From Thioclava electrotropha (GTDB taxonomy: Bacteria > Pseudomonadota > Alphaproteobacteria > Rhodobacterales > Rhodobacteraceae), in the NCBI RefSeq assembly GCF_002085925.2, contig NZ_CP053562.1:3051501-3115500 (forward strand): a stretch of DNA of 64,000 bases, in the 5' to 3' direction. This document shows, piece after piece, positions 1-64,000 of the stretch. The position numbers and the translations under genes are program-made. Every line of letters starts with the position of its first letter. Position 1 is the first letter of the stretch. The notes under the pieces were generated by a model. That model made no database searches, had not been told where the DNA came from, and saw only the letters and a list, made by a program, of their open reading frames with translations.

Positions 1-917
1 AACGTCACCTCGCGCAACGTCGGCCAGAAGGACGCCTCATGACGGATCATGCGGTAAAGCACGATGATCGCGATCGCATAGCCCATCCAGCGCAGGAAGG
101 CGCGCACTTGCGGGTCGCGCCAGAGCGGCATCGTGTCGCCGCGCATCACCTGAACGAAGCGGATGAAGGGCATCGCCGCCAGCGCCATGAAGACCGAGGC
201 CGCGTATTCCGGCGCGCCCTTATAGGTGGCGAAGCTGGCGTCGTAATTGGAAAACCCGCCCGTGCTCATCGTGGTGAGCGCATGCATGATCGCGTCGAAC
301 CCCTTCATGCCGAGGCCGAGATAGGTCAGCGCGCAGGCGATGGTCAGCCCGACATAGATGCGGATCAGCGCGGTCGAGATATCCATCGCGCGCGGCAGGA
401 TTTTCCCAAGCGTATCAAACCCTTCCGAGCGGAAGAACTGCATCCCGCCGACCTTCATCACCGGCAGGAAGATCATCGCGACGATGATGATCCCCAGACC
501 GCCCAGCCATTGCAGCAACCCGCGCCAGAGGTTCACCCCCGGCGGCAACCCGTCGAGATGCGGAATCGCGGTGGTGCCGGTCGTGGTCAGCCCCGACATC
601 GCCTCGAAATAGGCATCGACCAGCGACAGATGCGGCACGCCCAGCATGAAAGGCAGCGCCCCGAAGAAGGGCAGCGTGAGCCAGACGAGCGAGGTCAGAA
701 GAAAGCTTTGATGGATCGACAGCGTCCGAGCCAGCCCGTCACGCGAGGCCAGCGCCAGCAGCGCCCCCGCCGTCGTCGTCAGCACCGCGCTTTCGACGAA
801 GACCAGCCAATGCGCTGCGCCATAACCCAAATCCACCGCCGCCGGGATAAGCATCGTCAGCCCCAGCACGGATGTCAGCATTCCGATGATATATCCAACC
901 GGGCGCAGATCGATCAT
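1..917 (-). CDS. trkH: Trk potassium uptake transporter, TrkH family (C-terminus cut by window edge)
   Basis: Integral membrane pore subunit for K+ uptake. About 305 codons are present; the 3' end lies outside the window. Translating the reverse strand from the ATG at 917 gives a start MIDLRPVGYIIGML, followed by several hydrophobic helices. Two typical TrkH pore-loop segments are visible: SGLTTTGTTAIPHL and, further on, ALTTMSTGGFSNYDA, whose glycines form the selectivity filter in this family. It normally works with the cytosolic NAD-binding protein TrkA, which is not in view. The gene is divergent from pyruvate carboxylase across a 190-base spacer. A long open frame on the opposite strand is an antisense shadow. 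Confidence 0.9.
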   Translation of the reverse strand, partial: MIDLRPVGYIIGMLTSVLGLTMLIPAAVDLGYGAAHWLVFVESAVLTTTAGALLALASRDGLARTLSIHQSFLLTSLVWLTLPFFGALPFMLGVPHLSLVDAYFEAMSGLTTTGTTAIPHLDGLPPGVNLWRGLLQWLGGLGIIIVAMIFLPVMKVGGMQFFRSEGFDTLGKILPRAMDISTALIRIYVGLTIACALTYLGLGMKGFDAIMHALTTMSTGGFSNYDASFATYKGAPEYAASVFMALAAMPFIRFVQVMRGDTMPLWRDPQVRAFLRWMGYAIAIIVLYRMIRHEASFWPTLREVT

Positions 918-1108
918 GCGCCCCACCTTGCCCAGAGCGCCGGTCTAGTCAATCCCAGACGGGCCGGGACAGACCTGCGGTCGCGCAGCGTGACTTTGCA
1001 AACCCGAGCGGTTTGGTCAGTAAATTTGCCCAACTTTGCAGGTAGGCCCTTGCGCTGCGGCGCGGCAACTGTACCGTAGCGGCCACTTTCGACAACAGGG
1101 AGAACGCT

Positions 1109-4100
1109 ATGTTCAACAAGATCCTCGTGGCCAACCGTGGCGAGATCGCCATCCGGGTGATGCGCGCCGCCAACGAGCTGGGCAAGAAGACGGTCGCCGT
1201 CTACGCCGAAGAGGACAAGTTGGGCCTGCACCGCTTCAAAGCCGATGAAGCCTATCGCATCGGCGAGGGCCTCTCCCCCGTCGGCGCCTATCTCTCCATC
1301 GAAGAGATCATCCGCGTCGCCAAGGAAAGCGGTGCCGATGCGATCCACCCGGGCTATGGCCTGCTCTCGGAAAACCCCGATTTCGTCGAAGCCTGCGACG
1401 CCGCCGGCATCACCTTCATCGGCCCGAAGGCCGAAACGATGCGCGCGCTTGGCGACAAGGCCTCGGCGCGTCGCGTGGCGATCAAGGCCGGTGTGCCGGT
1501 CATCCCCGCGACCGAGGTGCTGGGCGAGGATTTCGACGCGATCAAGAAAGAGGCCGCAGAGATCGGCTACCCGCTGATGCTGAAAGCCAGCTGGGGCGGC
1601 GGCGGGCGCGGCATGCGCCCGATCCTTGGCGAGGACGAACTGGTCGAGAAGGTCCGCGAGGGCCGTCGCGAGGCCGAAGCCGCCTTCGGCAATGGCGAGG
1701 GCTATCTCGAGAAGATGATCATCCGCGCGCGCCACGTCGAGGTGCAGCTGCTGGGCGACACGCATGGCAATCTCTATCACCTCTACGAGCGCGACTGCAC
1801 CGTGCAGCGGCGCAACCAGAAGGTCGTCGAACGCGCCCCTGCCCCCTATCTCTCGGACGAGCAGCGCGAAGAGGTCTGCCAGCTCGCGCTGAAGATCGGT
1901 CAGGCGGTCGGCTATGAATGTGCCGGCACGGTCGAATTCCTGATGGATATGGACTCGGACAAGTTCTACTTCATCGAGGTGAACCCGCGCGTTCAGGTCG
2001 AGCATACCGTGACCGAAGAGGTCACCGGCATCGACATCGTGCAGGCCCAGATCAAGATCGCCGAGGGCGCGACGCTGGCAGAGGCCACCCGCGCCAAGTC
2101 TCAAGACGAGATCGAATTGTCCGGCCACGCCCTGCAATGTCGCGTGACCACCGAGGATCCGCAGAACAACTTCATCCCCGATTACGGCCGCCTGACCGCC
2201 TATCGCTCGGCGACCGGTAACGGCATTCGCCTCGACGGCGGCACCGCCTATGCGGGCGGCGTCATCACCCGCTATTACGACTCGCTTCTGGTGAAGGTCA
2301 CCGCCTGGGCGCAGGACCCCGATCAGGCGATCCGCCGGATGGACCGCGCTCTGCGCGAATTCCGTATCCGCGGGGTGAGCACGAATATCGACTTCGTCAT
2401 CAACCTGCTCAAGCACCCGACCTTCCTCGACATGAGCTACACGACGAAGTTCATCGACACGACGCCGGAGCTGTTCGACTTCAAGCAGCGCCGCGACCGG
2501 GGCACCAAGATCCTGACCTATATCGCGGATATCACCGTGAACGGTCACCCCGAGACCGCGGGCCGCAACAAGCCCCATGCGGAGGCGAAACCGCCGCGCC
2601 TGCCCGCCTACAAGGATGAGGCAAAACCGGGCAGCCGGAACCTGCTGGAGAAGGAAGGCGCGAAGGCCGTCGCCGACTGGATGAAGGCGCAGAAGAAGCT
2701 GCTGCTGACAGACACCACGATGCGCGACGGCCACCAGTCGCTGCTTGCGACCCGGATGCGCTCGATCGACATGATCAAGGCCGCGCCCGCCTATGCCTCG
2801 AACCTCAGCGACCTGTTCTCGGTCGAATGCTGGGGCGGCGCGACCTTCGACGTGGCCTATCGCTTCTTGCAGGAATGCCCGTGGCAGCGCCTGCGCGACA
2901 TCCGCGAGGAAATGCCCAATATCCTGACGCAGATGCTGCTGCGCGCCTCGAACGGCGTGGGCTACACGAACTACCCCGACAACGTGGTGCAATTCTTCGT
3001 TAAGCAGGCCGCGGAGAGCGGCGTCGACGTGTTCCGCGTCTTCGACTCGCTGAACTGGGTCGAGAACATGCGCGTTGCGATGGATGCGGTGATCGAGAGC
3101 GGCAAGATCTGCGAAGGCACGATCTGCTACACCGGCGATATCCTCGATCCCGACCGCGCCAAATATGACCTGAAATACTATATCGGCATGGCGAAAGAGC
3201 TGGAGGCCGCAGGCGCGCATGTGCTGGGTCTCAAGGACATGGCGGGCCTTCTGAAACCCGCCGCCGCCCGCAAGCTGATCGCGGCGCTGAAGGAAGAGGT
3301 CGATATCCCGATCCACTTCCACACCCATGACACGAGCGGTATCGCGGGCGCGACCATTCTCGCAGCCGCCGATGCAGGCGTCGACGCGGTGGATGCGGCG
3401 ATGGACGCGTTCTCGGGCGGCACCTCGCAGCCCTGCCTCGGCTCGATCGTGGAGGCGCTGGCCCATACCGAGCGCGATACCGGCCTCGATATCCACGCGA
3501 TCCGCATGATGTCGAACTATTGGGAGGCCGTGCGCCACCAATATGCGGCCTTCGAGAGCGGCCTCGAGGCCCCGGCTTCCGAGGTCTATCTGCACGAGAT
3601 GCCCGGCGGCCAGTTCACCAACCTCAAGGCGCAGGCGCGCTCGCTGGGGCTGGAAGAGCGCTGGCATGAGGTGGCGCAGGCCTATGCCGATGCCAACCAG
3701 ATCTTCGGCGATATCGTGAAGGTCACGCCGTCCTCGAAAGTCGTGGGCGACATGGCGCTGATGATGGTCGCGCAGGGCCTGTCGAAAGAAGACGTGCTCG
3801 ACCCGGCCAAGGATGTCTCCTTCCCGGATTCGGTCATCGACATGATGCGCGGCAATCTCGGCCAACCGCCCGGTGGCTGGCCCGAGGGTGTTGTGAAGAA
3901 GGTGCTCAAGGGCGAGCATCCCTCGACCGAGCGCCCGGGCAAGAACCTGCCCCCGGTCGATCTGGAAGCGGCCCGCAAGGAGGTCTCCGAGCAGCTCGAC
4001 GGGCGTGAAATCGACAATGAAGATCTCGCGGGTTACCTGATGTATCCCAAGGTCTTCACCGATTACGCCAGCCGCCACGAAGCCTATGGCCCGGTGCGCA

Positions 4101-4543
4101 CCCTGCCGACCCCGGTCTTCTTCTACGGGATGGAGCCGCAGGACGAGATCTCCGCCGAGATCGACCCCGGCAAGACGCTGGAAATCCGCTATCTCACCAC
4201 CGGCGAGACCGACGAGCTGGGCGAAGTTAAGGTCTATTTCGAACTCAACGGCCAGCCCCGCGCCGTGCGCGTCCCGAACCGCGCGGTGAAGGCGACGACG
4301 GCGGCGAAGCCGAAGGCCGAGGCAGGCAATGCGAACCATATCGGCGCGCCGATGCCGGGCTCGATCGCCTCGATCGCGGTCAATGTCGGCCAGAAAGTGA
4401 AACCGGGCGATATGCTCCTGACCATCGAAGCGATGAAGATGGAGACGGGCATCCATTCCGACCGCGAAGCCACGGTGAAGGCGATCCATGTCTCGCCGGG
4501 TGCGCAGATCGACGCGAAGGATCTGCTGGTCGAACTGGAGTAA
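1109..4543 (+). CDS. pyc: Pyruvate carboxylase
   Basis: Cytosolic biotin enzyme (EC 6.4.1.1) that carboxylates pyruvate to oxaloacetate with ATP and bicarbonate, replenishing the TCA cycle. The 1144 residues match the single-chain enzyme length. The N-terminal biotin carboxylase and ATP-grasp part covers about 1-450, with the glycine-rich loop SWGGGGRGM. The carboxyltransferase TIM barrel starts near 530 with LLTDTTMRDGHQS and carries the metal-site HFHTHDTSG. The C-terminal biotinyl domain contains EAMKMETG, making Lys1110 the biotinylated residue. A GGGAGAA ribosome binding site precedes the ATG. The gene is monocistronic and closed by a strong terminator. Confidence 0.98.
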   Translation: MFNKILVANRGEIAIRVMRAANELGKKTVAVYAEEDKLGLHRFKADEAYRIGEGLSPVGAYLSIEEIIRVAKESGADAIHPGYGLLSENPDFVEACDAAGITFIGPKAETMRALGDKASARRVAIKAGVPVIPATEVLGEDFDAIKKEAAEIGYPLMLKASWGGGGRGMRPILGEDELVEKVREGRREAEAAFGNGEGYLEKMIIRARHVEVQLLGDTHGNLYHLYERDCTVQRRNQKVVERAPAPYLSDEQREEVCQLALKIGQAVGYECAGTVEFLMDMDSDKFYFIEVNPRVQVEHTVTEEVTGIDIVQAQIKIAEGATLAEATRAKSQDEIELSGHALQCRVTTEDPQNNFIPDYGRLTAYRSATGNGIRLDGGTAYAGGVITRYYDSLLVKVTAWAQDPDQAIRRMDRALREFRIRGVSTNIDFVINLLKHPTFLDMSYTTKFIDTTPELFDFKQRRDRGTKILTYIADITVNGHPETAGRNKPHAEAKPPRLPAYKDEAKPGSRNLLEKEGAKAVADWMKAQKKLLLTDTTMRDGHQSLLATRMRSIDMIKAAPAYASNLSDLFSVECWGGATFDVAYRFLQECPWQRLRDIREEMPNILTQMLLRASNGVGYTNYPDNVVQFFVKQAAESGVDVFRVFDSLNWVENMRVAMDAVIESGKICEGTICYTGDILDPDRAKYDLKYYIGMAKELEAAGAHVLGLKDMAGLLKPAAARKLIAALKEEVDIPIHFHTHDTSGIAGATILAAADAGVDAVDAAMDAFSGGTSQPCLGSIVEALAHTERDTGLDIHAIRMMSNYWEAVRHQYAAFESGLEAPASEVYLHEMPGGQFTNLKAQARSLGLEERWHEVAQAYADANQIFGDIVKVTPSSKVVGDMALMMVAQGLSKEDVLDPAKDVSFPDSVIDMMRGNLGQPPGGWPEGVVKKVLKGEHPSTERPGKNLPPVDLEAARKEVSEQLDGREIDNEDLAGYLMYPKVFTDYASRHEAYGPVRTLPTPVFFYGMEPQDEISAEIDPGKTLEIRYLTTGETDELGEVKVYFELNGQPRAVRVPNRAVKATTAAKPKAEAGNANHIGAPMPGSIASIAVNVGQKVKPGDMLLTIEAMKMETGIHSDREATVKAIHVSPGAQIDAKDLLVELE

Positions 4544-4561
4544 TCCGCAATCCCCAAAGCA

Positions 4562-4598
4562 AAAACGCGCGCCGAGGCCCGCCCCCGGCGCGCGTTTT
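4562..4598 (+). terminator. Intrinsic terminator after pyc
   Basis: A perfect 13-bp stem (4562-4574 with 4586-4598) has an 11-base loop. The 3' arm ends in TTTT and is followed by CGTTTGTT. It starts about 19 bases after the pyc stop codon. Confidence 0.9.
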
Positions 4599-4679
4599 CG
4601 TTTGTTGGCCAGATCGGGCCCTGAACGTCGTTGGCGACACGGAGGCCCCTGTTTCTTGTCGACCGCCCTACCGGTAGCG

Positions 4680-4707
4680 TTGACAAGACCGTCCCGGATT
4701 ATAGGAT
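4680..4707 (+). promoter_or_regulatory. Candidate sigma-70 promoter for the asparagine-synthetase-like gene
   Basis: A perfect TTGACA (4680-4685) is followed after 16 bases by TAGGAT (4702-4707), a 4 of 6 match to TATAAT. It lies about 57 bases before the ATG at 4764 and after the pyc terminator, so the downstream gene probably has its own transcript. Sequence match only. Confidence 0.45.
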
Positions 4708-4763
4708 CGTAACGAATTTTACCGGCACCTTAATCTATTCATAATTTTCAGAAAGATTTGTGA

Positions 4764-6353
4764 ATGACGACGATTAGAGCGGAGTCCGACTGCGCGAAAG
4801 CAGGCATCAATTTCGAGAAAATTTCGCGCTGGCAATATCTCCTGACACAACGTGAGATTTCGGACACGATCCTGAAGCGATACAGTTTCGGCGGCTGGCA
4901 CCTTCATGTCGGCGACGGAGTATGCGTTTCGAAGCTGGAAGATGCCAAGGGCCGTGCGATCGGCCTTTTCATCGGTATCGGAGTCGATAACGAGACCTTG
5001 GTGAAGGGCACCCATAAAATCCCGTCACTCGATTTGGATCGCGATAGCTTCTTCGAGGATTTCGAAGACTGGCTCTTTTACGTTTCCGGTCGGTATAATG
5101 TATTTATTTCCAAAGGCGGTTCAAAGCGATTTTACAGTGACGCAGTCGGTATGAATGGCATGGTCTATGACCGTGAAGAGCGACAGGTCGCGTCGAGCCT
5201 TGCCCTTTGCATCGAGCGCGACACAACACCTCATCCGCTATACGACCATTCTCTTATCGAGCGCGGCGAAGGCAATTACAGCCTGTTTCATACCTACGAT
5301 AAGGATGTCCGTCGCGGTAATCCGAATTTCTACCTCGATCTCAATGACTTTTCCGAAACTCGCTTTTGGCCGCGCGATGAGGATTTCACGACAGATCGAT
5401 CGCATGACGATATTTACGGAGAAATAATTCAACGCACCTCGAAGGTTATCGGAGAGATCAACGCCAATTTCAAAACTGCGCTCCCGTTATCGGGAGGGCA
5501 GGATAGCCGCTTGCTCGCTTCGATATCGCGCACGAACCTCGCGGGCTTCGACCAATTTTTCACCCATATCCATAATTACGCGAGCAGGATCGACGCAACG
5601 ATCGCTGGAACACTCGCGAAGGTCCTGCAGGTCGACCATGAAATCCACGACAAGCGGAATATCAAGGTCTCTGAAGAGGATGTTTCGCGGTTCGAAGCCG
5701 AATTCCATGCCGCGCTCGGCTTCAAGAAAAAGCTGACCCGAGAAGTCGCTCACGGGCTGCATGAATGCCTCGAGGATAGGATGGTGATCCTGCGCGGCCA
5801 CCAAACCGACTTGCTGCGTGCCGTGTTCATCGACAAGCTGGGCGAGGACGGAAGAAATAACCTACGCTGGCAAATCAAACGCCTGCTGATCGTTCCGGGC
5901 AAAGCGTTCGACCGCAAGACATACAGGACGTTTCTTCCCGAGTATCAGAACTGGGTCGAAACGCTTCCCGAAAACGCTGCGAAGCGCCAAGTCGATCTCA
6001 TGTTCCTCGAAATATACTATAGCTCGACAATCGGGCTCATTTTCCCGGCACTTACGCGAAACTTCTTCATGTCGCCCTTCAACAGTCGACATCTGATATC
6101 CCTGTCTCTTTCAATCGAAGAGGGTTATCGCAAAAACAGCTTTGCGGTTAACGATATTATTTTCCAGGTTGATCCTGAGCTTCACGACGTCCCGTTCGAT
6201 TACGAATTCGGCGGCGCCGATCTCGGGCGCATCGACGACCAACAGGCGATGGCGGAGCTGACAGCCGCGCGTCGCAAAGCCAGCGAAACGCGCGTCGCAC
6301 TCAGGACGCAGCACCCAGATTTGGCGGCGTCCGAGGACGTCCTCGTGCCCTGA
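4764..6353 (+). CDS. Asparagine-synthetase-like PP-loop protein, orphan, function unknown
   Basis: A 529-residue protein resembling the two-domain layout of class B asparagine synthetases. The first ~200 residues have the look of the glutaminase-like fold (YVSGRYNVFI, then a DAVG turn and an ASSLALCI segment), but Cys2, the nucleophile of a working glutaminase, is absent. Residues 243-248 are SGGQDS, the PP-loop that binds ATP and activates a carboxylate as an adenylate in this superfamily. It could therefore form an amide or peptide bond using ammonia or an amine; substrate unknown. Related folds include AsnB, beta-lactam synthetase and lasso-peptide cyclase. The gene is visibly AT-richer than its neighbours, with many AAA/ATT codons, suggesting acquisition by transfer. 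No sugar or peptide biosynthesis partners adjoin it. Confidence 0.6.
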   Translation: MTTIRAESDCAKAGINFEKISRWQYLLTQREISDTILKRYSFGGWHLHVGDGVCVSKLEDAKGRAIGLFIGIGVDNETLVKGTHKIPSLDLDRDSFFEDFEDWLFYVSGRYNVFISKGGSKRFYSDAVGMNGMVYDREERQVASSLALCIERDTTPHPLYDHSLIERGEGNYSLFHTYDKDVRRGNPNFYLDLNDFSETRFWPRDEDFTTDRSHDDIYGEIIQRTSKVIGEINANFKTALPLSGGQDSRLLASISRTNLAGFDQFFTHIHNYASRIDATIAGTLAKVLQVDHEIHDKRNIKVSEEDVSRFEAEFHAALGFKKKLTREVAHGLHECLEDRMVILRGHQTDLLRAVFIDKLGEDGRNNLRWQIKRLLIVPGKAFDRKTYRTFLPEYQNWVETLPENAAKRQVDLMFLEIYYSSTIGLIFPALTRNFFMSPFNSRHLISLSLSIEEGYRKNSFAVNDIIFQVDPELHDVPFDYEFGGADLGRIDDQQAMAELTAARRKASETRVALRTQHPDLAASEDVLVP

Positions 6354-6553
6354 GCGACGAGCTCGCGCATGAAGCTCGAGGGACGAGGGTCACCGTAGAG
6401 GGCTGAACTTCCGTCTCGCGGCGTCGCAAAACGTGTCCGCGCGCATCCAGAGGTCGGCAACGGTCAGACGTGCCGCCAAACACCCTCTTCACGTTCGACA
6501 GATGGCGGACGCTCAGGGGCGCCCGCCTCTGATTGCGATGTCTTGTCGGAATT

Positions 6554-7024
6554 CTACGACGAAGAGGCCGCGCCACCTGCCCCGGCTCGAATCTCATGGA
6601 TCGGATCGCAGGAGCCCCATGCCGTCTCAGACCGATAGCCTCGCGGGCGCACCGCGATCGAGGCCTTACCGCTGGCCTTCAAACGGGTCACGCGAAACTC
6701 GACGCGCGGGGTGTAGTAGTTGCGCTTGGTCTTGAGCCTGTCGACCTTCCAGCCAAACGTCGTGCGCTTTGGATTGTCGACAAGCACCTGCACCGGCTGC
6801 AACGGCAAGTCGAAATGATGGAGGAACGTGTCATAGACCTTCCATTCCCCGCCCGGGATTTTCAGCAGATCGACCTCGCCGGGTGTCGAATTCGACAGAT
6901 GGCCGGTCTCGAAGGTGCAACGCATCACCTACGTCCCGCGCGGCAGCTTCGGCTGCTCGGGATTGGCCAGAACCGGGCCAGCGGAAAAGACGACGAAAGC
7001 TGCGAAAAGAAATGGACGGAACAT
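6554..7024 (-). pseudogene. Small secreted protein gene interrupted by an in-frame amber codon
   Basis: Reading the reverse strand from the ATG at 7024 gives a clear signal peptide, MFRPFLFAAFVVFSAG with a VLA-N cleavage site, then PEQPKLPRGT and a TAG stop at 6929-6931. The same frame continues at once with VMRCTFETGHLSN and stays open to 6554. The two halves read as one exported protein of about 155 residues. Either the gene is decayed, the stop is read through, or one base is wrong (TAC to TAG would suffice). Restart at GTG 6928 or ATG 6925 would give a product without a signal peptide. I do not recognise the family. It lies downstream of the sox operon terminator and convergent to the asparagine-synthetase-like gene. 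Between 6354 and 6553 I see no gene. Confidence 0.55.
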
Positions 7025-7038
7025 ATGGCCTCGACAAA

Positions 7039-7066
7039 TTAATCGGGCACGAAGCGGCCCGATTAA
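7039..7066 (-). terminator. Inverted repeat, probable terminator of the sox operon
   Basis: A perfect 10-bp stem (7039-7048 with 7057-7066) has an 8-base loop. It lies 21 bases beyond the soxG stop. On the reverse strand the second arm ends in ATTAA and runs into TTTGTC, a weak U tract. Confidence 0.6.
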
Positions 7067-7087
7067 TGCAAGACCAACGCCCGGATG

Positions 7088-7639
7088 TTAAAAGAGATCG
7101 CTGCCCTCGCGGGCGGAAACTTCAAGCAGTCCCATAACATAGCCGGCAACAGAGCGGAAAGATATGAGTGAGATTTCACTTTCCCCGGAGCGCCAGAACG
7201 CGGCTGCGACTTGCGCTGTGCGGGAGCGGCGGATCTCGCCTTCGGGCAGGGTCGCGATATCGGCGGGCGAGAGCTTCATCACCACCTGATCCGCCTTGTC
7301 CCCACGGATGGTGAACATCGCGCGGGCGTCGGAGACGTTGACGACCAGCGCATGATCTGCGGCAAGCGCCTTGGCCAGCCGGTCGGTCAGCGCGGGCGCC
7401 TCGTCATGAGCGCAGATCAGCAACAGCTCATCGGGGCTCATCCAGGCGATCGAGCGCCCGTCTGCGGTCTCGATCCGGCGCGGGCCGGGGACGGGAAGCC
7501 CCTCGGCTTTGAGCGCCTTGGCGAGCCCCTTGGCCTCCAGATCGGAGCGGATCGAGATCATGCCCACCAGCCCGGCCTCGGACACGGTGACGAAACCTTC
7601 GTGGGTCTGGCCCGAAAGGGCGCTGACGGCCTCAGACAT
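7088..7639 (-). CDS. soxG: Sarcosine oxidase gamma subunit
   Basis: Small subunit (183 residues) of the heterotetrameric sarcosine oxidase, which demethylates sarcosine to glycine and forms 5,10-methylene-tetrahydrofolate and H2O2. SoxG has a GcvT-like fold and stabilises the complex without its own catalytic site. I chose the ATG at 7639 (MSEAVSALSGQT) over an upstream in-frame start at 7711, because the longer form only adds arginine-rich sequence translated from inside soxA. This start overlaps the soxA stop by 8 bases, as expected for translational coupling. It is the last gene of the operon. Confidence 0.9.
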   Translation of the reverse strand: MSEAVSALSGQTHEGFVTVSEAGLVGMISIRSDLEAKGLAKALKAEGLPVPGPRRIETADGRSIAWMSPDELLLICAHDEAPALTDRLAKALAADHALVVNVSDARAMFTIRGDKADQVVMKLSPADIATLPEGEIRRSRTAQVAAAFWRSGESEISLISFRSVAGYVMGLLEVSAREGSDLF

Positions 7640-10586
7640 TCTGCTTCTCCCCGTCCTTATCGTAGAAGACCGGATCGACGATCCGCGCCTTGACCATTTC
7701 CTCGCCCTCACCGGTGAACTCGATCACCTCGCCCATACGGTCGGGCCCGTTCAGCACCAGCCCCATCGCGATCCCTTTGCCAATCGTCGGCGAGTAGTAA
7801 GTCGAGGTGACGCGGCCCTGCGTGTGGCGCTGGCCGTTAGCGTTGAACCCGTCGGCGGGCGCGTGGCTGCCATCGGGGATCACCGAGCCGTCGAGCGTCT
7901 CCAGGCCGACCAGCTTCCAGCGGTTCGGGTCGGTCATGTGGGACCGCTCCTGCGCGCGCTTGCCCAGATAGTCGGTCTTCTTCTTCGAGAGCGCCCAGTT
8001 CAGACCCAGATCCTGCGGGATCACCGTGCCATCGGTCTCGTCGCCGATCATGATGAAGCCCTTCTCCGCGCGCATCACGTGCAGCGCCTCGGTGCCGTAG
8101 GGCATCACGCCAAGCGCCTCGCCCTCAGCCATGAGCGCCTTCCACAGCGCGAGGCCTTGGCTCGCGGGCACCGCGATTTCGTAGCTCAGTTCGCCCGAGA
8201 AGGAGATGCGGAAGATGCGCGCGTCGAACGTGCCCAGCTTGCCCTCGGTCCATTTCATGAAGGGCAGCGTCTCCTTGCTGACATCCATGCCGCCCAAGCG
8301 CTCCAGCAGCTCGCGCGATTTCGGACCGACAACGGCGATCTGCGCGTATTGCTCGGTCAGGTTGGCCGTATAGACCTTCCAGTCCCACCACTCGCATTGC
8401 AGCCAGTCTTCCATCCAGCCGTGGATGTGATCGGCCCCGCCCGAGGTCGTGTGGCACAGCCACGTATCCTCGTCGAGCCGCGCCACGACGCCGTCATCCA
8501 TCAGGAAGCCGTTCTCGTTGCACATCAGCCCGTAGCGGCATTTGCCCACCGACAGGGTCGACATCATGTTGGTGTAGAGCATGTCGAGGAACTTCCCCGC
8601 ATCGGGCCCTTTCACCACGATCTTGCCCAGCGTCGAGGCGTCGAGCATGCCCACATTCTTGCGGGTATTGGTGATCTCGCGATTGACCGCGTCGCGATGG
8701 CTCTCGCCCGATTTCGGGTAGCAATAGGGACGACGCCAATGGCCGACCGGTTCCCAATGCGCGCCCTTGGCCTCGTGCCAGGACTGGATCGGGGTGCGGC
8801 GCAACGGCTGGAACAGCTCGCCCTTGGCCTCCGCCGTCACCGCACCGAGCGAAATCGGCGTGTAGGGCGGGCGGAAGGTGGTCGTGCCAGTGGCCGGGAT
8901 CGGTTGTCCAAGCGCGTCCGAGAGGATCGCGAGCCCGTTGATATTGCTCAGTTTCCCCTGATCGGTCGCCATGCCGAGCGTGGTGTAGCGCTTGGTATGT
9001 TCGACCGACTCGTAGCCCTCGCGCGCAGCGAGTTGCACGTCGGAGACCTTCACGTCGTTCTGGTAGTCGAGGAAGCTCTTGAAGCGCAGCGCGTCGGGCG
9101 CGCCTGCGGGCATCATCCAGACCGGGGCGAGCGGCGCTTCTTCCTCGGAAGCTGCGCCGATACCCAGACCGCCCATCGCCTCGGAGAGCGTCAGATCGCC
9201 ATTGGCGGCCCCCACGACCGTCGCCATGCCGGTCCCGTCCGCGCCGGTCGGCGGACGGTTGGGATCGGGGCGGAACATCGCGCGCGCATCGTCCCAGGTT
9301 AGCTTGCCGCCGCAATGGGACCACAGGTGCACGACCGGCGACCAGCCGCCCGACATCGCGACGCAATCGCAGTCGATCATCTCGACCGCACCGCCCTCGC
9401 CTGCCTGTGCGCAGATCTCGACGCCGGAGACGCCCTTGCGGCCCAGCACTTTCGCGATGCCGCGCCCTTCGAGGACACGCACGCCGCGCGCCTTCACGGC
9501 TTCGGGCAGTGCCCCATGGGTTTCCTCGCGCGCATCGACCACGGCCGAGACCGTCAGACCTGCATCGAGGATCGCGAGCGCCGTGCGGTAGGCGTCGTCA
9601 TTGTTGGTCACGAGCACCGTGCGATCACCGGGCGAAACCGCCCAGTTCACGATGTAATCGCGCACCGCCGAGGCCAGCATCACGCCGGGCACGTCGTTGC
9701 CCGCGAAGGCGAGCGGGCGTTCGATCGCGCCGGTCGCGGTGATCGTGTGGCCCGCGCGGATGCGCCACAGACGGTGGCGCGGACGGCCATCACCGGGGGT
9801 GGTGTCGCCGAGGTTCTCGTAGCCGATGACATAGCCATGATCGTGCAGACCCGCCGCCATCAGGCGGGTGCGCATCGTGACATTCTCCATCGAGGACAGT
9901 TCGACCAGCGCGCTGTCAATCCACTTCTGCGCGTCGTGACCGTCGATCTGACCGCCATCGACCGGGGTGCGCCCGCCCCAGTTCGGGGTCTGCTCGATCA
10001 GCCAGACGCGCTTGCCCGCGCGACCTTCCTTGAGCGCCGCGGCAAGACCCGCCACACCGCCACCCACGACGAGCACGTCGCAATGGGCATAGACCTGTTC
10101 ATAGCGATCCGGGTCGGCCTCTTTCGGCACACCGCCAAGACCTGCGGATTTGCGGATGATGGGCTCGAACAGGTGCTTCCACGCAGCCCGCGGCGCCATG
10201 AAGGTCTTGTAGTAGAAACCCGCGGGCAGGAATTTGTAGAAGGTGTTGTTGATCTCACCGATATCGAAGTCGAGCGACGGCCAGTGGTTCTGGCTGGTGG
10301 TCTCGGCGCCTTCGAACAACTCGGTCGTGGTGGTGCGCTGATCGGGCTCGAACCGTGCGTTACGACCCAGACCGACGAGCGCGTTCGGCTCTTCCGCGCC
10401 CGACGCCACGATGCCGCGCGGGCGGTGGTATTTGAACGACCGGCCCACCATGACCTGACCGCCGCCCAGCAGAGCCGAAGCCAGCGTATCGCCCGCAAAG
10501 CCGCGCATCGGCTTGCCGTTGAAGGTGAAGGCGAGCGGTTTCGCGCGGTCGATCAGACGACCACCCTTGGAAAGACGCGTGCTCAT
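7632..10586 (-). CDS. soxA: Sarcosine oxidase alpha subunit
   Basis: Large subunit (984 residues) of heterotetrameric sarcosine oxidase (EC 1.5.3.1/1.5.3.24). The N-terminus carries a ferredoxin-like segment (FNGKPMRGFAGDTLASALL). A Rossmann dinucleotide-binding motif, VLVVGGGVAGLAAAL, follows near residue 160. The C-terminal ~380 residues are a GcvT-like aminomethyltransferase domain that passes the methyl-derived formaldehyde to tetrahydrofolate. The length fits the family. Its start overlaps the soxD stop by 4 bases. Sarcosine is the last intermediate of glycine betaine breakdown, so the operon probably feeds methylated amines into glycine and one-carbon pools; glyA, folD and purU are not in this window. 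Confidence 0.96.
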   Translation of the reverse strand: MSTRLSKGGRLIDRAKPLAFTFNGKPMRGFAGDTLASALLGGGQVMVGRSFKYHRPRGIVASGAEEPNALVGLGRNARFEPDQRTTTTELFEGAETTSQNHWPSLDFDIGEINNTFYKFLPAGFYYKTFMAPRAAWKHLFEPIIRKSAGLGGVPKEADPDRYEQVYAHCDVLVVGGGVAGLAAALKEGRAGKRVWLIEQTPNWGGRTPVDGGQIDGHDAQKWIDSALVELSSMENVTMRTRLMAAGLHDHGYVIGYENLGDTTPGDGRPRHRLWRIRAGHTITATGAIERPLAFAGNDVPGVMLASAVRDYIVNWAVSPGDRTVLVTNNDDAYRTALAILDAGLTVSAVVDAREETHGALPEAVKARGVRVLEGRGIAKVLGRKGVSGVEICAQAGEGGAVEMIDCDCVAMSGGWSPVVHLWSHCGGKLTWDDARAMFRPDPNRPPTGADGTGMATVVGAANGDLTLSEAMGGLGIGAASEEEAPLAPVWMMPAGAPDALRFKSFLDYQNDVKVSDVQLAAREGYESVEHTKRYTTLGMATDQGKLSNINGLAILSDALGQPIPATGTTTFRPPYTPISLGAVTAEAKGELFQPLRRTPIQSWHEAKGAHWEPVGHWRRPYCYPKSGESHRDAVNREITNTRKNVGMLDASTLGKIVVKGPDAGKFLDMLYTNMMSTLSVGKCRYGLMCNENGFLMDDGVVARLDEDTWLCHTTSGGADHIHGWMEDWLQCEWWDWKVYTANLTEQYAQIAVVGPKSRELLERLGGMDVSKETLPFMKWTEGKLGTFDARIFRISFSGELSYEIAVPASQGLALWKALMAEGEALGVMPYGTEALHVMRAEKGFIMIGDETDGTVIPQDLGLNWALSKKKTDYLGKRAQERSHMTDPNRWKLVGLETLDGSVIPDGSHAPADGFNANGQRHTQGRVTSTYYSPTIGKGIAMGLVLNGPDRMGEVIEFTGEGEEMVKARIVDPVFYDKDGEKQNV

Positions 10587-10906
10587 TTATAGCCCTCCCA
10601 GTCGGGGCGTTTCGCTTTGATCTTCGCGATCACATCTGCGGGGGGCTCGGCGGTCTGCGCCTTGTAGGTCGCAAACACCTCGAGCGTGTTGGTGTCGCGT
10701 GCAGCCAGGAACCACTTGCCGCAGCCATAGGCATGCCGCCAGCGCTCGAAATGGACGCCTTTCGGGTTCTTGCGGGCGAACAGGTAGCCCTCGAACTCGT
10801 CATCCGACGAGCCCGGCCCGAAGCGCTTGAGATGCGCCTCGCCGCCCGGAGCGAATTCGGTTTCCTCGGCGATGACGCCGCAGCAGGGACAGGTGAGGGT
10901 CAGCAT
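10583..10906 (-). CDS. soxD: Sarcosine oxidase delta subunit
   Basis: Small zinc-binding subunit (107 residues) of heterotetrameric sarcosine oxidase. The N-terminal LTCPCCG supplies the Cys pair and later CGKWF another metal-ligand cysteine. The core FARKNPKGVHFERWRH is typical of the family. It lies between soxB and soxA, the standard soxBDAG order, with a 4-base ATGA overlap into soxA and a 70-base gap after soxB. Confidence 0.95.
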   Translation of the reverse strand: MLTLTCPCCGVIAEETEFAPGGEAHLKRFGPGSSDDEFEGYLFARKNPKGVHFERWRHAYGCGKWFLAARDTNTLEVFATYKAQTAEPPADVIAKIKAKRPDWEGYK

Positions 10907-10976
10907 TTGGGATGCACCTCGCAGTTGGAGAGCGCCGGGAGGGATTTGAAGCAGGTCGAAAGGGAGGTCGTCTTCA

Positions 10977-12221
10977 TCAGTGCGCCACCCCTGCGGCGAC
11001 GCTTTCGTCGATGAAGCGGCCTTCCTTGAAACGGTCGAGCCCGAATTGGTCGGTCAGCGGCGAGTGGCCGCGCGCGATCAGCTCGGCCATGCCATAGCCG
11101 GAGCCCGGGATCGCCTTGAACCCGCCAGTGCCCCAGCCGCAATTGACGAAGATGCCCTCGACCGGCGTTTTCGACAGGATGGGCGAGCGGTCGCCGGTCA
11201 TGTCCACGATGCCGCCCCACTGGCGCAGCATCTTCAGGCGCGAGATGATCGGGAAGGTCTCGACCAGCGCGCGGGTGGTTTCCTCGACATGGTGCCACGA
11301 GCCGCGTTGGGTGTAGTTGTTGAACCCGTCCGTGCCGCCGCCGATCACCATCTCGCCCTTGTCGGATTGCGACATGTAGCCGTGCACCGTGTTGGCCATC
11401 ACGACCACATCCATGCAGGGTTTGATCGGCTCGGAGACCCAGGCCTGCAGCGCAACGCTCTCGATCGGCAGACGGAAGCCCGCCATCTCGGCCATGACCG
11501 AGGAGTGCCCCGCGACGACGATGGCGAGCTGTTCGCAGTCGATCTCGCCCTTGCTGGTCGAGATGCCCTGCACCTTGCCGCCCTCGGTGCGCACGCCGGT
11601 CACTTCGCATTTCTGGATGATATCCATGCCCATATCGGAACAGGCCCGCGCATAGCCCCAGGCCACCGCATCGTGCCGTGCCGTGCCGCCACGTTTTTGC
11701 AGCAAAGCGCCCAGCACCGGGTAGCGCGGCCCGTCGATATTGATGATCGGCACGAGATCCTTGACCTGCTGCGGCCCGATCCATTCGGTGTCGATGCCCT
11801 GCAGACGGTTGGCGTGCACCGTGCGCTTGTAGCCGCGCACCTCATGCTCGGTCTGGCCCAGCATCAGAAGACCGCGCGGCGAGAACATCACGTTGTAGTT
11901 CAGATCCTGGCTGAGATCCTCGTAAAGCGCGCGGGCTTTCTCGTAGATCGCGGCCGAGGGGTCCTGCAGGTAGTTCGAGCGGATGATCGTGGTGTTGCGG
12001 CCCGTATTGCCGCCGCCCAGCCAGCCTTTCTCGATCACCGCGACATCGGTGATGCCATGCACCTTGCCGAGGTAATAGGCGGTGGCGAGGCCATGCCCGC
12101 CCGCCCCAACGACGATGACCTTGTAGCGTTTCTTCGGCTCGGGGGAGCGCCATGCTCGTTCCCAGCCGCGATGGAAGCGCATCGCCTCACGTGCAACGGC
12201 AAACATCGAATAGCGTTTCAT
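10977..12221 (-). CDS. soxB: Sarcosine oxidase beta subunit
   Basis: Flavoprotein subunit (414 residues) that holds FAD and covalent FMN and oxidises sarcosine. The protein begins MKRYSMFAVAREAMRFHRGW at the ATG at 12221; the reading frame stays open far upstream, but that part is antisense to ccmI. VIVVGAGGHGLATAYYLGK is the FAD-binding Rossmann motif near residue 35. A glycine- and arginine-rich loop, GGGNTGRNTTIIRSNY, follows, and the C-terminal VNCGWGTGGFKAIPGSG is a family signature. First gene of the soxBDAG operon; no regulator is adjacent, and the ~190 bases to divergent ccmI presumably hold both promoters. Confidence 0.96.
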   Translation of the reverse strand: MKRYSMFAVAREAMRFHRGWERAWRSPEPKKRYKVIVVGAGGHGLATAYYLGKVHGITDVAVIEKGWLGGGNTGRNTTIIRSNYLQDPSAAIYEKARALYEDLSQDLNYNVMFSPRGLLMLGQTEHEVRGYKRTVHANRLQGIDTEWIGPQQVKDLVPIINIDGPRYPVLGALLQKRGGTARHDAVAWGYARACSDMGMDIIQKCEVTGVRTEGGKVQGISTSKGEIDCEQLAIVVAGHSSVMAEMAGFRLPIESVALQAWVSEPIKPCMDVVVMANTVHGYMSQSDKGEMVIGGGTDGFNNYTQRGSWHHVEETTRALVETFPIISRLKMLRQWGGIVDMTGDRSPILSKTPVEGIFVNCGWGTGGFKAIPGSGYGMAELIARGHSPLTDQFGLDRFKEGRFIDESVAAGVAH

Positions 12222-12413
12222 GAGCGCGCCTCCGAGCAATCTCGACTCTTTCGCCTTTGTGATGGACCGGGGCGGCGGACGAAAGCCCCCCTGTTGCGGC
12301 ATCGCAGGGAAAAAAGCGACATGGGCCTGCGACATCGAGTTCCATTCACGCGCTAGACCCTTTCGGCGCGGCCTCATCTCGCCTAAATGGGGAACGAAGG
12401 ATGAGGAGACGCC

Positions 12414-13988
12414 ATGCTGTTCTGGATTATCGCCGCCGCGCTCGTTGCGGTCATCGCGCTTTTGTTCGCCCTTGCGCTGCTGCGTGGGCGCGGCGAGGAC
12501 GAGATGGCCCCTGCGGCCTCGTATGACGTGCAGGTCTATCGCGACCAGCTGCGCGATCTGGAGCGCGACGTTGAACGCGGCGTCACCTCGCGCGAGGAAG
12601 CCGACCGCGCGAAGCTGGAAATTTCGCGCCGGATGCTCGAGGCCGACCGCAAGGCACAGGCAGGCTCCGATCTGGGCCGCGCGCCGAAAGGGGCGACCAT
12701 CGCAGTTGTGCTTGGCGTCGTCGTGATTTTCGGCGGGGCATTCGCGCTCTACGATTACGTGGGGCAGGACGGGTACGAGGACCAGCCTATCGGTGTGCGT
12801 CTTGCAGATGCCGACAAGCTCTATGACAGCCGCCCCTCGCAGGCCGAAGCCGAGAAAATGGCAAAAGCCCGTGCGACCGCCCCTCAATCCAACCCGGATC
12901 CGCAATTCCTCGCACTGATGAAGAAGCTGCGCGAAGCCGTGGCGAAAAAGCCCAACGATCCGAAAGGTCTCGAACTGCTGGCACGCAACGAGGCGACTCT
13001 GGGCAACTTCGATGCCGCGTGGAAGGCGCAGCAGCGTCTCGTCGCGACCAAAGGCGATTCTGCGACGGCGCAGGATTACGCCGAGCTGGGCGACATGATG
13101 GCCGTGGCGGCAGGCGGAATGATCACCCCCGAGGCGGAGAAAGTCTTCGCGACCGCACTGACGATGGATCCGAAGAACGGGCTGTCGCTCTATTATGTCG
13201 GCCTGATGATGCTGCAGAACGGGCGTGCCGACCGCGCGTTCCGCTTCTGGGACAGCGCGTTGCGCAACTCGGAGAATAGCGACCCCTGGGTGCCGATGAT
13301 GCGGCAGAACATTAACGACCTGGCATGGCTCGCGGGCGAGAAGGACTACACCCCGCCCAGACCGCGCGGTGCCCCCGGTCCGTCGCAGGCAGACGTCGCG
13401 GCGGCAGCGGATATGTCGCCCGAGGCCCGTCAGGACATGATCCGCTCGATGGTGGAGCGGCTGAACGACCGGCTCGCGCAGGAAGGCGGCAGCGCGGATG
13501 ATTGGGCACGTCTGATTTCGTCGCTGCGCATGATCGGTGAGGTCGACCGCGCCGATGCGATCTATGGCGAAGCGAAGGGCAAATTCGGCTCCCGCCCGGA
13601 AGACATGGCGAAGATCGACGCAGCCCATCAGGCGCCCGCCGGTCAGGCGCTCAAGGATATGGGCGGCGCCTCGGCGGGGCAAAGCGCACCGCAAGCGGCC
13701 CCGGCCCTCCCCGGCCCGAGCGCCCAGCAGATGAAGGACGCGCAGTCCATGACGCCCGAGGAGCGCCAGCAGATGATCCAGGGCATGGTCGACGGTCTCT
13801 TTGACCGGCTGACCACCGACGGCGGCACGCCGCAGGAATGGGCGCGCGTGATCTCGTCGCTCGCGACACTGGGCGAGAACGCACGCGCCAAGGAAGCTTG
13901 GGGCGAGGCGCAAAAGGCGCTGGCGGACAATCCGGACGCGCTGGCTCAGGTCGAGGCGGCGGCGAAATCGGCGGGTGTGGCGGAATGA
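12414..13988 (+). CDS. ccmI: c-type cytochrome biogenesis protein CcmI
   Basis: Membrane component of system I cytochrome c maturation. It holds apocytochrome c for heme ligation by CcmFH. The 524-residue protein starts with two-helix membrane topology: [23 protein letters not shown], then a leucine-zipper-like cytoplasmic loop ([19 protein letters not shown]) and a second helix near residue 95 ([20 protein letters not shown]). The periplasmic remainder is TPR-like, with two related C-terminal repeats ([20 protein letters not shown] and [20 protein letters not shown]). The other ccm genes are not here. It overlaps ruvX by ATGA, so the two are probably coupled. Confidence 0.93.
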
Positions 13989-14458
13989 TCTGCGAGACGA
14001 TCGAAGAGTTCGCCGAAGCGATCCCCCGCATGGGCGGGGTCGCGGGTCTCGATCTGGGCACCAAGACCATCGGCGTCGCGGTGTCCGACGGGCTGCGCTC
14101 GGTCGCGACGCCGCTCTCGACGATCAAACGCAAGAAATTCGGCCTCGATGCCGAGGCGCTTCTGAAGATCGTGGCGGAGCGCGAACTGAAGGGCCTGATC
14201 CTCGGCCTGCCGAAGAACATGGACGGAACCGAGGGCGCGCGTTGCCAATCGACCCGCGCCTTCGCCCGCAACCTCAGCCGTCTCACCGATCTGCCGATCG
14301 GCTACTGGGACGAGCGGCTGAGCACGGTCGCCGCCGAACGTGCGATGCTGGAGGCCGACATGTCGCGCGCCAAACGCGCCGAGGCGATCGACCACGTCGC
14401 GGCGAGCTTCATCCTGCAAGGCGCGCTGGATCGGCTGCGCTATCTGGGGGCGGCATGA
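13985..14458 (+). CDS. ruvX: Putative Holliday junction resolvase, YqgF/RuvX family
   Basis: RNase H-like nuclease of 157 residues, implicated in pre-16S rRNA processing and possibly junction resolution. The catalytic [13 protein letters not shown] motif with its first Asp is near residue 22, [12 protein letters not shown] forms the middle, and [14 protein letters not shown] plus the [12 protein letters not shown] end give the remaining acidic residues. I placed the start at 13985 inside the ccmI stop (ATGA overlap). The stop overlaps the start of the following DUF1289 gene in the same manner, so the three genes form a tight operon. Confidence 0.93.
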
Positions 14459-14700
14459 ACAATCCTTCCGACAGCGACGGCATCTGGAAACGCGCCGAGA
14501 TCGAGAGCCCCTGCGTCAAGCTCTGCCAGATCCACCCCGAGGCGCGAATCTGCATCGGCTGCTACCGCACGATGGACGAAATCGGCGCATGGTCGCGGAT
14601 GACGCCCGAGGCGCGCCGCGAAGTGATGGCGGAGCTGCCCGAGCGCGCGCCGCAACTGCGCAAACGCCGGGGCGGACGCGCGGGGCGGCAGGACCGCTGA
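14455..14700 (+). CDS. DUF1289 family small cysteine-rich protein
   Basis: An 81-residue protein with the family pattern SPCVKLC, then [14 protein letters not shown]. These four clustered cysteines suggest binding of a metal or iron-sulfur cluster; no function is established that I can rely on. The start MNNPSDSDG overlaps the ruvX stop by 4 bases (ATGA). The basic tail [12 protein letters not shown] is low complexity. It converges on the ABC ATPase gene with only 4 bases between stop codons. Confidence 0.85.
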
Positions 14701-14704
14701 GCGC

Positions 14705-15805
14705 TTAAGCGCCAGCCCCTTTCGCCGGGAAGACGAAGCAGCGGTCGCGGCGGATCATCAACCACATCGGCGTGCCGGGCTTCGGCAGGAAGACGTTCGG
14801 GACGCTGGCGCGCAGGATCGTGCCGTCGAAATCCATCCGAAACTCGACGAGGCTCTCGCGGCCCAGGAAGCGCGCGCGTTCAACGACGCCACGCGCGGGC
14901 GTTCCGTCCTGCGGCGTCGGGGCCGGGCCGCGCCCTGCCCGGTCGAAATCGATCTTCAGATGCTGCGGGCGGATCACGATGTCGATCTCGGTCCCGTCCG
15001 CGTGGCCCGGCGTCAGGAAATCACCGAAGGGCGTCACGGTCAGCGCGTCGTGCACCTGACCCTTGAGCACGTTCACATCCGAGAAGAACGCCGCCGCCGC
15101 GCGATCCACCGGCGCGTTGTAAAGGTTGTAGGGCGCGCCGCGCTGCACGATCTTCCCGCCGCGCATCAGCAGGATTTCATCGGCCATCCGCATCGCCTCA
15201 TGCGGCTCATGCGTGACCAGCAGAACGGCGGTGTTTTCCTCTTTCAAAAGCGCCAAGGTCTCGTCGCGGATATCGTCGCGCAGACGCTCGTCCAGTCCCG
15301 AGAAAGGCTCGTCCATCAAGAGGATACGCGGCCGGGGCGCCAGCGCACGCGCGAGCGCCACGCGCTGCTGCTCGCCGCCCGAAAGCCCGTGCGGATAGCT
15401 GTCGCGATGCCGCGTGAGCCGCACCTTCTCGAGCAATTCCGTCACACGGGCGCGCTTCGCCGCTGAATCGCCCTTGAGGCCGAAGGCGATATTCTCGGCC
15501 ACCGTCAGATGCGGAAACAGCGCGAAGTCCTGAAACATCAACCCGATCGCGCGCTGCTCGGGCGGGATACGAAACACCGTGTCGCAGATCAGCTTACCAT
15601 CGACGTAGATCTCGCCCGTATCCTGCATGTCGACGCCCGCGATCAGCCGCAGCGTCGTCGATTTGCCGCAGCCCGAGGGGCCCAGCAGACAGGTCACCTG
15701 CCCCGCGGGGATCGCGAAGGACACGTCATCGACGACGGCCCGCCCGTCGAACACGCGGCCAAGCGCGCGAACTTCGAGGCGCGGAGGGGGTAATTGTGCG
15801 CTCAT
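14705..15805 (-). CDS. ABC transporter ATP-binding protein, Fe(III)/spermidine-putrescine type
   Basis: Cytosolic ATPase of 366 residues in the FbpC/PotA family. Walker A is GPSGCGKST near residue 42, the signature is LSGGEQQRVALARAL and Walker B is ILLMDEPFSGLD. The C-terminal ~120 residues are the TOBE-type regulatory extension (IDIVIRPQHLKIDF). The sequence is closest in look to iron(III)-import ATPases. No permease or binding-protein gene adjoins it, so the substrate is not decided by context. A purple-bacterial FbpC-like role is an inference. Confidence 0.85.
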   Translation of the reverse strand: MSAQLPPPRLEVRALGRVFDGRAVVDDVSFAIPAGQVTCLLGPSGCGKSTTLRLIAGVDMQDTGEIYVDGKLICDTVFRIPPEQRAIGLMFQDFALFPHLTVAENIAFGLKGDSAAKRARVTELLEKVRLTRHRDSYPHGLSGGEQQRVALARALAPRPRILLMDEPFSGLDERLRDDIRDETLALLKEENTAVLLVTHEPHEAMRMADEILLMRGGKIVQRGAPYNLYNAPVDRAAAAFFSDVNVLKGQVHDALTVTPFGDFLTPGHADGTEIDIVIRPQHLKIDFDRAGRGPAPTPQDGTPARGVVERARFLGRESLVEFRMDFDGTILRASVPNVFLPKPGTPMWLMIRRDRCFVFPAKGAGA

Positions 15806-15900
15806 GCAGCGAAATCTCGACCGAAAGTGTCAGGCAATACAGGGCGGGAGATAACAGCCCCCCGCCCCCCAAGCAAGCCCGGCAGACCGGCAGGTCCGTC

Positions 15901-16680
15901 TTAGATCGAGATGTTGTTCAGCCCGCCGTCGAGCATCACGTTCTGCCCGACCATGAAACCCGCATGAGCCGAACACATGAAGGCACAGGTCGCGCCGAAC
16001 TCCTCGGGCGTGCCGTAGCGGCGCACCGGGATCGTCGCTTCGCGCTGCGCTTTCGCCTCCTCGACCGAGATGCCCTTCGTCTTCGCCGCCGCCGTATCGA
16101 GCGACACCGCACGGTCGGTCGCATGCAGGCCCGGCAGCAGGTTGTTGATGTTCACGCCATATTCGGCGACCTGCCGCGAGGTGCCCGCAACGAAGCCCGT
16201 CAGGCCCGAGCGCGCGGAGTTCGACAGGCCGAGCTGCGCGATCGGCGCGCGCACGGATTGCGAGGTGATGTTGACCACCCGGCCCCAGCGTTGCTCGATC
16301 ATGGCAGGCAGAACCGCCTGCATCATCGCGATCGGCGCGAGCATGTTCGCGTCGAGCGCCGCGATGAAATCGTCACGCGACCAGTCGCGCCAGTTGCCCG
16401 GAGGCGGCCCGCCCGCATTGGTCACCAGAATGTCGACCTCGCCCGCCGCGCTCAGCACCGCCGCACGCCCCTCGGGCGTGGTGATGTCGGCGGCCACGGG
16501 CGTCACGGTCACGCCGGTCGCGGCCATGATCTCGTTCGCGGTCGCGGCCAGCGCATCGGCGCCGCGCGCGTTCAGCACGATCTCGACGCCCGCCTGCGCC
16601 AGCGCCATCGCGCAGCCCCGTCCAAGCCCTTTCGACCCCGCACATACGATCGCCTTGCGGCCCTTGATCCCAAGATCCAT
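15901..16680 (-). CDS. Short-chain dehydrogenase/reductase with atypical active site
   Basis: A 259-residue NAD(P)-dependent oxidoreductase fold. The cofactor motif is present (GSKGLGRG near 15-22), as are NAGG at 88-91 and Ser140 of the catalytic set. At the place of the usual Tyr-x-x-x-Lys pair the sequence reads GLSNSARSGLTG, giving Ser153 and Arg157. The C-terminus (MLDGGLNNISI) is normal for an SDR. I chose the ATG at 16680, which gives MDLGIKGRKAIVC; the frame stays open upstream without similarity. The substrate is unknown. Between 16681 and 16892 I see nothing beyond promoter space for the divergent Hint gene. Confidence 0.85.
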   Translation of the reverse strand: MDLGIKGRKAIVCAGSKGLGRGCAMALAQAGVEIVLNARGADALAATANEIMAATGVTVTPVAADITTPEGRAAVLSAAGEVDILVTNAGGPPPGNWRDWSRDDFIAALDANMLAPIAMMQAVLPAMIEQRWGRVVNITSQSVRAPIAQLGLSNSARSGLTGFVAGTSRQVAEYGVNINNLLPGLHATDRAVSLDTAAAKTKGISVEEAKAQREATIPVRRYGTPEEFGATCAFMCSAHAGFMVGQNVMLDGGLNNISI

Positions 16681-16892
16681 CGCGCCCTCTCCTTTACTGT
16701 CATTCTCCGGCGTGCTCCGGCGGGGCCCCTCGCACGAAACACCGCGCGCCGCCCTGCCAGCTTCGCCTCGGACAGTAGCTTGCGCGCGGGGGAGGACAAG
16801 CGCGCTGTCGCCGCTTGACCATCGGGAGCGGCCCGCGGTAAGCCGATGCGATCCATCAGTTTCAGACGGCCCGGCAGGGCGAGGGAGAGCGC

Positions 16893-17876
16893 GTGTCCAA
16901 CCCGAGCCAGATCGTTCACGTCTTCGAGGCCGAGGATATCTGGGTGACCTCCGGGGCCAATCATGGCGACGCGCTCGGTCTTGCCGAAGACTGCGAACCC
17001 GGCGACGTTTATCAGCTTCATCGCGCCGCCAAACCGCGTCGCCTCGTGCTGGCCCAGCAAGGGACCGCGCCGATCGTGGCAACCGGCTCCGAGATCGGCG
17101 CGCCGGGCGATGCGCTCGCGCTGATCGCGCGGCACCTGCTGATCACGCCCGAGGGCGACACGGTCGATATCCTGATGATCCGCCACGACGCCACGGACGC
17201 GCTTTATGCGCTGCCGCTTTCACCGATGGCGGCGCGCTTCGATTACACGCTTCTGGAAGCCAGCGAAGACCCCGGCGAGGCGCTGCTGTCGGACCTCGTC
17301 TGCGTGGCCTTCACCACCGGCACGATGATCACGCTGGCAGGCGGCGCGCAGATGCCGATCGAGCAACTCACCCCGGGCGCGCGCGTGCTGACCCGCGACA
17401 ACGGTCCGCAGCCGGTGAAGCTGGTGGCGAAGGCGACGATGCGGGCACTGGCGTCTTTCGCGCCGGTCGTGATTTCGGCGGGCGTGCTGGGCAATGAGGG
17501 CGATCTGGTGATCTCACCCCATCATCGCGTGTTCCTCTATCGCCGCGGTGTGCACAAGCTGGGCGACACGTCGGAAATCCTCGTGCAGGCCAAGCATCTC
17601 GTCGATGGCGAGAATGTCTGGCAGCGCGAGGGCGGTTTCGTCGATTACTACGCGCTGGTCTTCGACCGGCACGAGATCATCTACGCCGAGGGCATTCCGG
17701 TGGAGAGCCTGATGGTCTCTGAGGCGACACTCTCGCTGCTTCCCGAAGAACTCGGCCGCGAGATCTCGAACCGCCTGCCCGACCTCGCCCATCGTCAGCA
17801 TTTCGGCACGGAAGCCACGCGCGAACTGCTGGACCGGATCGGACGCGAGAAGCTGTTCCGCAAGCGCAAGGACTGA
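16893..17876 (+). CDS. Hint-domain (Hedgehog/intein-fold) protein
   Basis: A 327-residue protein whose residues ~135-290 are a Hint domain of the kind common in Rhodobacteraceae. TTGTMITLAGG is followed by MPIEQLTPGARVLTRDNGPQ, and ISPHHRVFLYR supplies the block-B-type His. Hint domains in other families self-cleave. Here the usual CFTxGT start reads CVAFTTGT, so the Cys is at 137 and Ala occupies the standard nucleophile place. The first ~130 residues are not recognised. The likely start is a GTG preceded by GAGGGAGAG. It stands alone, divergent from the SDR gene. Confidence 0.8.
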   Translation: MSNPSQIVHVFEAEDIWVTSGANHGDALGLAEDCEPGDVYQLHRAAKPRRLVLAQQGTAPIVATGSEIGAPGDALALIARHLLITPEGDTVDILMIRHDATDALYALPLSPMAARFDYTLLEASEDPGEALLSDLVCVAFTTGTMITLAGGAQMPIEQLTPGARVLTRDNGPQPVKLVAKATMRALASFAPVVISAGVLGNEGDLVISPHHRVFLYRRGVHKLGDTSEILVQAKHLVDGENVWQREGGFVDYYALVFDRHEIIYAEGIPVESLMVSEATLSLLPEELGREISNRLPDLAHRQHFGTEATRELLDRIGREKLFRKRKD

Positions 17877-17943
17877 GGGTGGAGGGGCGCTGCCCCCGCT
17901 CTTCTCTGCCCTCCGCTCGCGCTTCGGGCGTTCGGCGGGGCGT

Positions 17944-18006
17944 CCTTCCACTGGAAGGCCGCTGATCCCGCCTCACCCCCCGGGGTATTTTTGCCAAGAG
18001 GAAGAG
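17944..18006. repeat. Rhodobacterales-style intergenic element
   Basis: A 15-bp palindrome (17944-17958, 7-bp arms around one base) is followed at 17968-18006 by a C-rich run, GGGGTATTTTTGCC and a purine tail AAGAGGAAGAG. This combination resembles a short motif that I recall ending many genes in Rhodobacteraceae genomes. Only one copy is evident in this window, so repetition is remembered rather than shown. Confidence 0.4.
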
Positions 18007-18007
18007 G

Positions 18008-18826
18008 TTAGCCGTTCAGCACGTCGAGCGCGGCGGCGTGGATCTCGGGCGACGCGGCAGCAAGCACCTGCCCGCCGCGATGGGCCGGGCCGCCCTGCCA
18101 GTTGGTGACAAGGCCGCCCGCCGCCTCGATCACCGCGATCGGGGCCGCGACGTCATAGGGCTGCAACCCCGCCTCGACGACCAGATCGATCTGGCCGGCG
18201 GCGAGCAGCGCATAGGCATAGCAATCCATCCCGTAGCGCGTCAGTCGCACCTGCTGCGACAGCCGCGCGAAGGCCGCGCCTTCGTCGGGCGTGCCGACTT
18301 CGGGGAAGGTGGTGAAAAGCGTCGCGCTGTCGAGCCCGCGTCCGGAGCGCACGCCGAGATCGCGCCCGCCATGCGGCCCCTCCAGCGTCGCGCGGCCGAA
18401 GCCACCGGTGAAACGCTCTCCGATATAGGGCTGGTCGATCACGCCCATCATCGGCGCGCCGGGACCATCCGCTTCCTCGGCGCATAGCGCGATCAGCACG
18501 CCCCATGTCGGCGTGCCCGAAAGGTAGCCGCGCGTGCCGTCGATCGGGTCGAGCACCCAGGTCAGGCCGCTCTCGCCACGGGTCACGCCATGTTCTTCAC
18601 CGTAGATGCCGTCTTGCGGGCGGCGTTCCGCGATCAAGGCGCGCATCGCGGCCTCGGCGGAGCGGTCGGCCTCGGTCACCGGATCGAAACCGCCTTCGAG
18701 CTTGTTATCCGCGCCGATCCCGCCCACGGGCCGGAACTGCGCCAGGGTCTCGCGACGGGCGCAATCGGCAAGGTCATTGGCCAGCGCGGCGAGCGCCGCA
18801 CGGGTATCGGTATCGAGATCAAGCAT
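18008..18826 (-). CDS. hisN: Inositol-monophosphatase family phosphatase, HisN-like
   Basis: Mg2+-dependent phosphatase of 272 residues. Family motifs are present: FDPVTEADR, the EEHG metal-ligand Glu, DPIDGTRGY and, near the C-terminus, YDVAAPIAVIEAAGG. In alphaproteobacteria this subgroup commonly acts as histidinol-phosphatase in histidine synthesis, which is why I suggest hisN, but inositol-1-phosphatase activity cannot be excluded from sequence alone. No other his genes adjoin it. It is transcribed on the reverse strand, ending at the intergenic element. Confidence 0.82.
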   Translation of the reverse strand: MLDLDTDTRAALAALANDLADCARRETLAQFRPVGGIGADNKLEGGFDPVTEADRSAEAAMRALIAERRPQDGIYGEEHGVTRGESGLTWVLDPIDGTRGYLSGTPTWGVLIALCAEEADGPGAPMMGVIDQPYIGERFTGGFGRATLEGPHGGRDLGVRSGRGLDSATLFTTFPEVGTPDEGAAFARLSQQVRLTRYGMDCYAYALLAAGQIDLVVEAGLQPYDVAAPIAVIEAAGGLVTNWQGGPAHRGGQVLAAASPEIHAAALDVLNG

Positions 18827-18972
18827 CGGTGTCCTCCCAGGGCCGTGCCGTCACCGCAACCGCCCCCCAGAAATGAGATAAGGGGAGCGGTAACCGCCCC
18901 CCTTCTCCGGGTCAAGCTGCCGACCGCCCCACATTCGGTCGCCAGTTGCGCCTAAACTCGTCCGCGTGGCGC

Positions 18973-19335
18973 TCAGGCCGCGTCGGACAGAACCTTGGCC
19001 AGTTCGAACAACCGGCGGCGCTGCGCCTCCGGGATCGCGTAATAGGAGCGCACGAGCGCGAGCGCCTCCTTGTCGGACAGAATATCCCCCGCCACTTCCG
19101 GTTGCATCCCGCTGTCTTCCGCGAGCCCCTCGAAGAAGAACGAGATCGGAACCTCGAGCGCATCCGCGATATCCCAGAGCCGAGATGCCGAAACGCGGTT
19201 CATCCCGGTTTCGTATTTCTGAATCTGCTGGAATTTGATCCCAACCTTATCCGCGAGCTGTTGTTGGGTCATCCCAATCATCCAGCGCCGGTGCCGGATA
19301 CGCTTGCCCACGTGGACATCAACCGGATGCTTCAT
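18973..19335 (-). CDS. XRE-family transcriptional regulator
   Basis: A 120-residue DNA-binding protein. Residues ~8-65 are a Cro/CI helix-turn-helix: GKRIRHRRWMIGMTQQQLAD, KVGIKFQQIQKYETGMNRVS. The C-terminal part, with LFELAKVLSDAA, may dimerise. This compact form is widely conserved in Rhodobacterales; its target is not known to me. It is divergent from the quinone oxidoreductase gene across a ~390-base spacer containing two palindromes, which may be its own operators. Confidence 0.88.
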   Translation of the reverse strand: MKHPVDVHVGKRIRHRRWMIGMTQQQLADKVGIKFQQIQKYETGMNRVSASRLWDIADALEVPISFFFEGLAEDSGMQPEVAGDILSDKEALALVRSYYAIPEAQRRRLFELAKVLSDAA

Positions 19336-19729
19336 ACTCTTTCCCCTTTAAGCCAATTTCACCCGCAAACTACCGTGCGCTGAGTGTGGCCTGCGCGGGT
19401 AAAATCGCAAACCTGTCCAAAAAGACAGGGATTTTGCGGCTTTCCACAGCACACCTAACCTAAAGGATAGGTCGCCCGCTATTCGCCTTCCGCGTGTTTT
19501 GCGATTTGCAAATCAGCGACTCAGGTGCCGTAGGGGAAGATGGTGGCGCTAACCGGTCTTTCACGAGGGATTGATTCGCGCGTCAACCCGCGAATCGGAC
19601 CTGCCGCGGGGTCGCTTCCGACGCCGAATGTGCGGGCTGGTCCTGATCTTTCGCGCGGTTTATCACGGGCAACGAAGGGTCCGCCCGCTTGGCCGACCCG
19701 CCTCGAGACACAACCTGCCGGAGCATTCG
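19336..19729. promoter_or_regulatory. Intergenic region with two candidate operator palindromes
   Basis: A perfect 6-bp inverted repeat CCTGTC-N6-GACAGG lies at 19412-19429, flanked by CGCAAA and TTTTGCG, which extend the symmetry. A second near-palindrome at 19453-19472 (ACCTAACCTA then AAGGATAGGT) pairs at 8 of 10 positions. Both lie 75-140 bases upstream of the XRE gene. The rest, 19473-19729, holds no gene I can support; an open frame reaching upstream from the quinone oxidoreductase there looks non-coding. Confidence 0.4.
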
Positions 19730-20698
19730 ATGCGCGCCTATGTTCAGACCGCCCCCGGGCAACGCCCCGAGCTGACCGAAATCCCCCTGCCCGCGCCGGG
19801 GCCGGGCGAGGTGCAGGTGGCCATCCGGGCCTGCGGCCTGAACTTCGCCGACCTGCTGGTGATCGAGGGGAAATACCAAGACACCCCCACCCCGCCGTTC
19901 ACGCTCGGGATGGAGCTCGCGGGAGAGGTCATCGCGGCAGGCGAAGGCTGCACGCTCGCTCCGGGCACGCGCGTTACGGTCTTTGCGGGCCAAGGCGGGC
20001 TGGCGGAGGCGGGCAATTTCCCGGAAAGCCGCTGCACCCCGATGCCGGACGCGATGAGCTACGCGCAGGCTGCGGCCTTCCAGATCGCCTATGGCACCAG
20101 CCATGTGGCGCTGGAGACGCGCGCAGCGCTTGCTGAGGGCGAGACGCTGGTGGTTCTGGGCGCGGCTGGTGGTGTCGGCCTCACCGCGGTCGAGATCGGC
20201 AAGAAGATGGGCGCGCGGGTGATCGCCTGCGCGCGCGGCGAGGCGAAGCAGCAAATTGCGCGGGACGCCGGAGCCGATGAGACGCTCGACAGTGAGAGTG
20301 ACGACCTCAAGGGGGCCATCAAGGCGCTTGGCGGCTGCGATGTCGTCTATGACGCGATCGGCGGCCCGGCGGGCGAAGCGGCTTTCCGCGCGCTGAAGCC
20401 CGGCGGGCGCTATCTCGTGATCGGGTTCGCCAGCGGCAGCCAGCCGAAACTGCCGTTGAACCACGCGCTGGTGAAGAATATCGCGATCCACGGGCTCTAC
20501 TGGGGCGGCTATCTCAAGCTCGACCCGCAGGTGCTGACCGGTTCGATGGCGCGGCTCTTCGACTGGTTCGCTCAGGGCGGGCTCACCCCGCATATCGGCG
20601 CGACCTATCCGATGGAGCAGATCCCCGACGCGCTAGAGGATCTACGCGCGCGCCGCTCCACCGGCAAGCTAGTCATCGAGATCGGAGCTCAGGCATAG
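19730..20698 (+). CDS. NADPH:quinone oxidoreductase, zinc-free MDR family
   Basis: A 322-residue medium-chain reductase of the Qor-like type. The sequence starts MRAYVQTAPGQRPEL. The catalytic-domain signature CGLNFADLLVIEGKYQ is near residue 38, and the NADPH-binding motif VLGAAGGVGLTAVEIGKKMGA near 140. No structural zinc cysteine cluster is visible, as expected for quinone or enoyl-thioester reductases. The frame is open to 19571, but the extra N-terminus is unlike the family, so I use the ATG at 19730. The 3' end overlaps the convergent LysR gene by 10 bases. Confidence 0.88.
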   Translation: MRAYVQTAPGQRPELTEIPLPAPGPGEVQVAIRACGLNFADLLVIEGKYQDTPTPPFTLGMELAGEVIAAGEGCTLAPGTRVTVFAGQGGLAEAGNFPESRCTPMPDAMSYAQAAAFQIAYGTSHVALETRAALAEGETLVVLGAAGGVGLTAVEIGKKMGARVIACARGEAKQQIARDAGADETLDSESDDLKGAIKALGGCDVVYDAIGGPAGEAAFRALKPGGRYLVIGFASGSQPKLPLNHALVKNIAIHGLYWGGYLKLDPQVLTGSMARLFDWFAQGGLTPHIGATYPMEQIPDALEDLRARRSTGKLVIEIGAQA

Positions 20699-21537
20699 GC
20701 CTCGCGGAGCATGGCGCGAAACGCGTCGACCGGGTCGCCGGTCAATCGGCCCGTGTCGTAGAAACAGATGCGCGAGCGGCCGATCGCCGGCAGGCCGCTC
20801 TCGGGCCCCAGGGCCACGCAGCCCAGCGGGATATATCGCGACAGACGCACCGCGACGCCCATATCGGCCGCCACCGTTGCGCTCGCCATTTCGTCGGATT
20901 GTCCCTCGAAAGCGGATTTCGCCTCGATCCCGACCGATTCAAGCGCCTCCAGTGCCGCGTCATAGAAAGCGCAGCTTTCCTCGATCGACAGCATCAGAGG
21001 GCGCTCGCAAAAGGCCCGCCCGAGCTGCGCGCCGATCCAGACCAGATCATCGGAAGCCAGCACCTCGGCCTCGTGTCCGGGCTTGTCTTCCGTGGTCAGG
21101 ATAATATCGAGCTCCCCCGCATCGAACATCCGGCGCAGCAGCGACGAACGGCGCGAAACAAGCTGCAGGCGCACCATCGGCCATTGCTCGGCCATCGCGC
21201 GCAGCAGGCCCGGCATTTGCGGGCTGACCAGATCATAGGGCAGACCGAACCGCACGGTCACCTCGGCATCCGCCGCGCGCAGTCGCGCCAGCGCCGCATC
21301 GTTCTCGGCACAAATCCGGCGGGCGTGGTCCAGCAGCGAGCGCCCCGCACGGGTCAGCGCCATCTTGCGGTTCGCCCGGTCGAAGAGACCTTTATCGAGC
21401 GCCTCCTCCAAGCGACGGATCTGCATCGAGACCGCCGATTGCGTCAGGTTCAGAAGTCGGGCCGCCTGCGTCACCGACCCGGTCTCGGCGACCGTGAGAA
21501 GCGCCCGCAACGCCGCGATATCGAGGTTTTGCGCCAT
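20689..21537 (-). CDS. LysR-family transcriptional regulator
   Basis: A 282-residue regulator. The N-terminal winged helix reads LDIAALRALLTVAETGSVTQ, AARLLNLTQSAVSMQIRRLE; the rest is the periplasmic-binding-protein-like effector domain. I chose the ATG at 21537 (MAQNLD) rather than an earlier start at 21591, because the helix-turn-helix normally begins within ~10 residues. It is convergent with the quinone oxidoreductase and divergent from the DUF1127 gene, about 120 bases away. Either could be a target; the effector is unknown. Confidence 0.88.
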   Translation of the reverse strand: MAQNLDIAALRALLTVAETGSVTQAARLLNLTQSAVSMQIRRLEEALDKGLFDRANRKMALTRAGRSLLDHARRICAENDAALARLRAADAEVTVRFGLPYDLVSPQMPGLLRAMAEQWPMVRLQLVSRRSSLLRRMFDAGELDIILTTEDKPGHEAEVLASDDLVWIGAQLGRAFCERPLMLSIEESCAFYDAALEALESVGIEAKSAFEGQSDEMASATVAADMGVAVRLSRYIPLGCVALGPESGLPAIGRSRICFYDTGRLTGDPVDAFRAMLREAYA

Positions 21538-21660
21538 GTCCGCCCAGTTTGCCCATCCATCACGTTTCGTGATACTCAATAGCACAATCATTCGTTTTCA
21601 TCATCAATAAACTTGCGCCATCCTTCTTTGCAGGAACGATCTGCCACGGAGGATGAGACG

Positions 21661-21891
21661 ATGACCTTCCTGACCCGGCGCAACGCCGCCTGCTGCGCCC
21701 CTGCCCGTCCCGCACGGCGCGGCTTCTTTGCGACCCTCGCTCGCATGGCCGCCTATCACCGGTCGCGCCGGGCGCTCGAGCGCCTTGATTCAAGGCTTCT
21801 CGACGACCTCGGGCTGAGCAAGACCGAGGCCGCATTCGAGGCACGGCGCCGGATTTGGGACGCCCCCGATCACTGGCGCGCGGGCCGCTAA
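21661..21891 (+). CDS. DUF1127 domain small basic protein
   Basis: A 76-residue arginine-rich protein. The C-terminal half holds the DUF1127/YjiS-like motif: ERLDSRLLDDLGLSKTEA with a preceding ALARMAAYHRSRRAL-type helix. Such proteins are abundant in Rhodobacteraceae and some relatives influence RNA turnover and phosphate or carbon stress; nothing specific can be assigned here. The ATG at 21661 has GGAGGATGAG just before it. Transcribed away from the LysR gene. Confidence 0.82.
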   Translation: MTFLTRRNAACCAPARPARRGFFATLARMAAYHRSRRALERLDSRLLDDLGLSKTEAAFEARRRIWDAPDHWRAGR

Positions 21892-21932
21892 GACAAAAGA
21901 CGTGAAAACAGTGTGAAAGGGCGCATTTTCAG

Positions 21933-21962
21933 GCAGCCCCAAATCTTGAATTTCGGGGCTGC
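21933..21962. terminator. Hairpin between DUF1127 and the BI-1 gene
   Basis: An 8-bp GC-rich stem (21933-21940 with 21955-21962) continues as AAAT/ATTT with one bulged base. It starts 42 bases after the DUF1127 stop. No clear U tract follows, so it may be a transcript-stabilising hairpin or weak terminator. Confidence 0.45.
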
Positions 21963-22025
21963 TCTGCCAATATCGGTACCGAAACCGGTCCGAGGGACGA
22001 CCGGGAGATATAGTTGGAGGTGCTG

Positions 22026-22745
22026 ATGGCTGATTTCGAAACGATGCGGACCCCCCAGGCGGGCACGCGTCAGGCTGCGATTGACGAGGGTCTTCGCGCA
22101 CATATGAACAAGGTCTACGGGCTTATGTCGCTGGCGATGCTGGTGACCGGGGCCGTGGCGTTTGGTGTGGGTACGAACCCGGCGCTCGTTGCCGCGATCT
22201 TCGGCTCGGGCCTCAAATGGGTTGTGATGCTGGCGCCGCTGGCGATCGTCTTCGCCTTCGGTGCGATGATCAACAAGATGTCGACCAGCACGGCGCAGAT
22301 CGTGTTCTTCGTCTATGCCGCGCTTATGGGGCTGTCGATCAGCTTCATCTTCGCCGCCTATACCGGCATCTCGATCGCGCAGACCTTCCTCGTGACGGCG
22401 ATCTCCTTCGCGGGTCTTTCGCTATACGGCTACACCACGAAGCGTAACCTGAGCGCGATGGGCTCGTTCCTGATGATGGGTCTGATCGGCCTGATCGTCG
22501 CCTCGATCGTGAACATCTTCCTCGCCTCCTCGGCGATGGCCTTCGCGATCTCGGTGATCGGCGTTCTGATCTTCGCGGGCCTCACGGCTTACGACACGCA
22601 GAACATCAAGAACACCTATCTGCAGCTTGCTGCCAGCGACTCGGAGTTCATGGGCAAAGCCGCCATCATCGGCGCGCTGCAGCTCTACCTGGACTTCCTG
22701 AACCTGTTCATGTTCCTGCTGCAATTCATGGGCAACCGGAACTGA
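22026..22745 (+). CDS. Bax inhibitor-1/YccA family membrane protein
   Basis: A 239-residue inner-membrane protein with seven hydrophobic helices. The BI-1/TMBIM signature region reads GLTAYDTQNIKNTYLQL, whose acidic residues form the pH/Ca2+ sensor in bacterial homologues such as YetJ. Relatives leak Ca2+ or interact with FtsH. The ATG at 22026 follows TTGGAGGTGCTG; a start 12 bases upstream is also in frame. Monocistronic, with its own terminator. Confidence 0.92.
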   Translation: MADFETMRTPQAGTRQAAIDEGLRAHMNKVYGLMSLAMLVTGAVAFGVGTNPALVAAIFGSGLKWVVMLAPLAIVFAFGAMINKMSTSTAQIVFFVYAALMGLSISFIFAAYTGISIAQTFLVTAISFAGLSLYGYTTKRNLSAMGSFLMMGLIGLIVASIVNIFLASSAMAFAISVIGVLIFAGLTAYDTQNIKNTYLQLAASDSEFMGKAAIIGALQLYLDFLNLFMFLLQFMGNRN

Positions 22746-22771
22746 TCCGCGCTCAAGCGAACACGACACGA

Positions 22772-22799
22772 AGCCCCGCCCATCCGGCGGGGCTTTTTC
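22772..22799 (+). terminator. Intrinsic terminator after the BI-1 gene
   Basis: A perfect 9-bp stem AGCCCCGCC/GGCGGGGCT (22772-22780 with 22786-22794), 5-base loop, then TTTT. It may also serve the convergent GAPDH-like gene. Confidence 0.9.
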
Positions 22800-22802
22800 A
22801 TG

Positions 22803-23777
22803 TCAGCCCATCCGCAGCGCCATATCCAGCATGCGGTTGGAGAAGCCCCACTCGTTGTCATACCAGCCGAAGACCCGGATCAGCCCGTGCTCGGTCGCCC
22901 GCGTCTCGGGCAGCGCCATGACGATGCTCTCTGGGCGCGCGCGCAGATCGGTGGAGACGAGCGGCTTCCCGGTCGTGCCGATCACCCCGCCCGCGCCTTG
23001 CAGCACGGCGTTAACCTGCTCGACGGTGGCAGGGTTTTTCACCGTCACCGCCAGATCGACCGCCGAGACCGACGCCGTGGGCACCCGCACCGCCTGCGCG
23101 ATCAGGCGACCGGCGAGATCGGGGAGCACCTCTTCCATCAGCTTGCCCGCGGAGGTCGTCGTCGGCACCATCGACAGCGCGGCGGCGCGCGAGCGCTCCA
23201 TCGGGCCGCGCGGTTTGTCGACCGTGGGCTGCGAGCCGGTATAGCAATGCACCGTCGTCATCGAGCCCGTGACGATCCCGAATTCCGCATCGATCAGCCG
23301 CGCAAGCGGCGCCAGCGCATTCGTCGTGCAGCTCGCGTTGGAGACGATCTTCTGCCCGTTCAGCGCCGCGTCATTGGCGCCCAGCACCACCGTGATCTCG
23401 GCCGCTTTCGCAGGCCCGGAAATCAGCACGCGGGTAGCCCCGCCCGCGATCCCCTGCCCTGCAATCTGCGGGCTGTCGGCGCGGCCGGTGCATTCCATCA
23501 CCAGATCGACATCCGACAGATCGAGCGTGGAGATATCATCGGCCCGGTGCAGCGCGATCCGGGTGCCGTTGATCACCAGCGCGCCCGGCTCTAGCGCGAC
23601 AGTCCCGCGCCACGGGCCAAACACGCTGTCATATTCGAAGAGGTAAGCGAGCATCTCGGGCGCTTCGATATCGTTGACGCCCACGATCTCCAGTCCCGGC
23701 CAGCGCGCAGGCGCCTCCGCCCAGGCGCGCAGCACCGAGCGACCGATCCGTCCGAACCCGTTTATGAAAACACGCAT
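22803..23777 (-). CDS. Glyceraldehyde-3-phosphate dehydrogenase family enzyme
   Basis: A 324-residue NAD(P)-dependent dehydrogenase. The N-terminal FINGFGRIGRSVLRAW binds the cofactor; VGVNDIEAPEM with its Asp suggests NAD preference. The catalytic SNASCTTNALAPLARL is near residue 140, and the C-terminal WYDNEWGFSNRMLD is canonical. It is not clustered with pgk, tkt or fba and reads as a second, divergent GAPDH or erythrose-4-phosphate dehydrogenase; I cannot decide between them. I chose the ATG at 23777 (MRVFINGFGRIG), just after a GGAGG, over an upstream in-frame start. Confidence 0.88.
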   Translation of the reverse strand: MRVFINGFGRIGRSVLRAWAEAPARWPGLEIVGVNDIEAPEMLAYLFEYDSVFGPWRGTVALEPGALVINGTRIALHRADDISTLDLSDVDLVMECTGRADSPQIAGQGIAGGATRVLISGPAKAAEITVVLGANDAALNGQKIVSNASCTTNALAPLARLIDAEFGIVTGSMTTVHCYTGSQPTVDKPRGPMERSRAAALSMVPTTTSAGKLMEEVLPDLAGRLIAQAVRVPTASVSAVDLAVTVKNPATVEQVNAVLQGAGGVIGTTGKPLVSTDLRARPESIVMALPETRATEHGLIRVFGWYDNEWGFSNRMLDMALRMG

Positions 23778-23856
23778 CTGGCGCACCTCCTGCAAACGCC
23801 CTTAGCGCCGCAGGGCGCCAAGGGAAAGTGCGCGATTGTCACCGATACGAGAGACT

Positions 23857-24954
23857 TCAGGCCGACAGTTCGTGCGCGGTGATCTGATAGGTGAAGTCCT
23901 TGGCGTCGAGATAGTCGCGGCGTTTGCCGTCGATCTCGGCCTGCGGATACATCAGGTAGGGCAGCTCCGGCCCGTCCGAGCCCGGCAGATCTACGTCATG
24001 GGCGTAGTTATAGCCAACCCAGTTGCCTTCCCATGCGCCGAACAGCTTCGCGCGCACGTCGACCACCTTCGGGTCTTTGAGCCCCAGATGGCCCTCGCCT
24101 TCCTGCAGCATCACCTTGCGCACATCGGCCGCGTCGGCAGGCACCCAGCCGAAGCCGCTGAGCCAAACTTCCGAGCGGCAATGCTGCGCGCCGGTGGCAT
24201 CGTCGGATTTCAGACCGAGGCTCTTGTAGCCGAAGCGCGAGGGCGCGACGCGGATGCCATAGACGTCGCGCGCAGGCAGACCGGCAGCACGTGACAGCCC
24301 GACGAAGAGCGCGTTGAGATCGGCGCATTTGCCCGACAGATCGCCCGAGGTTAGCATGAAGGAGATATCGCCCAGACCGCAGCCCGGCGTCTTCGGGTTG
24401 CGCACGGTGTTCTCGACGATCCATTCGTAGATCGCACGGGCTTTCTCCAGATCGCCAGTCTTCCCGCGGGTAATCGAGTCGGCGGTCTGCTTCACGATCC
24501 CGTCGGTCGGCAGCAGCTTGGTCGCGGCGGTGAAGCGCGCGCGCTCGACCTCATCGAGCGGCGCCACGTCGCCCGGCTTACTCAGATCGACCACGAAGTC
24601 CTCCGTCTGGGCCTGCGTCGTCAGGGTCAGCGTACGCGGGCCGTCGGAGGCGCCCCAGACCGCATGCACCATCGGCGTGCCGCTGTCGGGCGCGTTCACG
24701 ATCTGCACCTCGTCCGCGTCGCTTTCCCAGTTCACCGCGCCGGGCTTCATCCAGCCGTCGCCATGCACGGAGGGCACCGGCACCCAAAGCTGCGCGGTCT
24801 CGCCACCGCCGGGCAGGCTGACCTTGGTGACCAGCTCGAAGCTGCGCCAGCCCGTGGGCTTGGGGTCGAACGCGGCCATCGCGCCGCGCGGGCTTGCCGC
24901 CAGCGCCATCGAAGCCGCGCCGAGTTGCAGAAGACGCCGTCTGTTCAAAGCCAT
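23857..24954 (-). CDS. Tat-exported transglutaminase-like protein
   Basis: A 365-residue protein with a twin-arginine signal, MALNRRRLLQLGAASMALA, cleaved about ARG-AMA-A. Residues ~180-290 carry the transglutaminase-like Cys-His-Asp triad: SGKCADLNALFVGLSRAAG (Cys), GAQHCRSEVWLSGFGW (His) and VPADAADV (Asp). Proteins of this class act in the periplasm as cysteine proteases or amide-bond enzymes; the substrate is unknown. It lies 69 bases downstream of pstB on the same strand, where phoU would often be found, so cotranscription with pst is possible. Confidence 0.85.
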   Translation of the reverse strand: MALNRRRLLQLGAASMALAASPRGAMAAFDPKPTGWRSFELVTKVSLPGGGETAQLWVPVPSVHGDGWMKPGAVNWESDADEVQIVNAPDSGTPMVHAVWGASDGPRTLTLTTQAQTEDFVVDLSKPGDVAPLDEVERARFTAATKLLPTDGIVKQTADSITRGKTGDLEKARAIYEWIVENTVRNPKTPGCGLGDISFMLTSGDLSGKCADLNALFVGLSRAAGLPARDVYGIRVAPSRFGYKSLGLKSDDATGAQHCRSEVWLSGFGWVPADAADVRKVMLQEGEGHLGLKDPKVVDVRAKLFGAWEGNWVGYNYAHDVDLPGSDGPELPYLMYPQAEIDGKRRDYLDAKDFTYQITAHELSA

Positions 24955-25023
24955 GTCACCACTCCGCTGGATACTGGCCGCCTTCTACGCCCGCGCCCCT
25001 GCAAGAACAAGGCGACAGTGCGA

Positions 25024-25833
25024 TCAGCCGAACCGCCCGGTGATGTAATCCGAGGTGCGCTCGACCCGCGGGCGGGTGAATATCTGCGCGGTCTCGCCCT
25101 CTTCGATCAGCTCGCCCAGATACATGAAGGCGGTGCGGTCGGAGACGCGGCTCGCCTGCTGCATGTTATGGGTGACGATTGCGATGGTGAACTGCTCCTT
25201 GAGCTGGTGGATCGTCTCTTCCAGCTTGCCGGTCGAGATCGGATCGAGCGCGGAAGCCGGTTCGTCGAGCAGGATCACCTCCGGCTCCACCGCGATGGTG
25301 CGCGCCACGCACAGACGCTGCTGCTGACCGCCCGAGAGCGACTGACCCGAGCTTTGCAGTTTGTCCTTCACCTCGTCCCAGAGTGCCGCACCTTTCAGCG
25401 CCGCCTGCACCCGGTCGTCGATCTCGGATTTCGCGTAATTCGCGAGGCGCAGGCCGAAGGCGATATTCTCGTGGATCGTCATCGGGAAGGGCGTGGGTTT
25501 CTGGAACACCATGCCCACCTTCGCGCGCAGCCGGTTCAAATCGACCTTCTTGCCAAGGATATTCTCGCCATCGAGCAGCACCTCCCCCGTCGCGGTCTGC
25601 TTCGGATAGAGGTCATACATCCGGTTGAGCACGCGCAAGAGCGTGGACTTGCCGCAGCCCGACGGGCCGATGAAAGCCGTCACGCGGTTCTCGGGCAGGT
25701 CGAGATTGATCGATTTCAGGGCTTTGAAATCACCGTAGTAGAAATCGAGGTTCTTGATCGAGATGCGCGGCTTCGGCGCGGGATCGACCCCGTCGAAGGT
25801 CATGGGCGAGCGGTCGCGAATAAGGGTATCCAT
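25024..25833 (-). CDS. pstB: Phosphate ABC transporter ATP-binding protein
   Basis: Cytosolic ATPase of 269 residues powering high-affinity phosphate import. Walker A is [19 protein letters not shown], with the NRM typical of PstB; the signature is [15 protein letters not shown] and Walker B is [13 protein letters not shown]. The start overlaps the pstA stop by one base (TGATG). It is the last pst gene; no phoU or phoB follows. Confidence 0.97.
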
Positions 25834-26672
25834 CAGTGTTTCTCCTTCTTGGAGGTGACGAGGCGGGCGACAATCGACAGCGCCAGCACCGCGACGGTGA
25901 TGAGAAGCGCGCCTGCCCAGGCAAGGGCCTGCCAGTTGTCATAGGGCGAGAGCGCGAATTGGAAGATGGTGATCGGCAGCGAGGCCATCGGCTGCGTCAG
26001 ATCGAGGCTGAAGAAGTTGTTGGACAGCGCCGTGAAAAGAAGCGGCGCGGTCTCGCCCGAAATCCGGGCGATGGCCAGCAGCACGCCGGTCACGATCCCC
26101 GCCATCGCCGCCTTGTAGGCGACCGTGCGGATCACGATCCAGCGCGGCCACCCCATCGCAAGCCCCGCCTCGCGCAGCTGATCGGGCACGAGGCGCAGCA
26201 TGTCCTCGGTGGTGCGCACGACGATCGGGATCACGAGGATCGCCAGTGCGACCGAGCCCGCCAGCGCCGAGAAATGCCCGAGGCTGACGACGAGCACCTG
26301 ATAGACGAAGAGACCCACGATGATCGAGGGCGCCGACAGCAGGATGTCGTTCACGAAGCGGATCACCTTCGACAGCTTCGCATAGCGCCCGTATTCGGCC
26401 ATGTAGGTCCCGGCGAGGATGCCGATCGGCGTCCCGATTGCCACCGCGATCGCCGACATGATCACCGAGCCGAGGATCGCATTGCGCAAGCCCCCCGGCT
26501 CCATCGGCGAAGGCGTGTCTTGCGTGAAGACGGAAAGGTTCAGCGCGCTCGCCCCCTTGTAGAGCAGGTAGAGCAGGATCACGGCCAGCACGAAGAGGCC
26601 GAGCGCCGCCGCCCCCGTGGACAGCGTCATCATCACCGCGTTGACGGTCTTTCTGCGGGTCATCGAAGCCAT
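25833..26672 (-). CDS. pstA: Phosphate ABC transporter permease PstA
   Basis: Inner-membrane permease of 279 residues with six predicted helices and the binding-protein-dependent-transport loop [20 protein letters not shown]. The middle of the protein ([20 protein letters not shown]) is typical of PstA. It is shorter than some alphaproteobacterial PstA proteins, which have a long N-terminal extension. It starts 3 bases after the pstC stop and is translationally coupled to pstB. Confidence 0.96.
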
Positions 26673-26675
26673 GTC

Positions 26676-27644
26676 TTACGCTCCCGACTTTTGCTTCATG
26701 CGCTTGAGCATCCACTGGGCTGCGGCAAGCACGATGAAGGTGAGGATGAACAGAACGAGGCCCAGCGCGATCAACGACGAGGTGTAGATCGGCGTCGTGG
26801 CCTCGGTGAATTCATTGGCGATGGCTGCTGAGATCGTGGTGCCCGGCGCGAGGATCGAGCCCGAGATGCGATGCGCGTTGCCGATCACGAAAGTCACGGC
26901 CATCGTCTCGCCCAGCGCGCGGCCAAGCGACAGCATGATACCGCCCACCAGCGCGGTGCGCACATGCGGGATCACGATATGGCGGTTCACCTCCCAACGG
27001 GTCATGCCCATGCCGTATGCGCTTTCACGCAGCATCGGCGGCACCGTCTGGAAAATGTCGCGCGCGAGCGACGCGATGAACGGCAGGATCATCATCGCGA
27101 GGATCAGCCCCGCGGTCAGCATCCCGATCCCGTAGGGCGGGCCCGCGAAGAGCGTGCCGATCACCGGGACATGGCCCAGCGTGTCGATCAGGAAGGGCTG
27201 GATATAGCTCTGCATGAAGGGCGCGAAGACGAAGAGGCCCCAGATGCCGTAGATGATCGAGGGAATGCCCGCGAGCAGCTCGATCGCGATCCCCAAGGGT
27301 CGGCGCAGTACGCGCGGGCAGGTTTCGGTCAGGAAGATCGCGATGCCAAGCCCCACCGGCACCGCGATGACCATCGCGATGATCGAGGTGACAACCGTGC
27401 CGCAAAGCGGCGCCAGCGCGCCGAACTTATCGGTCACCGGGTTCCATTTCGCGGTCCACAGGAACGGCAGCCCGTATTCCTTAAACGCCGGCCACGCCCC
27501 CATGACGAGCGAGGCGAACACGCCCAGAAGAACCAGCAGCACCACTACCGCAGCGGCCAGCGTCAAAGAGCCGAATATCCGGTCGGACTGGGCCACCGGG
27601 CGCGTGCTCTTCACGCCGCTGTCGTAATCGCTTGTCGCCGTCAT
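26676..27644 (-). CDS. pstC: Phosphate ABC transporter permease PstC
   Basis: Inner-membrane permease of 322 residues partnering PstA. Hydrophobic helices begin near residue 28; the EAA-type loop reads ESAYGMGMTRWEVNRHIVIP. The region LLAGIPSIIYGIWGLFVFAP is highly typical of PstC. I prefer the ATG at 27644 (MTATSDYDSG) to a GTG at 27656. It is separated from pstS by 78 bases that contain a stable hairpin. Confidence 0.96.
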   Translation of the reverse strand: MTATSDYDSGVKSTRPVAQSDRIFGSLTLAAAVVVLLVLLGVFASLVMGAWPAFKEYGLPFLWTAKWNPVTDKFGALAPLCGTVVTSIIAMVIAVPVGLGIAIFLTETCPRVLRRPLGIAIELLAGIPSIIYGIWGLFVFAPFMQSYIQPFLIDTLGHVPVIGTLFAGPPYGIGMLTAGLILAMMILPFIASLARDIFQTVPPMLRESAYGMGMTRWEVNRHIVIPHVRTALVGGIMLSLGRALGETMAVTFVIGNAHRISGSILAPGTTISAAIANEFTEATTPIYTSSLIALGLVLFILTFIVLAAAQWMLKRMKQKSGA

Positions 27645-27671
27645 CGCGCACTCCACTCAAAATCGCAGAAA

Positions 27672-27697
27672 GGGAGGGCCGCAGATGCAGCCCTCCC
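27672..27697 (-). promoter_or_regulatory. Hairpin between pstS and pstC
   Basis: A perfect 8-bp GGGAGGGC/GCCCTCCC stem with a 10-base loop lies just after the pstS stop. Such hairpins after a binding-protein gene usually stabilise its mRNA and lower expression of the permease genes. Confidence 0.6.
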
Positions 27698-27722
27698 CCG
27701 AAGGTGTTTATGGCAGGAAGGA

Positions 27723-28775
27723 TCAGTGGTTCATCGACCAGACAGCGCTGCCGTCCTTGCCTTTGATCTGACCCCATTCTTTCTTGATCTGAGCCACGAC
27801 GTTTTCGGGCATCGGGATGTAGTCCAGCTTGGCGGCAGCGTCGCCGCCGTTCGCGTAGGCCCAGTCGAAGAACTTCAGCGCTTCGGTCGAAGCCGCACCG
27901 TCCTTGGCATCCTTGTGCATCAGGATGAAGGTCGCCGCGGTCATCGGCCAGGTCTTGTCGCCCGGCTGGTTGGCGAGGATGACGCCGAAGCCCGGCTGGC
28001 TCGACCAGTCGGCATTGGCGGCGGCTGCGGCGAAGGCTTCGGCCTTCGGCGCGACTTTCTTGCCTGCTTTGTTGATCATGTCCGTGTAGGTCATGTTGTT
28101 CTGCAGCGCGTAGGCATATTCGACATAGCCGATCGAGTTCTTCGTCTGATCGACGTTCGCAGCCACGCCCTGGTTACCCTTGGCGCCAAGACCCACCGGC
28201 CATTCGACAGCGGTCGAGACGCCGATGTCGTTCTTCCAGGTCTCGTCGACCGAGGCGAGGTAATAGGTGTAGTTGAAGGTGGTGCCCGAACCGTCCGAAC
28301 GGTGGACGACGGCGATCGCCGCGTCGGGGAGCTTCACGCCTTCGTTGAGCTTGGCAATGGCCGGATCGTTCCACTTGGTGATCTTGCCTTCGTAGATTTT
28401 CGCCAGCGTCTCGCCGTCGAGAACCAGCTCGCCCGGCTTGATGCCTTCGACATTCACGACCGGGACGATGCCGCCCATTACGGTCGGGAACTGAACCAGC
28501 GTGTTCTTCTCCAGCTCGTCGCCGCCCAGCGGCTTGTCCGAAGCGCCGAAGGTCACGGTGCGGGATTCGATCTGCTTGATGCCGCCGCCCGAGCCGATGG
28601 CCTGGTAGTTGAGGCCCGTGCCCGTCTTCTCTTTGTAGGTTTTCGCCCAAGCCGAGTAGATCGGATAGGGGAAGGTCGCGCCGGCGCCGGAGATGTCGGC
28701 GGCCTGCACCGCGGCGGCCGAAGCCAGCGTCGCACCGGCGATCGCGGCGGTGAGGGTGAGGCGGGTGATGAACAT
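27723..28775 (-). CDS. pstS: Periplasmic phosphate-binding protein
   Basis: Secreted phosphate receptor of 350 residues. The signal peptide is MFITRLTLTAAIAGATLA with cleavage near VQA-AD. ISGAGATFPYPIYSAWAK starts the mature protein. The phosphate-contacting motifs GSGGGIKQI and HRSDGSGTTFNYTYYL are present. I chose the ATG at 28775. First gene of the pstSCAB operon, with a Pho box ~90 bases upstream, so expression is expected to rise in phosphate limitation. Confidence 0.97.
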   Translation of the reverse strand: MFITRLTLTAAIAGATLASAAAVQAADISGAGATFPYPIYSAWAKTYKEKTGTGLNYQAIGSGGGIKQIESRTVTFGASDKPLGGDELEKNTLVQFPTVMGGIVPVVNVEGIKPGELVLDGETLAKIYEGKITKWNDPAIAKLNEGVKLPDAAIAVVHRSDGSGTTFNYTYYLASVDETWKNDIGVSTAVEWPVGLGAKGNQGVAANVDQTKNSIGYVEYAYALQNNMTYTDMINKAGKKVAPKAEAFAAAAANADWSSQPGFGVILANQPGDKTWPMTAATFILMHKDAKDGAASTEALKFFDWAYANGGDAAAKLDYIPMPENVVAQIKKEWGQIKGKDGSAVWSMNH

Positions 28776-28862
28776 TGAACAGTCCTCGCTGTCAGAATTC
28801 GGATGCTGTGAACGCGGTAACGAAACTCGTCCCGTCCGCTGGGTGCACTCATGACGGGGCTT

Positions 28863-28881
28863 TCTGACAGCTATGTAACAG
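28863..28881 (-). promoter_or_regulatory. Pho box upstream of pstS
   Basis: On the reverse strand the two direct repeats CTGTTACATAG and CTGTCAGA lie 11 bases apart, matching the PhoB consensus CTGTCAT-N4-CTGTCAT. It is ~88 bases upstream of the pstS ATG. A further CTGTCAC at 28892-28898 is out of the 11-base phase. Confidence 0.75.
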
Positions 28882-28898
28882 TCGCGATTGCGTGACAG

Positions 28899-29208
28899 AG
28901 CGTGATAATCGGGCGTTTTTAGGGGCTTCGGGATCACGACACGCCTCGGGCAAGAAACCCTGAAAACGGAAGATCCATAGGGCCTTTCACACGCCTCCGG
29001 CGATCACGCCCTTATCGCAACGCCGCGAGGCATGGGGCGCATACGGCGCCCCACGCGTAAATTTCCCCAAGAAAATGACAGTCTGCAGGCGATCTTTGTG
29101 ACTATTTCGGCGTCATGAAACGGTCGCGAAGACCGGATTGCCCTGCCCTCGCGACTCAGAGTCGGCGTGCGGCGAGCGAACGCCGCACGAGCTGACTCGC
29201 GACAAAGG
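28899..29208. other. Intergenic stretch without recognised gene
   Basis: About 310 bases between the pst promoter region and the lactonase gene, which is transcribed on the same strand and ends here. I see no coding frame with family resemblance, no tRNA and no clear terminator. It should include the 3' end of the sugar operon transcript. Confidence 0.5.
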
Positions 29209-30051
29209 TTACAAGATCACGCGCGGCTCGGGCACGCCCACGAACGGCGCGCGCAGCAGATAGGACAGACCCTGATCCGCATCGGGATCGGTCATCCCCT
29301 CAAGCGCGCTCGTGACCAGCACGTCGCGCATATCCGCGCCCCCGAAGGCCGGACAGGTGCTGTTCTTCCCCGGCAAATCGAGATGATGGGTCATGCGGCC
29401 TTCCGCATCGAAACGGGCCACCCGCCCCGAACTCCAAAGCGCACACCAGAAGCCACCCTCTGCATCGACCACTGCCCCGTCAGGGTAGAGGCCCTCGGAC
29501 GAGAGGTCGAGAAACAGCCGGCTCTCGCCCTCGGGCCAGCCATCCGCGTCCAGTGGCTGGCACCAGACCTTATGGCTGGGCGTATCGGCGTAGTAAGCCG
29601 TGCGACCATCGAGTGTGACGCAGATCGCGTTGGGGATGGAAATCCCCGAGACGAGGCGGCGCAGCTCGCCCCGATAATAGCGATAGATCGTGCCGCGTCC
29701 GCGTTCGGCCTCTTTGCCCATCGTGCCGAACCAGAAGCCGCCCTGCCGATCCGCCCGCCCGTCATTTGAGCGGGTGGCGGGATCGTCGGCCTCCACTTCG
29801 ACGAGCGGCTCCAGCGTGCCCTCGCCGATGTGGAACAGCGACAGACCGGTCTCGGTCGCGAGGATCATCCGCTCGCGATCCACCCAGCCTGCCGCCGAGG
29901 CCATGCCCTCGAACTGCCATTCGAGCGGCCCGTTGGCATCGCGCGTCAGCAGCTTGCGGTTCAGGATATCGAACCAGAAGAACTGGCTGCGCTCGGGATG
30001 CCAGAACGGCCCCTCGCCCAGCTCGCAAACCCTGTCGTCAAACACGCTCAT
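29209..30051 (-). CDS. SMP-30/gluconolactonase family sugar lactonase
   Basis: A cytosolic metal-dependent beta-propeller lactonase of 280 residues. Motifs: LGEGPFWHPERSQFFWFDI near the N-terminus with a metal-ligand Glu, SNDGRADRQGGFWFGTM and YPDGAVVDAEGGFWCALW. In this cluster it should open L-arabinono- (or D-galactono-) gamma-lactone made by the neighbouring dehydrogenase. It is the last gene of the sugar operon, 30 bases after the semialdehyde dehydrogenase. Assignment to arabinonolactone rests on context. Confidence 0.88.
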   Translation of the reverse strand: MSVFDDRVCELGEGPFWHPERSQFFWFDILNRKLLTRDANGPLEWQFEGMASAAGWVDRERMILATETGLSLFHIGEGTLEPLVEVEADDPATRSNDGRADRQGGFWFGTMGKEAERGRGTIYRYYRGELRRLVSGISIPNAICVTLDGRTAYYADTPSHKVWCQPLDADGWPEGESRLFLDLSSEGLYPDGAVVDAEGGFWCALWSSGRVARFDAEGRMTHHLDLPGKNSTCPAFGGADMRDVLVTSALEGMTDPDADQGLSYLLRAPFVGVPEPRVIL

Positions 30052-30081
30052 ATGAATCCTCCCGCAATTTGCGGAAGCCTC

Positions 30082-31599
30082 TCACCCCTGCAGGTCTTCG
30101 GGCAAGAGGTTCTCGGGAATGTTCTGGAAGCAAACAGGCCGGAGGAAGCGCCGGATCGCGAGCGTGCCGACGCTGGTCGCGCCGAAATTCGTGGACGCCG
30201 GGTAAGGCCCGCCATGAACCATCGCGTCACAGACCTCGACGCCGGTCGGGAACCCATTCGCGAGCACCCGGCCCGCCTTGCGCTCCAGCACCGGCAGCAG
30301 CCGTCCGGCCAGCGCCGCGTCGCCGTCATCCATATGCAGCGTCGCGGTCAACTGCCCCGAGAAGCTGCGCGCGACCTTCAGCATCTCGTCGTCATCCTTG
30401 ACGGTCACGATCAGCCCGAGCGGGCCGAAGACCTCCTCGGAGAGAACCTCGTTCTCCAGCCAGTCGGCGGCGGAGACGCGGAATAGGTAGGGTTTCGCCT
30501 CGCGCCGGTCGCAAACCTGAGTCAGGAGCTGCTGAACGCCCCCGGCCTCCTCGAATCGCGCGGCGCCCTTGCTATAGGCTTCGGCGATGCCGTCAGTCAG
30601 CATGACCTGCGAGCCGCCCGCCTCGAGCGCTGCGAGAGCCGCGGTCACGAAACTCTCGCCCTCGGTGCCTTCTTTGACCACGACAATACCGGGATTGGTG
30701 CAGAACTGGCCCGCCCCCATCATCAGCGAGGCCGCCCAGCCCACGCCCAGATCCTCACCGCGTGCCGCAATCGCTTCGGGCAGCAGGAACATCGGGTTGA
30801 CCGAGCCCAGTTCGCCGAAGAAGGGGATCGGCTCGGGACGCTGCGCGCAAAGGTCGTAAAGCGCCTTGCCGCCGCCCAAGCTGCCGGTGAAGCCCACCGC
30901 CTTGATCAGCGGGTGCTGCACAAGCCCCTGCCCCACATCATGCGAGCCGCCTTGGACGAGGCTGAACACCCCCTTGGGCATTCCGCATTTCTCCGCCGCG
31001 GCCTTGATCGCTTCGGCCACGATCTCGCCGGTGCCGGGATGCGCCGGATGGCCCTTCACCACGACCGGGCAGCCCGCCGCCAGCGCCGAGGCCGTGTCGC
31101 CGCCCGCCGTCGAAAACGCGAGCGGGAAGTTCGACGCGCCGAAAACCGCGACCGGGCCGATGGGACGCTGGATCATCCGCAGATCGGGGCGCGGCAGCGG
31201 CTGGCGATCGGGCAGCGCCTTGTCGTGGCGACGGTCGAGATAGTCACCCTTGCGGATGTGATCGGCGAACATTCGCAGCTGACCGGTGGTGCGCCCGCGC
31301 TCGCCATTCAGGCGCGCTTCGGGCAGACCGCTTTCCTGCGTGCCGATTTCGGTGATCGCCTCGCCGCGCGCCTCGATCTCGTCGGCAATCGTCTCGAGGA
31401 ACTTCGCGCGGGTCTCGCGGCTCGAATAGCCATAGTCCCAGAACGCCTCCTCGGCCGCCTCGCAGGCGGCATTCACCATTTCGACCGTACCCATGCAGAA
31501 CTCGTGCGAGGGCCCATGCGCCGGGTCAGACGTGAAACGGGTTTCGGTCTTCACCCAATCGCCTGCGATCAGATGCTTGCCATGCGGGGTATAGGTCAT
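30082..31599 (-). CDS. Aldehyde dehydrogenase, probable 2,5-dioxovalerate (alpha-ketoglutarate semialdehyde) dehydrogenase
   Basis: A 505-residue NAD(P)-dependent aldehyde dehydrogenase of the KGSADH type. VAVFGASNFPLAFSTAGGDT is a subgroup signature, FTGSLGGGKAL and ELGSVNPMFLLPEA hold the cofactor loop and catalytic Glu, and GAGQFCTNPG the catalytic Cys. It would oxidise 2-oxoglutarate semialdehyde to 2-oxoglutarate as the last step of oxidative pentose breakdown. I chose the ATG at 31599 (MTYTPHGKHLIAGDW). It lies 10 bases after the dehydrogenase gene. Confidence 0.9.
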   Translation of the reverse strand: MTYTPHGKHLIAGDWVKTETRFTSDPAHGPSHEFCMGTVEMVNAACEAAEEAFWDYGYSSRETRAKFLETIADEIEARGEAITEIGTQESGLPEARLNGERGRTTGQLRMFADHIRKGDYLDRRHDKALPDRQPLPRPDLRMIQRPIGPVAVFGASNFPLAFSTAGGDTASALAAGCPVVVKGHPAHPGTGEIVAEAIKAAAEKCGMPKGVFSLVQGGSHDVGQGLVQHPLIKAVGFTGSLGGGKALYDLCAQRPEPIPFFGELGSVNPMFLLPEAIAARGEDLGVGWAASLMMGAGQFCTNPGIVVVKEGTEGESFVTAALAALEAGGSQVMLTDGIAEAYSKGAARFEEAGGVQQLLTQVCDRREAKPYLFRVSAADWLENEVLSEEVFGPLGLIVTVKDDDEMLKVARSFSGQLTATLHMDDGDAALAGRLLPVLERKAGRVLANGFPTGVEVCDAMVHGGPYPASTNFGATSVGTLAIRRFLRPVCFQNIPENLLPEDLQG

Positions 31600-31609
31600 T
31601 TGGTATCCT

Positions 31610-32521
31610 TCAGAATTCGAAGTCTTCAACAGCGGTGCGGCGGCCCAGCAGGAACGCATCGGCCACATGCACCATCGGCGCGAGATCCACGTCGGATGCG
31701 CCCTGCCGCACCAGCTCTGCCATGCGGGCATAGAGTGCGGGGTATTCTTCCATGATGCTCTCGGCACCCTCGGCTTTCGTGCCGCCGATCTCAAGGACGT
31801 TGCCACCAAGGCGCAACGCCATCGACCCGGCATCGGTTTCCAGCGCGATATCCCAGGTCTGCGGGCCTTCCTGTCGCCAGTCGAAATCGGCCTCAATCGC
31901 GCCGGAGAAACTCAGCCGCGCAGCGATGGGGGCCTGTCGGTTGGCGGGAAATTCCAGCTCCGCCGAGGTCAGATGCACGGGCGCGGGCAGGATTTCCGTC
32001 AGGATCGAAAGCGCATTGATGCCCGGATCGAAAACGCCCATGCCGCCGGGCTCGAACACCCAGTCCTGTTCGGGGTGCCATTTGCGCACATCCTCGCGCC
32101 ATGTGATCCGGCCCGAATGCACCTCGCGATCCGCGAGCCAGGCCTTGGCGGCGGCCACCGCATGGGCCATCCGCGAATGCCATGTCGCGAACAGCGTGAG
32201 GCCCCGCGCAGAAGCCATCGCTTCGAGCGCATGCACCTCGGCCAAGGTCGCCCCGGGCGGCTTTTCGAGCATCACATGCCGCCCGGCCTCGAGCGCTGCG
32301 CGCGCAGCCAGAAAGCGCGGCACGGGCGGCAGGCAGAGGCTCACCACCTCGATCTCGGGATGGGCGGAGAGCATCTCCTCGATCTGCGTATAGGCAGGCC
32401 CCCCCTCGACCGTCCCATGCCGTGAGACCGTCGCGGCCAGTTCCCAATCCGGGCTGGCGGCGATTGCGGGCACATGCTGATCCAGAGCGATCTTGCCGAT
32501 GCCGACGAGCGCGAGTTTCAT
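31610..32521 (-). CDS. Gfo/Idh/MocA aldose 1-dehydrogenase (L-arabinose/D-galactose type)
   Basis: A 303-residue cytosolic NAD(P)-dependent dehydrogenase. The Rossmann start is ALVGIGKIALDQHVPAIA, followed by MLEKPPGATLAEV with the catalytic-region EKP. LFATWHSRMAHAV, GGMGVFDPGINALSI and the C-terminal PALYARMAELVRQG closely resemble the characterised Azospirillum L-arabinose 1-dehydrogenase as I remember it; that enzyme and close relatives also oxidise D-galactose. It makes the lactone for the downstream lactonase. The start overlaps the preceding dehydratase stop (TGATG). Confidence 0.88.
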   Translation of the reverse strand: MKLALVGIGKIALDQHVPAIAASPDWELAATVSRHGTVEGGPAYTQIEEMLSAHPEIEVVSLCLPPVPRFLAARAALEAGRHVMLEKPPGATLAEVHALEAMASARGLTLFATWHSRMAHAVAAAKAWLADREVHSGRITWREDVRKWHPEQDWVFEPGGMGVFDPGINALSILTEILPAPVHLTSAELEFPANRQAPIAARLSFSGAIEADFDWRQEGPQTWDIALETDAGSMALRLGGNVLEIGGTKAEGAESIMEEYPALYARMAELVRQGASDVDLAPMVHVADAFLLGRRTAVEDFEF

Positions 32522-34263
32522 CAGTGACTGTCCTTTCCGACCGGGTTGCCCCGGCAGCCAACGAGGAAATCGAGATCCGCCCCGGTATCGGCGCCCATCA
32601 CATGCGCCTGATGCAGCCAGGCATAGCCACCATCCGGCCGCTCATGGCTCGGCTGCCACTTCGCAAGGCGCTCGGCCAGTTCCGCGTCCGAGATTTCGAG
32701 CGTCAGGCTGCGGTTCGGCACGTCGAGCGCGATCATGTCGCCGTTCTGCACGACCGCCAGCGGACCACCGGCCGCGGCCTCGGGCGAGGTATGCAGCACG
32801 ACCGTGCCGTAAGCTGTCCCCGACATCCGCGCATCCGAGATGCGGACCATATCGGTGATCCCCTTCTTCAGCACTTTCGGCGGCAGGCCCATATTGCCGA
32901 CCTCGGACATGCCGGGATAGCCCTTGGGGCCGCAATTCTTCAGCACCATCACGCAGGTCTCGTCGATATCGAGCGCGTCGTCGTTGATCTTCGCCTTGTA
33001 GTCGTCGATGTCCTCGAAGACGACCGCGCGACCGCGATGGGTCAGCAGATGCGGGCTCGCCGCGGAGGGTTTGAGCACCGCCCCTTTCGGCGCGAGATTG
33101 CCACGCACCACCGCGATGCCGCCCTGATCGGTCAGCGGCTTGTCGGCGGGCAGGATCACGTCCTCGTTCCAGTTCACGACGTCCTTGACCTCGTCCCAGA
33201 TCGCCCCGCCGGAGACCGTAAGCGCATCCTTGTGCAGCTGCCCCGCCTCGCCGAGACGCTTCAGCACGACCGGCAGACCGCCCGCGTAGAAGAACTCTTC
33301 CATCAGGTATTTGCCCGACGGCATCAGGTTCACGATGGTCTTAACGTCGCGCCCGCAGCGGTCCCAGTCATCGAGCGTGACATCCACGCCAACGCGCCCC
33401 GCCAGCGCCAGCAAATGCACCACCGCATTGGTCGAGCCACCGATCGCGCCATTGGTGCGGATCGCGTTCTCGAAGGCCTGCTTGGTCATGATGTCGGAGG
33501 GTTTCAGATCGTCCTTCACCATCTGCACGATGCGCCGCCCCGAAAGCTGCGCCATCACGCGGCGGCGGCTGTCCACCGCCGGGATCGCGGCATTGCCCGA
33601 GAGCGCCATGCCGAGTGCCTCGGCCATGCTCGCCATCGTGCTTGCCGTGCCCATCGTGTTGCAGGTACCCGAGGATCGGCTCATCGAGGCCTCGGCTTCG
33701 AGGAATTCCTCCTGCGTCATCTCGCCCGCCTTCACGGCTTCGGAGAATTTCCACAGATGCGTGCCCGAGCCCACGCGCTCTCCCCGAAAATAGCCGTTCA
33801 GCATCGGCCCGCCGGTCACGACGATGGACGGAATATCGCAGCTCGCCGCCGCCATCATCAGGGATGGCGTAGTCTTGTCGCAGCCCACAAGCAGCACCGC
33901 GCCGTCCATCGGCTGGCCGCGGATCGTCTCTTCGATCGCGAGGGCTGCAAGGTTGCGAAACATCATCGCGGTCGGGCGGAAGGTGTTCTCCGAGGCCGAG
34001 AAGACCGGCACTTCGACGGGGAAGCCACCAGCCTCCCAGATGCCCGCCTTCACCTTCTCGGCCAGTTCACGCAGATGGCCGTTGCAGGGCGTCAGATCGG
34101 ACCATGTGTTGAGGATGCCGATGATCGGGCGCCCGTCGAACAGGTCATGCGGATAGCCTTGGTTCTTCATCCAGCCGCGGTGATAGATCGTGTCGCGCGT
34201 ATTGCCGCCATACCATTCCTGCGAACGCAGTTTGCGGGGCCAAGGGGCGGGAGTGAAAGCCAT
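32521..34263 (-). CDS. IlvD/Edd-family sugar-acid dehydratase, probable L-arabinonate dehydratase
   Basis: A 580-residue iron-sulfur dehydratase. Cysteines in the family positions are visible: LTPCNGHL, LLVGCDKTTPSLMMAA and SSGTCNTMGTASTMA, which ligate the cluster. RTNGAIGGSTNAVVHLLALA is another family motif. In this operon it should dehydrate L-arabinonate to L-2-keto-3-deoxyarabinonate; D-galactonate is an alternative. The frame remains open upstream; the ATG at 34263 (MAFTPAPWPRKLRSQEW) gives the family start. Nine bases separate it from the gguC-like gene. Confidence 0.9.
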   Translation of the reverse strand: MAFTPAPWPRKLRSQEWYGGNTRDTIYHRGWMKNQGYPHDLFDGRPIIGILNTWSDLTPCNGHLRELAEKVKAGIWEAGGFPVEVPVFSASENTFRPTAMMFRNLAALAIEETIRGQPMDGAVLLVGCDKTTPSLMMAAASCDIPSIVVTGGPMLNGYFRGERVGSGTHLWKFSEAVKAGEMTQEEFLEAEASMSRSSGTCNTMGTASTMASMAEALGMALSGNAAIPAVDSRRRVMAQLSGRRIVQMVKDDLKPSDIMTKQAFENAIRTNGAIGGSTNAVVHLLALAGRVGVDVTLDDWDRCGRDVKTIVNLMPSGKYLMEEFFYAGGLPVVLKRLGEAGQLHKDALTVSGGAIWDEVKDVVNWNEDVILPADKPLTDQGGIAVVRGNLAPKGAVLKPSAASPHLLTHRGRAVVFEDIDDYKAKINDDALDIDETCVMVLKNCGPKGYPGMSEVGNMGLPPKVLKKGITDMVRISDARMSGTAYGTVVLHTSPEAAAGGPLAVVQNGDMIALDVPNRSLTLEISDAELAERLAKWQPSHERPDGGYAWLHQAHVMGADTGADLDFLVGCRGNPVGKDSH

Positions 34264-34271
34264 ATCGGACC

Positions 34272-35258
34272 TCAGAGGCTGGCGACGGCCACGGGGGCCG
34301 ACGCGTCGGAATTGCGGGCGAGCGGATTGCGCAGCGGCAGACCGAAAGCGGGGCATTCGATCTCGAACACGTCCCCCGGCGCGGCACTGATCCCGTCAGC
34401 GAAGCTGAGCGTCGCTGTCCCGAAGAAATGCACATGCACGTCGCCCGGATCGCGGAAGGGCGCGTATTTGAAGTGGTGATGTTCGAGATTGGCGATGGAG
34501 TGGGACATGTTCGCCTCGCCGGACAGGAAAGGCTTTTCCCAGAGCGCCTCGCCATCGCGCAGGATGCGGCTGGTGCCCTCGACGCTATCCGGCAGATCGC
34601 CCACCAGCATCTCGGGGCCGAAGCTCGCCGGGCGCAGCTTGGAATGGGCGAGCCACAGGTAGTTCCCGCGCTCGGTGACGTGGTCGGAGAACTCGTTGCC
34701 CAGCGCGAAGCCCACGCGGACCGGCTGCCCGTCGGGCGCGATGACGTAGAGCCCCGCGACCTCTGGTTCCTCGCCACCGTCGAGCGCGAAGCTCGGAGAT
34801 GTCAGCGCAGCCCCCGGCGCGACCGCTGCCAAACCGTTGCCCTTGTAGAACCACTCGGGCTGCACCCCCACCGAGCCAGCGGCGGGCTTGCCGCCCTCCA
34901 GCCCCATGCGGAACATCTTCATGCTGTCGGTCATCTCCTCGGTGACCTTGGTGTGCATCGCATCGCGAGTGGAGGCAGAGCCAAGATGGGTCAGCCCCGT
35001 CCCCGTCAGATGCAGATGCGCAGCATCGGTGTGATCGAGCGGCACCAGCATCCGCCCCTCGGCATAGGCGGCCTCCAGGTCCACCTCGTCCCCCTGCCCG
35101 CGCGCGGCGATCTCGGCGGCCAGATCGTGCCCGGTGGCGATGGCGGCCAGCGCCAGATCGCGGGTCGAGGTGACGCCCGGAACCAGATGCGCGGGGCCGT
35201 CTTCACGCACGGCCACGGCGCGCGATCCGTCGGGAAGGGTCAATTGCGAGAGCAACAT
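34272..35258 (-). CDS. gguC: FAH-superfamily protein, GguC/AraD1 type
   Basis: A 328-residue protein of the fumarylacetoacetate-hydrolase fold related to Agrobacterium GguC/AraD1. The metal-site region reads GVQPEWFYKGNG, followed by EEPEVAGLYVIAPDGQPVRV with acidic ligands and GFALGNEFSDHVTE. A C-terminal DVHVHFFGTATLSFADG is conserved. From context it is the best candidate for dehydration of L-2-keto-3-deoxyarabinonate to 2-oxoglutarate semialdehyde, since no DHDPS-type AraD is present. I chose the ATG at 35258 (MLLSQLTLPDGS), one base from the gguB stop. Confidence 0.85.
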   Translation of the reverse strand: MLLSQLTLPDGSRAVAVREDGPAHLVPGVTSTRDLALAAIATGHDLAAEIAARGQGDEVDLEAAYAEGRMLVPLDHTDAAHLHLTGTGLTHLGSASTRDAMHTKVTEEMTDSMKMFRMGLEGGKPAAGSVGVQPEWFYKGNGLAAVAPGAALTSPSFALDGGEEPEVAGLYVIAPDGQPVRVGFALGNEFSDHVTERGNYLWLAHSKLRPASFGPEMLVGDLPDSVEGTSRILRDGEALWEKPFLSGEANMSHSIANLEHHHFKYAPFRDPGDVHVHFFGTATLSFADGISAAPGDVFEIECPAFGLPLRNPLARNSDASAPVAVASL

Positions 35259-35259
35259 C

Positions 35260-36462
35260 TCAGGCTTCCTTGTTCTTGTTGTAGACATCGAAGAAGACGG
35301 CGGCGAGCAGCACGAGCCCCTTGATGACCTGTTGGTAATCGATGCCAATCCCGAGGATCGACATGCCGTTATTCATCACGCCCATGATGAAGGCGCCGAC
35401 GACCGCGCCGATGATCTTGCCGGAACCGCCCGACATCGAAGCGCCCCCGATGAACACGGCCGCGATCACGTCGAGCTCCACCGCGAAGCCCGCCTTCGGG
35501 GTCGCGGTATTCAGACGTGCGGCGAAGACGAGACCGGCGAGCGCGGCCAGAAGACCCATGTTCACGAAGGTGAGGAAGGTCAGCCGCTCGGTGCGGATGC
35601 CCGACAGCTTGGCCGCCTTGGAGTTGCCGCCCACCGCATAGACCCGGCGACCCAGCGTGGTGCGTTCGGTCACGAAGACATAGATGATCGTCAGGATCAC
35701 CATCGACAGCAGCACGTTCGGCAGGCCACGGAACCATGCGAGTTTCCACGTCACGAAGAGAAGCGCCACGGCGACGATCGCATTGCGGAGCACGAAGAGG
35801 CCAAGGGGTTCGCCCTCGATCCCGTAGCGCGCATCGCGCGACCGCGCCCGCAGGCCCAGCCACACCAAGAGCACCACAGCCGCGACACCGACCGCCAGTG
35901 CCAGCATGTTCGGACGGCCCACGCCGAACGGATCGGCAATGAACCCGGTCGAGAGCGCCTGGAACGATTTCGGGAAGGGGCCGATGGATTGGCCTTCGAG
36001 CAGCCAGAGCGACAGCCCGCGGAACACCAGCATCCCCGCCAGCGTCACGATGAAGGACGGGATTTTCCAATAGGCCACGAAATAGCCCTGCACCGCGCCG
36101 ATCGCCATGCCCATCATGAGGCACGCCGGGATCGCCACCGCAACGGGCAGGTCCATCGACACGATGAGCACTGCGGCGAACGCCCCGATGAAGCCCATGA
36201 CCGAGCCGACCGAGAGGTCGATATTGCCCCCCACGATCACCAGCAACATGCCCAAGGCCATGATGATGATGTAGCTGTTCTGCAGGAACAGGTTGGTGAT
36301 GTTGACCGGCTTGAGCAGCGTGCCGCCCGTCACGATCTGGAAGAACAGCATGATCGCGATCAACGCAAACAGCAGTCCGTATTCGCGGATGTGGCGCGCG
36401 ATGTAGGCGCCGATCCCAAGGCCTCCCGAAGGCTCGGAATTTGCTTGTTCGATCTGGTCCAT
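35260..36462 (-). CDS. gguB: Monosaccharide ABC transporter permease GguB
   Basis: Inner-membrane permease of 400 residues, XylH/GguB type. Around ten hydrophobic segments, with VGGNIDLSVGSVMGFIGA and NPG-like loop IPSFIVTLAGMLVFRGL typical of carbohydrate-uptake-2 permeases. A long loop (residues ~205-230, GLRARSRDARYGIEGEP) is characteristic of XylH/GguB. It partners GguA and ChvE and starts 8 bases after the gguA stop. Confidence 0.94.
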   Translation of the reverse strand: MDQIEQANSEPSGGLGIGAYIARHIREYGLLFALIAIMLFFQIVTGGTLLKPVNITNLFLQNSYIIIMALGMLLVIVGGNIDLSVGSVMGFIGAFAAVLIVSMDLPVAVAIPACLMMGMAIGAVQGYFVAYWKIPSFIVTLAGMLVFRGLSLWLLEGQSIGPFPKSFQALSTGFIADPFGVGRPNMLALAVGVAAVVLLVWLGLRARSRDARYGIEGEPLGLFVLRNAIVAVALLFVTWKLAWFRGLPNVLLSMVILTIIYVFVTERTTLGRRVYAVGGNSKAAKLSGIRTERLTFLTFVNMGLLAALAGLVFAARLNTATPKAGFAVELDVIAAVFIGGASMSGGSGKIIGAVVGAFIMGVMNNGMSILGIGIDYQQVIKGLVLLAAVFFDVYNKNKEA

Positions 36463-36470
36463 GACTTTCC

Positions 36471-37991
36471 CTATTCCCTAACGATCAAGGACATGATGCG
36501 CTCCTGGCTGGCCTCGTCGGCGTTCAACTCGCCCACGAAGCTGCCCTCGTTCATCACGTAGATCCGGTCGGACATGCCCAGAAGCTCCGGCATCTCCGAA
36601 GAGATCATGATGACGGCCTTCCCGGCCGCGCTCAGTTCATTGATGATCCCGTAGATTTCGTATTTCGCGCCGACATCGATGCCGCGCGTCGGCTCGTCGA
36701 GGATCAGCACCTCCGGCTCGGTAAAGAGCCATTTCGCGAGCACGACCTTCTGCTGGTTGCCGCCCGAGAGGTTCATCACCTTCTGGAACACCGACGGCGT
36801 GCGGATATTGAGGTCGCGGCGGTATTTCTCGGCCACTTCAGTCTCGCGAAAATCCTCGACTACGCCGTTCTTCGCCACCGCGCCGAGATTGGCGAGGCTG
36901 GTGTTGCGCTGGATCGTTTCCTCGAGGATCAGCCCGAGGCTCTTGCGGTCCTCGGTGACATAGGCGAGCCCCGCCGCGATCGCGCGGTCGACAGTCGAGA
37001 CATCGGCGGGCTTGCCGTGGATCAGCACCTCGCCCGAAATGTCGCGCCCGTAGCTGCGCCCGAAGACGCTCATCGCAAGTTCCGTGCGGCCCGAGCCCAT
37101 CAGCCCCGCGATGCCGACCACCTCGCCTGCCCGGACATGCATCGACAGGTCGCGGATCATCTGGCGGTCGCGATGTTCGGGGTGGCGCACGTTCCAGTTC
37201 TTCAGCTCAAACAGCACCTCGCCCGCACGACGGGTTCGGTCGGGGAAGCGATGCGCCATGTCGCGGCCCACCATGTCGCGCACGATGCGGTCTTCGGTGA
37301 GATCGCCACCGCGCGCGTCTATGGTGGAGATCGTGGCGCCGTCGCGGATCACGGTCACGCTGTCGGCCACGCGCTTCACCTCGTTCAGCTTGTGGCTGAT
37401 GATGATCGAGGTGACGCCCTGCGCCTTCAGCTCCAGCAGCAGATCCAGCAGAGCCTGACTATCGGATTCCGAAAGCGCTGCGGTCGGCTCGTCGAGGATC
37501 AAGAGGCGCACATTCTTAGACAGCGCCTTCGCGATCTCGACAAGCTGCTGCTTTCCCACACCGAGGCTGTCGACCAGCGTGCCGGGCGCCTCGCGCAGAC
37601 CGACCTTCTTCAGCAGGCCCTCGGTCTGCTGGAAGGTTTCCTGCCAGTTGATCACACCGCTCTGGGCGCGTTCATTGCCCAGATAGATGTTCTCGGCAAT
37701 CGACAGCAGCGGCACGAGCGCCAGTTCCTGGTGAATGATGATGATGCCGCGATCTTCGCTGTCGCGGATGTCGCGGAATTCGGCAGCGGCGCCGTCATAG
37801 ACGATCTCGCCCTCATAGCTGCCTGCGGGATAGACGCCTGAGAGCACTTTCATCAGGGTCGATTTTCCCGCGCCGTTCTCGCCGCAGATCGCGTGGATTT
37901 CACCGTCACGGACCGCGATCGAGACGTCGTCGAGCGCTTTCACACCAGGAAAGGTCTTGGTGATGTTGCGCATTTCAAGAAGGGTGGTCAT
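36471..37991 (-). CDS. gguA: Monosaccharide ABC transporter ATPase GguA
   Basis: Double-cassette ATPase of 506 residues. The first domain has [16 protein letters not shown] (Walker A) and [15 protein letters not shown] (Walker B). The second has a degenerate Walker [17 protein letters not shown], with [15 protein letters not shown] and [14 protein letters not shown]. This architecture defines the ribose/xylose-type sugar importers. It lies between chvE and gguB in the order known from Agrobacterium. Confidence 0.95.
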
Positions 37992-38024
37992 CCGACCTCT
38001 CCGGCGTCAAATCGAGTGGGGGGA

Positions 38025-38048
38025 CTGGCCGCCCCGCAGGGCGGCCAG
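38025..38048 (-). promoter_or_regulatory. Hairpin between chvE and gguA
   Basis: A perfect 10-bp stem CTGGCCGCCC/GGGCGGCCAG with a 4-base loop sits in the 83-base spacer. It probably stabilises chvE mRNA and reduces read-through into gguAB. Confidence 0.65.
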
Positions 38049-38074
38049 CGCGTGGCAAGTCGGGGAGGCCCGGC

Positions 38075-39130
38075 TTACTCGATCTGATCCTTGGTGTAGT
38101 AACCGGAGCCGATCAGAACCTTTTCCCAGTTCGATTTGTCCACCGGCACCGGCTGGAGCAGGTAGGACGGGATCACCTTGACGCCGTTGTCATAGGTCTC
38201 GGTGTCGTTGATCTCGGGCTCGCCGCCCTTGAGCATCGCGTTGACCATGCCGACGGTGACTTTCGCCAGTTCGCGGGTGTCCTTGAAGATGGTCGAGTAC
38301 TGCTCGCCCGCGAGGATCGATTTCACCGACGGCACTTCCGCATCCTGACCGGTGACGATCGGCATCTTCATGTCGCCCGAGCCGTAGCCCACGCCCTTAA
38401 GCGAGGAGAGGATGCCGATGGACAGCCCGTCATAGGGCGAGAGCACGCCCTGCACCTGCTTGTCGGTGTAATTGGCCGACAGAAGGTTATCCATGCGCGA
38501 CTGTGCGACCGCACCGTCCCAGCGCAGCGTGCCGACCGTGTCCATGCCCATCTGGCCCGACGGGATCACGACATCGCCCGAGTCGATGAGCGGCTGCAGC
38601 ACCGACATTGCGCCGTTATAGAAGAAATAGGCGTTGTTATCGTCCGGCGAGCCGCCGAACAGCTCGACATTCCACGGCTTGGTGTCGGGGAAACGCTCCT
38701 TGAGCCCCTGCACCAGCGAATTGGCCTGCTCGACGCCGACCTTGAAGTTGTCGAAGGTCGCGTAATAGTCGACATCCGGGGTGTCGCGGATCAGGCGGTC
38801 ATAGGCGATGACCTTGATATCAGCGGCCTTCGCGTTGGCCAGTGCGTTCGACAGCGTCGTGCCGTCGATCGCCGCGATCACCAGAACGTCCACGCCCTTG
38901 GTGATCATGTTCTCGACCTGAGCGAGCTGGTTCGGAATATCGTCTTCCGCATATTGCAGGTCAGTGTCGTAGCCAGCTTCCTGGAACTGTTCGACCATCG
39001 AGTTGCCGTCAGAAATCCAGCGAGCCGACGATTTGGTCGGCATCGAGATGCCTACGGTTTCGGCCCAAGCCCCGGAACCGAGCAAAGCGGTGCCGATCGC
39101 CAGCACTGCGGCGGCGGTTTTGATTTTCAT
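38075..39130 (-). CDS. chvE: Periplasmic multiple-sugar-binding protein ChvE
   Basis: Secreted receptor of 351 residues. The signal peptide is [18 protein letters not shown], cleaved near AWA-ET. The mature start [19 protein letters not shown] and the following [20 protein letters not shown] are characteristic of ChvE/XylF. In Agrobacterium ChvE binds arabinose, galactose, glucose and related aldoses and also signals to VirA; no virA homologue is here. First gene of the operon chvE-gguABC plus catabolic genes. I chose the ATG at 39130, preceded by GGAGGACACC. Confidence 0.95.
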
Positions 39131-39222
39131 GGTGTCCTCCCTATGACGGTGCGCGACCCGTCTGTCCTCCTCGCGCAGCCCGATACCGGGCGTGGGAGAA
39201 ACACTAGCAATGTGGGAGCATG

Positions 39223-39237
39223 ATGATAAAATTACAT
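39223..39237. promoter_or_regulatory. Candidate LysR-type operator between chvE and gbpR
   Basis: The 15-base ATGATAAAATTACAT has interrupted dyad symmetry and a T-N11-A core, the usual LysR box. It lies in the 135-base divergent spacer, an AT-rich patch in GC-rich surroundings. Confidence 0.45.
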
Positions 39238-39265
39238 TCAACGCAATCTGCATACCGAAAGTGAT

Positions 39266-40198
39266 ATGCCCCTTTCTCACCTGATGCTGAAACCGGCGCA
39301 GCTGCGCCTGATCCGGGCGGTCGCCGAGTCCGGGCAACTCCAGCTTGCCGCAGAAAGCTGCGCCATGACCCAGCCGGCCGCGTCCCGGATGCTGGCCGAG
39401 GTGGAGCGGCGGGTCGACGCGCCACTGTTCACCCGGCAGCCCAAGGGGATGGAGCCGACAGAGATCGGGCTGGCTGTCCTGCGCAGAGCCCGGGCCGTTC
39501 TGCGCGAGCTCGAAAGCATGGGCTCCGACATCGAGGCGCTGCGCAGCGGCCATGCTGGGCGCGTGCGGATCGGCGCGGTGACCGGCCCTGCGGTGGGCTA
39601 TCTCGTGCCCGCGATCCGCGCCGTCAAACGCGCCTCGCCCGAGAGCGACATCTCCGTGGAAGTTCTGCCGTCACGCGATCTGTTGGGCTACCTCGCGGCG
39701 GGAGAGATGGATTTCATCCTCGCCCGGGTGCTGCCCGAGTTCGACAGCGAGCTTTTCGACATCACTCCGATGCGCGACGAGAAAATCGTCTTTCTCGTGC
39801 GCGCCAATCACCCGCTGGCCCGCTCGCCCTTCGTCACGATGACCGAACTGGGGGATTACGAATGGATCCTGCAGCAGCGCGGCGCGCCGATCCGGGAGGC
39901 GACCTTCGAGGCCTTCGCGGCGTTGGGCCTGTCCGAGCCGCGCGACTGCGTGAACAGCCCGTCGCTGCTGTTCACCATCGCCTATCTCGCGCAAAGCGAC
40001 GCCGTGGCCGCCGTCTCGGAAGAGGTCGCGCAGCTTCTGATCCGGGACCCGGTCAACGCAGGCTTCGCGGTTCTGCGCATCCAGCAGGAATTTCGGGTGT
40101 CGTCCTATTACCTGCTGGGCCTGCGCCGACGGCCCCTGTCTCCGCTCGCGCTCAGACTTCGCGAGGAGCTGTTGCAGCTCTCGGGGCAGGCAAGCTGA
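39266..40198 (+). CDS. gbpR: LysR-type regulator, GbpR-like
   Basis: A 310-residue regulator. The helix-turn-helix reads [38 protein letters not shown], with an effector domain behind. In Agrobacterium, GbpR is divergent from chvE and activates it in response to arabinose, fucose or galactose. The same arrangement and the [20 protein letters not shown] segment support the name here. It should control the whole reverse-strand sugar operon. Confidence 0.88.
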
Positions 40199-40240
40199 TC
40201 TCAGACAGCAACCACGTCCCCACATCCCGATCCGCTTGGT

Positions 40241-41878
40241 TCACCCGGTCAGGCGCGTCGCGCGCAGATCGCCTGCCTGTTCGAGGATCGGATAGGCGAC
40301 ATAGGTCACGTCCGTATTGATCTGCTTCAGCGCGCGCACGGTTTCCTGATGGATGTTCGTGGTCTCGATAGAGGCGCTGTTATTCGCGCGCAGCCGCGCA
40401 AGGTGGGCCGCCTGCAACTCGGCCTCGGCGGCGCGGGTGCGGTCTTTCTCCTCGACGAGCTGACGCGCATCGTCGATCTCCCCCGACATCAGGACGTTCA
40501 GGGCCAAGCGCGTGTTAGAGGTGACGCGGTCGTGGAAATCGGTCAGCTCCCGCAGCCCCTCTTCCGAGAAGGTCAGGCCGCGTTCATGGATGCGCTGCGC
40601 GAGATCGACGAGATTGGTCGAAATCTGATCGCCCGCATCCTCGAGATGGTTCGCCACCATCGCGATCTCCATCGCGCGACGCGATTGCTCGGTGCTCAGC
40701 CGCGTCTCATTGAGCCGCGCGACATAGAGCTTGATTTCATAATGCATGCGGTCGACTTCGCTCTCGTTGCGCTTGATGCGGGCGGCGACCTCCGGATCCC
40801 AGCGAACGAAAAGCCCAAGTGCCGGCTGCAGCATCTCCAAGACCTGCTCGCCCATGCGCAGCAATTCGCGCGCCGCATTGCCAAGGGCATGGCCCGCGTC
40901 CCCCAGCCCCTTTTCGTCGAGTGCGGTGATCCGCGTGGGCGACAGGTCCTTGCGCTCGACCACGACCGCCTCGGCAAGGCGCAACACCCCAGGGATCAGC
41001 GGAAGCGACAGGATCGCGACGCCGAGGTTGAAGACTAGATGCAGGTTGATCACCTGCCGCGCCGTCGTCGCGCCCAGAAAGTCGAGCGCATGCGGGAAGG
41101 CCATCAGACCGATAAGCACCAGTGCAGCTCCGCCCCCGCGCAGGACGAAATTCGAGACCATGATGCGGCGCGGGATGGGATCGGCGGACAGCGTCAGCAT
41201 CACCGGGATGATCGCCCCGCCGAGGTTCGCGCCCAGCACCATCGCCGCAGCGCCCGTCCCCGGCAAAAGGCCCTGGCCCGCGAAGGTCACGAACATCAAG
41301 ACCGCCGCGATCGAGGAATGCATCGCCCATGTCAGCAAGGCCCCGAGGACGAAGGCCGAGACGAGATCGCTGCCCAGCCGGGTCAGGACCGCGTCTACCA
41401 GTTCGCTGTCGCGCAGGGGCGCCGTCGCCTCGCCGATCAGACCCAGCGAGAGCAGGACCAGCGCGAGCCCCACGAAGATGCGCCCCGCCTGCCGCGGGCG
41501 GCGGGCTTTTGATTTGAGAAACAGCGTCACCCCGATCACGAGGAGCGCGGGCACAAGAACATGGATCGGCGAGAGCAGGATCTGCGCCACGATGGACGAG
41601 CCCAGATCGGCGCCCAGCACCAGCGCCACGCCCGACACGGCGGCCAATGTCCCGCTCGCGGCGAAGCCGGCGGTCAGGATCGCGACGGCGGTCGAGCTTT
41701 GCAGCAGCATCGCCGCCCCCGTCCCCGCGGCCATCGCGCTGATCCGCGTGCCCGCCGTGCGGCGCAGGAACTGGCGCAGCGAGGCCATGAAGGCGCGCTC
41801 GACCCCGGTGCGGATCAAACGAACCGCCCAGAGCAGCAGCGCCACCGCGCCCGCGAGATTGATCAGGAAATAGATCAT
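40241..41878 (-). CDS. Na+/phosphate cotransporter with PhoU-like C-terminal domain
   Basis: A 545-residue NptA/YjbB-type transporter. Two repeated Na/Pi-cotransport motifs are visible: AAMLLQSSTAVAILTAGFA near 50-70 and WAMHSSIAAVLMFVTFAGQ near 195. About eight membrane helices end near 310. The remainder (~340-545) is a soluble helical PhoU-like region (MEIAMVANHLEDAGDQISTN). Low-affinity Na+-driven phosphate transport or export is the known family role. I chose the ATG at 41878 (MIYFLINLAG). It is the only PhoU-like sequence in the window. Confidence 0.88.
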   Translation of the reverse strand: MIYFLINLAGAVALLLWAVRLIRTGVERAFMASLRQFLRRTAGTRISAMAAGTGAAMLLQSSTAVAILTAGFAASGTLAAVSGVALVLGADLGSSIVAQILLSPIHVLVPALLVIGVTLFLKSKARRPRQAGRIFVGLALVLLSLGLIGEATAPLRDSELVDAVLTRLGSDLVSAFVLGALLTWAMHSSIAAVLMFVTFAGQGLLPGTGAAAMVLGANLGGAIIPVMLTLSADPIPRRIMVSNFVLRGGGAALVLIGLMAFPHALDFLGATTARQVINLHLVFNLGVAILSLPLIPGVLRLAEAVVVERKDLSPTRITALDEKGLGDAGHALGNAARELLRMGEQVLEMLQPALGLFVRWDPEVAARIKRNESEVDRMHYEIKLYVARLNETRLSTEQSRRAMEIAMVANHLEDAGDQISTNLVDLAQRIHERGLTFSEEGLRELTDFHDRVTSNTRLALNVLMSGEIDDARQLVEEKDRTRAAEAELQAAHLARLRANNSASIETTNIHQETVRALKQINTDVTYVAYPILEQAGDLRATRLTG

Positions 41879-41952
41879 GCGCTCTCCCAAATCCCGCGTT
41901 CGGCTTCGGATGCCCTCCACGACCACGCGGTTCTATCCCGTTAAACTGCATC

Positions 41953-41976
41953 AAAATGTGGGGTTCGCAACATTTT
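41953..41976. promoter_or_regulatory. Inverted repeat between nptA-like and deoR-like genes
   Basis: A perfect AAAATGT-N10-ACATTTT repeat lies in the 169-base divergent spacer. It could be the operator of the adjacent DeoR-family regulator; no Pho box is visible here. Confidence 0.4.
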
Positions 41977-42047
41977 TCTTGAATTTATGCGACATAGGCC
42001 ACATCAATTTTAAGGTTCGGTGAGTTTTCTCACCTTCGGGAAAAGCG

Positions 42048-42842
42048 ATGGATGCGAGCGTGAAACAAGAGGGACAGCGACTGCGCAAACGCGACCGGCG
42101 CGAGCAGATCCTGTTCGAGTTGAAGCTGCGCCCCCATCTGCGCATCTCGGAACTGGCCGAACGGTTCGGGGTCTCGACGGAGACGATCCGGCGCGACTTC
42201 GATGCACTTGAAGAGAAGGGGCTGATCGACCGCGCGCATGGCGGGGCCTCGCGCCCCCATCCGGGTCACTATCCCACGCTGGACGAGCGCGAACGCGACC
42301 AGTTTCAGGAACGCGAGCGGATCGGGCGCATGGCCGCAGCACAGGTAGCCCCCGGCGAGACGCTGATGATCGACTCCGGCTCCACCACGCAGCAGATGGC
42401 CCGGTTTCTCGCCATGGCAGGCACGCCCTGCCGCGTCATCACCAATTCCCTGCCCATCGCGATGCTTCTGGGCGGTAGCGAGGTAGCGGAGGTGATCCTT
42501 GCCCCGGGGAATTACCTGCCGACGGAATCGGCGGTCGTGGGCGAAGAGACGCTCGAATTCCTGTCGCGCCATCACGTCGACCGGGCGGTGATCGGCGCGA
42601 CCGCGCTCTCGTGCGAAGGCGTGTCCGAAACCATTCCGGGCTTCGCCGCGATCAAGCGCGTGATGCTCGCGCAGGCGCAGGCGGGCATGCTGCTGATCCT
42701 CGGGTCGAAATTCGGCATTCACGGCTTCACCCGCGCCGCCACGCTCGACGCGCTCGCCTTGGTGGTAGCGGACCGCGCCCCGCCCGCCGATCTGAAAGAG
42801 GCGCTGCGCGAGAACGCCGTGGAGGTGTTGCTCGCGAAGTGA
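42048..42842 (+). CDS. DeoR/GlpR-family transcriptional regulator
   Basis: A 264-residue repressor-type protein. The N-terminal helix-turn-helix reads RISELAERFGVSTETIRRDF, DALEEKGLIDRAHGGA, followed by the sugar-phosphate sensor domain (MIDSGSTTQQMARFL, then VIGATALSCEGVSE). Effectors in the family are phosphorylated sugars such as glycerol-3-phosphate. It lies 116 bases upstream of a HAD phosphatase gene on the same strand. Confidence 0.9.
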   Translation: MDASVKQEGQRLRKRDRREQILFELKLRPHLRISELAERFGVSTETIRRDFDALEEKGLIDRAHGGASRPHPGHYPTLDERERDQFQERERIGRMAAAQVAPGETLMIDSGSTTQQMARFLAMAGTPCRVITNSLPIAMLLGGSEVAEVILAPGNYLPTESAVVGEETLEFLSRHHVDRAVIGATALSCEGVSETIPGFAAIKRVMLAQAQAGMLLILGSKFGIHGFTRAATLDALALVVADRAPPADLKEALRENAVEVLLAK

Positions 42843-42958
42843 CGCCTCTGAGAAGGGCAGGAATGCAAGCGCGCCGCACGCCTGAACCTGCTGGTGATCC
42901 TTGCCGCAGTAGTGGTAAGCGAACGGATATCGGCGAAGGTGCAAGGGACGACCCTCTG

Positions 42959-43858
42959 ATGACAATGACCGCGCAGGAAGCGCTCGCAGCCTATGAGCGC
43001 GCGCGCCACCGACTGCCCTCCCCCGGCCTGATCTCGACCAGCCAGATGGCGCGCGACCTCTCGGAGCTTGCCGATCTGTTCGACGTGTTCCTGCTCGATG
43101 CGTTCGGTGTGCTCAATATCGGCGAGACCGCGATCGAGGGCACGCCCGAGCGCGTGGCGGCGCTGCAAGCGCAGGGCAAGCGGGTGATGGTCGTGTCGAA
43201 CGCGGCGGGCGTGCCGCATGACGCCCTAATGCAGAAATACACGCGGCTCGGCTATGCCTTCGCGACCAAGGATGTCGTCACCAGTCGCACCGCTCTCGTT
43301 GCAGCCCTGCGCGAAGCGCCTGCCCGGGCCTGGGGCCTGATGGCGAGCCAAACGACGGGCGATGACGAGCTGGATCAGTTCGACGTGACATGGCTCGCCG
43401 AGGATCGCGCCACCTACGACGCAGCCGAAGGGTTTCTGCTGATCGGTGCGGCGGACTGGACCGAAGAGCGACAAGACCTGCTCGAAGCGTCCATCCGCGA
43501 CAACCCGCGCCCGGTCTGGGTCGGCAATCCCGATATCGTCGCGCCCCGTGAGGTCGGGTTCTCGCAGGAGCCGGGTCACTTCGCGCATAGGCTCGCCGAT
43601 GCGACGGGTGTGGCGCCGGAGTTCTACGGCAAGCCTTTCAACAATATCTACGACATCGCCTTCGCACGTCTCGGTCCGGTCGATCCCGCGCGCGTGCTGA
43701 TGGTGGGCGACAGCCTGCACACCGACATTCTCGGCGCACAGGCGACCGGAATCCGCTCTGCCCTAATCGCGGGATATGGCTTCTTCGGCGGCGAAGACGC
43801 GCAGGCGGCCATCGCCTCCTGCGGCATCGTTCCGGATTTCGTTCTGGAACGACCGTGA
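42959..43858 (+). CDS. HAD-superfamily hydrolase, NagD/TIGR01459-like
   Basis: A 299-residue phosphatase-like protein. Motif I is DVFLLDAFGVLNIGE with the nucleophile Asp, motif II VMVVSNAAGVP, and the C-terminal VLMVGDSLHTDILGAQATG is motif IV. The cap placement fits the NagD or p-nitrophenylphosphatase class. An HAD phosphatase next to a DeoR regulator suggests sugar- or glycerol-phosphate turnover. I use the first ATG at 42959 (MTMTAQEALAAYERA). Confidence 0.87.
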   Translation: MTMTAQEALAAYERARHRLPSPGLISTSQMARDLSELADLFDVFLLDAFGVLNIGETAIEGTPERVAALQAQGKRVMVVSNAAGVPHDALMQKYTRLGYAFATKDVVTSRTALVAALREAPARAWGLMASQTTGDDELDQFDVTWLAEDRATYDAAEGFLLIGAADWTEERQDLLEASIRDNPRPVWVGNPDIVAPREVGFSQEPGHFAHRLADATGVAPEFYGKPFNNIYDIAFARLGPVDPARVLMVGDSLHTDILGAQATGIRSALIAGYGFFGGEDAQAAIASCGIVPDFVLERP

Positions 43859-43999
43859 GTGCGCCGCCGCTGCCCCCTGCGAAATGATGTGATTTTTCAA
43901 AGTCATCGCGCGCGCTCCCGCCCCGACCGCGATGGGCTATACTTGATATGCACCTTTTAGTATGTGTGTCCCCCGAGGAGCACGGAGGCCAGACCTGTC

Positions 44000-44989
44000 A
44001 TGGACTCACCAGAAAGCATCCAACAGCATTTGGCTGCGATTGTGGAAGGCTCGGAAGATGCGATTGTCACCAAGGACCTCAACAGCATCATCCTGAGCTG
44101 GAATCGCGGCGCGGAAAACCTGTTCGGCTACACTGCCAAAGAAGCCATCGGTCAGCCGATCACGATCATCTTTCCCGACGACCGGATGGATGAGGAGGTC
44201 GATTTCATCGCCCGTCTGCGGCGCGGCGAACGGATCGCCAATTACGAGACGATCCGCCAGCGCAAGGACGGCAGCCCCGTTCCGGTGTCTCTGACCGTCT
44301 CGCCCGTGCGCGATGCCGATGGCCAAGTCGTCGGCGCGTCGAAGATCGCGCGCGACATCACCTTGCAACACCAACTGGCGGAGCAGCAAAGGCTGCTGCT
44401 GTCCGAGATGCGCCACAGGGTCGGCAACGCCTTCGCCGTGGCCGCGTCCCTGATTGCGGTCGCCGCGCGGCAGGCAGACAGCGCAGAGCAACTCAGTAAC
44501 GAGATGCGCAGCCGCCTTCACGCGATCGCGTCGCTCAATTCGATGACCGTGAACGACCCCTCGGGCGAACAACCCGATGGCATGCCGCTGTCCTATCTCG
44601 TCAGCACGATCCTGAAACCCTTCAGCGAAGGGGTGAGCGTCCAGACCTCGCTTCCGGATATTCAGGTGCGCCCTGCCGCGATCACGCCCCTGACGCTCGT
44701 TCTCTTCGAGCTCGCGACGAATTCGGTGAAATATGGGGGCCTGTCGCAGAGCGGCCACGGCGTCGAGATTAGCGCAGAGATCGAGGACGAGCGCTTTAGG
44801 CTCGCATGGAAAGAGCCCGGCATCACCGAATCGGGATCCGGCAAGGACGAAAACAAAGGGTTCGGCACGTCGCTTTGCCGGCTTACCGTATCCACCTCGC
44901 TTGGCGGCAGCTTCTCGCGCGAATTCACGCCAGAAGGATTGGTCGCGGCGTTGGATCTCGATCTGACCATGGTAGCGCAGATGCCGTGA
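44000..44989 (+). CDS. PAS-domain HWE/HisKA_2 sensor histidine kinase
   Basis: A soluble 329-residue kinase. Residues ~10-125 form a PAS/PAC domain (IILSWNRGAENLFGYTAKEA). The H-box RLLLSEMRHRVGNAF has phospho-acceptor His139. Asn241 lies in ELATNSVKYGGLS, and the ATP lid region has Trp270-x-Glu272 and GFGTSLCRLTV, the HWE marks. No membrane segments, so it senses a cytosolic cue. No response regulator adjoins it. HWE kinases in alphaproteobacteria often feed light or general-stress pathways; that is inference here. The ATG at 44000 has GGAGG about 11 bases upstream. Confidence 0.88.
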   Translation: MDSPESIQQHLAAIVEGSEDAIVTKDLNSIILSWNRGAENLFGYTAKEAIGQPITIIFPDDRMDEEVDFIARLRRGERIANYETIRQRKDGSPVPVSLTVSPVRDADGQVVGASKIARDITLQHQLAEQQRLLLSEMRHRVGNAFAVAASLIAVAARQADSAEQLSNEMRSRLHAIASLNSMTVNDPSGEQPDGMPLSYLVSTILKPFSEGVSVQTSLPDIQVRPAAITPLTLVLFELATNSVKYGGLSQSGHGVEISAEIEDERFRLAWKEPGITESGSGKDENKGFGTSLCRLTVSTSLGGSFSREFTPEGLVAALDLDLTMVAQMP

Positions 44990-45107
44990 GACCGCCGGGC
45001 GCGGAGATGGCCCTGCGATTTGGGTTTCAGGCGTCGCGATTTGCGCCCAACCCGAAGAAAAGGCTACGTATGTCGCGGAGATAGCAGAAAAATCGCGAGG
45101 CTCGACC

Positions 45108-46403
45108 ATGGCACCGGACGGAAGCACAGCAAAACCGGCAGAGCTTCGGCATCGGATCATGGCCGGTTTCATCGGCAACGTAGTCGAATGGTATGACTTC
45201 GCGCTCTACGGCTATCTTGCAGGCGTCATCGCCCCGGTCTTCTTTCCGTCCAACGATCCGACCGCGGGCCTGATCGCGACTTACGGGATTTTCGCGGCCG
45301 GTTTCCTGATGCGTCCGCTTGGCGCGGCGGTGTTCGGCTGGTTCGGCGACCGCTACGGGCGCGCGCGCACGATGCAGATCTCGGTCGTCATGATGGCGAT
45401 GCCGACGCTGTTTCTGGGCATATTGCCGACCTATGCGCAGGTCGGCGTTCTGGCCCCGACGCTTCTGGTTCTGGTGCGCTTGCTGCAGGGCCTGTCGGTC
45501 GGTGGAGAGTTCTCGTCCTCGGCCACATATCTTGTCGAAACCGCGCCCCTGAAGAAACGCGGTCTGACGGGGAGCTGGGCCAATATCGGCTCCATGTCGG
45601 GCTCGCTTCTGGGGGTCGGGGCGGCGGCGCTCGTGACGAACCTCTTCGATGCGCAGACGCTCGCGGATTGGGCGTGGCGCCTGCCCTTCCTCGGGGGCGC
45701 GGTTCTTGGCACGGTGGCGATCCTGATCCGCCGCAACCTGCACACATCAGAGCATTTCCAGCAGCACCAGGAGGGGCGCGACGACACATCGCCCCTGCTC
45801 GAAGCCTTCACGACGAACCGCAGAGAGACGCTTCTGGCGGTGGCCTTCGCGGCCAGCTACGGCACCTGCTACTACATCGCCTTCGTCTATCTTCCGGAAT
45901 GGCTGTCCGGTCAGGGCTTGATGGCGCGGGACACCGCGCTGCTGATCAATACCGCGATGACGGTCCTCGTGATCCCCGCGATGCCGCTGGCGGCAATCGT
46001 GGGCGACCGGTGGGTGACGCGCCGGGTCTGGATCGCTCTGGCGATCGGGTTGCTGGCACTTGTCGCATGGCCGCTGCACGAATGGATGCTCGTGTCGGGC
46101 GGCGCATTGCTGCCCGTGGTCGTAGCACATGCCGTGACCTTCCTCCTGTTGGCCGTGCCGCTGGGCTCCGGCCCCGCCCTGTTCGCGGAGATGTTCCCCG
46201 AGCGGGACCGCCTGTCAGGCTATTCCGTCGCCTTCAACATCGGCCTCGGCATTTTCGGAGGCCTCACGCCGATGATCGCCACAAGCCTCATCGCCGCGAC
46301 AGGCATGGTCACCGCCCCTGCGCTCTACATGCTCGCGGCGGGTTTGATCGCTGTGATCGCGCTCGTCTTCACTCCGGATCGCAGTCGCGCCCCCCTACGC
46401 TGA
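45108..46403 (+). CDS. MFS metabolite:H+ symporter (MHS family)
   Basis: Inner-membrane transporter of 431 residues with twelve predicted helices. GNVVEWYDFALYGYLA at the first helix and GWFGDRYGRARTMQIS in the 2-3 loop mark the MHS branch (ProP, KgtP, ShiA). RLLQGLSVGGEFSSSATYL is the helix-5 motif. Substrates in the family are dicarboxylates, betaine/proline or aromatic acids; the sequence does not decide. It stands alone, with 132 bases before the P-type ATPase. Confidence 0.88.
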   Translation: MAPDGSTAKPAELRHRIMAGFIGNVVEWYDFALYGYLAGVIAPVFFPSNDPTAGLIATYGIFAAGFLMRPLGAAVFGWFGDRYGRARTMQISVVMMAMPTLFLGILPTYAQVGVLAPTLLVLVRLLQGLSVGGEFSSSATYLVETAPLKKRGLTGSWANIGSMSGSLLGVGAAALVTNLFDAQTLADWAWRLPFLGGAVLGTVAILIRRNLHTSEHFQQHQEGRDDTSPLLEAFTTNRRETLLAVAFAASYGTCYYIAFVYLPEWLSGQGLMARDTALLINTAMTVLVIPAMPLAAIVGDRWVTRRVWIALAIGLLALVAWPLHEWMLVSGGALLPVVVAHAVTFLLLAVPLGSGPALFAEMFPERDRLSGYSVAFNIGLGIFGGLTPMIATSLIAATGMVTAPALYMLAAGLIAVIALVFTPDRSRAPLR

Positions 46404-46535
46404 CCGAAGCACTCCCGCGAAACCGAATTGGAGGCTGGACCGATCAAGGGGATGCGCTATCACGGTGACGGCGCGCACGCTTTGGAGATGTGAGGCGCCA
46501 TCGACCGTGAGACGTGCAGAAGGACCACAGACCGG

Positions 46536-48374
46536 ATGGAACAGCGCGGAACCGACCGTCTGAAACTCGCCCTCCTCGCGCTCGCCGTAGCGGCGCTGGT
46601 GGTGGGCCTCGCCTTCTGGGCGGCTGGCGCGGACGCCTTGGCGAAAGCCAGCTGGACCGTCGGCGTCGTGCCCACCCTCGCCGCGCTTGTCTTTGAGATC
46701 TCCCGCAGCCTCCGGCGCGGCGAAGTCGGTCTGGATATCGTGGCCGCTCTCTCGATGACCGCCGCGCTTGTCTTCGACGAAACGCTCGCCGCGGCGGTCG
46801 TGGCGGTGATGTATTCCGGCGGCACTTTCCTCGAGAGCTTCGCCGAGGGCCGCGCCCGGCGCGAAATGCACGACCTGCTCTCGCGTGTCCCACGGACCGC
46901 AACGCGGCATCGCGATGGCGGGCTGGAGGATATTCCGCTCGACGAGATCGCCCCCGGGGATCGCCTGCTGATCCATCAGGGCGACGTGGTGCCGGTGGAC
47001 GGATCATTGGCCTCCGAGACGGCTTTTCTGGACACATCGGCGCTGACCGGGGAGTCTCTGCCGGTTCGTTTGGCGCATGGGGCCGACGTCATGAGCGGCT
47101 CGACCAATGCAGGCGAGGCGTTCGATCTGATGGCGGTGCGGCCCGCGAAGGACAGTACCTATGCCGGGATCGTCCGGCTGGTCGAGGAAGCCCAGGCCTC
47201 CAAGGCCCCGATGTCGCGCCTCGCGGATCGCTGGTCTCTGGGCTTTCTCGTGGTCACGCTCGCCATCGCCTTCGCGGCGTGGTGGTTCACCGGAGACCCG
47301 ATCCGCGCGGTCGCCGTTCTCGTGGTCGCCACCCCCTGCCCGCTGATCCTCGCCGTACCGGTCGCTCTGGTGGCGGGGCTCTCGCGCGCGGCGCATTACG
47401 GCGTGCTGATCAAAGGCGCGGGACCGCTCGAGACGATGGCGCGCATCGGCACGCTGGTCCTCGACAAGACCGGCACCCTGACCGAAGGCCGCCCGCAGAT
47501 CGTGTCGATCGACAGTCACGACGGGATGGAGGAAGACGAGATCCTGCGCCTTGCCGCCGCCCTCGATCAGGCCTCGAAACATCCGGTGGCACAAGCGATC
47601 GTCACCGCCGCGAAAGAGCGCGGCTTCACCCTGCCCGTCCCGTCGGATGTGGCGGAAATCGCGGGCGAAGGCGTCGTGGGTCATGTCGAGGGGCGCAAGG
47701 TCATCGTCGGTGGCGACGACTTCGTGGCGGCGCGCGTCGGGCGCAAACCGGGCGACCACCCGACGATGGCCGCCGGGGCGGTCCTCGTCGCCGTCGCCGT
47801 GGACGGGCGCATGGCCGGGCATCTGGTGATGGCCGATCCGCTGCGCGAAGATGCGGGCGCCATGCTCGACGGGCTGCGTCACGAGGGGATCGAACGGATT
47901 CTGCTCGCCACCGGCGACCGAACGGATGTGGCCGAACGCGTGACCGAGGGGCTCGGCCTCGACGGGCTGCGCGCGGGCCTGACGCCGGACCAGAAAGTGC
48001 TCCTCGTGCTCTCCGAGCGCAAGCATGGGCCGGTCATGATGGTGGGCGACGGCGTGAACGACGCGCCCGCGCTCGCCGCCGCAGATGTCGGCGTCGCAAT
48101 GGGCGCGCGCGGGGCCGCCGCCTCGGCCGAAGCGGCCGATGTGGTGCTTCTCGTCGACCGGATCGATCAGTTGCGCGCGGGCATCGAAATCGCCGCATCC
48201 TCGCGGCGGATCGCCTTCGAGAGCGTCGCCGCCGGGATCGGCCTCTCGGTGCTGGGCATGATCGCAGCCGCCTATGGCTACCTCACGCCGGTGGAGGGCG
48301 CCATTTTGCAGGAGGCGATCGACGTCGCCGTGATCCTGAACGCCCTGCGCGCCCTTCGGATCAGGCCCAAGTGA
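46536..48374 (+). CDS. Heavy-metal P-type ATPase lacking an N-terminal metal-binding domain
   Basis: A 612-residue P1B-type ATPase. TGES is at 171-174, the phosphorylated DKTGT at 310-314 (Asp310), the nucleotide-site SKHPVA follows, and GDGVNDAP closes the phosphorylation domain. The transmembrane ion-site motif is TPCPLILAVP (266-270) rather than the CPC of copper or zinc pumps. No HMA domain or histidine-rich tail precedes the first helix. Metal specificity is therefore unclear: the TPC form occurs in little-studied P1B groups. No metal regulator adjoins. Confidence 0.88.
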   Translation: MEQRGTDRLKLALLALAVAALVVGLAFWAAGADALAKASWTVGVVPTLAALVFEISRSLRRGEVGLDIVAALSMTAALVFDETLAAAVVAVMYSGGTFLESFAEGRARREMHDLLSRVPRTATRHRDGGLEDIPLDEIAPGDRLLIHQGDVVPVDGSLASETAFLDTSALTGESLPVRLAHGADVMSGSTNAGEAFDLMAVRPAKDSTYAGIVRLVEEAQASKAPMSRLADRWSLGFLVVTLAIAFAAWWFTGDPIRAVAVLVVATPCPLILAVPVALVAGLSRAAHYGVLIKGAGPLETMARIGTLVLDKTGTLTEGRPQIVSIDSHDGMEEDEILRLAAALDQASKHPVAQAIVTAAKERGFTLPVPSDVAEIAGEGVVGHVEGRKVIVGGDDFVAARVGRKPGDHPTMAAGAVLVAVAVDGRMAGHLVMADPLREDAGAMLDGLRHEGIERILLATGDRTDVAERVTEGLGLDGLRAGLTPDQKVLLVLSERKHGPVMMVGDGVNDAPALAAADVGVAMGARGAAASAEAADVVLLVDRIDQLRAGIEIAASSRRIAFESVAAGIGLSVLGMIAAAYGYLTPVEGAILQEAIDVAVILNALRALRIRPK

Positions 48375-48422
48375 AGACGCAAAGCGACGTCGCGCCCTCA
48401 CCCAAGCCTGTGCCCAGTGGCG

Positions 48423-48896
48423 TTATCGCAGGTAAACCTGATTGCCGCTACGCACGACGCTCACCCTGTCGCCGACGCGGAACTGGTTCGACATCTGGAT
48501 GACCGTAATCGAGCCACCATTGTCGAGCCGCACGGTCCACGCATAGGACGTGTAGGTGCCGCCTTGGCTGGCGACGTTGCTGCCGATAATTGTGCCCGCG
48601 ATCGCGCCCGCGCCGGTCATCACGTCCTTGCCGGTTCCGGAGCCGAACTGGTGCCCGATCACCGCGCCGACGAGGCCGCCCGTGACTGCGCCGACGATCT
48701 GGTCGCCGTCGCTGGTGCGGCGCATCGTGACCGGCTGCACCGAAACGATGCGACCATATTCGATGCTGTCATAGCTGTAGGTGGTGCGCGGGCCGGGACC
48801 CGGACCGGTATAGGGACCGTTCGCATAGGGACCCGGCGTCGGGTTGCAGGCAGCAACGCTCAGCGCCGCAGGGAGAACAAGAAGAAAAATACGCAT
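48423..48896 (-). CDS. Glycine-zipper outer-membrane lipoprotein (SlyB-like)
   Basis: A 157-residue lipoprotein. The signal MRIFLLVLPAALSVAAC ends in a lipobox with Cys17 as the lipidated residue. A Pro/Gly-rich linker follows, then the glycine-zipper GAVTGGLVGAVIGHQFGSG and a C-terminal beta-rich part (RVGDRVSVVRSGNQVYLR). SlyB/OmpA-associated proteins of this kind stabilise the envelope. I chose the ATG at 48896 over an upstream frame start. It converges on the P-type ATPase with 48 bases between stops. Confidence 0.85.
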   Translation of the reverse strand: MRIFLLVLPAALSVAACNPTPGPYANGPYTGPGPGPRTTYSYDSIEYGRIVSVQPVTMRRTSDGDQIVGAVTGGLVGAVIGHQFGSGTGKDVMTGAGAIAGTIIGSNVASQGGTYTSYAWTVRLDNGGSITVIQMSNQFRVGDRVSVVRSGNQVYLR

Positions 48897-49043
48897 TTTG
48901 AACCTCCATGGTAGCTCCGCCGCATGTCTTTGACATCCGGGCGTAAAAGAAGCTTGCCGCGATTCAGAGCGCGTTTCCTTGTTTTCGGACAATAAGAGAG
49001 AATAAGTCGCAGGCGGAGGCCGCGTCGCAAGAAGCGAGGATTT

Positions 49044-49120
49044 TGGCGATCCCTCGAGGACTCGAACCCCGAACCTGCTGATTAGAAGTCAGCTGCTCTA
49101 TCCAGTTGAGCTAAGGGACC
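49044..49120 (-). tRNA. tRNA-Arg (anticodon TCT)
   Basis: On the reverse strand a full 77-base cloverleaf folds: 7-bp acceptor GGTCCCT/AGGGATC with one G-U pair, D-arm GCTC/GAGC, anticodon arm GCTGA-CTTCTAA-TCAGC and T-arm CGGGG-TTCGAGT-CCTCG. The discriminator is G, and the 3' CCA is encoded. The TCT anticodon (49084-49086) reads AGA/AGG arginine codons, which are rare in this GC-rich genome. Confidence 0.95.
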
Positions 49121-49162
49121 GCGTGGCCCCCTAAATGCGCGATCGGCGCGCGCGGTGCAAGT

Positions 49163-49630
49163 TCAGATCGCGCGCATCAGGAAGACGGAATTCGGATCGG
49201 GCTGGTAGCCGACATAAGGCCCGCATTCGGCAAAGCCCGCCCGCAGGTAAAGCTGGCGCGCCGGGGCGAAGGAGTCCTGCGATCCGGTCTCGAGATAGAG
49301 CCGCGCCATACCTTCGTCGCGCGCCGCCGAGATCAGCTGCTCGAGCATCCGCTGGGCGAGCCCCTGCCCGCGCATCTCGGAGAGGATATGCATCGATTTG
49401 ATCTCGCCCTCATCGGGCGCGATGCGCTTCAGCGCGCCCATGCCCACCGGGCGCCCCGCCTGACGCATCACGAAGAAGGAAATGCCGGGCGCAGCCAGCG
49501 CATCGGGCGGCAGCATATGGATCGACTCGGGTGGCGTATCTTCGTGCATCGCCGTCGCGTGGCGGGTGTGAAGCTCTGCAAGATCCGCGCCCAGCGGGGT
49601 CTCGCGCGCGATTTCGATCGTGTCTTCCAT
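49163..49630 (-). CDS. GNAT-family N-acetyltransferase
   Basis: A 155-residue acetyl-CoA-dependent acetyltransferase fold. The acetyl-CoA loop is SEMRGQGLAQRMLEQLISAA (the R/Q-x-x-G-x-A/G motif), after the beta-strand EIKSMHI. The C-terminal LYLRAGFAECGPY is also typical. The substrate is unknown. Upstream tRNA-Arg is on the same strand but downstream of it in transcription. Confidence 0.88.
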   Translation of the reverse strand: MEDTIEIARETPLGADLAELHTRHATAMHEDTPPESIHMLPPDALAAPGISFFVMRQAGRPVGMGALKRIAPDEGEIKSMHILSEMRGQGLAQRMLEQLISAARDEGMARLYLETGSQDSFAPARQLYLRAGFAECGPYVGYQPDPNSVFLMRAI

Positions 49631-49698
49631 GGGGCACCCTCATCCGTGTCGGCGGCAGATTAGGCGCGGCGCGCGCGAGCCTCCAGCGCGAAAACGCC

Positions 49699-50592
49699 TT
49701 AGTTGCGGATGACTTTGCAGAACCCGCCCTGTCCGCGGATTTTCCCGCAGGTCGCCAGCGCCTGCTTGCGCGAACCTGCCGGGACTTGCGCCGTGTATTG
49801 CGCGCGTCGCCCGAAGCCCGGCATCACCGCGCGCACGAAGCGCAGCTTGGCGTCGCCAATCGCGCCGGAATGACGCGCAGCGGCCCGTTTCCCGAAGACC
49901 TCAGCCGACCGCTGGGTGCGCCCGGCGGCCACGATCACGCCCCAGGGCGGGACAGGATCGCGGAACTCCCGGATCGCCCTGCCCTTCGCCAGTTTGGTGC
50001 AGGCCGCAAGGAAGGGCGTCTCCCCATCGAGCCGGAAATCCACCTCCTCGGGCGGCGTGTCGCGCCAATCCTCCGCCGAATGGCCGGTAATCGCGCGCAC
50101 ATAGGCGCGGGTCTCGCCCGCAAGCCCGCCGGTCTTCGCGATGAACCCCGCCGCACGGTCCTCGCCGCCGTTATAGCCGATCGCCGCGAGACCGGGATTG
50201 CCGAAGCGTGCGGCCATCTCCGCCAGATAGCGCGCCGAGGCTTCGATCGCTTCGGCCGGATTGAACGGGTCGGCAAGCGCGCGCAGCCGCGCCGTGCCGG
50301 GCATGAACTGCGCGATCCCCTGCGCACCCGCCGGGCTGATTGCCGCCGGATCGAACCGGCTTTCGCGCCAGAGAAGCCGCGCGAAATAGCCCGGGTCGAT
50401 CCCTGCCTCCCGCGCCGCGTTTTCGATAAGCCCGCAGGTATCGGCGAAGTAGTCTGTCAGCCCGATGCAGCGACGTCCGTCCTCGGTGCAGCGCAAATCC
50501 AGCGCTGGCGGCCCGATCATCTCCCGCGCAGGCTGCGCGTTCAGCGCCCCCGCGAGGACACAGAAAAACAGGGCTGAGAGGAGGGTTTTCAT
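49699..50592 (-). CDS. Lytic murein transglycosylase (SLT domain)
   Basis: A 297-residue exported enzyme cleaving peptidoglycan between MurNAc and GlcNAc. The signal peptide is MKTLLSALFFCVLAGALN, cleaved near NAQ-PA. The SLT core has the catalytic Glu in LLWRESRFDPAAISPAGAQG followed by IAQFMPGTA, and AIGYNGGEDRA further on. The C-terminal third, with a QVPAGSRKQALATCGKI segment, looks like a SPOR-type repeat that would bind denuded glycan; this is less sure. The true start is ATG 50592, just after an in-frame GTG. Confidence 0.88.
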   Translation of the reverse strand: MKTLLSALFFCVLAGALNAQPAREMIGPPALDLRCTEDGRRCIGLTDYFADTCGLIENAAREAGIDPGYFARLLWRESRFDPAAISPAGAQGIAQFMPGTARLRALADPFNPAEAIEASARYLAEMAARFGNPGLAAIGYNGGEDRAAGFIAKTGGLAGETRAYVRAITGHSAEDWRDTPPEEVDFRLDGETPFLAACTKLAKGRAIREFRDPVPPWGVIVAAGRTQRSAEVFGKRAAARHSGAIGDAKLRFVRAVMPGFGRRAQYTAQVPAGSRKQALATCGKIRGQGGFCKVIRN

Positions 50593-50648
50593 CACTGAAA
50601 ATTAGCGGGAATTCCGGCATGGCGCCAGAGCGACGTCGAGGCCGAGCC

Positions 50649-51497
50649 TTAGTCGCGCAGCACACCGGCGGCGGCGAGCACTTCGCGGTCCGGGCGCCAG
50701 ATATCGCGATGCGGTGTCGCGAAGGCGCGCGTGGAGAAGCTGGCACTCACGCCGCGATCGCGCAGGAAGGCCCGGTCGATCGCCTCCTCTTTCGCGACGT
50801 CGATCGGCAGCGGATAGGCTTTCAAGCTATAGCCGTGAAAGCCCAGCTTTCCCTCCGGCCCAAGATCGCGATGCGCGCCCGCCATGAAGATCAGCGTGCA
50901 GGCGGAATAGCAGCGTCTCGTCACCTGCGTGTTCAGCCCCCGCGCCAGCACGCGTTGCGCCAATGCGCGCGCGGCGAAGACCTGACCGCCGGCACTGTCG
51001 AGATCAACCGCCGAGACGCCCGTCGCCGGGGTTGCCTCGAACCGCGCCAAGAGATCGTAGCCGATATCGCCGGTCAGATAAGCGACGCCGTTGCGCACCT
51101 CCAGCGGCTGCGGCCCGGCATAGGCGGCCGGCACCAAGGCCGCTGTCTGCCGCGCGGCCTGATCGAGCGCATGGGTCACCGTCACCACCGCGACCGCCAC
51201 CACCGCCACGCGTCCGGCGAGCAGCACATGGCCCCGCGCCTGCGCGTCGATCCAATGCGACAGGCTGCGCCACGCGCCCACCAGCTGCCACAGCGCCAGT
51301 GTCATGTCTGCGAGGAAGAGCAACCCGAAAAGCGGCATCGAGAGCGGCGACGGCAAGGCTTGCCACAGCTCGGCGACCGCCAACCGTCCGCCGATCAGCA
51401 CCACCACGAGCGCGATCCAAGGCGGGCAGTCGCCCTGCCAATAGCTGTTGAGCCCCCAGTGTGAGGCAGGCTGAAATATCCGGGTGGCTCGGGCCAT
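50649..51497 (-). CDS. Membrane-anchored ClpP/crotonase-fold protein
   Basis: A 282-residue protein. Residues ~27-110 contain three hydrophobic segments (ALVVVLIGGRLAVAE, PLFGLLFLADMTLALWQL, GRVAVVAVAVVTVTHAL). The rest has a ClpP-like pattern: VDLDSAGGQVFAARALAQ, then TRRCYSACTLIFMAGAHRD with a serine in the nucleophile position and KLGFHGYSLKA with a His. It may be a membrane serine protease of the SppA/NfeD type, but the Asp is not certain. It is divergent from the hydrogenase gene with 163 bases between. Confidence 0.7.
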   Translation of the reverse strand: MARATRIFQPASHWGLNSYWQGDCPPWIALVVVLIGGRLAVAELWQALPSPLSMPLFGLLFLADMTLALWQLVGAWRSLSHWIDAQARGHVLLAGRVAVVAVAVVTVTHALDQAARQTAALVPAAYAGPQPLEVRNGVAYLTGDIGYDLLARFEATPATGVSAVDLDSAGGQVFAARALAQRVLARGLNTQVTRRCYSACTLIFMAGAHRDLGPEGKLGFHGYSLKAYPLPIDVAKEEAIDRAFLRDRGVSASFSTRAFATPHRDIWRPDREVLAAAGVLRD

Positions 51498-51576
51498 TTA
51501 CGCCGTCCTTTCGAGCACCATCGAGCCTCAGTCTAGCACAGCTGGCCGCGAAAATGGGAATTTGCCGAATGTGACG

Positions 51577-51593
51577 GCACTGTGAGACAGTGC
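51577..51593. promoter_or_regulatory. Perfect palindrome upstream of the hydrogenase gene
   Basis: GCACTGT-GAG-ACAGTGC, 7-bp arms around 3 bases, 67 bases before the hydrogenase ATG. It is a candidate operator or small hairpin. No FNR-type TTGAT-N4-ATCAA box is visible in the spacer. Confidence 0.5.
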
Positions 51594-51660
51594 TGAAGAC
51601 GCAGGCCTTCTGCCACGGCGACGGCCTCTGCTATACTGAGGAGACGGGAGGTCCCTTCGC

Positions 51661-53727
51661 ATGATCACGCTTACGATCAACGGGCGGCACGTCGAAGTCG
51701 ACGAGGGCACCAGCTTGCTGGATGCGGCGAAGCTGGCTGGCATCCATATCCCGACGCTCTGCTATTACCCCGGCCTGCCCGCCCATGCCGTGTGCCGCAT
51801 GTGCCTCGTGGAGATCGAGGGCAGCCACAATCCGCAACCGGCCTGCCGCACTCTGGCGAAGGAGGGCGATGTCGTAGCGACGGACACCGAGGCGCTGGCG
51901 GCCTTTCGGAAAGCCGATGCGCAATGGCTGCTCGCGCGCCATCCCAATGACTGCATGCGCTGCGAGGTGAACGGGGCGTGCCAGCTCCAGCGGCTCGTCC
52001 ATGAGAACCAATGGGAGGAGCGCTGGCCGAAGATGCCCGCCGGGGCGCCTGCCGCCTCGGAAGAGCTCGCAACCGATCACACCTCCCCCAGCATCTGGCG
52101 CGACCTGTCGAAATGTATCGAATGCGGGTTGTGTGCGGAGGTCTGCGGCGACAGCGTCCAGAACCAGAATGTCATCGGGTTCGCCAATCGCGGCTTCGAC
52201 CGGCGCCCCGTCACCGTCTTCGACGTGCCGCTGTCGCAGACCAATTGCATCTCCTGCGGCCAGTGCACGCTTGTCTGCCCTGTCGGCGCGCTGATCGAGG
52301 CGCCGCATTGGCACGCGGTGCTGCGCACGCTCGACGCCCATCGGCGCGTCTCCGTGGTTCAGGTGGCCCCGGCGACCCGCATCGCCATCAGCGAGGAATT
52401 CGGGCTGGAGCCGGGCACTGTCAGCACCGGGCGCTTGATCAACGCGCTGCGGCTTTTGGGGTTCGATTACGTGTTCGACACCAATTTCGCCGCCGATCTC
52501 ACGATCATGGAGGAAGGCACCGAACTGCTGTCGCGGATCGAAGCCCGGACGGAGCTGCCGCTGTTCACCTCCTGCTGTCCGGGTTGGGTGAATTGGGTCG
52601 AGTTGAACCGCCCCGATCTTCTGCCGCATCTTAGCACGACCAAATCCCCCCAGCAGATGCATGGCGCGATTGCAAAACGGGGCCGCTTTGCGCGCGCGCT
52701 CGGGCCCGATTTCGCGGAGGGCAAAGCCGAGCCCTATGTCGTGAGCGTGATGCCCTGTACCGCCAAGAAGGACGAGGCCCAGCGCCCCGGTGTCTCTGGC
52801 GACGTGGATCATGTGCTCACCACCCGCGAACTGGCGCGGATGATCCGGTCGCGGGGCATCCCGTTCGGGGCGCTCTCCGAAGACGGGCAATTCGACAGCC
52901 CGCTGGGCGAGAGCACCGGGGCCGCCCAGATATTCGGCGCCTCCGGCGGGGTCATGGAGGCGATGGTCCGCACGGCTGCGCATTTCAAAGGGGTCGAGCA
53001 CGATCTGCCGCTGGAATGGGAGGCGCTGCGCGGCGTCCGTGAGGGCGTGAAGACCGCGACCATTCCCGGCGTCGGCACCGTGGCCGTGTGCAACGGGATC
53101 GCCTCGGCCCAGCGCATGCTGGAAGACGAGGCCTGGCGCGACGACTATGTCGCGATCGAAGTCATGGCCTGCGTCGGCGGCTGCCTCGGCGGCGGCGGCG
53201 AGCCGAAATCCATGGACCCGCATATTCTGCAAAAACGCGCCAAGGCGATCTACAGCGTCGATGCGAAGGCACCGCGCCGCCGCTCCTATGAGAATGCGGA
53301 TGTGCAGGCGCTTTATGCCTCGGAACTGGGCGCGCCGAATTCCCCGACGGCGCACCGTCTGCTCCACACCCATTACGCCGCCAGACATTCCGAGCGCTCG
53401 CTGCTGATGCGCTTTCTGGATTGCGTGGACCGGCGCGACGGTGCGGCGGCCGCAAAGCTGTTTCATCCCGACGGGGTCTGGTCGACCGCCTCTCCCTTCG
53501 GCGTGCTGACCGGCGCGGACGAGATCGCGGGGCTCATCAACGCGAAGCTGCCGCCGAACCTGCGCGGCGCGAAATATGCGCGCCACCAGATGGAGCGCGC
53601 CTCGGATATCGACGATCTCACGGTCCTCGCCCCCGACGGGAGCCGCAGCCGCTTCGATCTTGAGCTGAGCACCGTGGACGGTCAGTCGGAGATGGTGATC
53701 CAGACCCTCACGCGCACCGTCCTGTGA
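51661..53727 (+). CDS. [FeFe]-hydrogenase, CpI-like modular type with extra C-terminal SnoaL/NTF2-like domain
   Basis: A 688-residue iron-only hydrogenase (2 H+ + 2 e- to H2). N-terminal [2Fe-2S] ligands are Cys34, 45, 48 and 62. The His-ligated [4Fe-4S] site is His94, Cys98, 101 and 107. Two more [4Fe-4S] sites are CIECGLCAEVC (152-162) and CISCGQCTLVC (196-206). The H-cluster motifs are all present: TSCCPGW (Cys305/306), MPCTAKK (Cys366) and EVMACVGGCLGGGG (Cys504, 508). Proton-path residues known from CpI (MEEGTELLSR and STTKSPQQ) are kept. The small-subunit-like tail ends near 570 (LLHTHYA). Residues ~575-688 look like a SnoaL/NTF2 domain (FLDCVDRRDGAAAAKLFHPD). No hydEFG maturases or diaphorase subunits are in view. 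Confidence 0.9.
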   Translation: MITLTINGRHVEVDEGTSLLDAAKLAGIHIPTLCYYPGLPAHAVCRMCLVEIEGSHNPQPACRTLAKEGDVVATDTEALAAFRKADAQWLLARHPNDCMRCEVNGACQLQRLVHENQWEERWPKMPAGAPAASEELATDHTSPSIWRDLSKCIECGLCAEVCGDSVQNQNVIGFANRGFDRRPVTVFDVPLSQTNCISCGQCTLVCPVGALIEAPHWHAVLRTLDAHRRVSVVQVAPATRIAISEEFGLEPGTVSTGRLINALRLLGFDYVFDTNFAADLTIMEEGTELLSRIEARTELPLFTSCCPGWVNWVELNRPDLLPHLSTTKSPQQMHGAIAKRGRFARALGPDFAEGKAEPYVVSVMPCTAKKDEAQRPGVSGDVDHVLTTRELARMIRSRGIPFGALSEDGQFDSPLGESTGAAQIFGASGGVMEAMVRTAAHFKGVEHDLPLEWEALRGVREGVKTATIPGVGTVAVCNGIASAQRMLEDEAWRDDYVAIEVMACVGGCLGGGGEPKSMDPHILQKRAKAIYSVDAKAPRRRSYENADVQALYASELGAPNSPTAHRLLHTHYAARHSERSLLMRFLDCVDRRDGAAAAKLFHPDGVWSTASPFGVLTGADEIAGLINAKLPPNLRGAKYARHQMERASDIDDLTVLAPDGSRSRFDLELSTVDGQSEMVIQTLTRTVL

Positions 53728-53917
53728 CACTCTCCTGCGCAGGCTTTCCGCGCAACGGGCGAAGACAGGTCACAAATTCATCATCCCGACGATCACAAGC
53801 GCGTTTCTTTTTCCTTTCTTGTTCTAGAGCAAAGCCATAGCAGGCGACGGGGTTCATTTTCTCGAACGTAATACTCCCGCCCGAGCTTGCGGGGAGAGAA
53901 ACCGGAACGGATGAACG

Positions 53918-55168
53918 ATGCCAAGCCAGAGCCGCGATGAAATCGAAAAAATGCTGTCCACTGCGAAGAGTGGACGCCCTTGGCGGCTCTGGGCTTTCGG
54001 CGCGGGTGCTGTCGTGATCGCGATCGGCGCGTGGCTCTGGCTTGCGCCCTCCGGCGACACCACGGGCACGAGCTATGTGACGCAAGCCGTCACGCGCGGC
54101 GAACTGACGGTCACGGTTACCGCGACCGGCACGGTGCAGCCCACGACGGAGGTTGAGGTCTCTTCGGAGCTGTCGGGCACGCTGGACAGCATCGATGTCG
54201 ACTATAACGACGAGGTCGAAGTGGGTCAGGTCCTCGCGCGGCTCGACGACACGAAATTCAAGGCGCAGGTCGCCAATGCCGAAGCCGCGCTTGCGGCCGC
54301 CAAGGCGCAGCTCGCACAGGCCGAGGCCACCCAGAAGGAAGCGACGGCGCTTTATGAGACACAGGCGGAACTGGACCGGCGCGGCGTCTCGACCCATAGC
54401 ACCTTCGTCACCTATATCGCGCAGCGCGATCGCGCCGTGGCCGCCGTTCAGGCCGCGAAAGCGTCGCTGACGCTGGCCGAGGCGAACCTTGCCTTGGAGA
54501 AGGACGATCTGGAGAAATCGGTCATCCGCTCCCCGATCAACGGCGTCGTTCTGGATCGCAATGTCTCGGCCGGTCAGATCGTGGCCGCCTCGCTGTCCGC
54601 GCCCACCCTGTTCACGCTGGCCGAGGACCTGCGCCGGATGCAGTTGCTCGTCGATATCGACGAGGCGGATATCGGTCAGGTCGCGGTCGGCAATGACGCG
54701 ACATTCACCGTCGACGCCTATTCCGGTCGCTCCTTCCCGGCGACAATCACGCAGGTGCGCTACGCCCCCGAGACCACCGACGACGTCGTGACCTACAAGG
54801 GCGTGCTGGCGGTCGACAACTCCGATCTGCTCCTGCGCCCCGGCATGACCGCGACGGCGACGATCACCGTGGACGAGGCCAAAGACGAGCTCCTGATCCC
54901 GAATGCGGCGCTGCGCTATGCCCCGCCTCAAGAGGTCGAAGATGCGGGCAATGGCGCGAGCGGGCTCATCGGGCTCGTGATACCGAGCCGCCCGAATTCC
55001 GAGAGCGGCACCGCAAGCGGCAAATCCGTCTGGGTTCTTCGCGACGGCACCCCCGTCGAAGTGGCGGTCACGCCGGGGGCGACGAACGGCAAGTTCACGA
55101 TCGTCACCGCGGGCGATCTGGCCGTTGGCGATCAGGTCATCACAGATCAGCGGGATGCATCGCGATGA
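53918..55168 (+). CDS. macA: MacA-like periplasmic adaptor (membrane fusion protein)
   Basis: A 416-residue inner-membrane-anchored adaptor. The helix AFGAGAVVIAIGAWLWLA is near residue 30. A biotinyl-lipoyl-like half (TVTATGTVQPTTEVEVSSEL), a coiled-coil hairpin (~115-185, AALAAAKAQLAQAEATQKEA), the second half (VIRSPINGVVLDRNVS) and beta-barrel parts follow. It links the ABC permease to an outer-membrane channel. Four bases of overlap with the ATPase gene. No tolC-like gene is nearby. In 53728-53917 upstream I see only promoter space. Confidence 0.9.
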   Translation: MPSQSRDEIEKMLSTAKSGRPWRLWAFGAGAVVIAIGAWLWLAPSGDTTGTSYVTQAVTRGELTVTVTATGTVQPTTEVEVSSELSGTLDSIDVDYNDEVEVGQVLARLDDTKFKAQVANAEAALAAAKAQLAQAEATQKEATALYETQAELDRRGVSTHSTFVTYIAQRDRAVAAVQAAKASLTLAEANLALEKDDLEKSVIRSPINGVVLDRNVSAGQIVAASLSAPTLFTLAEDLRRMQLLVDIDEADIGQVAVGNDATFTVDAYSGRSFPATITQVRYAPETTDDVVTYKGVLAVDNSDLLLRPGMTATATITVDEAKDELLIPNAALRYAPPQEVEDAGNGASGLIGLVIPSRPNSESGTASGKSVWVLRDGTPVEVAVTPGATNGKFTIVTAGDLAVGDQVITDQRDASR

Positions 55169-55869
55169 GTGAGCCACTTCTCGAGTTACGCGGGATCGAG
55201 CGCCACTATGGCCACGACGAAACCCTCGTACGCGCCCTCGATGGCGTCGACCTTCGCGTCGAACCGGGGGAATTCCTTGCGATCATGGGGCCCTCGGGAT
55301 CGGGAAAATCGACCGCGATGAACATCATCGGCTGCCTCGACCGGCCCACTGCGGGGAATTACCTGTTCAACGGTGTCGAGGTGGCGACCCTGAACCGCGA
55401 CCAGCGCGCCTTGCTGCGCAGGCACTACCTCGGCTTCGTCTTTCAGGGCTACAACCTGCTGCCACGCACCACCGCGCTGGAAAATGTCGAACTTCCCCTG
55501 ATCTACAAGGGGATGCGCAAGGCCGAGCGCGTGGCGCGGGCCCGTCAGGCTCTGGCGCGGGTCGGACTTGAGGGGCGCGAGGATCACACGCCGTCGCAGC
55601 TCTCGGGCGGTCAGCAGCAACGCGTCGCCATCGCGCGGGCGCTGGCGGGAGAGCCGATGGTGATGCTCGCCGACGAGCCCACGGGCAACCTCGACACCAA
55701 ACGCAGCGTCGAGATCATGAACCTGATGCAGGACCTCAACCGCGAGTCCGGGCTGACCATCGTGATGGTCACCCATGAGGAGGACATGGCCGCCTATGCC
55801 TCCCGCCTCGTCGTCTTCACCGATGGTCGCGTCGTGCGCGACGAGAAGATGCACGAAGGAGCGCTGTGA
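55165..55869 (+). CDS. MacB/LolD-type ABC transporter ATPase
   Basis: A 234-residue cytosolic ATPase. Walker A is MGPSGSGKSTAMNIIG, the signature [15 protein letters not shown], and Walker B VMLADEPTGNLDTK, whose PTGNLD is typical of this family. E. coli MacB fuses ATPase and permease; here they are separate genes. The gene overlaps both neighbours (ATGA with macA, TGATG with the permease). Confidence 0.94.
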   Translation: MSEPLLELRGIERHYGHDETLVRALDGVDLRVEPGEFLAIMGPSGSGKSTAMNIIGCLDRPTAGNYLFNGVEVATLNRDQRALLRRHYLGFVFQGYNLLPRTTALENVELPLIYKGMRKAERVARARQALARVGLEGREDHTPSQLSGGQQQRVAIARALAGEPMVMLADEPTGNLDTKRSVEIMNLMQDLNRESGLTIVMVTHEEDMAAYASRLVVFTDGRVVRDEKMHEGAL

Positions 55870-57074
55870 TGCTTTGGGAAACCATCCGCCTCGCGCTAAC
55901 CGCGATCATCCGAAACGCGCTTCGGTCCTTTCTCACCGTGCTGGGTGTGGTGATCGGGGTTGCCGCCGTCATCGCGATGGTGACCGTCGGGCAAGGCTCC
56001 TCCGAGCAGGTTTCGGCCAATGTGGAATCGCTCGGCACGAATGTGCTGGTCCTGCGCTCGGGGGCGCGGATGATGGGGCCCGGATCGCGCGATACCGCGC
56101 CGCCCTTCAAGCTATCGGATGCAGAAGCGCTGGAGGACCTGAGCAGCCTCTCGGCCGTCGCGCCTGTCGTTTCGACCGCAGCCACGGCGGTCTTCGGTAA
56201 CAACAATCGCACGACATCGATCACCGGCACGACGTCGCCCTATCTCGAGATCGGAGGCTGGACGATCGCGCTCGGGCGCAGCTTCACCCCGGCGGAGGAC
56301 CGCAGCGGCGCCAATCTTTGCATCATCGGCGAGACCGTACGGACGACCCTGTTCGGCGCGACCGATCCGACCGGCGAGAAGATCCGCATCAAGTCGATCT
56401 CCTGCGAGGTGATCGGCGTGCTGAAGTCCAAGGGCGCCGGGTCCTTCGGGCAGGATCAGGACGACCTCGTGCTGATGCCGGTCCGAACGGTGCAAAGGCG
56501 GCTGATGGGCAGTCAGGACGTCTCTTCGATTTCGCTTCAGGTGGCCCGGACGGCCTCCGTGGAGCGGGCGACCTCCGATATCGAGGCCCTGATGCGCGAG
56601 CGTCGCCGTATCGCGATCGGTGAAGACGACGACTTCTCGGTCTTCGACATGGCGGAACTGAGTTCGATGCTCAATTCGGTCAACTCGGTTCTCACCGGCC
56701 TGCTCTCCTCCGTCGCGGCGGTCAGCCTGCTCGTCGGCGGGATCGGGATCATGAACATCATGCTGGTCTCGGTGACCGAGCGGACCCGCGAGATCGGCAT
56801 CCGCCTCTCGGTCGGCGCGCAGGCGCATCAGGTCCTGATGCAGTTTCTCGTCGAGGCGGTGGTGCTGTCGGTTCTGGGCGGGATCATCGGCATCCTCTTC
56901 GGCCTCGGCCTCGCCTATGTCGCGGCGCAGATCATGGCGATCCCCTTCTCGCCCAGCCTGAACGTCATCGCCCTCGCCTTCGGCTTTTCCGCCGTGGTCG
57001 GGATGGTCTTCGGCTACTTTCCTGCACGCCGGGCGGCACGGCTCGATCCGATTGACGCCCTGCATTATCAGTAG
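55869..57074 (+). CDS. MacB/FtsX-type ABC transporter permease
   Basis: A 401-residue permease with the MacB fold. The N-terminal helix (LRSFLTVLGVVIGVAAVIAM) is followed by a periplasmic domain of ~230 residues, then three helices at the C-terminal end (SVAAVSLLVGGIGIMNIMLV and on). The conserved SVTERTREIGIRLSVGA coupling helix touches the ATPase. It probably powers export of a drug, toxin or lipid through MacA and an unlinked TolC. I chose the ATG at 55869 over the GTG at 55866. Confidence 0.93.
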   Translation: MLWETIRLALTAIIRNALRSFLTVLGVVIGVAAVIAMVTVGQGSSEQVSANVESLGTNVLVLRSGARMMGPGSRDTAPPFKLSDAEALEDLSSLSAVAPVVSTAATAVFGNNNRTTSITGTTSPYLEIGGWTIALGRSFTPAEDRSGANLCIIGETVRTTLFGATDPTGEKIRIKSISCEVIGVLKSKGAGSFGQDQDDLVLMPVRTVQRRLMGSQDVSSISLQVARTASVERATSDIEALMRERRRIAIGEDDDFSVFDMAELSSMLNSVNSVLTGLLSSVAAVSLLVGGIGIMNIMLVSVTERTREIGIRLSVGAQAHQVLMQFLVEAVVLSVLGGIIGILFGLGLAYVAAQIMAIPFSPSLNVIALAFGFSAVVGMVFGYFPARRAARLDPIDALHYQ

Positions 57075-57090
57075 ATGTCGGGCACAAAGA

Positions 57091-57120
57091 AAGCCCCCTG
57101 CCGCGGAGGACAGGGGGCTT
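57091..57120. terminator. Bidirectional terminator hairpin
   Basis: A perfect 10-bp AAGCCCCCTG/CAGGGGGCTT stem with a 10-base loop between the convergent efflux operon and the secreted-protein gene. On the reverse strand TTCTTTG follows; on the forward strand no T run. Confidence 0.75.
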
Positions 57121-57145
57121 CGGGACGATTGATCTTCAAAGGTGA

Positions 57146-57676
57146 TCAGGCGTTGTTGTCGACCACGACGATCAGATTGCCTTTGGCGTTGATATACGCG
57201 GCAGCGACATCCTCGGGCGTGTAGTCGGTGCCATCGAAGACGCTGGACGGAAGCTGGCTGTAATCGGCATCCACGTCAGCGCCCATTGCGTTCTCGAGAG
57301 CCGCGGAGCCATTCTCGGCGCCTTCACCCTTCAGATCGGACAGAGCGACGATCTTGGCTTCGCCATCGGTTCCCACGTCATAATCGGCGAACTGGTCGGT
57401 GGACGCAGCGCCATTGGCCTGAAGGTCCGCGACGAGCTGACCATAGGTCTTCACCGACCCATCTTGGCCCATTCCACCATTCGAGCCCGCAGTCGTTGCG
57501 GCGTCCGTCGATGCGCCCATATCCGCGCTTGCGCCGACATCAGCGCCTGCAGCCTGCGCCGAGACCGATGCGCCAGCGTCCGTTCCGGTGGAGACGTCAG
57601 CCTGAGCCAGGGCCGCAACGGGCGCGGCGGTGGCCAGAATACCTGCGAGAGCGATCGACTTGATGGTGTAGGTCAT
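57146..57676 (-). CDS. Secreted Ala/Asp/Gly-rich protein of unknown function
   Basis: A 176-residue exported protein. The signal peptide is MTYTIKSIALAGILATAA, cleaved near ALA-QA. Residues ~25-80 are low complexity, rich in Ala, Gly, Asp, Ser and Thr. The C-terminal ~100 residues look folded (VKTYGQLVADLQANGAA, then VVDNNA at the end). There is one in-frame start 21 bases upstream, but the ATG at 57676 has GGAG at a good distance. A candidate EcfG-type promoter lies upstream. I do not recognise the family. Confidence 0.75.
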   Translation of the reverse strand: MTYTIKSIALAGILATAAPVAALAQADVSTGTDAGASVSAQAAGADVGASADMGASTDAATTAGSNGGMGQDGSVKTYGQLVADLQANGAASTDQFADYDVGTDGEAKIVALSDLKGEGAENGSAALENAMGADVDADYSQLPSSVFDGTDYTPEDVAAAYINAKGNLIVVVDNNA

Positions 57677-57724
57677 AGTGTTCTCCTTGCATTTCATGCG
57701 CCGACCGTCAGCCGGCAGACAGAG

Positions 57725-57749
57725 AACACTGCAGCGAAGTCACCGTTCC
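57725..57749 (-). promoter_or_regulatory. Candidate EcfG (general stress) promoter
   Basis: On the reverse strand GGAAC, 16 bases, then TGTT, against the consensus GGAAC-N16-CGTT. About 50 bases upstream of the secreted-protein ATG. One mismatch in the -10. Confidence 0.5.
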
Positions 57750-58031
57750 TGAGCGCGGGCAGGCTCGGAAAAACTCTGCTCAAACGTCGAAAATCGTGAG
57801 CGCGATAATGCCAAGGAACAAAGCGACGGGCTCTTTGGATGGAACGCAGAGTTACGTCGGAAATTCGGGCCCCGCTCCAACCTGCGCGAGACCGTCGGTG
57901 GCACAGGTTGGAACGCAGGAAGAAACCGAAACGCAGCCTGACGCCCCAGCTTCATTCACGTGGAAAACGGGTGATCGCGATACGGAAAACTCTCCCTCAG
58001 CCGGGAAAGCTTTCGCCGAAATCGCAAATAT
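57750..58031. other. Intergenic stretch without recognised gene
   Basis: About 280 bases between the candidate promoter and the NDUFS4-like gene. Composition is less GC-rich. No open frame resembles a known family, and I find no tRNA or clear terminator. Confidence 0.45.
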
Positions 58032-58349
58032 TCAGTGCGTCCAGTTCGCGCGGCGGTCGGTGGCGAAGTTCTCGCCATAGCCGCGGGCGCGGACATTCGG
58101 AGCGCGCTTATGCGGCTCCGTCACGACGTAATCGATGCCCTTTTCCTTGGCATAGGCTTCGGCCGCCTCGCGGGTCTCGAAGCGCAGCCGCACTTGGGCC
58201 TGCGTGTCGTTGGAGCTGGTCCAGCCCATCAGCGGGTCGATCTCACGCGCGTCGGAGGCGACATAGTCGAGATACCAGAACCGCGTCTTCGCGGTGCCCG
58301 ATTGCATGGCGTTGCGGGCGGGTTGGTAGATGCGCGCGCGCATGGGCAA
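58032..58349 (-). CDS. ETC complex I subunit, NDUFS4/18 kDa type
   Basis: A 105-residue accessory protein of NADH:quinone oxidoreductase found in alphaproteobacteria and mitochondria. The hallmark is [20 protein letters not shown] at the start, then [20 protein letters not shown] and a C-terminal basic end ([15 protein letters not shown]). It helps assembly near the NADH-oxidising arm. It is not linked to a nuo operon here, as is usual. The start MPMRARIYQ has GGAG upstream. Confidence 0.9.
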
Positions 58350-58516
58350 ACTCCTCTGCGATACCTCTGACTTTTCTTAGTGCATCTGAGCCAAATCGCA
58401 AGCCCCGGAGCGCAAAGGCGAAAGATGCGCGGCGATTGTGCATGGCATGCCGGACCCTTCGATGACGCCGCCGCCCGCCATGTCCGAAGGATACCGAGAG
58501 CCCCGTAAGTTGAGGA

Positions 58517-58568
58517 ACTGCCGACCGGCTGGGGAGCAAGGGGTGGGGGTGGTGCGCCGGCCGGCAGT
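58517..58568. promoter_or_regulatory. Long hairpin with a G-rich loop
   Basis: Arms 58517-58529 and 58556-58568 pair over 13 bp with one A-C mismatch. The 26-base loop is nearly all purine on the + strand (runs of 4, 4 and 5 G). It lies in the ~400-base spacer between the NDUFS4-like gene and uvrB. It may be a structured RNA leader, a terminator or a G-quadruplex-forming site. The rest of 58350-58667 shows no gene. Confidence 0.4.
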
Positions 58569-58667
58569 CTGATGCTGCTTGCAAAAGGCAAGATGCGCGC
58601 GACCCGCCATGAATTCAAGCCAAACAGAGACGCAAGACACTGTTAAATATAGACAATTCGAAACTCC

Positions 58668-58688
58668 GCGTTAAGCCTTCCTTAACGC
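58668..58688. promoter_or_regulatory. Candidate CtrA-binding site upstream of uvrB
   Basis: GTTAAG-N5-CTTAAC within an 8-bp perfect palindrome. It contains TTAA-N7-TTAA (58671-58674 and 58682-58685), the full alphaproteobacterial CtrA consensus. It lies 70 bases before the uvrB start. Confidence 0.55.
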
Positions 58689-58709
58689 CTTTCGCAAACC
58701 CTTGAATGC

Positions 58710-58724
58710 GAACGAAAAGAGGAC
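58710..58724 (+). promoter_or_regulatory. Candidate LexA (SOS) box of uvrB
   Basis: GAAC-N7-GGAC, one mismatch from GAAC-N7-GAAC, the reverse form of the GTTC-N7-GTTC SOS box used in Rhodobacter and other alphaproteobacteria. It lies 32 bases before the uvrB ATG, a good position for repression. Confidence 0.6.
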
Positions 58725-58755
58725 AACTTTGGGGGGCAAGCAAAAGGTCTGAGCG

Positions 58756-60939
58756 ATGCCTCACAACAATACCAATCTGCCCTCCGAACGTCCCGACGTG
58801 CTCACCCGCCCCAAGCTGGAAGGCGGCAAGCGGTTCGTGATGCACACTCAGTTCGACCCGGCCGGCGACCAGCCGACCGCGATTGCGGAGCTGTCTTCCG
58901 GTGTCGAGGCGCTCGAACGCGATCAGGTGCTGCTGGGCGCGACCGGCACGGGCAAGACCTTCACCATGGCCAAGGTGATCGAGGAGACCCAGCGCCCCGC
59001 GATCATCCTCGCGCCGAACAAGACGCTGGCCGCGCAGCTCTACGGTGAGTTCAAGAGCTTCTTCCCCGACAACTCGGTGGAATATTTCGTCTCCTATTAT
59101 GACTACTACCAGCCCGAAGCCTATGTGCCGCGCTCGGACACCTATATCGAGAAGGAATCGCAGATCAACGAGCAGATCGACCGGATGCGTCACTCGGCCA
59201 CCCGGGCGCTTCTGGAGCGTGACGACGTGATCATCGTGGCCTCGGTCTCGTGCATCTACGGTATCGGCTCGGTCGAGACCTATTCGGCAATGACGCAGGA
59301 CCTCAAGACCGGCGATCTGATCGAGCAGCGCAAGTTCATCAACGAGCTGGTGGCGCAGCAATACAAGCGACTCGATGCGGCCTTCCAGCGCGGCGCGTTC
59401 CGTGTGAAGGGCGACACGGTCGATCTGTGGCCCGCCCACTTGGAGGACCGCGCCTGGCGATTCTCCTTCTTCGGTGAAGAGCTGGAGGCGATCACCGAAT
59501 TCGATCCGCTGACCGGGGCGAAGACCGACAGTTTCGACCAAATCCGCATCTATGCGAACAGCCACTACGTCACGCCGCGCCCGACCCTGCAGCAAGCCGC
59601 GAAGGGCATCCGCAAGGAGCTGGCGCTCCGGCTGAAACAGCTGGAAGAGGAAGGCAAGCTGCTGGAGGCGCAACGCCTCGAACAGCGCACGAATTTCGAT
59701 CTGGAGATGCTGGAGGCGACCGGCGTCTGCAACGGGATCGAGAACTACTCGCGCTACCTCACCGGCCGCGCGCCCGGCGAGCCGCCGCCCACCCTCTTCG
59801 AGTTCATCCCCGACAACGCGATCGTCTTCGCCGATGAGAGCCACGTCACCGTGCCGCAGATCGGCGGCATGTATCGCGGGGACTATCGGCGCAAATTCAC
59901 GCTGGCCGAACACGGCTTCCGCCTGCCGTCCTGCATGGACAACCGCCCGCTGAAATTCGAGGAATGGGACGCGATGCGCCCGCAATCGGTCTTCGTCTCG
60001 GCAACGCCCGCTGCATGGGAGCTGGAACAGACCGGCGGCGTCTTCACCGAACAGGTCATTCGCCCGACCGGCCTTCTGGACCCGATCGTGGAAATCCGCC
60101 CGGTCGAGACGCAGGTGGATGATGTGCTCGATGAGATCCGCACCGTCGCGGCGCGCGGCTATCGCACACTCGTCACCACGCTCACCAAACGCATGGCCGA
60201 GGACCTGACCGAATACCTGCACGAACAGGGCGTTCGCGTGCGCTACATGCACTCCGACATCGACACGATCGAGCGGATCGAGATCCTGCGCGACCTGCGC
60301 CTCGGGGCCTTCGACGTGCTGATCGGGATCAACCTCTTGCGCGAGGGTCTGGACATTCCCGAATGTGGGCTTGTCGCGATCCTCGATGCCGACAAGGAGG
60401 GCTTCCTGCGTTCGGAAACCTCGCTGATCCAGACCATCGGCCGCGCCGCGCGGAACTCCGAGGGCCGCGTCATCATGTATGCCGACAGGATCACCGGCTC
60501 GATGCAGCGCGCGATGGACGAGACCGACCGCCGCCGCGCCAAGCAGATCGCCTATAACGAAGAACACGGCATCACACCCGAGACGATCAAGAAGAATGTC
60601 GATGACGTTCTGGCCGGGCTCTATCAGGGCGACACCGACATGTCGCGCGTCACCGCCAAGGTCGATGCGGTCAAACCCGGTGCGAACCTGCAGGCGCATC
60701 TGGATGACATGCGCGCCAAGATGCGCAAGGCCGCCGAGGATCTGGAATTCGAGGAAGCCGCCCGCCTGCGCGACGAGGTGAAACGTCTGGAAGCGGTGGA
60801 CCTCGCCGTCCACGACGACCCGCTCGCGCGGCAATCGGCGGTGGAGGCCGCGAGCGAGGCCGCCGTCAAGGCGCAGGGCCGGTCGACGGCAGGACGGCCG
60901 GGTCAGCGCGGGGGTGTGAAGCGGAAGAAGGGTCGGTGA
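58756..60939 (+). CDS. uvrB: Excinuclease ABC subunit B
   Basis: DNA-damage recognition helicase of nucleotide excision repair, 727 residues. Walker A is [18 protein letters not shown] near residue 55. The beta-hairpin that probes the strand begins [12 protein letters not shown]. The helicase-like end carries [13 protein letters not shown] and [21 protein letters not shown]-terminal UVR motif ([20 protein letters not shown]) binds UvrC. An Arg/Lys/Gly-rich tail of ~40 residues is extra. Its stop overlaps the next gene (GTGA). Confidence 0.97.
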
Positions 60940-61694
60940 GGCTCGCCCGGCACATTGCCCTGAGCGCCTGGCTCGGTGTGATGACCGGACCGGCGCACGC
61001 CCAGATCCTCACTTGCGCCGCCCCACCCTTCGATCAGCCGCCCGAAATCGCAGCGCTCGTCACACAGCTGCGTCCCGCCCTCGACCGCTGGCCGAGCCTG
61101 CATGTCGCGCTCTTTCAAGACGCTGGCGAGCTGTGTCTCGCCGACACTCTGCACGACGCGCGGGGATATTTCGAGCCGCGCTCCTCCCGGCTCGTGATCG
61201 CCACCGACATGGCACCCGCCCTGCAAAAGGCAGTTCTGATTCATGAATTGCGTCATCTGGAGCAGAAATTCCACGGCTCCTGTCCCGATCCGAACCTGTC
61301 GATGAAGGAAAATGCCCGCGCGATCTTCGCAATGGAGGCGGACGCGACGACCTTCAGCCTCGCTGTGGCTTGGGATCTGCGCGAAGCCGGGATGCCCGAC
61401 GCCTGGGACGCGCTTGCAGGATGGCCGATGCAGGACGACATCGCCGCAGCCTTCGAGACAGAAATGGGCCGCTCGGGCGACCTCATCAGCGCGGCCAGCG
61501 CCGCTTTCACTCAGTGGTACGCGAAAGATGCACGACGCGAGCTATACTACCTCGCGTCGTGCAGCGACTATCTCGAATCCCGCGACCGGGAACACAGAAT
61601 GCTCAGCTATGATCGGCTTTCCAGCAGCTTCTTCGACGCGCTTTGCCGGCTACCCGATGGCGAAGCCTACCCTTGCACAGAGCCCGGAGACTGA
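60936..61694 (+). CDS. Exported HEXXH metallopeptidase-like protein (DUF6782-like)
   Basis: A 252-residue protein beginning at a GTG that overlaps the uvrB stop by 4 bases. The signal peptide is [18 protein letters not shown] with cleavage near AHA-QI. The zinc motif [12 protein letters not shown] has His103, Glu104 and His107. Several cysteines (TCAAPPF, GELCLAD, GSCPDPN) could form disulfides. A similar domain is known as putative metallopeptidase DUF6782; I name that from memory. Substrate unknown. The coupling to uvrB suggests shared transcription. Confidence 0.72.
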
Positions 61695-61697
61695 GGT

Positions 61698-62297
61698 TCA
61701 GCCCCCGCTGACCGTCAGCCCCAGCAGCCGCCATTGCTGCATTCCGCCGCGATAGTAATAGATCTTTTCCGCCGGGAAGCCGGCTTCGATCATGCGGCGT
61801 GCGGCAGTGGGCGACTGGCCGCACCACGGGCCGTTGCAGTAAAGCGCGACCGATTTCACGTCCTCGCCGTCGCAGATGAAGCCCTCGAAATCAGGCTGAC
61901 AGCCGAGCTCGCCCAGACGGTCGGGGGCTTCCATATAGGGAATATTGATCGCACCGGGGATCGCGCCGCCCTCGAAGTCGCGGGTCACCCGCCCGTCTAC
62001 GACCACCACGTTAGGATCCTTGAGAAACTCCAGCATCTCCAGCTCCCCCACTGGGGTCACGCCGGGGGCCGGAATCATCGGCTGGATGCAGAAACTCGGA
62101 CAGGGGCGCGAGGTCTTGGCCCAATCGCCCTCGAGCTTGTTCTCGTTATCCTGAATCCGCTTGATCTCGACCGGGCCCTTGGCAGTGTCGACCGTGACGG
62201 ACATGACGTCGGGGCGAATATTGACCGGCTCGGCGAAAGCGGGCTCGACCAAAACAGGCGCGGCAGCCAGCAGCGCGGCAAGAAAAATGAAACGCAT
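61698..62297 (-). CDS. Periplasmic rhodanese-like protein
   Basis: A 199-residue secreted protein. The signal peptide is MRFIFLAALLAAAPVLVE, cleaved near AFA-EP. Residues ~85-190 form a rhodanese domain: VVVVDGRVTRDFEGGAIPGA, then the active loop YCNGPWCGQSPTAARRM, which holds two cysteines, and YYYRGGMQQWRLLGL. It may move sulfane sulfur or act in thiol chemistry in the periplasm. Three bases separate its stop from that of the convergent metallopeptidase gene. Confidence 0.87.
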   Translation of the reverse strand: MRFIFLAALLAAAPVLVEPAFAEPVNIRPDVMSVTVDTAKGPVEIKRIQDNENKLEGDWAKTSRPCPSFCIQPMIPAPGVTPVGELEMLEFLKDPNVVVVDGRVTRDFEGGAIPGAINIPYMEAPDRLGELGCQPDFEGFICDGEDVKSVALYCNGPWCGQSPTAARRMIEAGFPAEKIYYYRGGMQQWRLLGLTVSGG

Positions 62298-62373
62298 GTT
62301 AACCTCCCTTTTTCGTGATCATAACACGACCGCCAGCCTTGTCGCCGGCAGTGTGGACCTTTAGCTCAACGAA

Positions 62374-62838
62374 ATGAGAGCGATTTTGATCCTTGGTGCA
62401 GCGGTTTGGGCAGATGGCCTCCCCTCACCCAGCTTGCAGCGGCGCACACGGCACGCGGCGGCGCTGTGGCAGGCGGGCGCGGCGGAGCGGGTGATCTGTT
62501 GCGGAGGTGTCGGGCGGCATCCGCCGAGCGAGGCGGAGGTGATGGCCCGGATCTTGCGCGAGGAAGGCGTGGAGGCCGAGGCGATCTTTCTCGAAGATCG
62601 CTCGACCAGCACTTACGAGAATATCGGCTTCGCACGGGCGCATCTGGAGAGCGACGAGGTGATCGTCGTAACCGATCCCTATCACGCGCCGCGCGCGGTG
62701 ATGATTGCGCGGCGGATGAGGCTGCGGGCGCGCGCTGACTGTCCGCCGCATCGGGCGAGCGCGAAGGCCCGCGTCCGCGAAGGGTTCGCCTACTTGAAGC
62801 TGGGATGGTGGTTTGCGCGCGGCGGACCTTTGCCCTGA
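62374..62838 (+). CDS. YdcF/DUF218 family protein
   Basis: A 154-residue protein of the DUF218 (YdcF/SanA) fold. ILILGAAVWADGLPSPSLQR is the N-terminal motif, CCGGVGRHPPSEAEVMARIL follows, and LEDRSTSTYENIGFARAHLE is the most diagnostic segment. Relatives bind S-adenosylmethionine or affect envelope barrier function. There is no clear signal peptide. Function not established. Confidence 0.85.
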   Translation: MRAILILGAAVWADGLPSPSLQRRTRHAAALWQAGAAERVICCGGVGRHPPSEAEVMARILREEGVEAEAIFLEDRSTSTYENIGFARAHLESDEVIVVTDPYHAPRAVMIARRMRLRARADCPPHRASAKARVREGFAYLKLGWWFARGGPLP

Positions 62839-62853
62839 GGCGCGCGCCTTGCG

Positions 62854-63126
62854 TCAGTCGAGGATCATCTTGCCGATGATCAGCACGATGACCGCGCCGA
62901 CAAGCGCGATGGCGACGATCGCAAGCAGCCCGCCCGCCGCCAGCACCGCCCCGCCCAGCAGAGCCACGATGAAGGGGGTGATGAGGGCGCCGACCACGCC
63001 GATCGCCAGATAGGCGGCCTTGTGGCGCCCGCCCGAGACGACGCTCGCGATCCAGCCCGCCAGAAGACCTGCGAGCACGAGAAAGATCAGGCCGACCGTG
63101 CCGATTGCTTGCAGAACGCTTTCCAT
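62854..63126 (-). CDS. GlsB/YeaQ/YmgE family small membrane protein
   Basis: A 90-residue membrane protein with three hydrophobic helices (VGLIFLVLAGLLAGWIASVV, then YLAIGVVGALITPFIVALLG and LLAIVAIALVGAVIVLIIG). The GWIASVVSGG turn matches the transglycosylase-associated (GlsB/YeaQ) family, in which many members are stress induced. A perfect EcfG-type promoter lies 30 bases upstream, so induction in general stress is predicted. Confidence 0.85.
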   Translation of the reverse strand: MESVLQAIGTVGLIFLVLAGLLAGWIASVVSGGRHKAAYLAIGVVGALITPFIVALLGGAVLAAGGLLAIVAIALVGAVIVLIIGKMILD

Positions 63127-63155
63127 GATGTCACTCCGATATGTCTTTTCACATC

Positions 63156-63180
63156 AACGCGATGCGCGCCATGAAGTTCC
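63156..63180 (-). promoter_or_regulatory. EcfG (general stress response) promoter
   Basis: On the reverse strand GGAAC (63180-63176), a 16-base spacer, then CGTT (63159-63156). This is an exact match to the alphaproteobacterial EcfG consensus. It lies 30 bases upstream of the GlsB-family ATG. Confidence 0.75.
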
Positions 63181-63228
63181 CTCTCCGCGCAACCATTTCG
63201 GCAGCGCAGCAATGCGAGCGCTCGTCCG

Positions 63229-63546
63229 TCAGAAATCGGCGGATACCTCGTACATCACCGGCTCGAAATTGCGGCACAGCGTGTAGATCACGCGGTTGCG
63301 CTCGATCATCTCGGGGCTGCGCAGCATCGCCTGATAGTCGCCCCGCTCGTTCCATTTCGAATAGGTCGCGATCCGCGTGCGCGCGTCGTTCATATGCAGG
63401 CCCGCGCCGATGAAACCGGGCGCTTTCGAGATCACCTCGGAATAGGCGGTTTGCAGCTTCTCCATCAACTCATCGGCTGTGGCGGGCGTCATCTCGAAGG
63501 TGCAGATCACGGTCTGCCCTTTGAAATCGCTGGTAATCTCGGTCAT
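63229..63546 (-). CDS. Antibiotic biosynthesis monooxygenase (ABM) family protein
   Basis: A 105-residue ferredoxin-like alpha-beta dimer fold. VICTFEMTPATADELMEKLQ starts the domain, then KAPGFIGAGLHMNDARTRIA and YSKWNERGDYQAMLRSPEM, a usual ABM pattern. Members are cofactor-free monooxygenases or heme-degrading proteins; this sequence does not decide. The start has GGAGGA upstream. It is on the same strand as, and downstream of, the TRAP remnant. Confidence 0.82.
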   Translation of the reverse strand: MTEITSDFKGQTVICTFEMTPATADELMEKLQTAYSEVISKAPGFIGAGLHMNDARTRIATYSKWNERGDYQAMLRSPEMIERNRVIYTLCRNFEPVMYEVSADF

Positions 63547-63615
63547 GGGCGGTCCTCCTCGGCATCATGCTCGCACAGAAGCGCGCAGAAATCACCGCTC
63601 TTTTGCGGACCTGCG

Positions 63616-63705
63616 TCAGAGCGGCAAAAGCGCGAGCGGCGGGACCGCCACGATCAGCGCGATGCGGATCAGATCGGCGCCCACGAACCAGCTCACCGCG
63701 CCTTA
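63616..63705 (-). pseudogene. 3' remnant of a TRAP transporter large permease (dctM)
   Basis: The reverse strand, 4 bases after the dctP stop, encodes only VSWFVGADLIRIALIVAV plus PLALLPL and a stop. This is the look of the last ~25 residues of a DctM subunit. Just upstream the frame has a TAA at 63703-63705. Most of dctQM has therefore been lost, or this is a 26-residue small protein starting at the GTG at 63696. Confidence 0.5.
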
Positions 63706-63708
63706 TCC

Positions 63709-64000
63709 TCAGAACGAATGTTTCTCGATCAGGGCACGGGCGGAGCTCAGTAACTCTTCACCCGGCACCCCCTTCTCTTCCATCTCGGCAACCCATGCAT
63801 CGATCACCGGCTGCGAGGCGTCTTTCCAGATCGACGTATCCTCGGCCGGGATCGTGATGATCTCATTGCCCAGAGCCATCGCGGCCTGACGCGAGGGGAT
63901 ATCCTCGGCCTGCTGCAGGTGTCCCGCCTGCGCCGAGAACTCAACGCCCGAGACGCTGTCGATCGCGGCCTGCAGATCGGGGTCGAGCGCGGCGTAGCGG
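63709..64000 (-). CDS. dctP: TRAP transporter solute-binding protein, C-terminal part (cut by window edge)
   Basis: The last 97 codons of a DctP-family periplasmic receptor; the 5' end lies beyond the window. Diagnostic segments: YAALDPDLQAAIDSVSGVEF, EDIPSRQAAMALGNEI and WKDASQPVIDAWVAEMEEKG near the C-terminus, ending EKHSF. TRAP receptors bind carboxylates and hand them to DctQM. Here only a fragment of dctM follows, so the transporter may be inactive, or the membrane subunits may lie upstream. Confidence 0.8.
   Translation of the reverse strand, partial: RYAALDPDLQAAIDSVSGVEFSAQAGHLQQAEDIPSRQAAMALGNEIITIPAEDTSIWKDASQPVIDAWVAEMEEKGVPGEELLSSARALIEKHSF

Follow-up and report, generated by a model that had tools for sequence, protein, structure and literature searches.

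What does a protein with a complete hydrogenase-type H-site do in a genome without HydE, HydF and HydG, and with a SnoaL/NTF2-like domain at its end? This question is raised by one gene of Thioclava electrotropha, located at positions 51661-53727 (+ strand) of a 64,000-nucleotide stretch of contig NZ_CP053562.1 (hereafter the window), for which a preliminary description, made from the sequence alone, had proposed a hydrogenase-SnoaL fusion. We approached it through the anatomy of the protein, the conservation of its family, the whole genomes of its carriers and the literature on its relatives.

Domain organization of the fused protein

The open reading frame starts with ATG, holds no internal stop and encodes a product of 688 amino acids, which Pfam and PDB matches divide into a group A [FeFe]-hydrogenase scaffold and a SnoaL/NTF2 domain. 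Upstream, a Shine-Dalgarno-like GGGAGG was read directly 9 nt 5′ of the ATG (51646-51651), and a sigma-70-like promoter was matched, by consensus only, at 51610-51637 (one match found in the stretch versus 0.3 expected); these and all the features of the gene given below are on the + strand. A foreign base composition was considered and rejected, the GC content being 0.64-0.67 over the gene (1-kb windows) against 0.61-0.70 around it.

From the N-terminus onward, Pfam identified Fer2_4 (residues 1-76), NADH-G_4Fe-4S_3 (83-117), Fer4-type domains (about 145-211), Fe_hyd_lg_C (231-512, E 1.4e-80) and Fe_hyd_SSU (521-575, E 7.8e-19). The [2Fe-2S] ligands C34/C45/C48/C62 lie in the stretch 51760-51846 (Pfam, alignment), the His-ligated [4Fe-4S] site H94/C98/C101/C107 at 51940-51981 (sequence, alignment), and two [4Fe-4S] sites, with cysteines 152/155/158/162 and 196/199/202/206, in a dicluster ferredoxin domain at 52114-52278 (Pfam, alignment). 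The H-cluster domain recognised by Fe_hyd_lg_C (52351-53196) is followed through its three motifs: L1, TSCCPGW (52567-52587), with C305, corresponding to the proton relay C299 of CpI, and the ligand C306; L2, MPCTAKK (52750-52770), with M364, the ligand C366 and K369; and L3, MACVGGCLGGGGEP (53164-53205), with the ligands C504 and C508 and the family-specific residues L509 and E514. Sequence and alignment agree with the earlier claim of a complete [FeFe]-hydrogenase with cysteines 305, 306, 366, 504 and 508, the His94 cluster and three more Fe-S sites.

The TIGR02512 model for group A [FeFe]-hydrogenases was passed with 436.2 bits (curated cut-off 405.95), and the best NCBIfam model was NF040763 for the NADH-dependent group A6, which was yet not passed (655.3 bits versus 765). 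By sequence the protein is closest to HydA of the NADH-linked or bifurcating A3/A6 enzymes, the best PDB match being Thermoanaerobacter kivui HydA (8a6t_A, E 6e-146) over query residues 1-578. In contrast to the 688 aa of the fused protein, 8a6t_A ends at 571 aa, and the matched chains of CpI (Clostridium pasteurianum, group A1) end near residue 580 and hence are without the SnoaL domain. The predicted full-length model was poor across the dicluster region, roughly residues 124-214.

The ordinary small-subunit tail of the hydrogenase, Fe_hyd_SSU with H565 and H569, occupies 53221-53385. The idea that the C-terminal domain is itself the CpI tail was ruled out, as the usual tail is present up to about residue 575 and the SnoaL domain comes after it as an extra; the fusion stands as first proposed, except that its boundary is moved from residue 570 to about 576. 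The SnoaL/NTF2-like domain (residues 576-688, 53386-53724) was supported by profile and by fold. Pfam SnoaL_4 matched residues 578-644 with 28.8 bits (cut-off 24), and among the C-termini of the family (n=43) SnoaL_2 was matched by 42 and SnoaL_4 by 40 at E<=0.01. When modelled alone, the domain gave a pLDDT of 81.8, and Foldseek with this model against the PDB returned the SnoaL/NTF2-fold structures 5tgn, LinA, SgcJ and ketosteroid isomerase (111 matches at E<=0.001, the best with E 3.4e-5; TM-scores of about 0.5-0.65). Residues R579, D590, R592, W607, R641, H642 and F665 show no variation across the 43-row alignment and are kept in 97-100% of 172 sequences, and the dN/dS of the SnoaL part versus five relatives is 0.17-0.26. 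As candidates for stand-alone SnoaL relatives, 37 proteins of 108-207 aa were found and rejected: 24 of them carry the hydrogenase tail PF02256 and 34 are on contigs of less than 6 kb, and therefore they appear to be fragments of the fused protein. Judged by profile and predicted fold, a SnoaL/NTF2 domain is genuinely fused to the hydrogenase scaffold.

Distribution and conservation of the fusion family

The gene could have been a single oddity, a view that was abandoned after the same fusion was aligned in 172 distinct sequences (184 before identical ones were removed), far beyond chance. In the protein search, the best 120 of 7999 scored candidates (those sharing most words) are 642-727 aa in length, with query coverage of 91-100% and identity of 72-97%; a precomputed SnoaL match is absent from some of these 120, the coverage nonetheless taking in the domain. 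After a scan with one genome per species, the fusion sought in other genomes was found at 67 proteobacterial loci among the best 79 of 321 relatives (identity 65-97%, a few clipped by contig ends), the other 12 being Thermotogota with 45-49% identity and proteins ending at 581-586 aa. The fused carriers among these 79 loci include Thioclava, Alloyangia, Salipiger, Jannaschia, Hyphomonas, Brevundimonas, Janthinobacterium, Gallionella, Nitrosomonas, Thiomicrorhabdus, Hydrogenovibrio, Mariprofundus and others, and the closest relatives listed are those of Thioclava (T. sediminum, 97%). A quick tree built from 79 rows, 63 of them fused and 16 not, groups the fused proteins into one clade across several classes; one row labelled unfused (L065) sits among the fused rows because the gene is truncated there by the end of the contig.

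The gene was detected in 3 of 398 Pseudomonadota genomes, that of T. electrotropha included, and within its own family a match at E<=1e-60 was found in that genome only (1/248), in good agreement with the rarity stated beforehand. In the same genome (2 contigs, rated 100% complete) the fused gene is the sole Fe_hyd_lg_C match. Plasmid carriage was rejected, since the 9 plasmid records at E<=1e-100 are all below 60% identity and cover the hydrogenase part only. The hydrogenase-SnoaL fusion is a widespread proteobacterial family, rare within the family to which T. electrotropha belongs.

Conservation at the H-site was then read from the 172 fused sequences, of which a greedy redundancy pick at <80% identity keeps 48. 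The [4Fe-4S]H ligands C306, C366, C504 and C508 are invariant in all of them, as are C305, E285, E288, R292, M364, K369, F425, M502 and H569; S325 is kept in 171 and H565 in 135, and every cluster ligand is retained by 170 or more, with gaps at C34 and C45 accounting for the rest. K369 corresponds to K358 of CpI, and the other residues of the pocket, a set of our own choosing based in part on one paper, are A230, P231, S323, P324, Q325, M353, K358, F417 and M497 in CpI numbering. The proton path of CpI consists of C299, E279, S319, E282 and R286, and the counterparts of H565 and H569 belong to its R286 network (PMC6226526). As the H-domain is conserved throughout, with 158 of 287 columns at >=97%, the invariance of a single residue says little. 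Among columns conserved in at least 14 of 15 unfused comparison enzymes, 12 of which are Thermotogota, all 13 non-ligand pocket or path columns are kept versus 76 of the 108 remaining columns (p 0.014, one-sided); at other thresholds the excess gave p values of 0.0009, 0.0024 and 0.069, the last, at the strictest threshold, being not significant.

Residues 89, 157, 477, 478, 509 and 514 are fixed in the fused family and are other residues in ordinary relatives. These family-specific changes include E514 in the GGGQP loop (mostly Q in ordinary relatives), L509, N478 and W89, together with a change of R to L at position 157, between two cluster cysteines, and may retune the Fe-S clusters.

Two possible roles can be weighed against this conservation. 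That of a sensor, raised in the preliminary description, is not favoured, because the proton-path Cys and Glu are invariant (172/172) and the Pfam matches of the fused protein include neither a PAS nor any other signalling domain. Nar1/NARFL and the HydS-type sensory [FeFe] proteins are related to HydA, but production or uptake of H2 is not their chief function; some of their pocket or proton-path residues are missing, or PAS domains are present, whereas such residues are kept in the fused family. The second is that of a decaying relict of a formerly active hydrogenase, which would agree with the absence of maturases and with the presence of HydB/HydC-like genes near 1 of 68 loci only (both described below). 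This we hold to be very improbable: the dN/dS of the hydrogenase part versus five relatives is 0.07-0.13, and such purifying selection contradicts decay, as do the retention of each cluster ligand and the spread of one clade over several classes.

Maturases and gene neighbourhood

CpI is matured by HydEFG, and we know of no alternative maturation route. HydA has been described to require HydE, HydF and HydG (PMC10711303). The window had been noted to contain no maturases, and this holds for the whole genome of T. electrotropha: HydG was unmatched at E<=0.001 and HydE at E<=1e-10, and HydF had no match over the cut-off, the best being 69.4 bits versus 325.55; sub-threshold HydF matches were present in all 14 control genomes and were therefore taken as GTPase background. 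The same whole-genome searches covered 44 other carriers of the fusion, 24 of them isolates and 20 metagenome or uncultured assemblies, and 5 unfused Thermotogota; these represent 50 of the 79 loci, with L057 left out. HydG at E<=0.001 was found in none of the 44 carriers versus 4 of 5 Thermotogota, with E values of 1e-140 to 1e-161 for the latter; HydF at E<=1e-40 in none of the 44 versus 4 of 5; and HydE over the cut-off in none of the 44 versus 3 of 4, one weak match (5.4e-11) being noted in a carrier genome (G013). At cut-off, HydE, HydF and HydG are absent from all 45 carrier genomes examined. The suggestion that the protein is matured in trans, by the usual maturases from another part of the genome, is thus unsupported.

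The unfused HydA of one Thermotogota genome (G047, locus L083) was likewise unaccompanied by HydE, HydF and HydG at the thresholds used, which may reflect gaps in the assembly or a further HydA without maturases. HydG was found in one of the 398 Pseudomonadota genomes (G339), where the same contig holds a HydA match that is short (query 192-516, in an open frame of 415 aa).

HypD, the marker of the [NiFe] route, was over the cut-off in 8 of the 45 carriers, including T. electrotropha, and was therefore ruled out as a substitute for the maturases that would supply Fe(CO)(CN) units throughout the family. The HypD gene of T. electrotropha, at C1:3332052-3333170, probably indicates a separate [NiFe]-hydrogenase system in this genome.

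The protein could still be an ordinary [FeFe]-hydrogenase with usual maturation, whether its maturases have diverged beyond the reach of the profiles or its cofactor is supplied by community neighbours, in line with its complete active site and with the 20 metagenome or uncultured assemblies among the 44 other carriers, from which genes may be missing. HydG, so strongly detected in Thermotogota, was unmatched in all 45 carriers, however, HydF and HydE are absent too, and the genome of T. electrotropha is rated 100% complete, making this reading improbable. Somewhat different is an apo-type Fe-S protein, with only the [4Fe-4S] part at the H-site, as in HydA made without HydEFG, which would act as an electron carrier or redox/oxygen sensor and never handle H2, its SnoaL domain serving for ligand binding or oligomerisation. 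The lack of HydEFG in all 45 carriers examined and of HypD in 37 of them fits such a protein, as does the lack of H2 uptake by the carrier T. chilensis (PMC4744846). Furthermore, the apo HydA entries 4xdd and 3lx4 superpose on the predicted model as the holo entries do, indicating that the fold is independent of the 2Fe part. The (nearly) invariant proton relay and 2Fe-pocket residues are, however, not obviously needed by an apo-type protein, and we consider it a doubtful possibility.

In the window, a divergent gene (50649-51497, - strand) lies on one side of the hydrogenase gene and an efflux-type operon (from 53918, + strand) on the other, both labelled by eye. No conserved operon partner was found across 68 fused loci, the largest neighbour groups occupying 13, 12, 12, 11, 10, 9 and 9 loci, and none of these loci holds a gene consistently linked to the fused hydrogenase and able to supply another maturation. 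By eye, the neighbour groups appear to be response regulators, P-type ATPases, short-chain dehydrogenases, ABC proteins, sensor kinases, phosphoribosyltransferases and a membrane sensor-type group. A P-type ATPase gene is located in the window at 46536-48374, about 3 kb upstream of the hydrogenase gene, and such genes (by eye) are in the flanks of 12 of the 68 loci, in part via close relatives. Some loci resemble, by eye and without a background count, low-oxygen or stress islands (Hsp20, phosphoribosyltransferase, acetoacetyl-CoA-reductase-like, FNR-type regulator). Oxygen control through an upstream FNR/Anr box was tried and rejected: the exact box was present for 3 of 63 fused genes versus 19 of 731 controls, and the box with one mismatch for 8 of 63 versus 63 of 731, without convincing enrichment.

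HydB/HydC-type genes adjoin all 3 of the A6 genes examined (from 9 plasmid matches), whereas within the flanks covered, some of them short, HydB/HydC-like genes were found at 1 of 68 fused loci; the probes matched none of the 12 Thermotogota loci either. The sole match, in locus L074, is nuoF of a complex I operon, with 34% identity. There, in an alphaproteobacterial metagenome assembly, the fused gene (7320-9404) lies within the complex I operon in the nuoD-nuoE interval (names by eye). The fused protein may have a new electron partner, as raised in the preliminary description, although no conserved candidate adjoins its gene. This locus, the sole pointer to an electron partner, hints at NuoEF.

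Known relatives and proposed role

Proteins of Thiomicrospira chilensis, T. kuenenii, T. pelophila and H. marinus have been classified as putative hydrogenases of group A1 (Greening et al. 2015, via PMC4744846), with Roseibacterium elongatum and Wenzhouxiangella marina as sources of the nearest annotated proteins, and no H2 consumption was detected in a test of T. chilensis, T. kuenenii and T. pelophila (PMC4744846). Thiomicrorhabdus chilensis DSM 12352 encodes a fused protein (L072), and HydE, HydF, HydG and HypD are all absent from its genome; this protein is presumably the T. chilensis group A1 hydrogenase of that report. Protein P0078, under the name R. elongatum, also carries the SnoaL domain and is presumably the R. 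elongatum protein cited there. In contrast to our findings, the available part of PMC4744846 mentions neither the SnoaL domain nor the absence of maturases for the T. chilensis-type proteins. According to the preliminary description, the lack of HydEFG genome-wide together with a lack of H2 activity would argue against an active hydrogenase; the former was found, and for the latter there is the published uptake test of T. chilensis and two relatives.

Rhodospirillum rubrum likewise carries an [FeFe]-hydrogenase in a genome without maturases, and earlier work has regarded this enzyme as probably inactive or of a different role (PMC4967309, and work cited therein); like the fused family, it represents an alphaproteobacterial HydA in a maturase-free genome. 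The SnoaL fusion is not described in the available text of PMC8924675, PMC10945355 and PMC6265342, and no description of the fusion, or of a family-wide lack of maturases, was found in the open-licence literature searched. Some members of the family have been filed as group A1 before.

Taking the sequence evidence as a whole, we see about an even chance that the protein is a HydA-type soluble proton-coupled Fe-S redox enzyme, with an H-site filled without HydEFG and a permanently attached SnoaL domain. Electrons would pass from the N-terminal Fe-S clusters to the H-site, a route established for CpI and for HydA of the bifurcating enzymes. Protons would move along the conserved C305-E285-S325-E288/R292 path, the completeness of which would argue for proton-coupled chemistry at the H-site. 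This site would be filled by an alternative maturation or would hold a different cofactor in the same pocket, and as an account of a complete site without HydEFG these two are favoured jointly, with a probability near one half. The SnoaL domain may bind a small ligand or gate the mouth side of the proton path; its start is seven residues beyond H569, a position that in CpI is part of the hydrogen-bond network at the path mouth, and it probably lies near this mouth. Against the proton-coupled redox enzyme stand the want of a known alternative maturation route and of a consistently linked gene able to supply one, the small weight of residue invariance in so conserved an H-domain, the failure of the carrier T. 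chilensis, and of T. kuenenii and T. pelophila listed with it, to consume H2 (PMC4744846), the family-specific cluster-loop changes E514 and L509, and the poor model of the dicluster region. More tentatively, it is possible that the H-site of the whole fused family is filled independently of HydEFG, and in most members of Hyp proteins, by a route other than those known or with a new cofactor, and that the SnoaL domain couples this site to an organic small molecule.

The maturases are regarded as required for the H-cluster, and all 45 carrier genomes examined are without them despite a complete H-site. Such a site without maturases would mean either another synthesis of an organometallic cofactor or new chemistry in a hydrogenase scaffold, and surveys that class these proteins as group A1 may overstate H2 metabolism in these bacteria.
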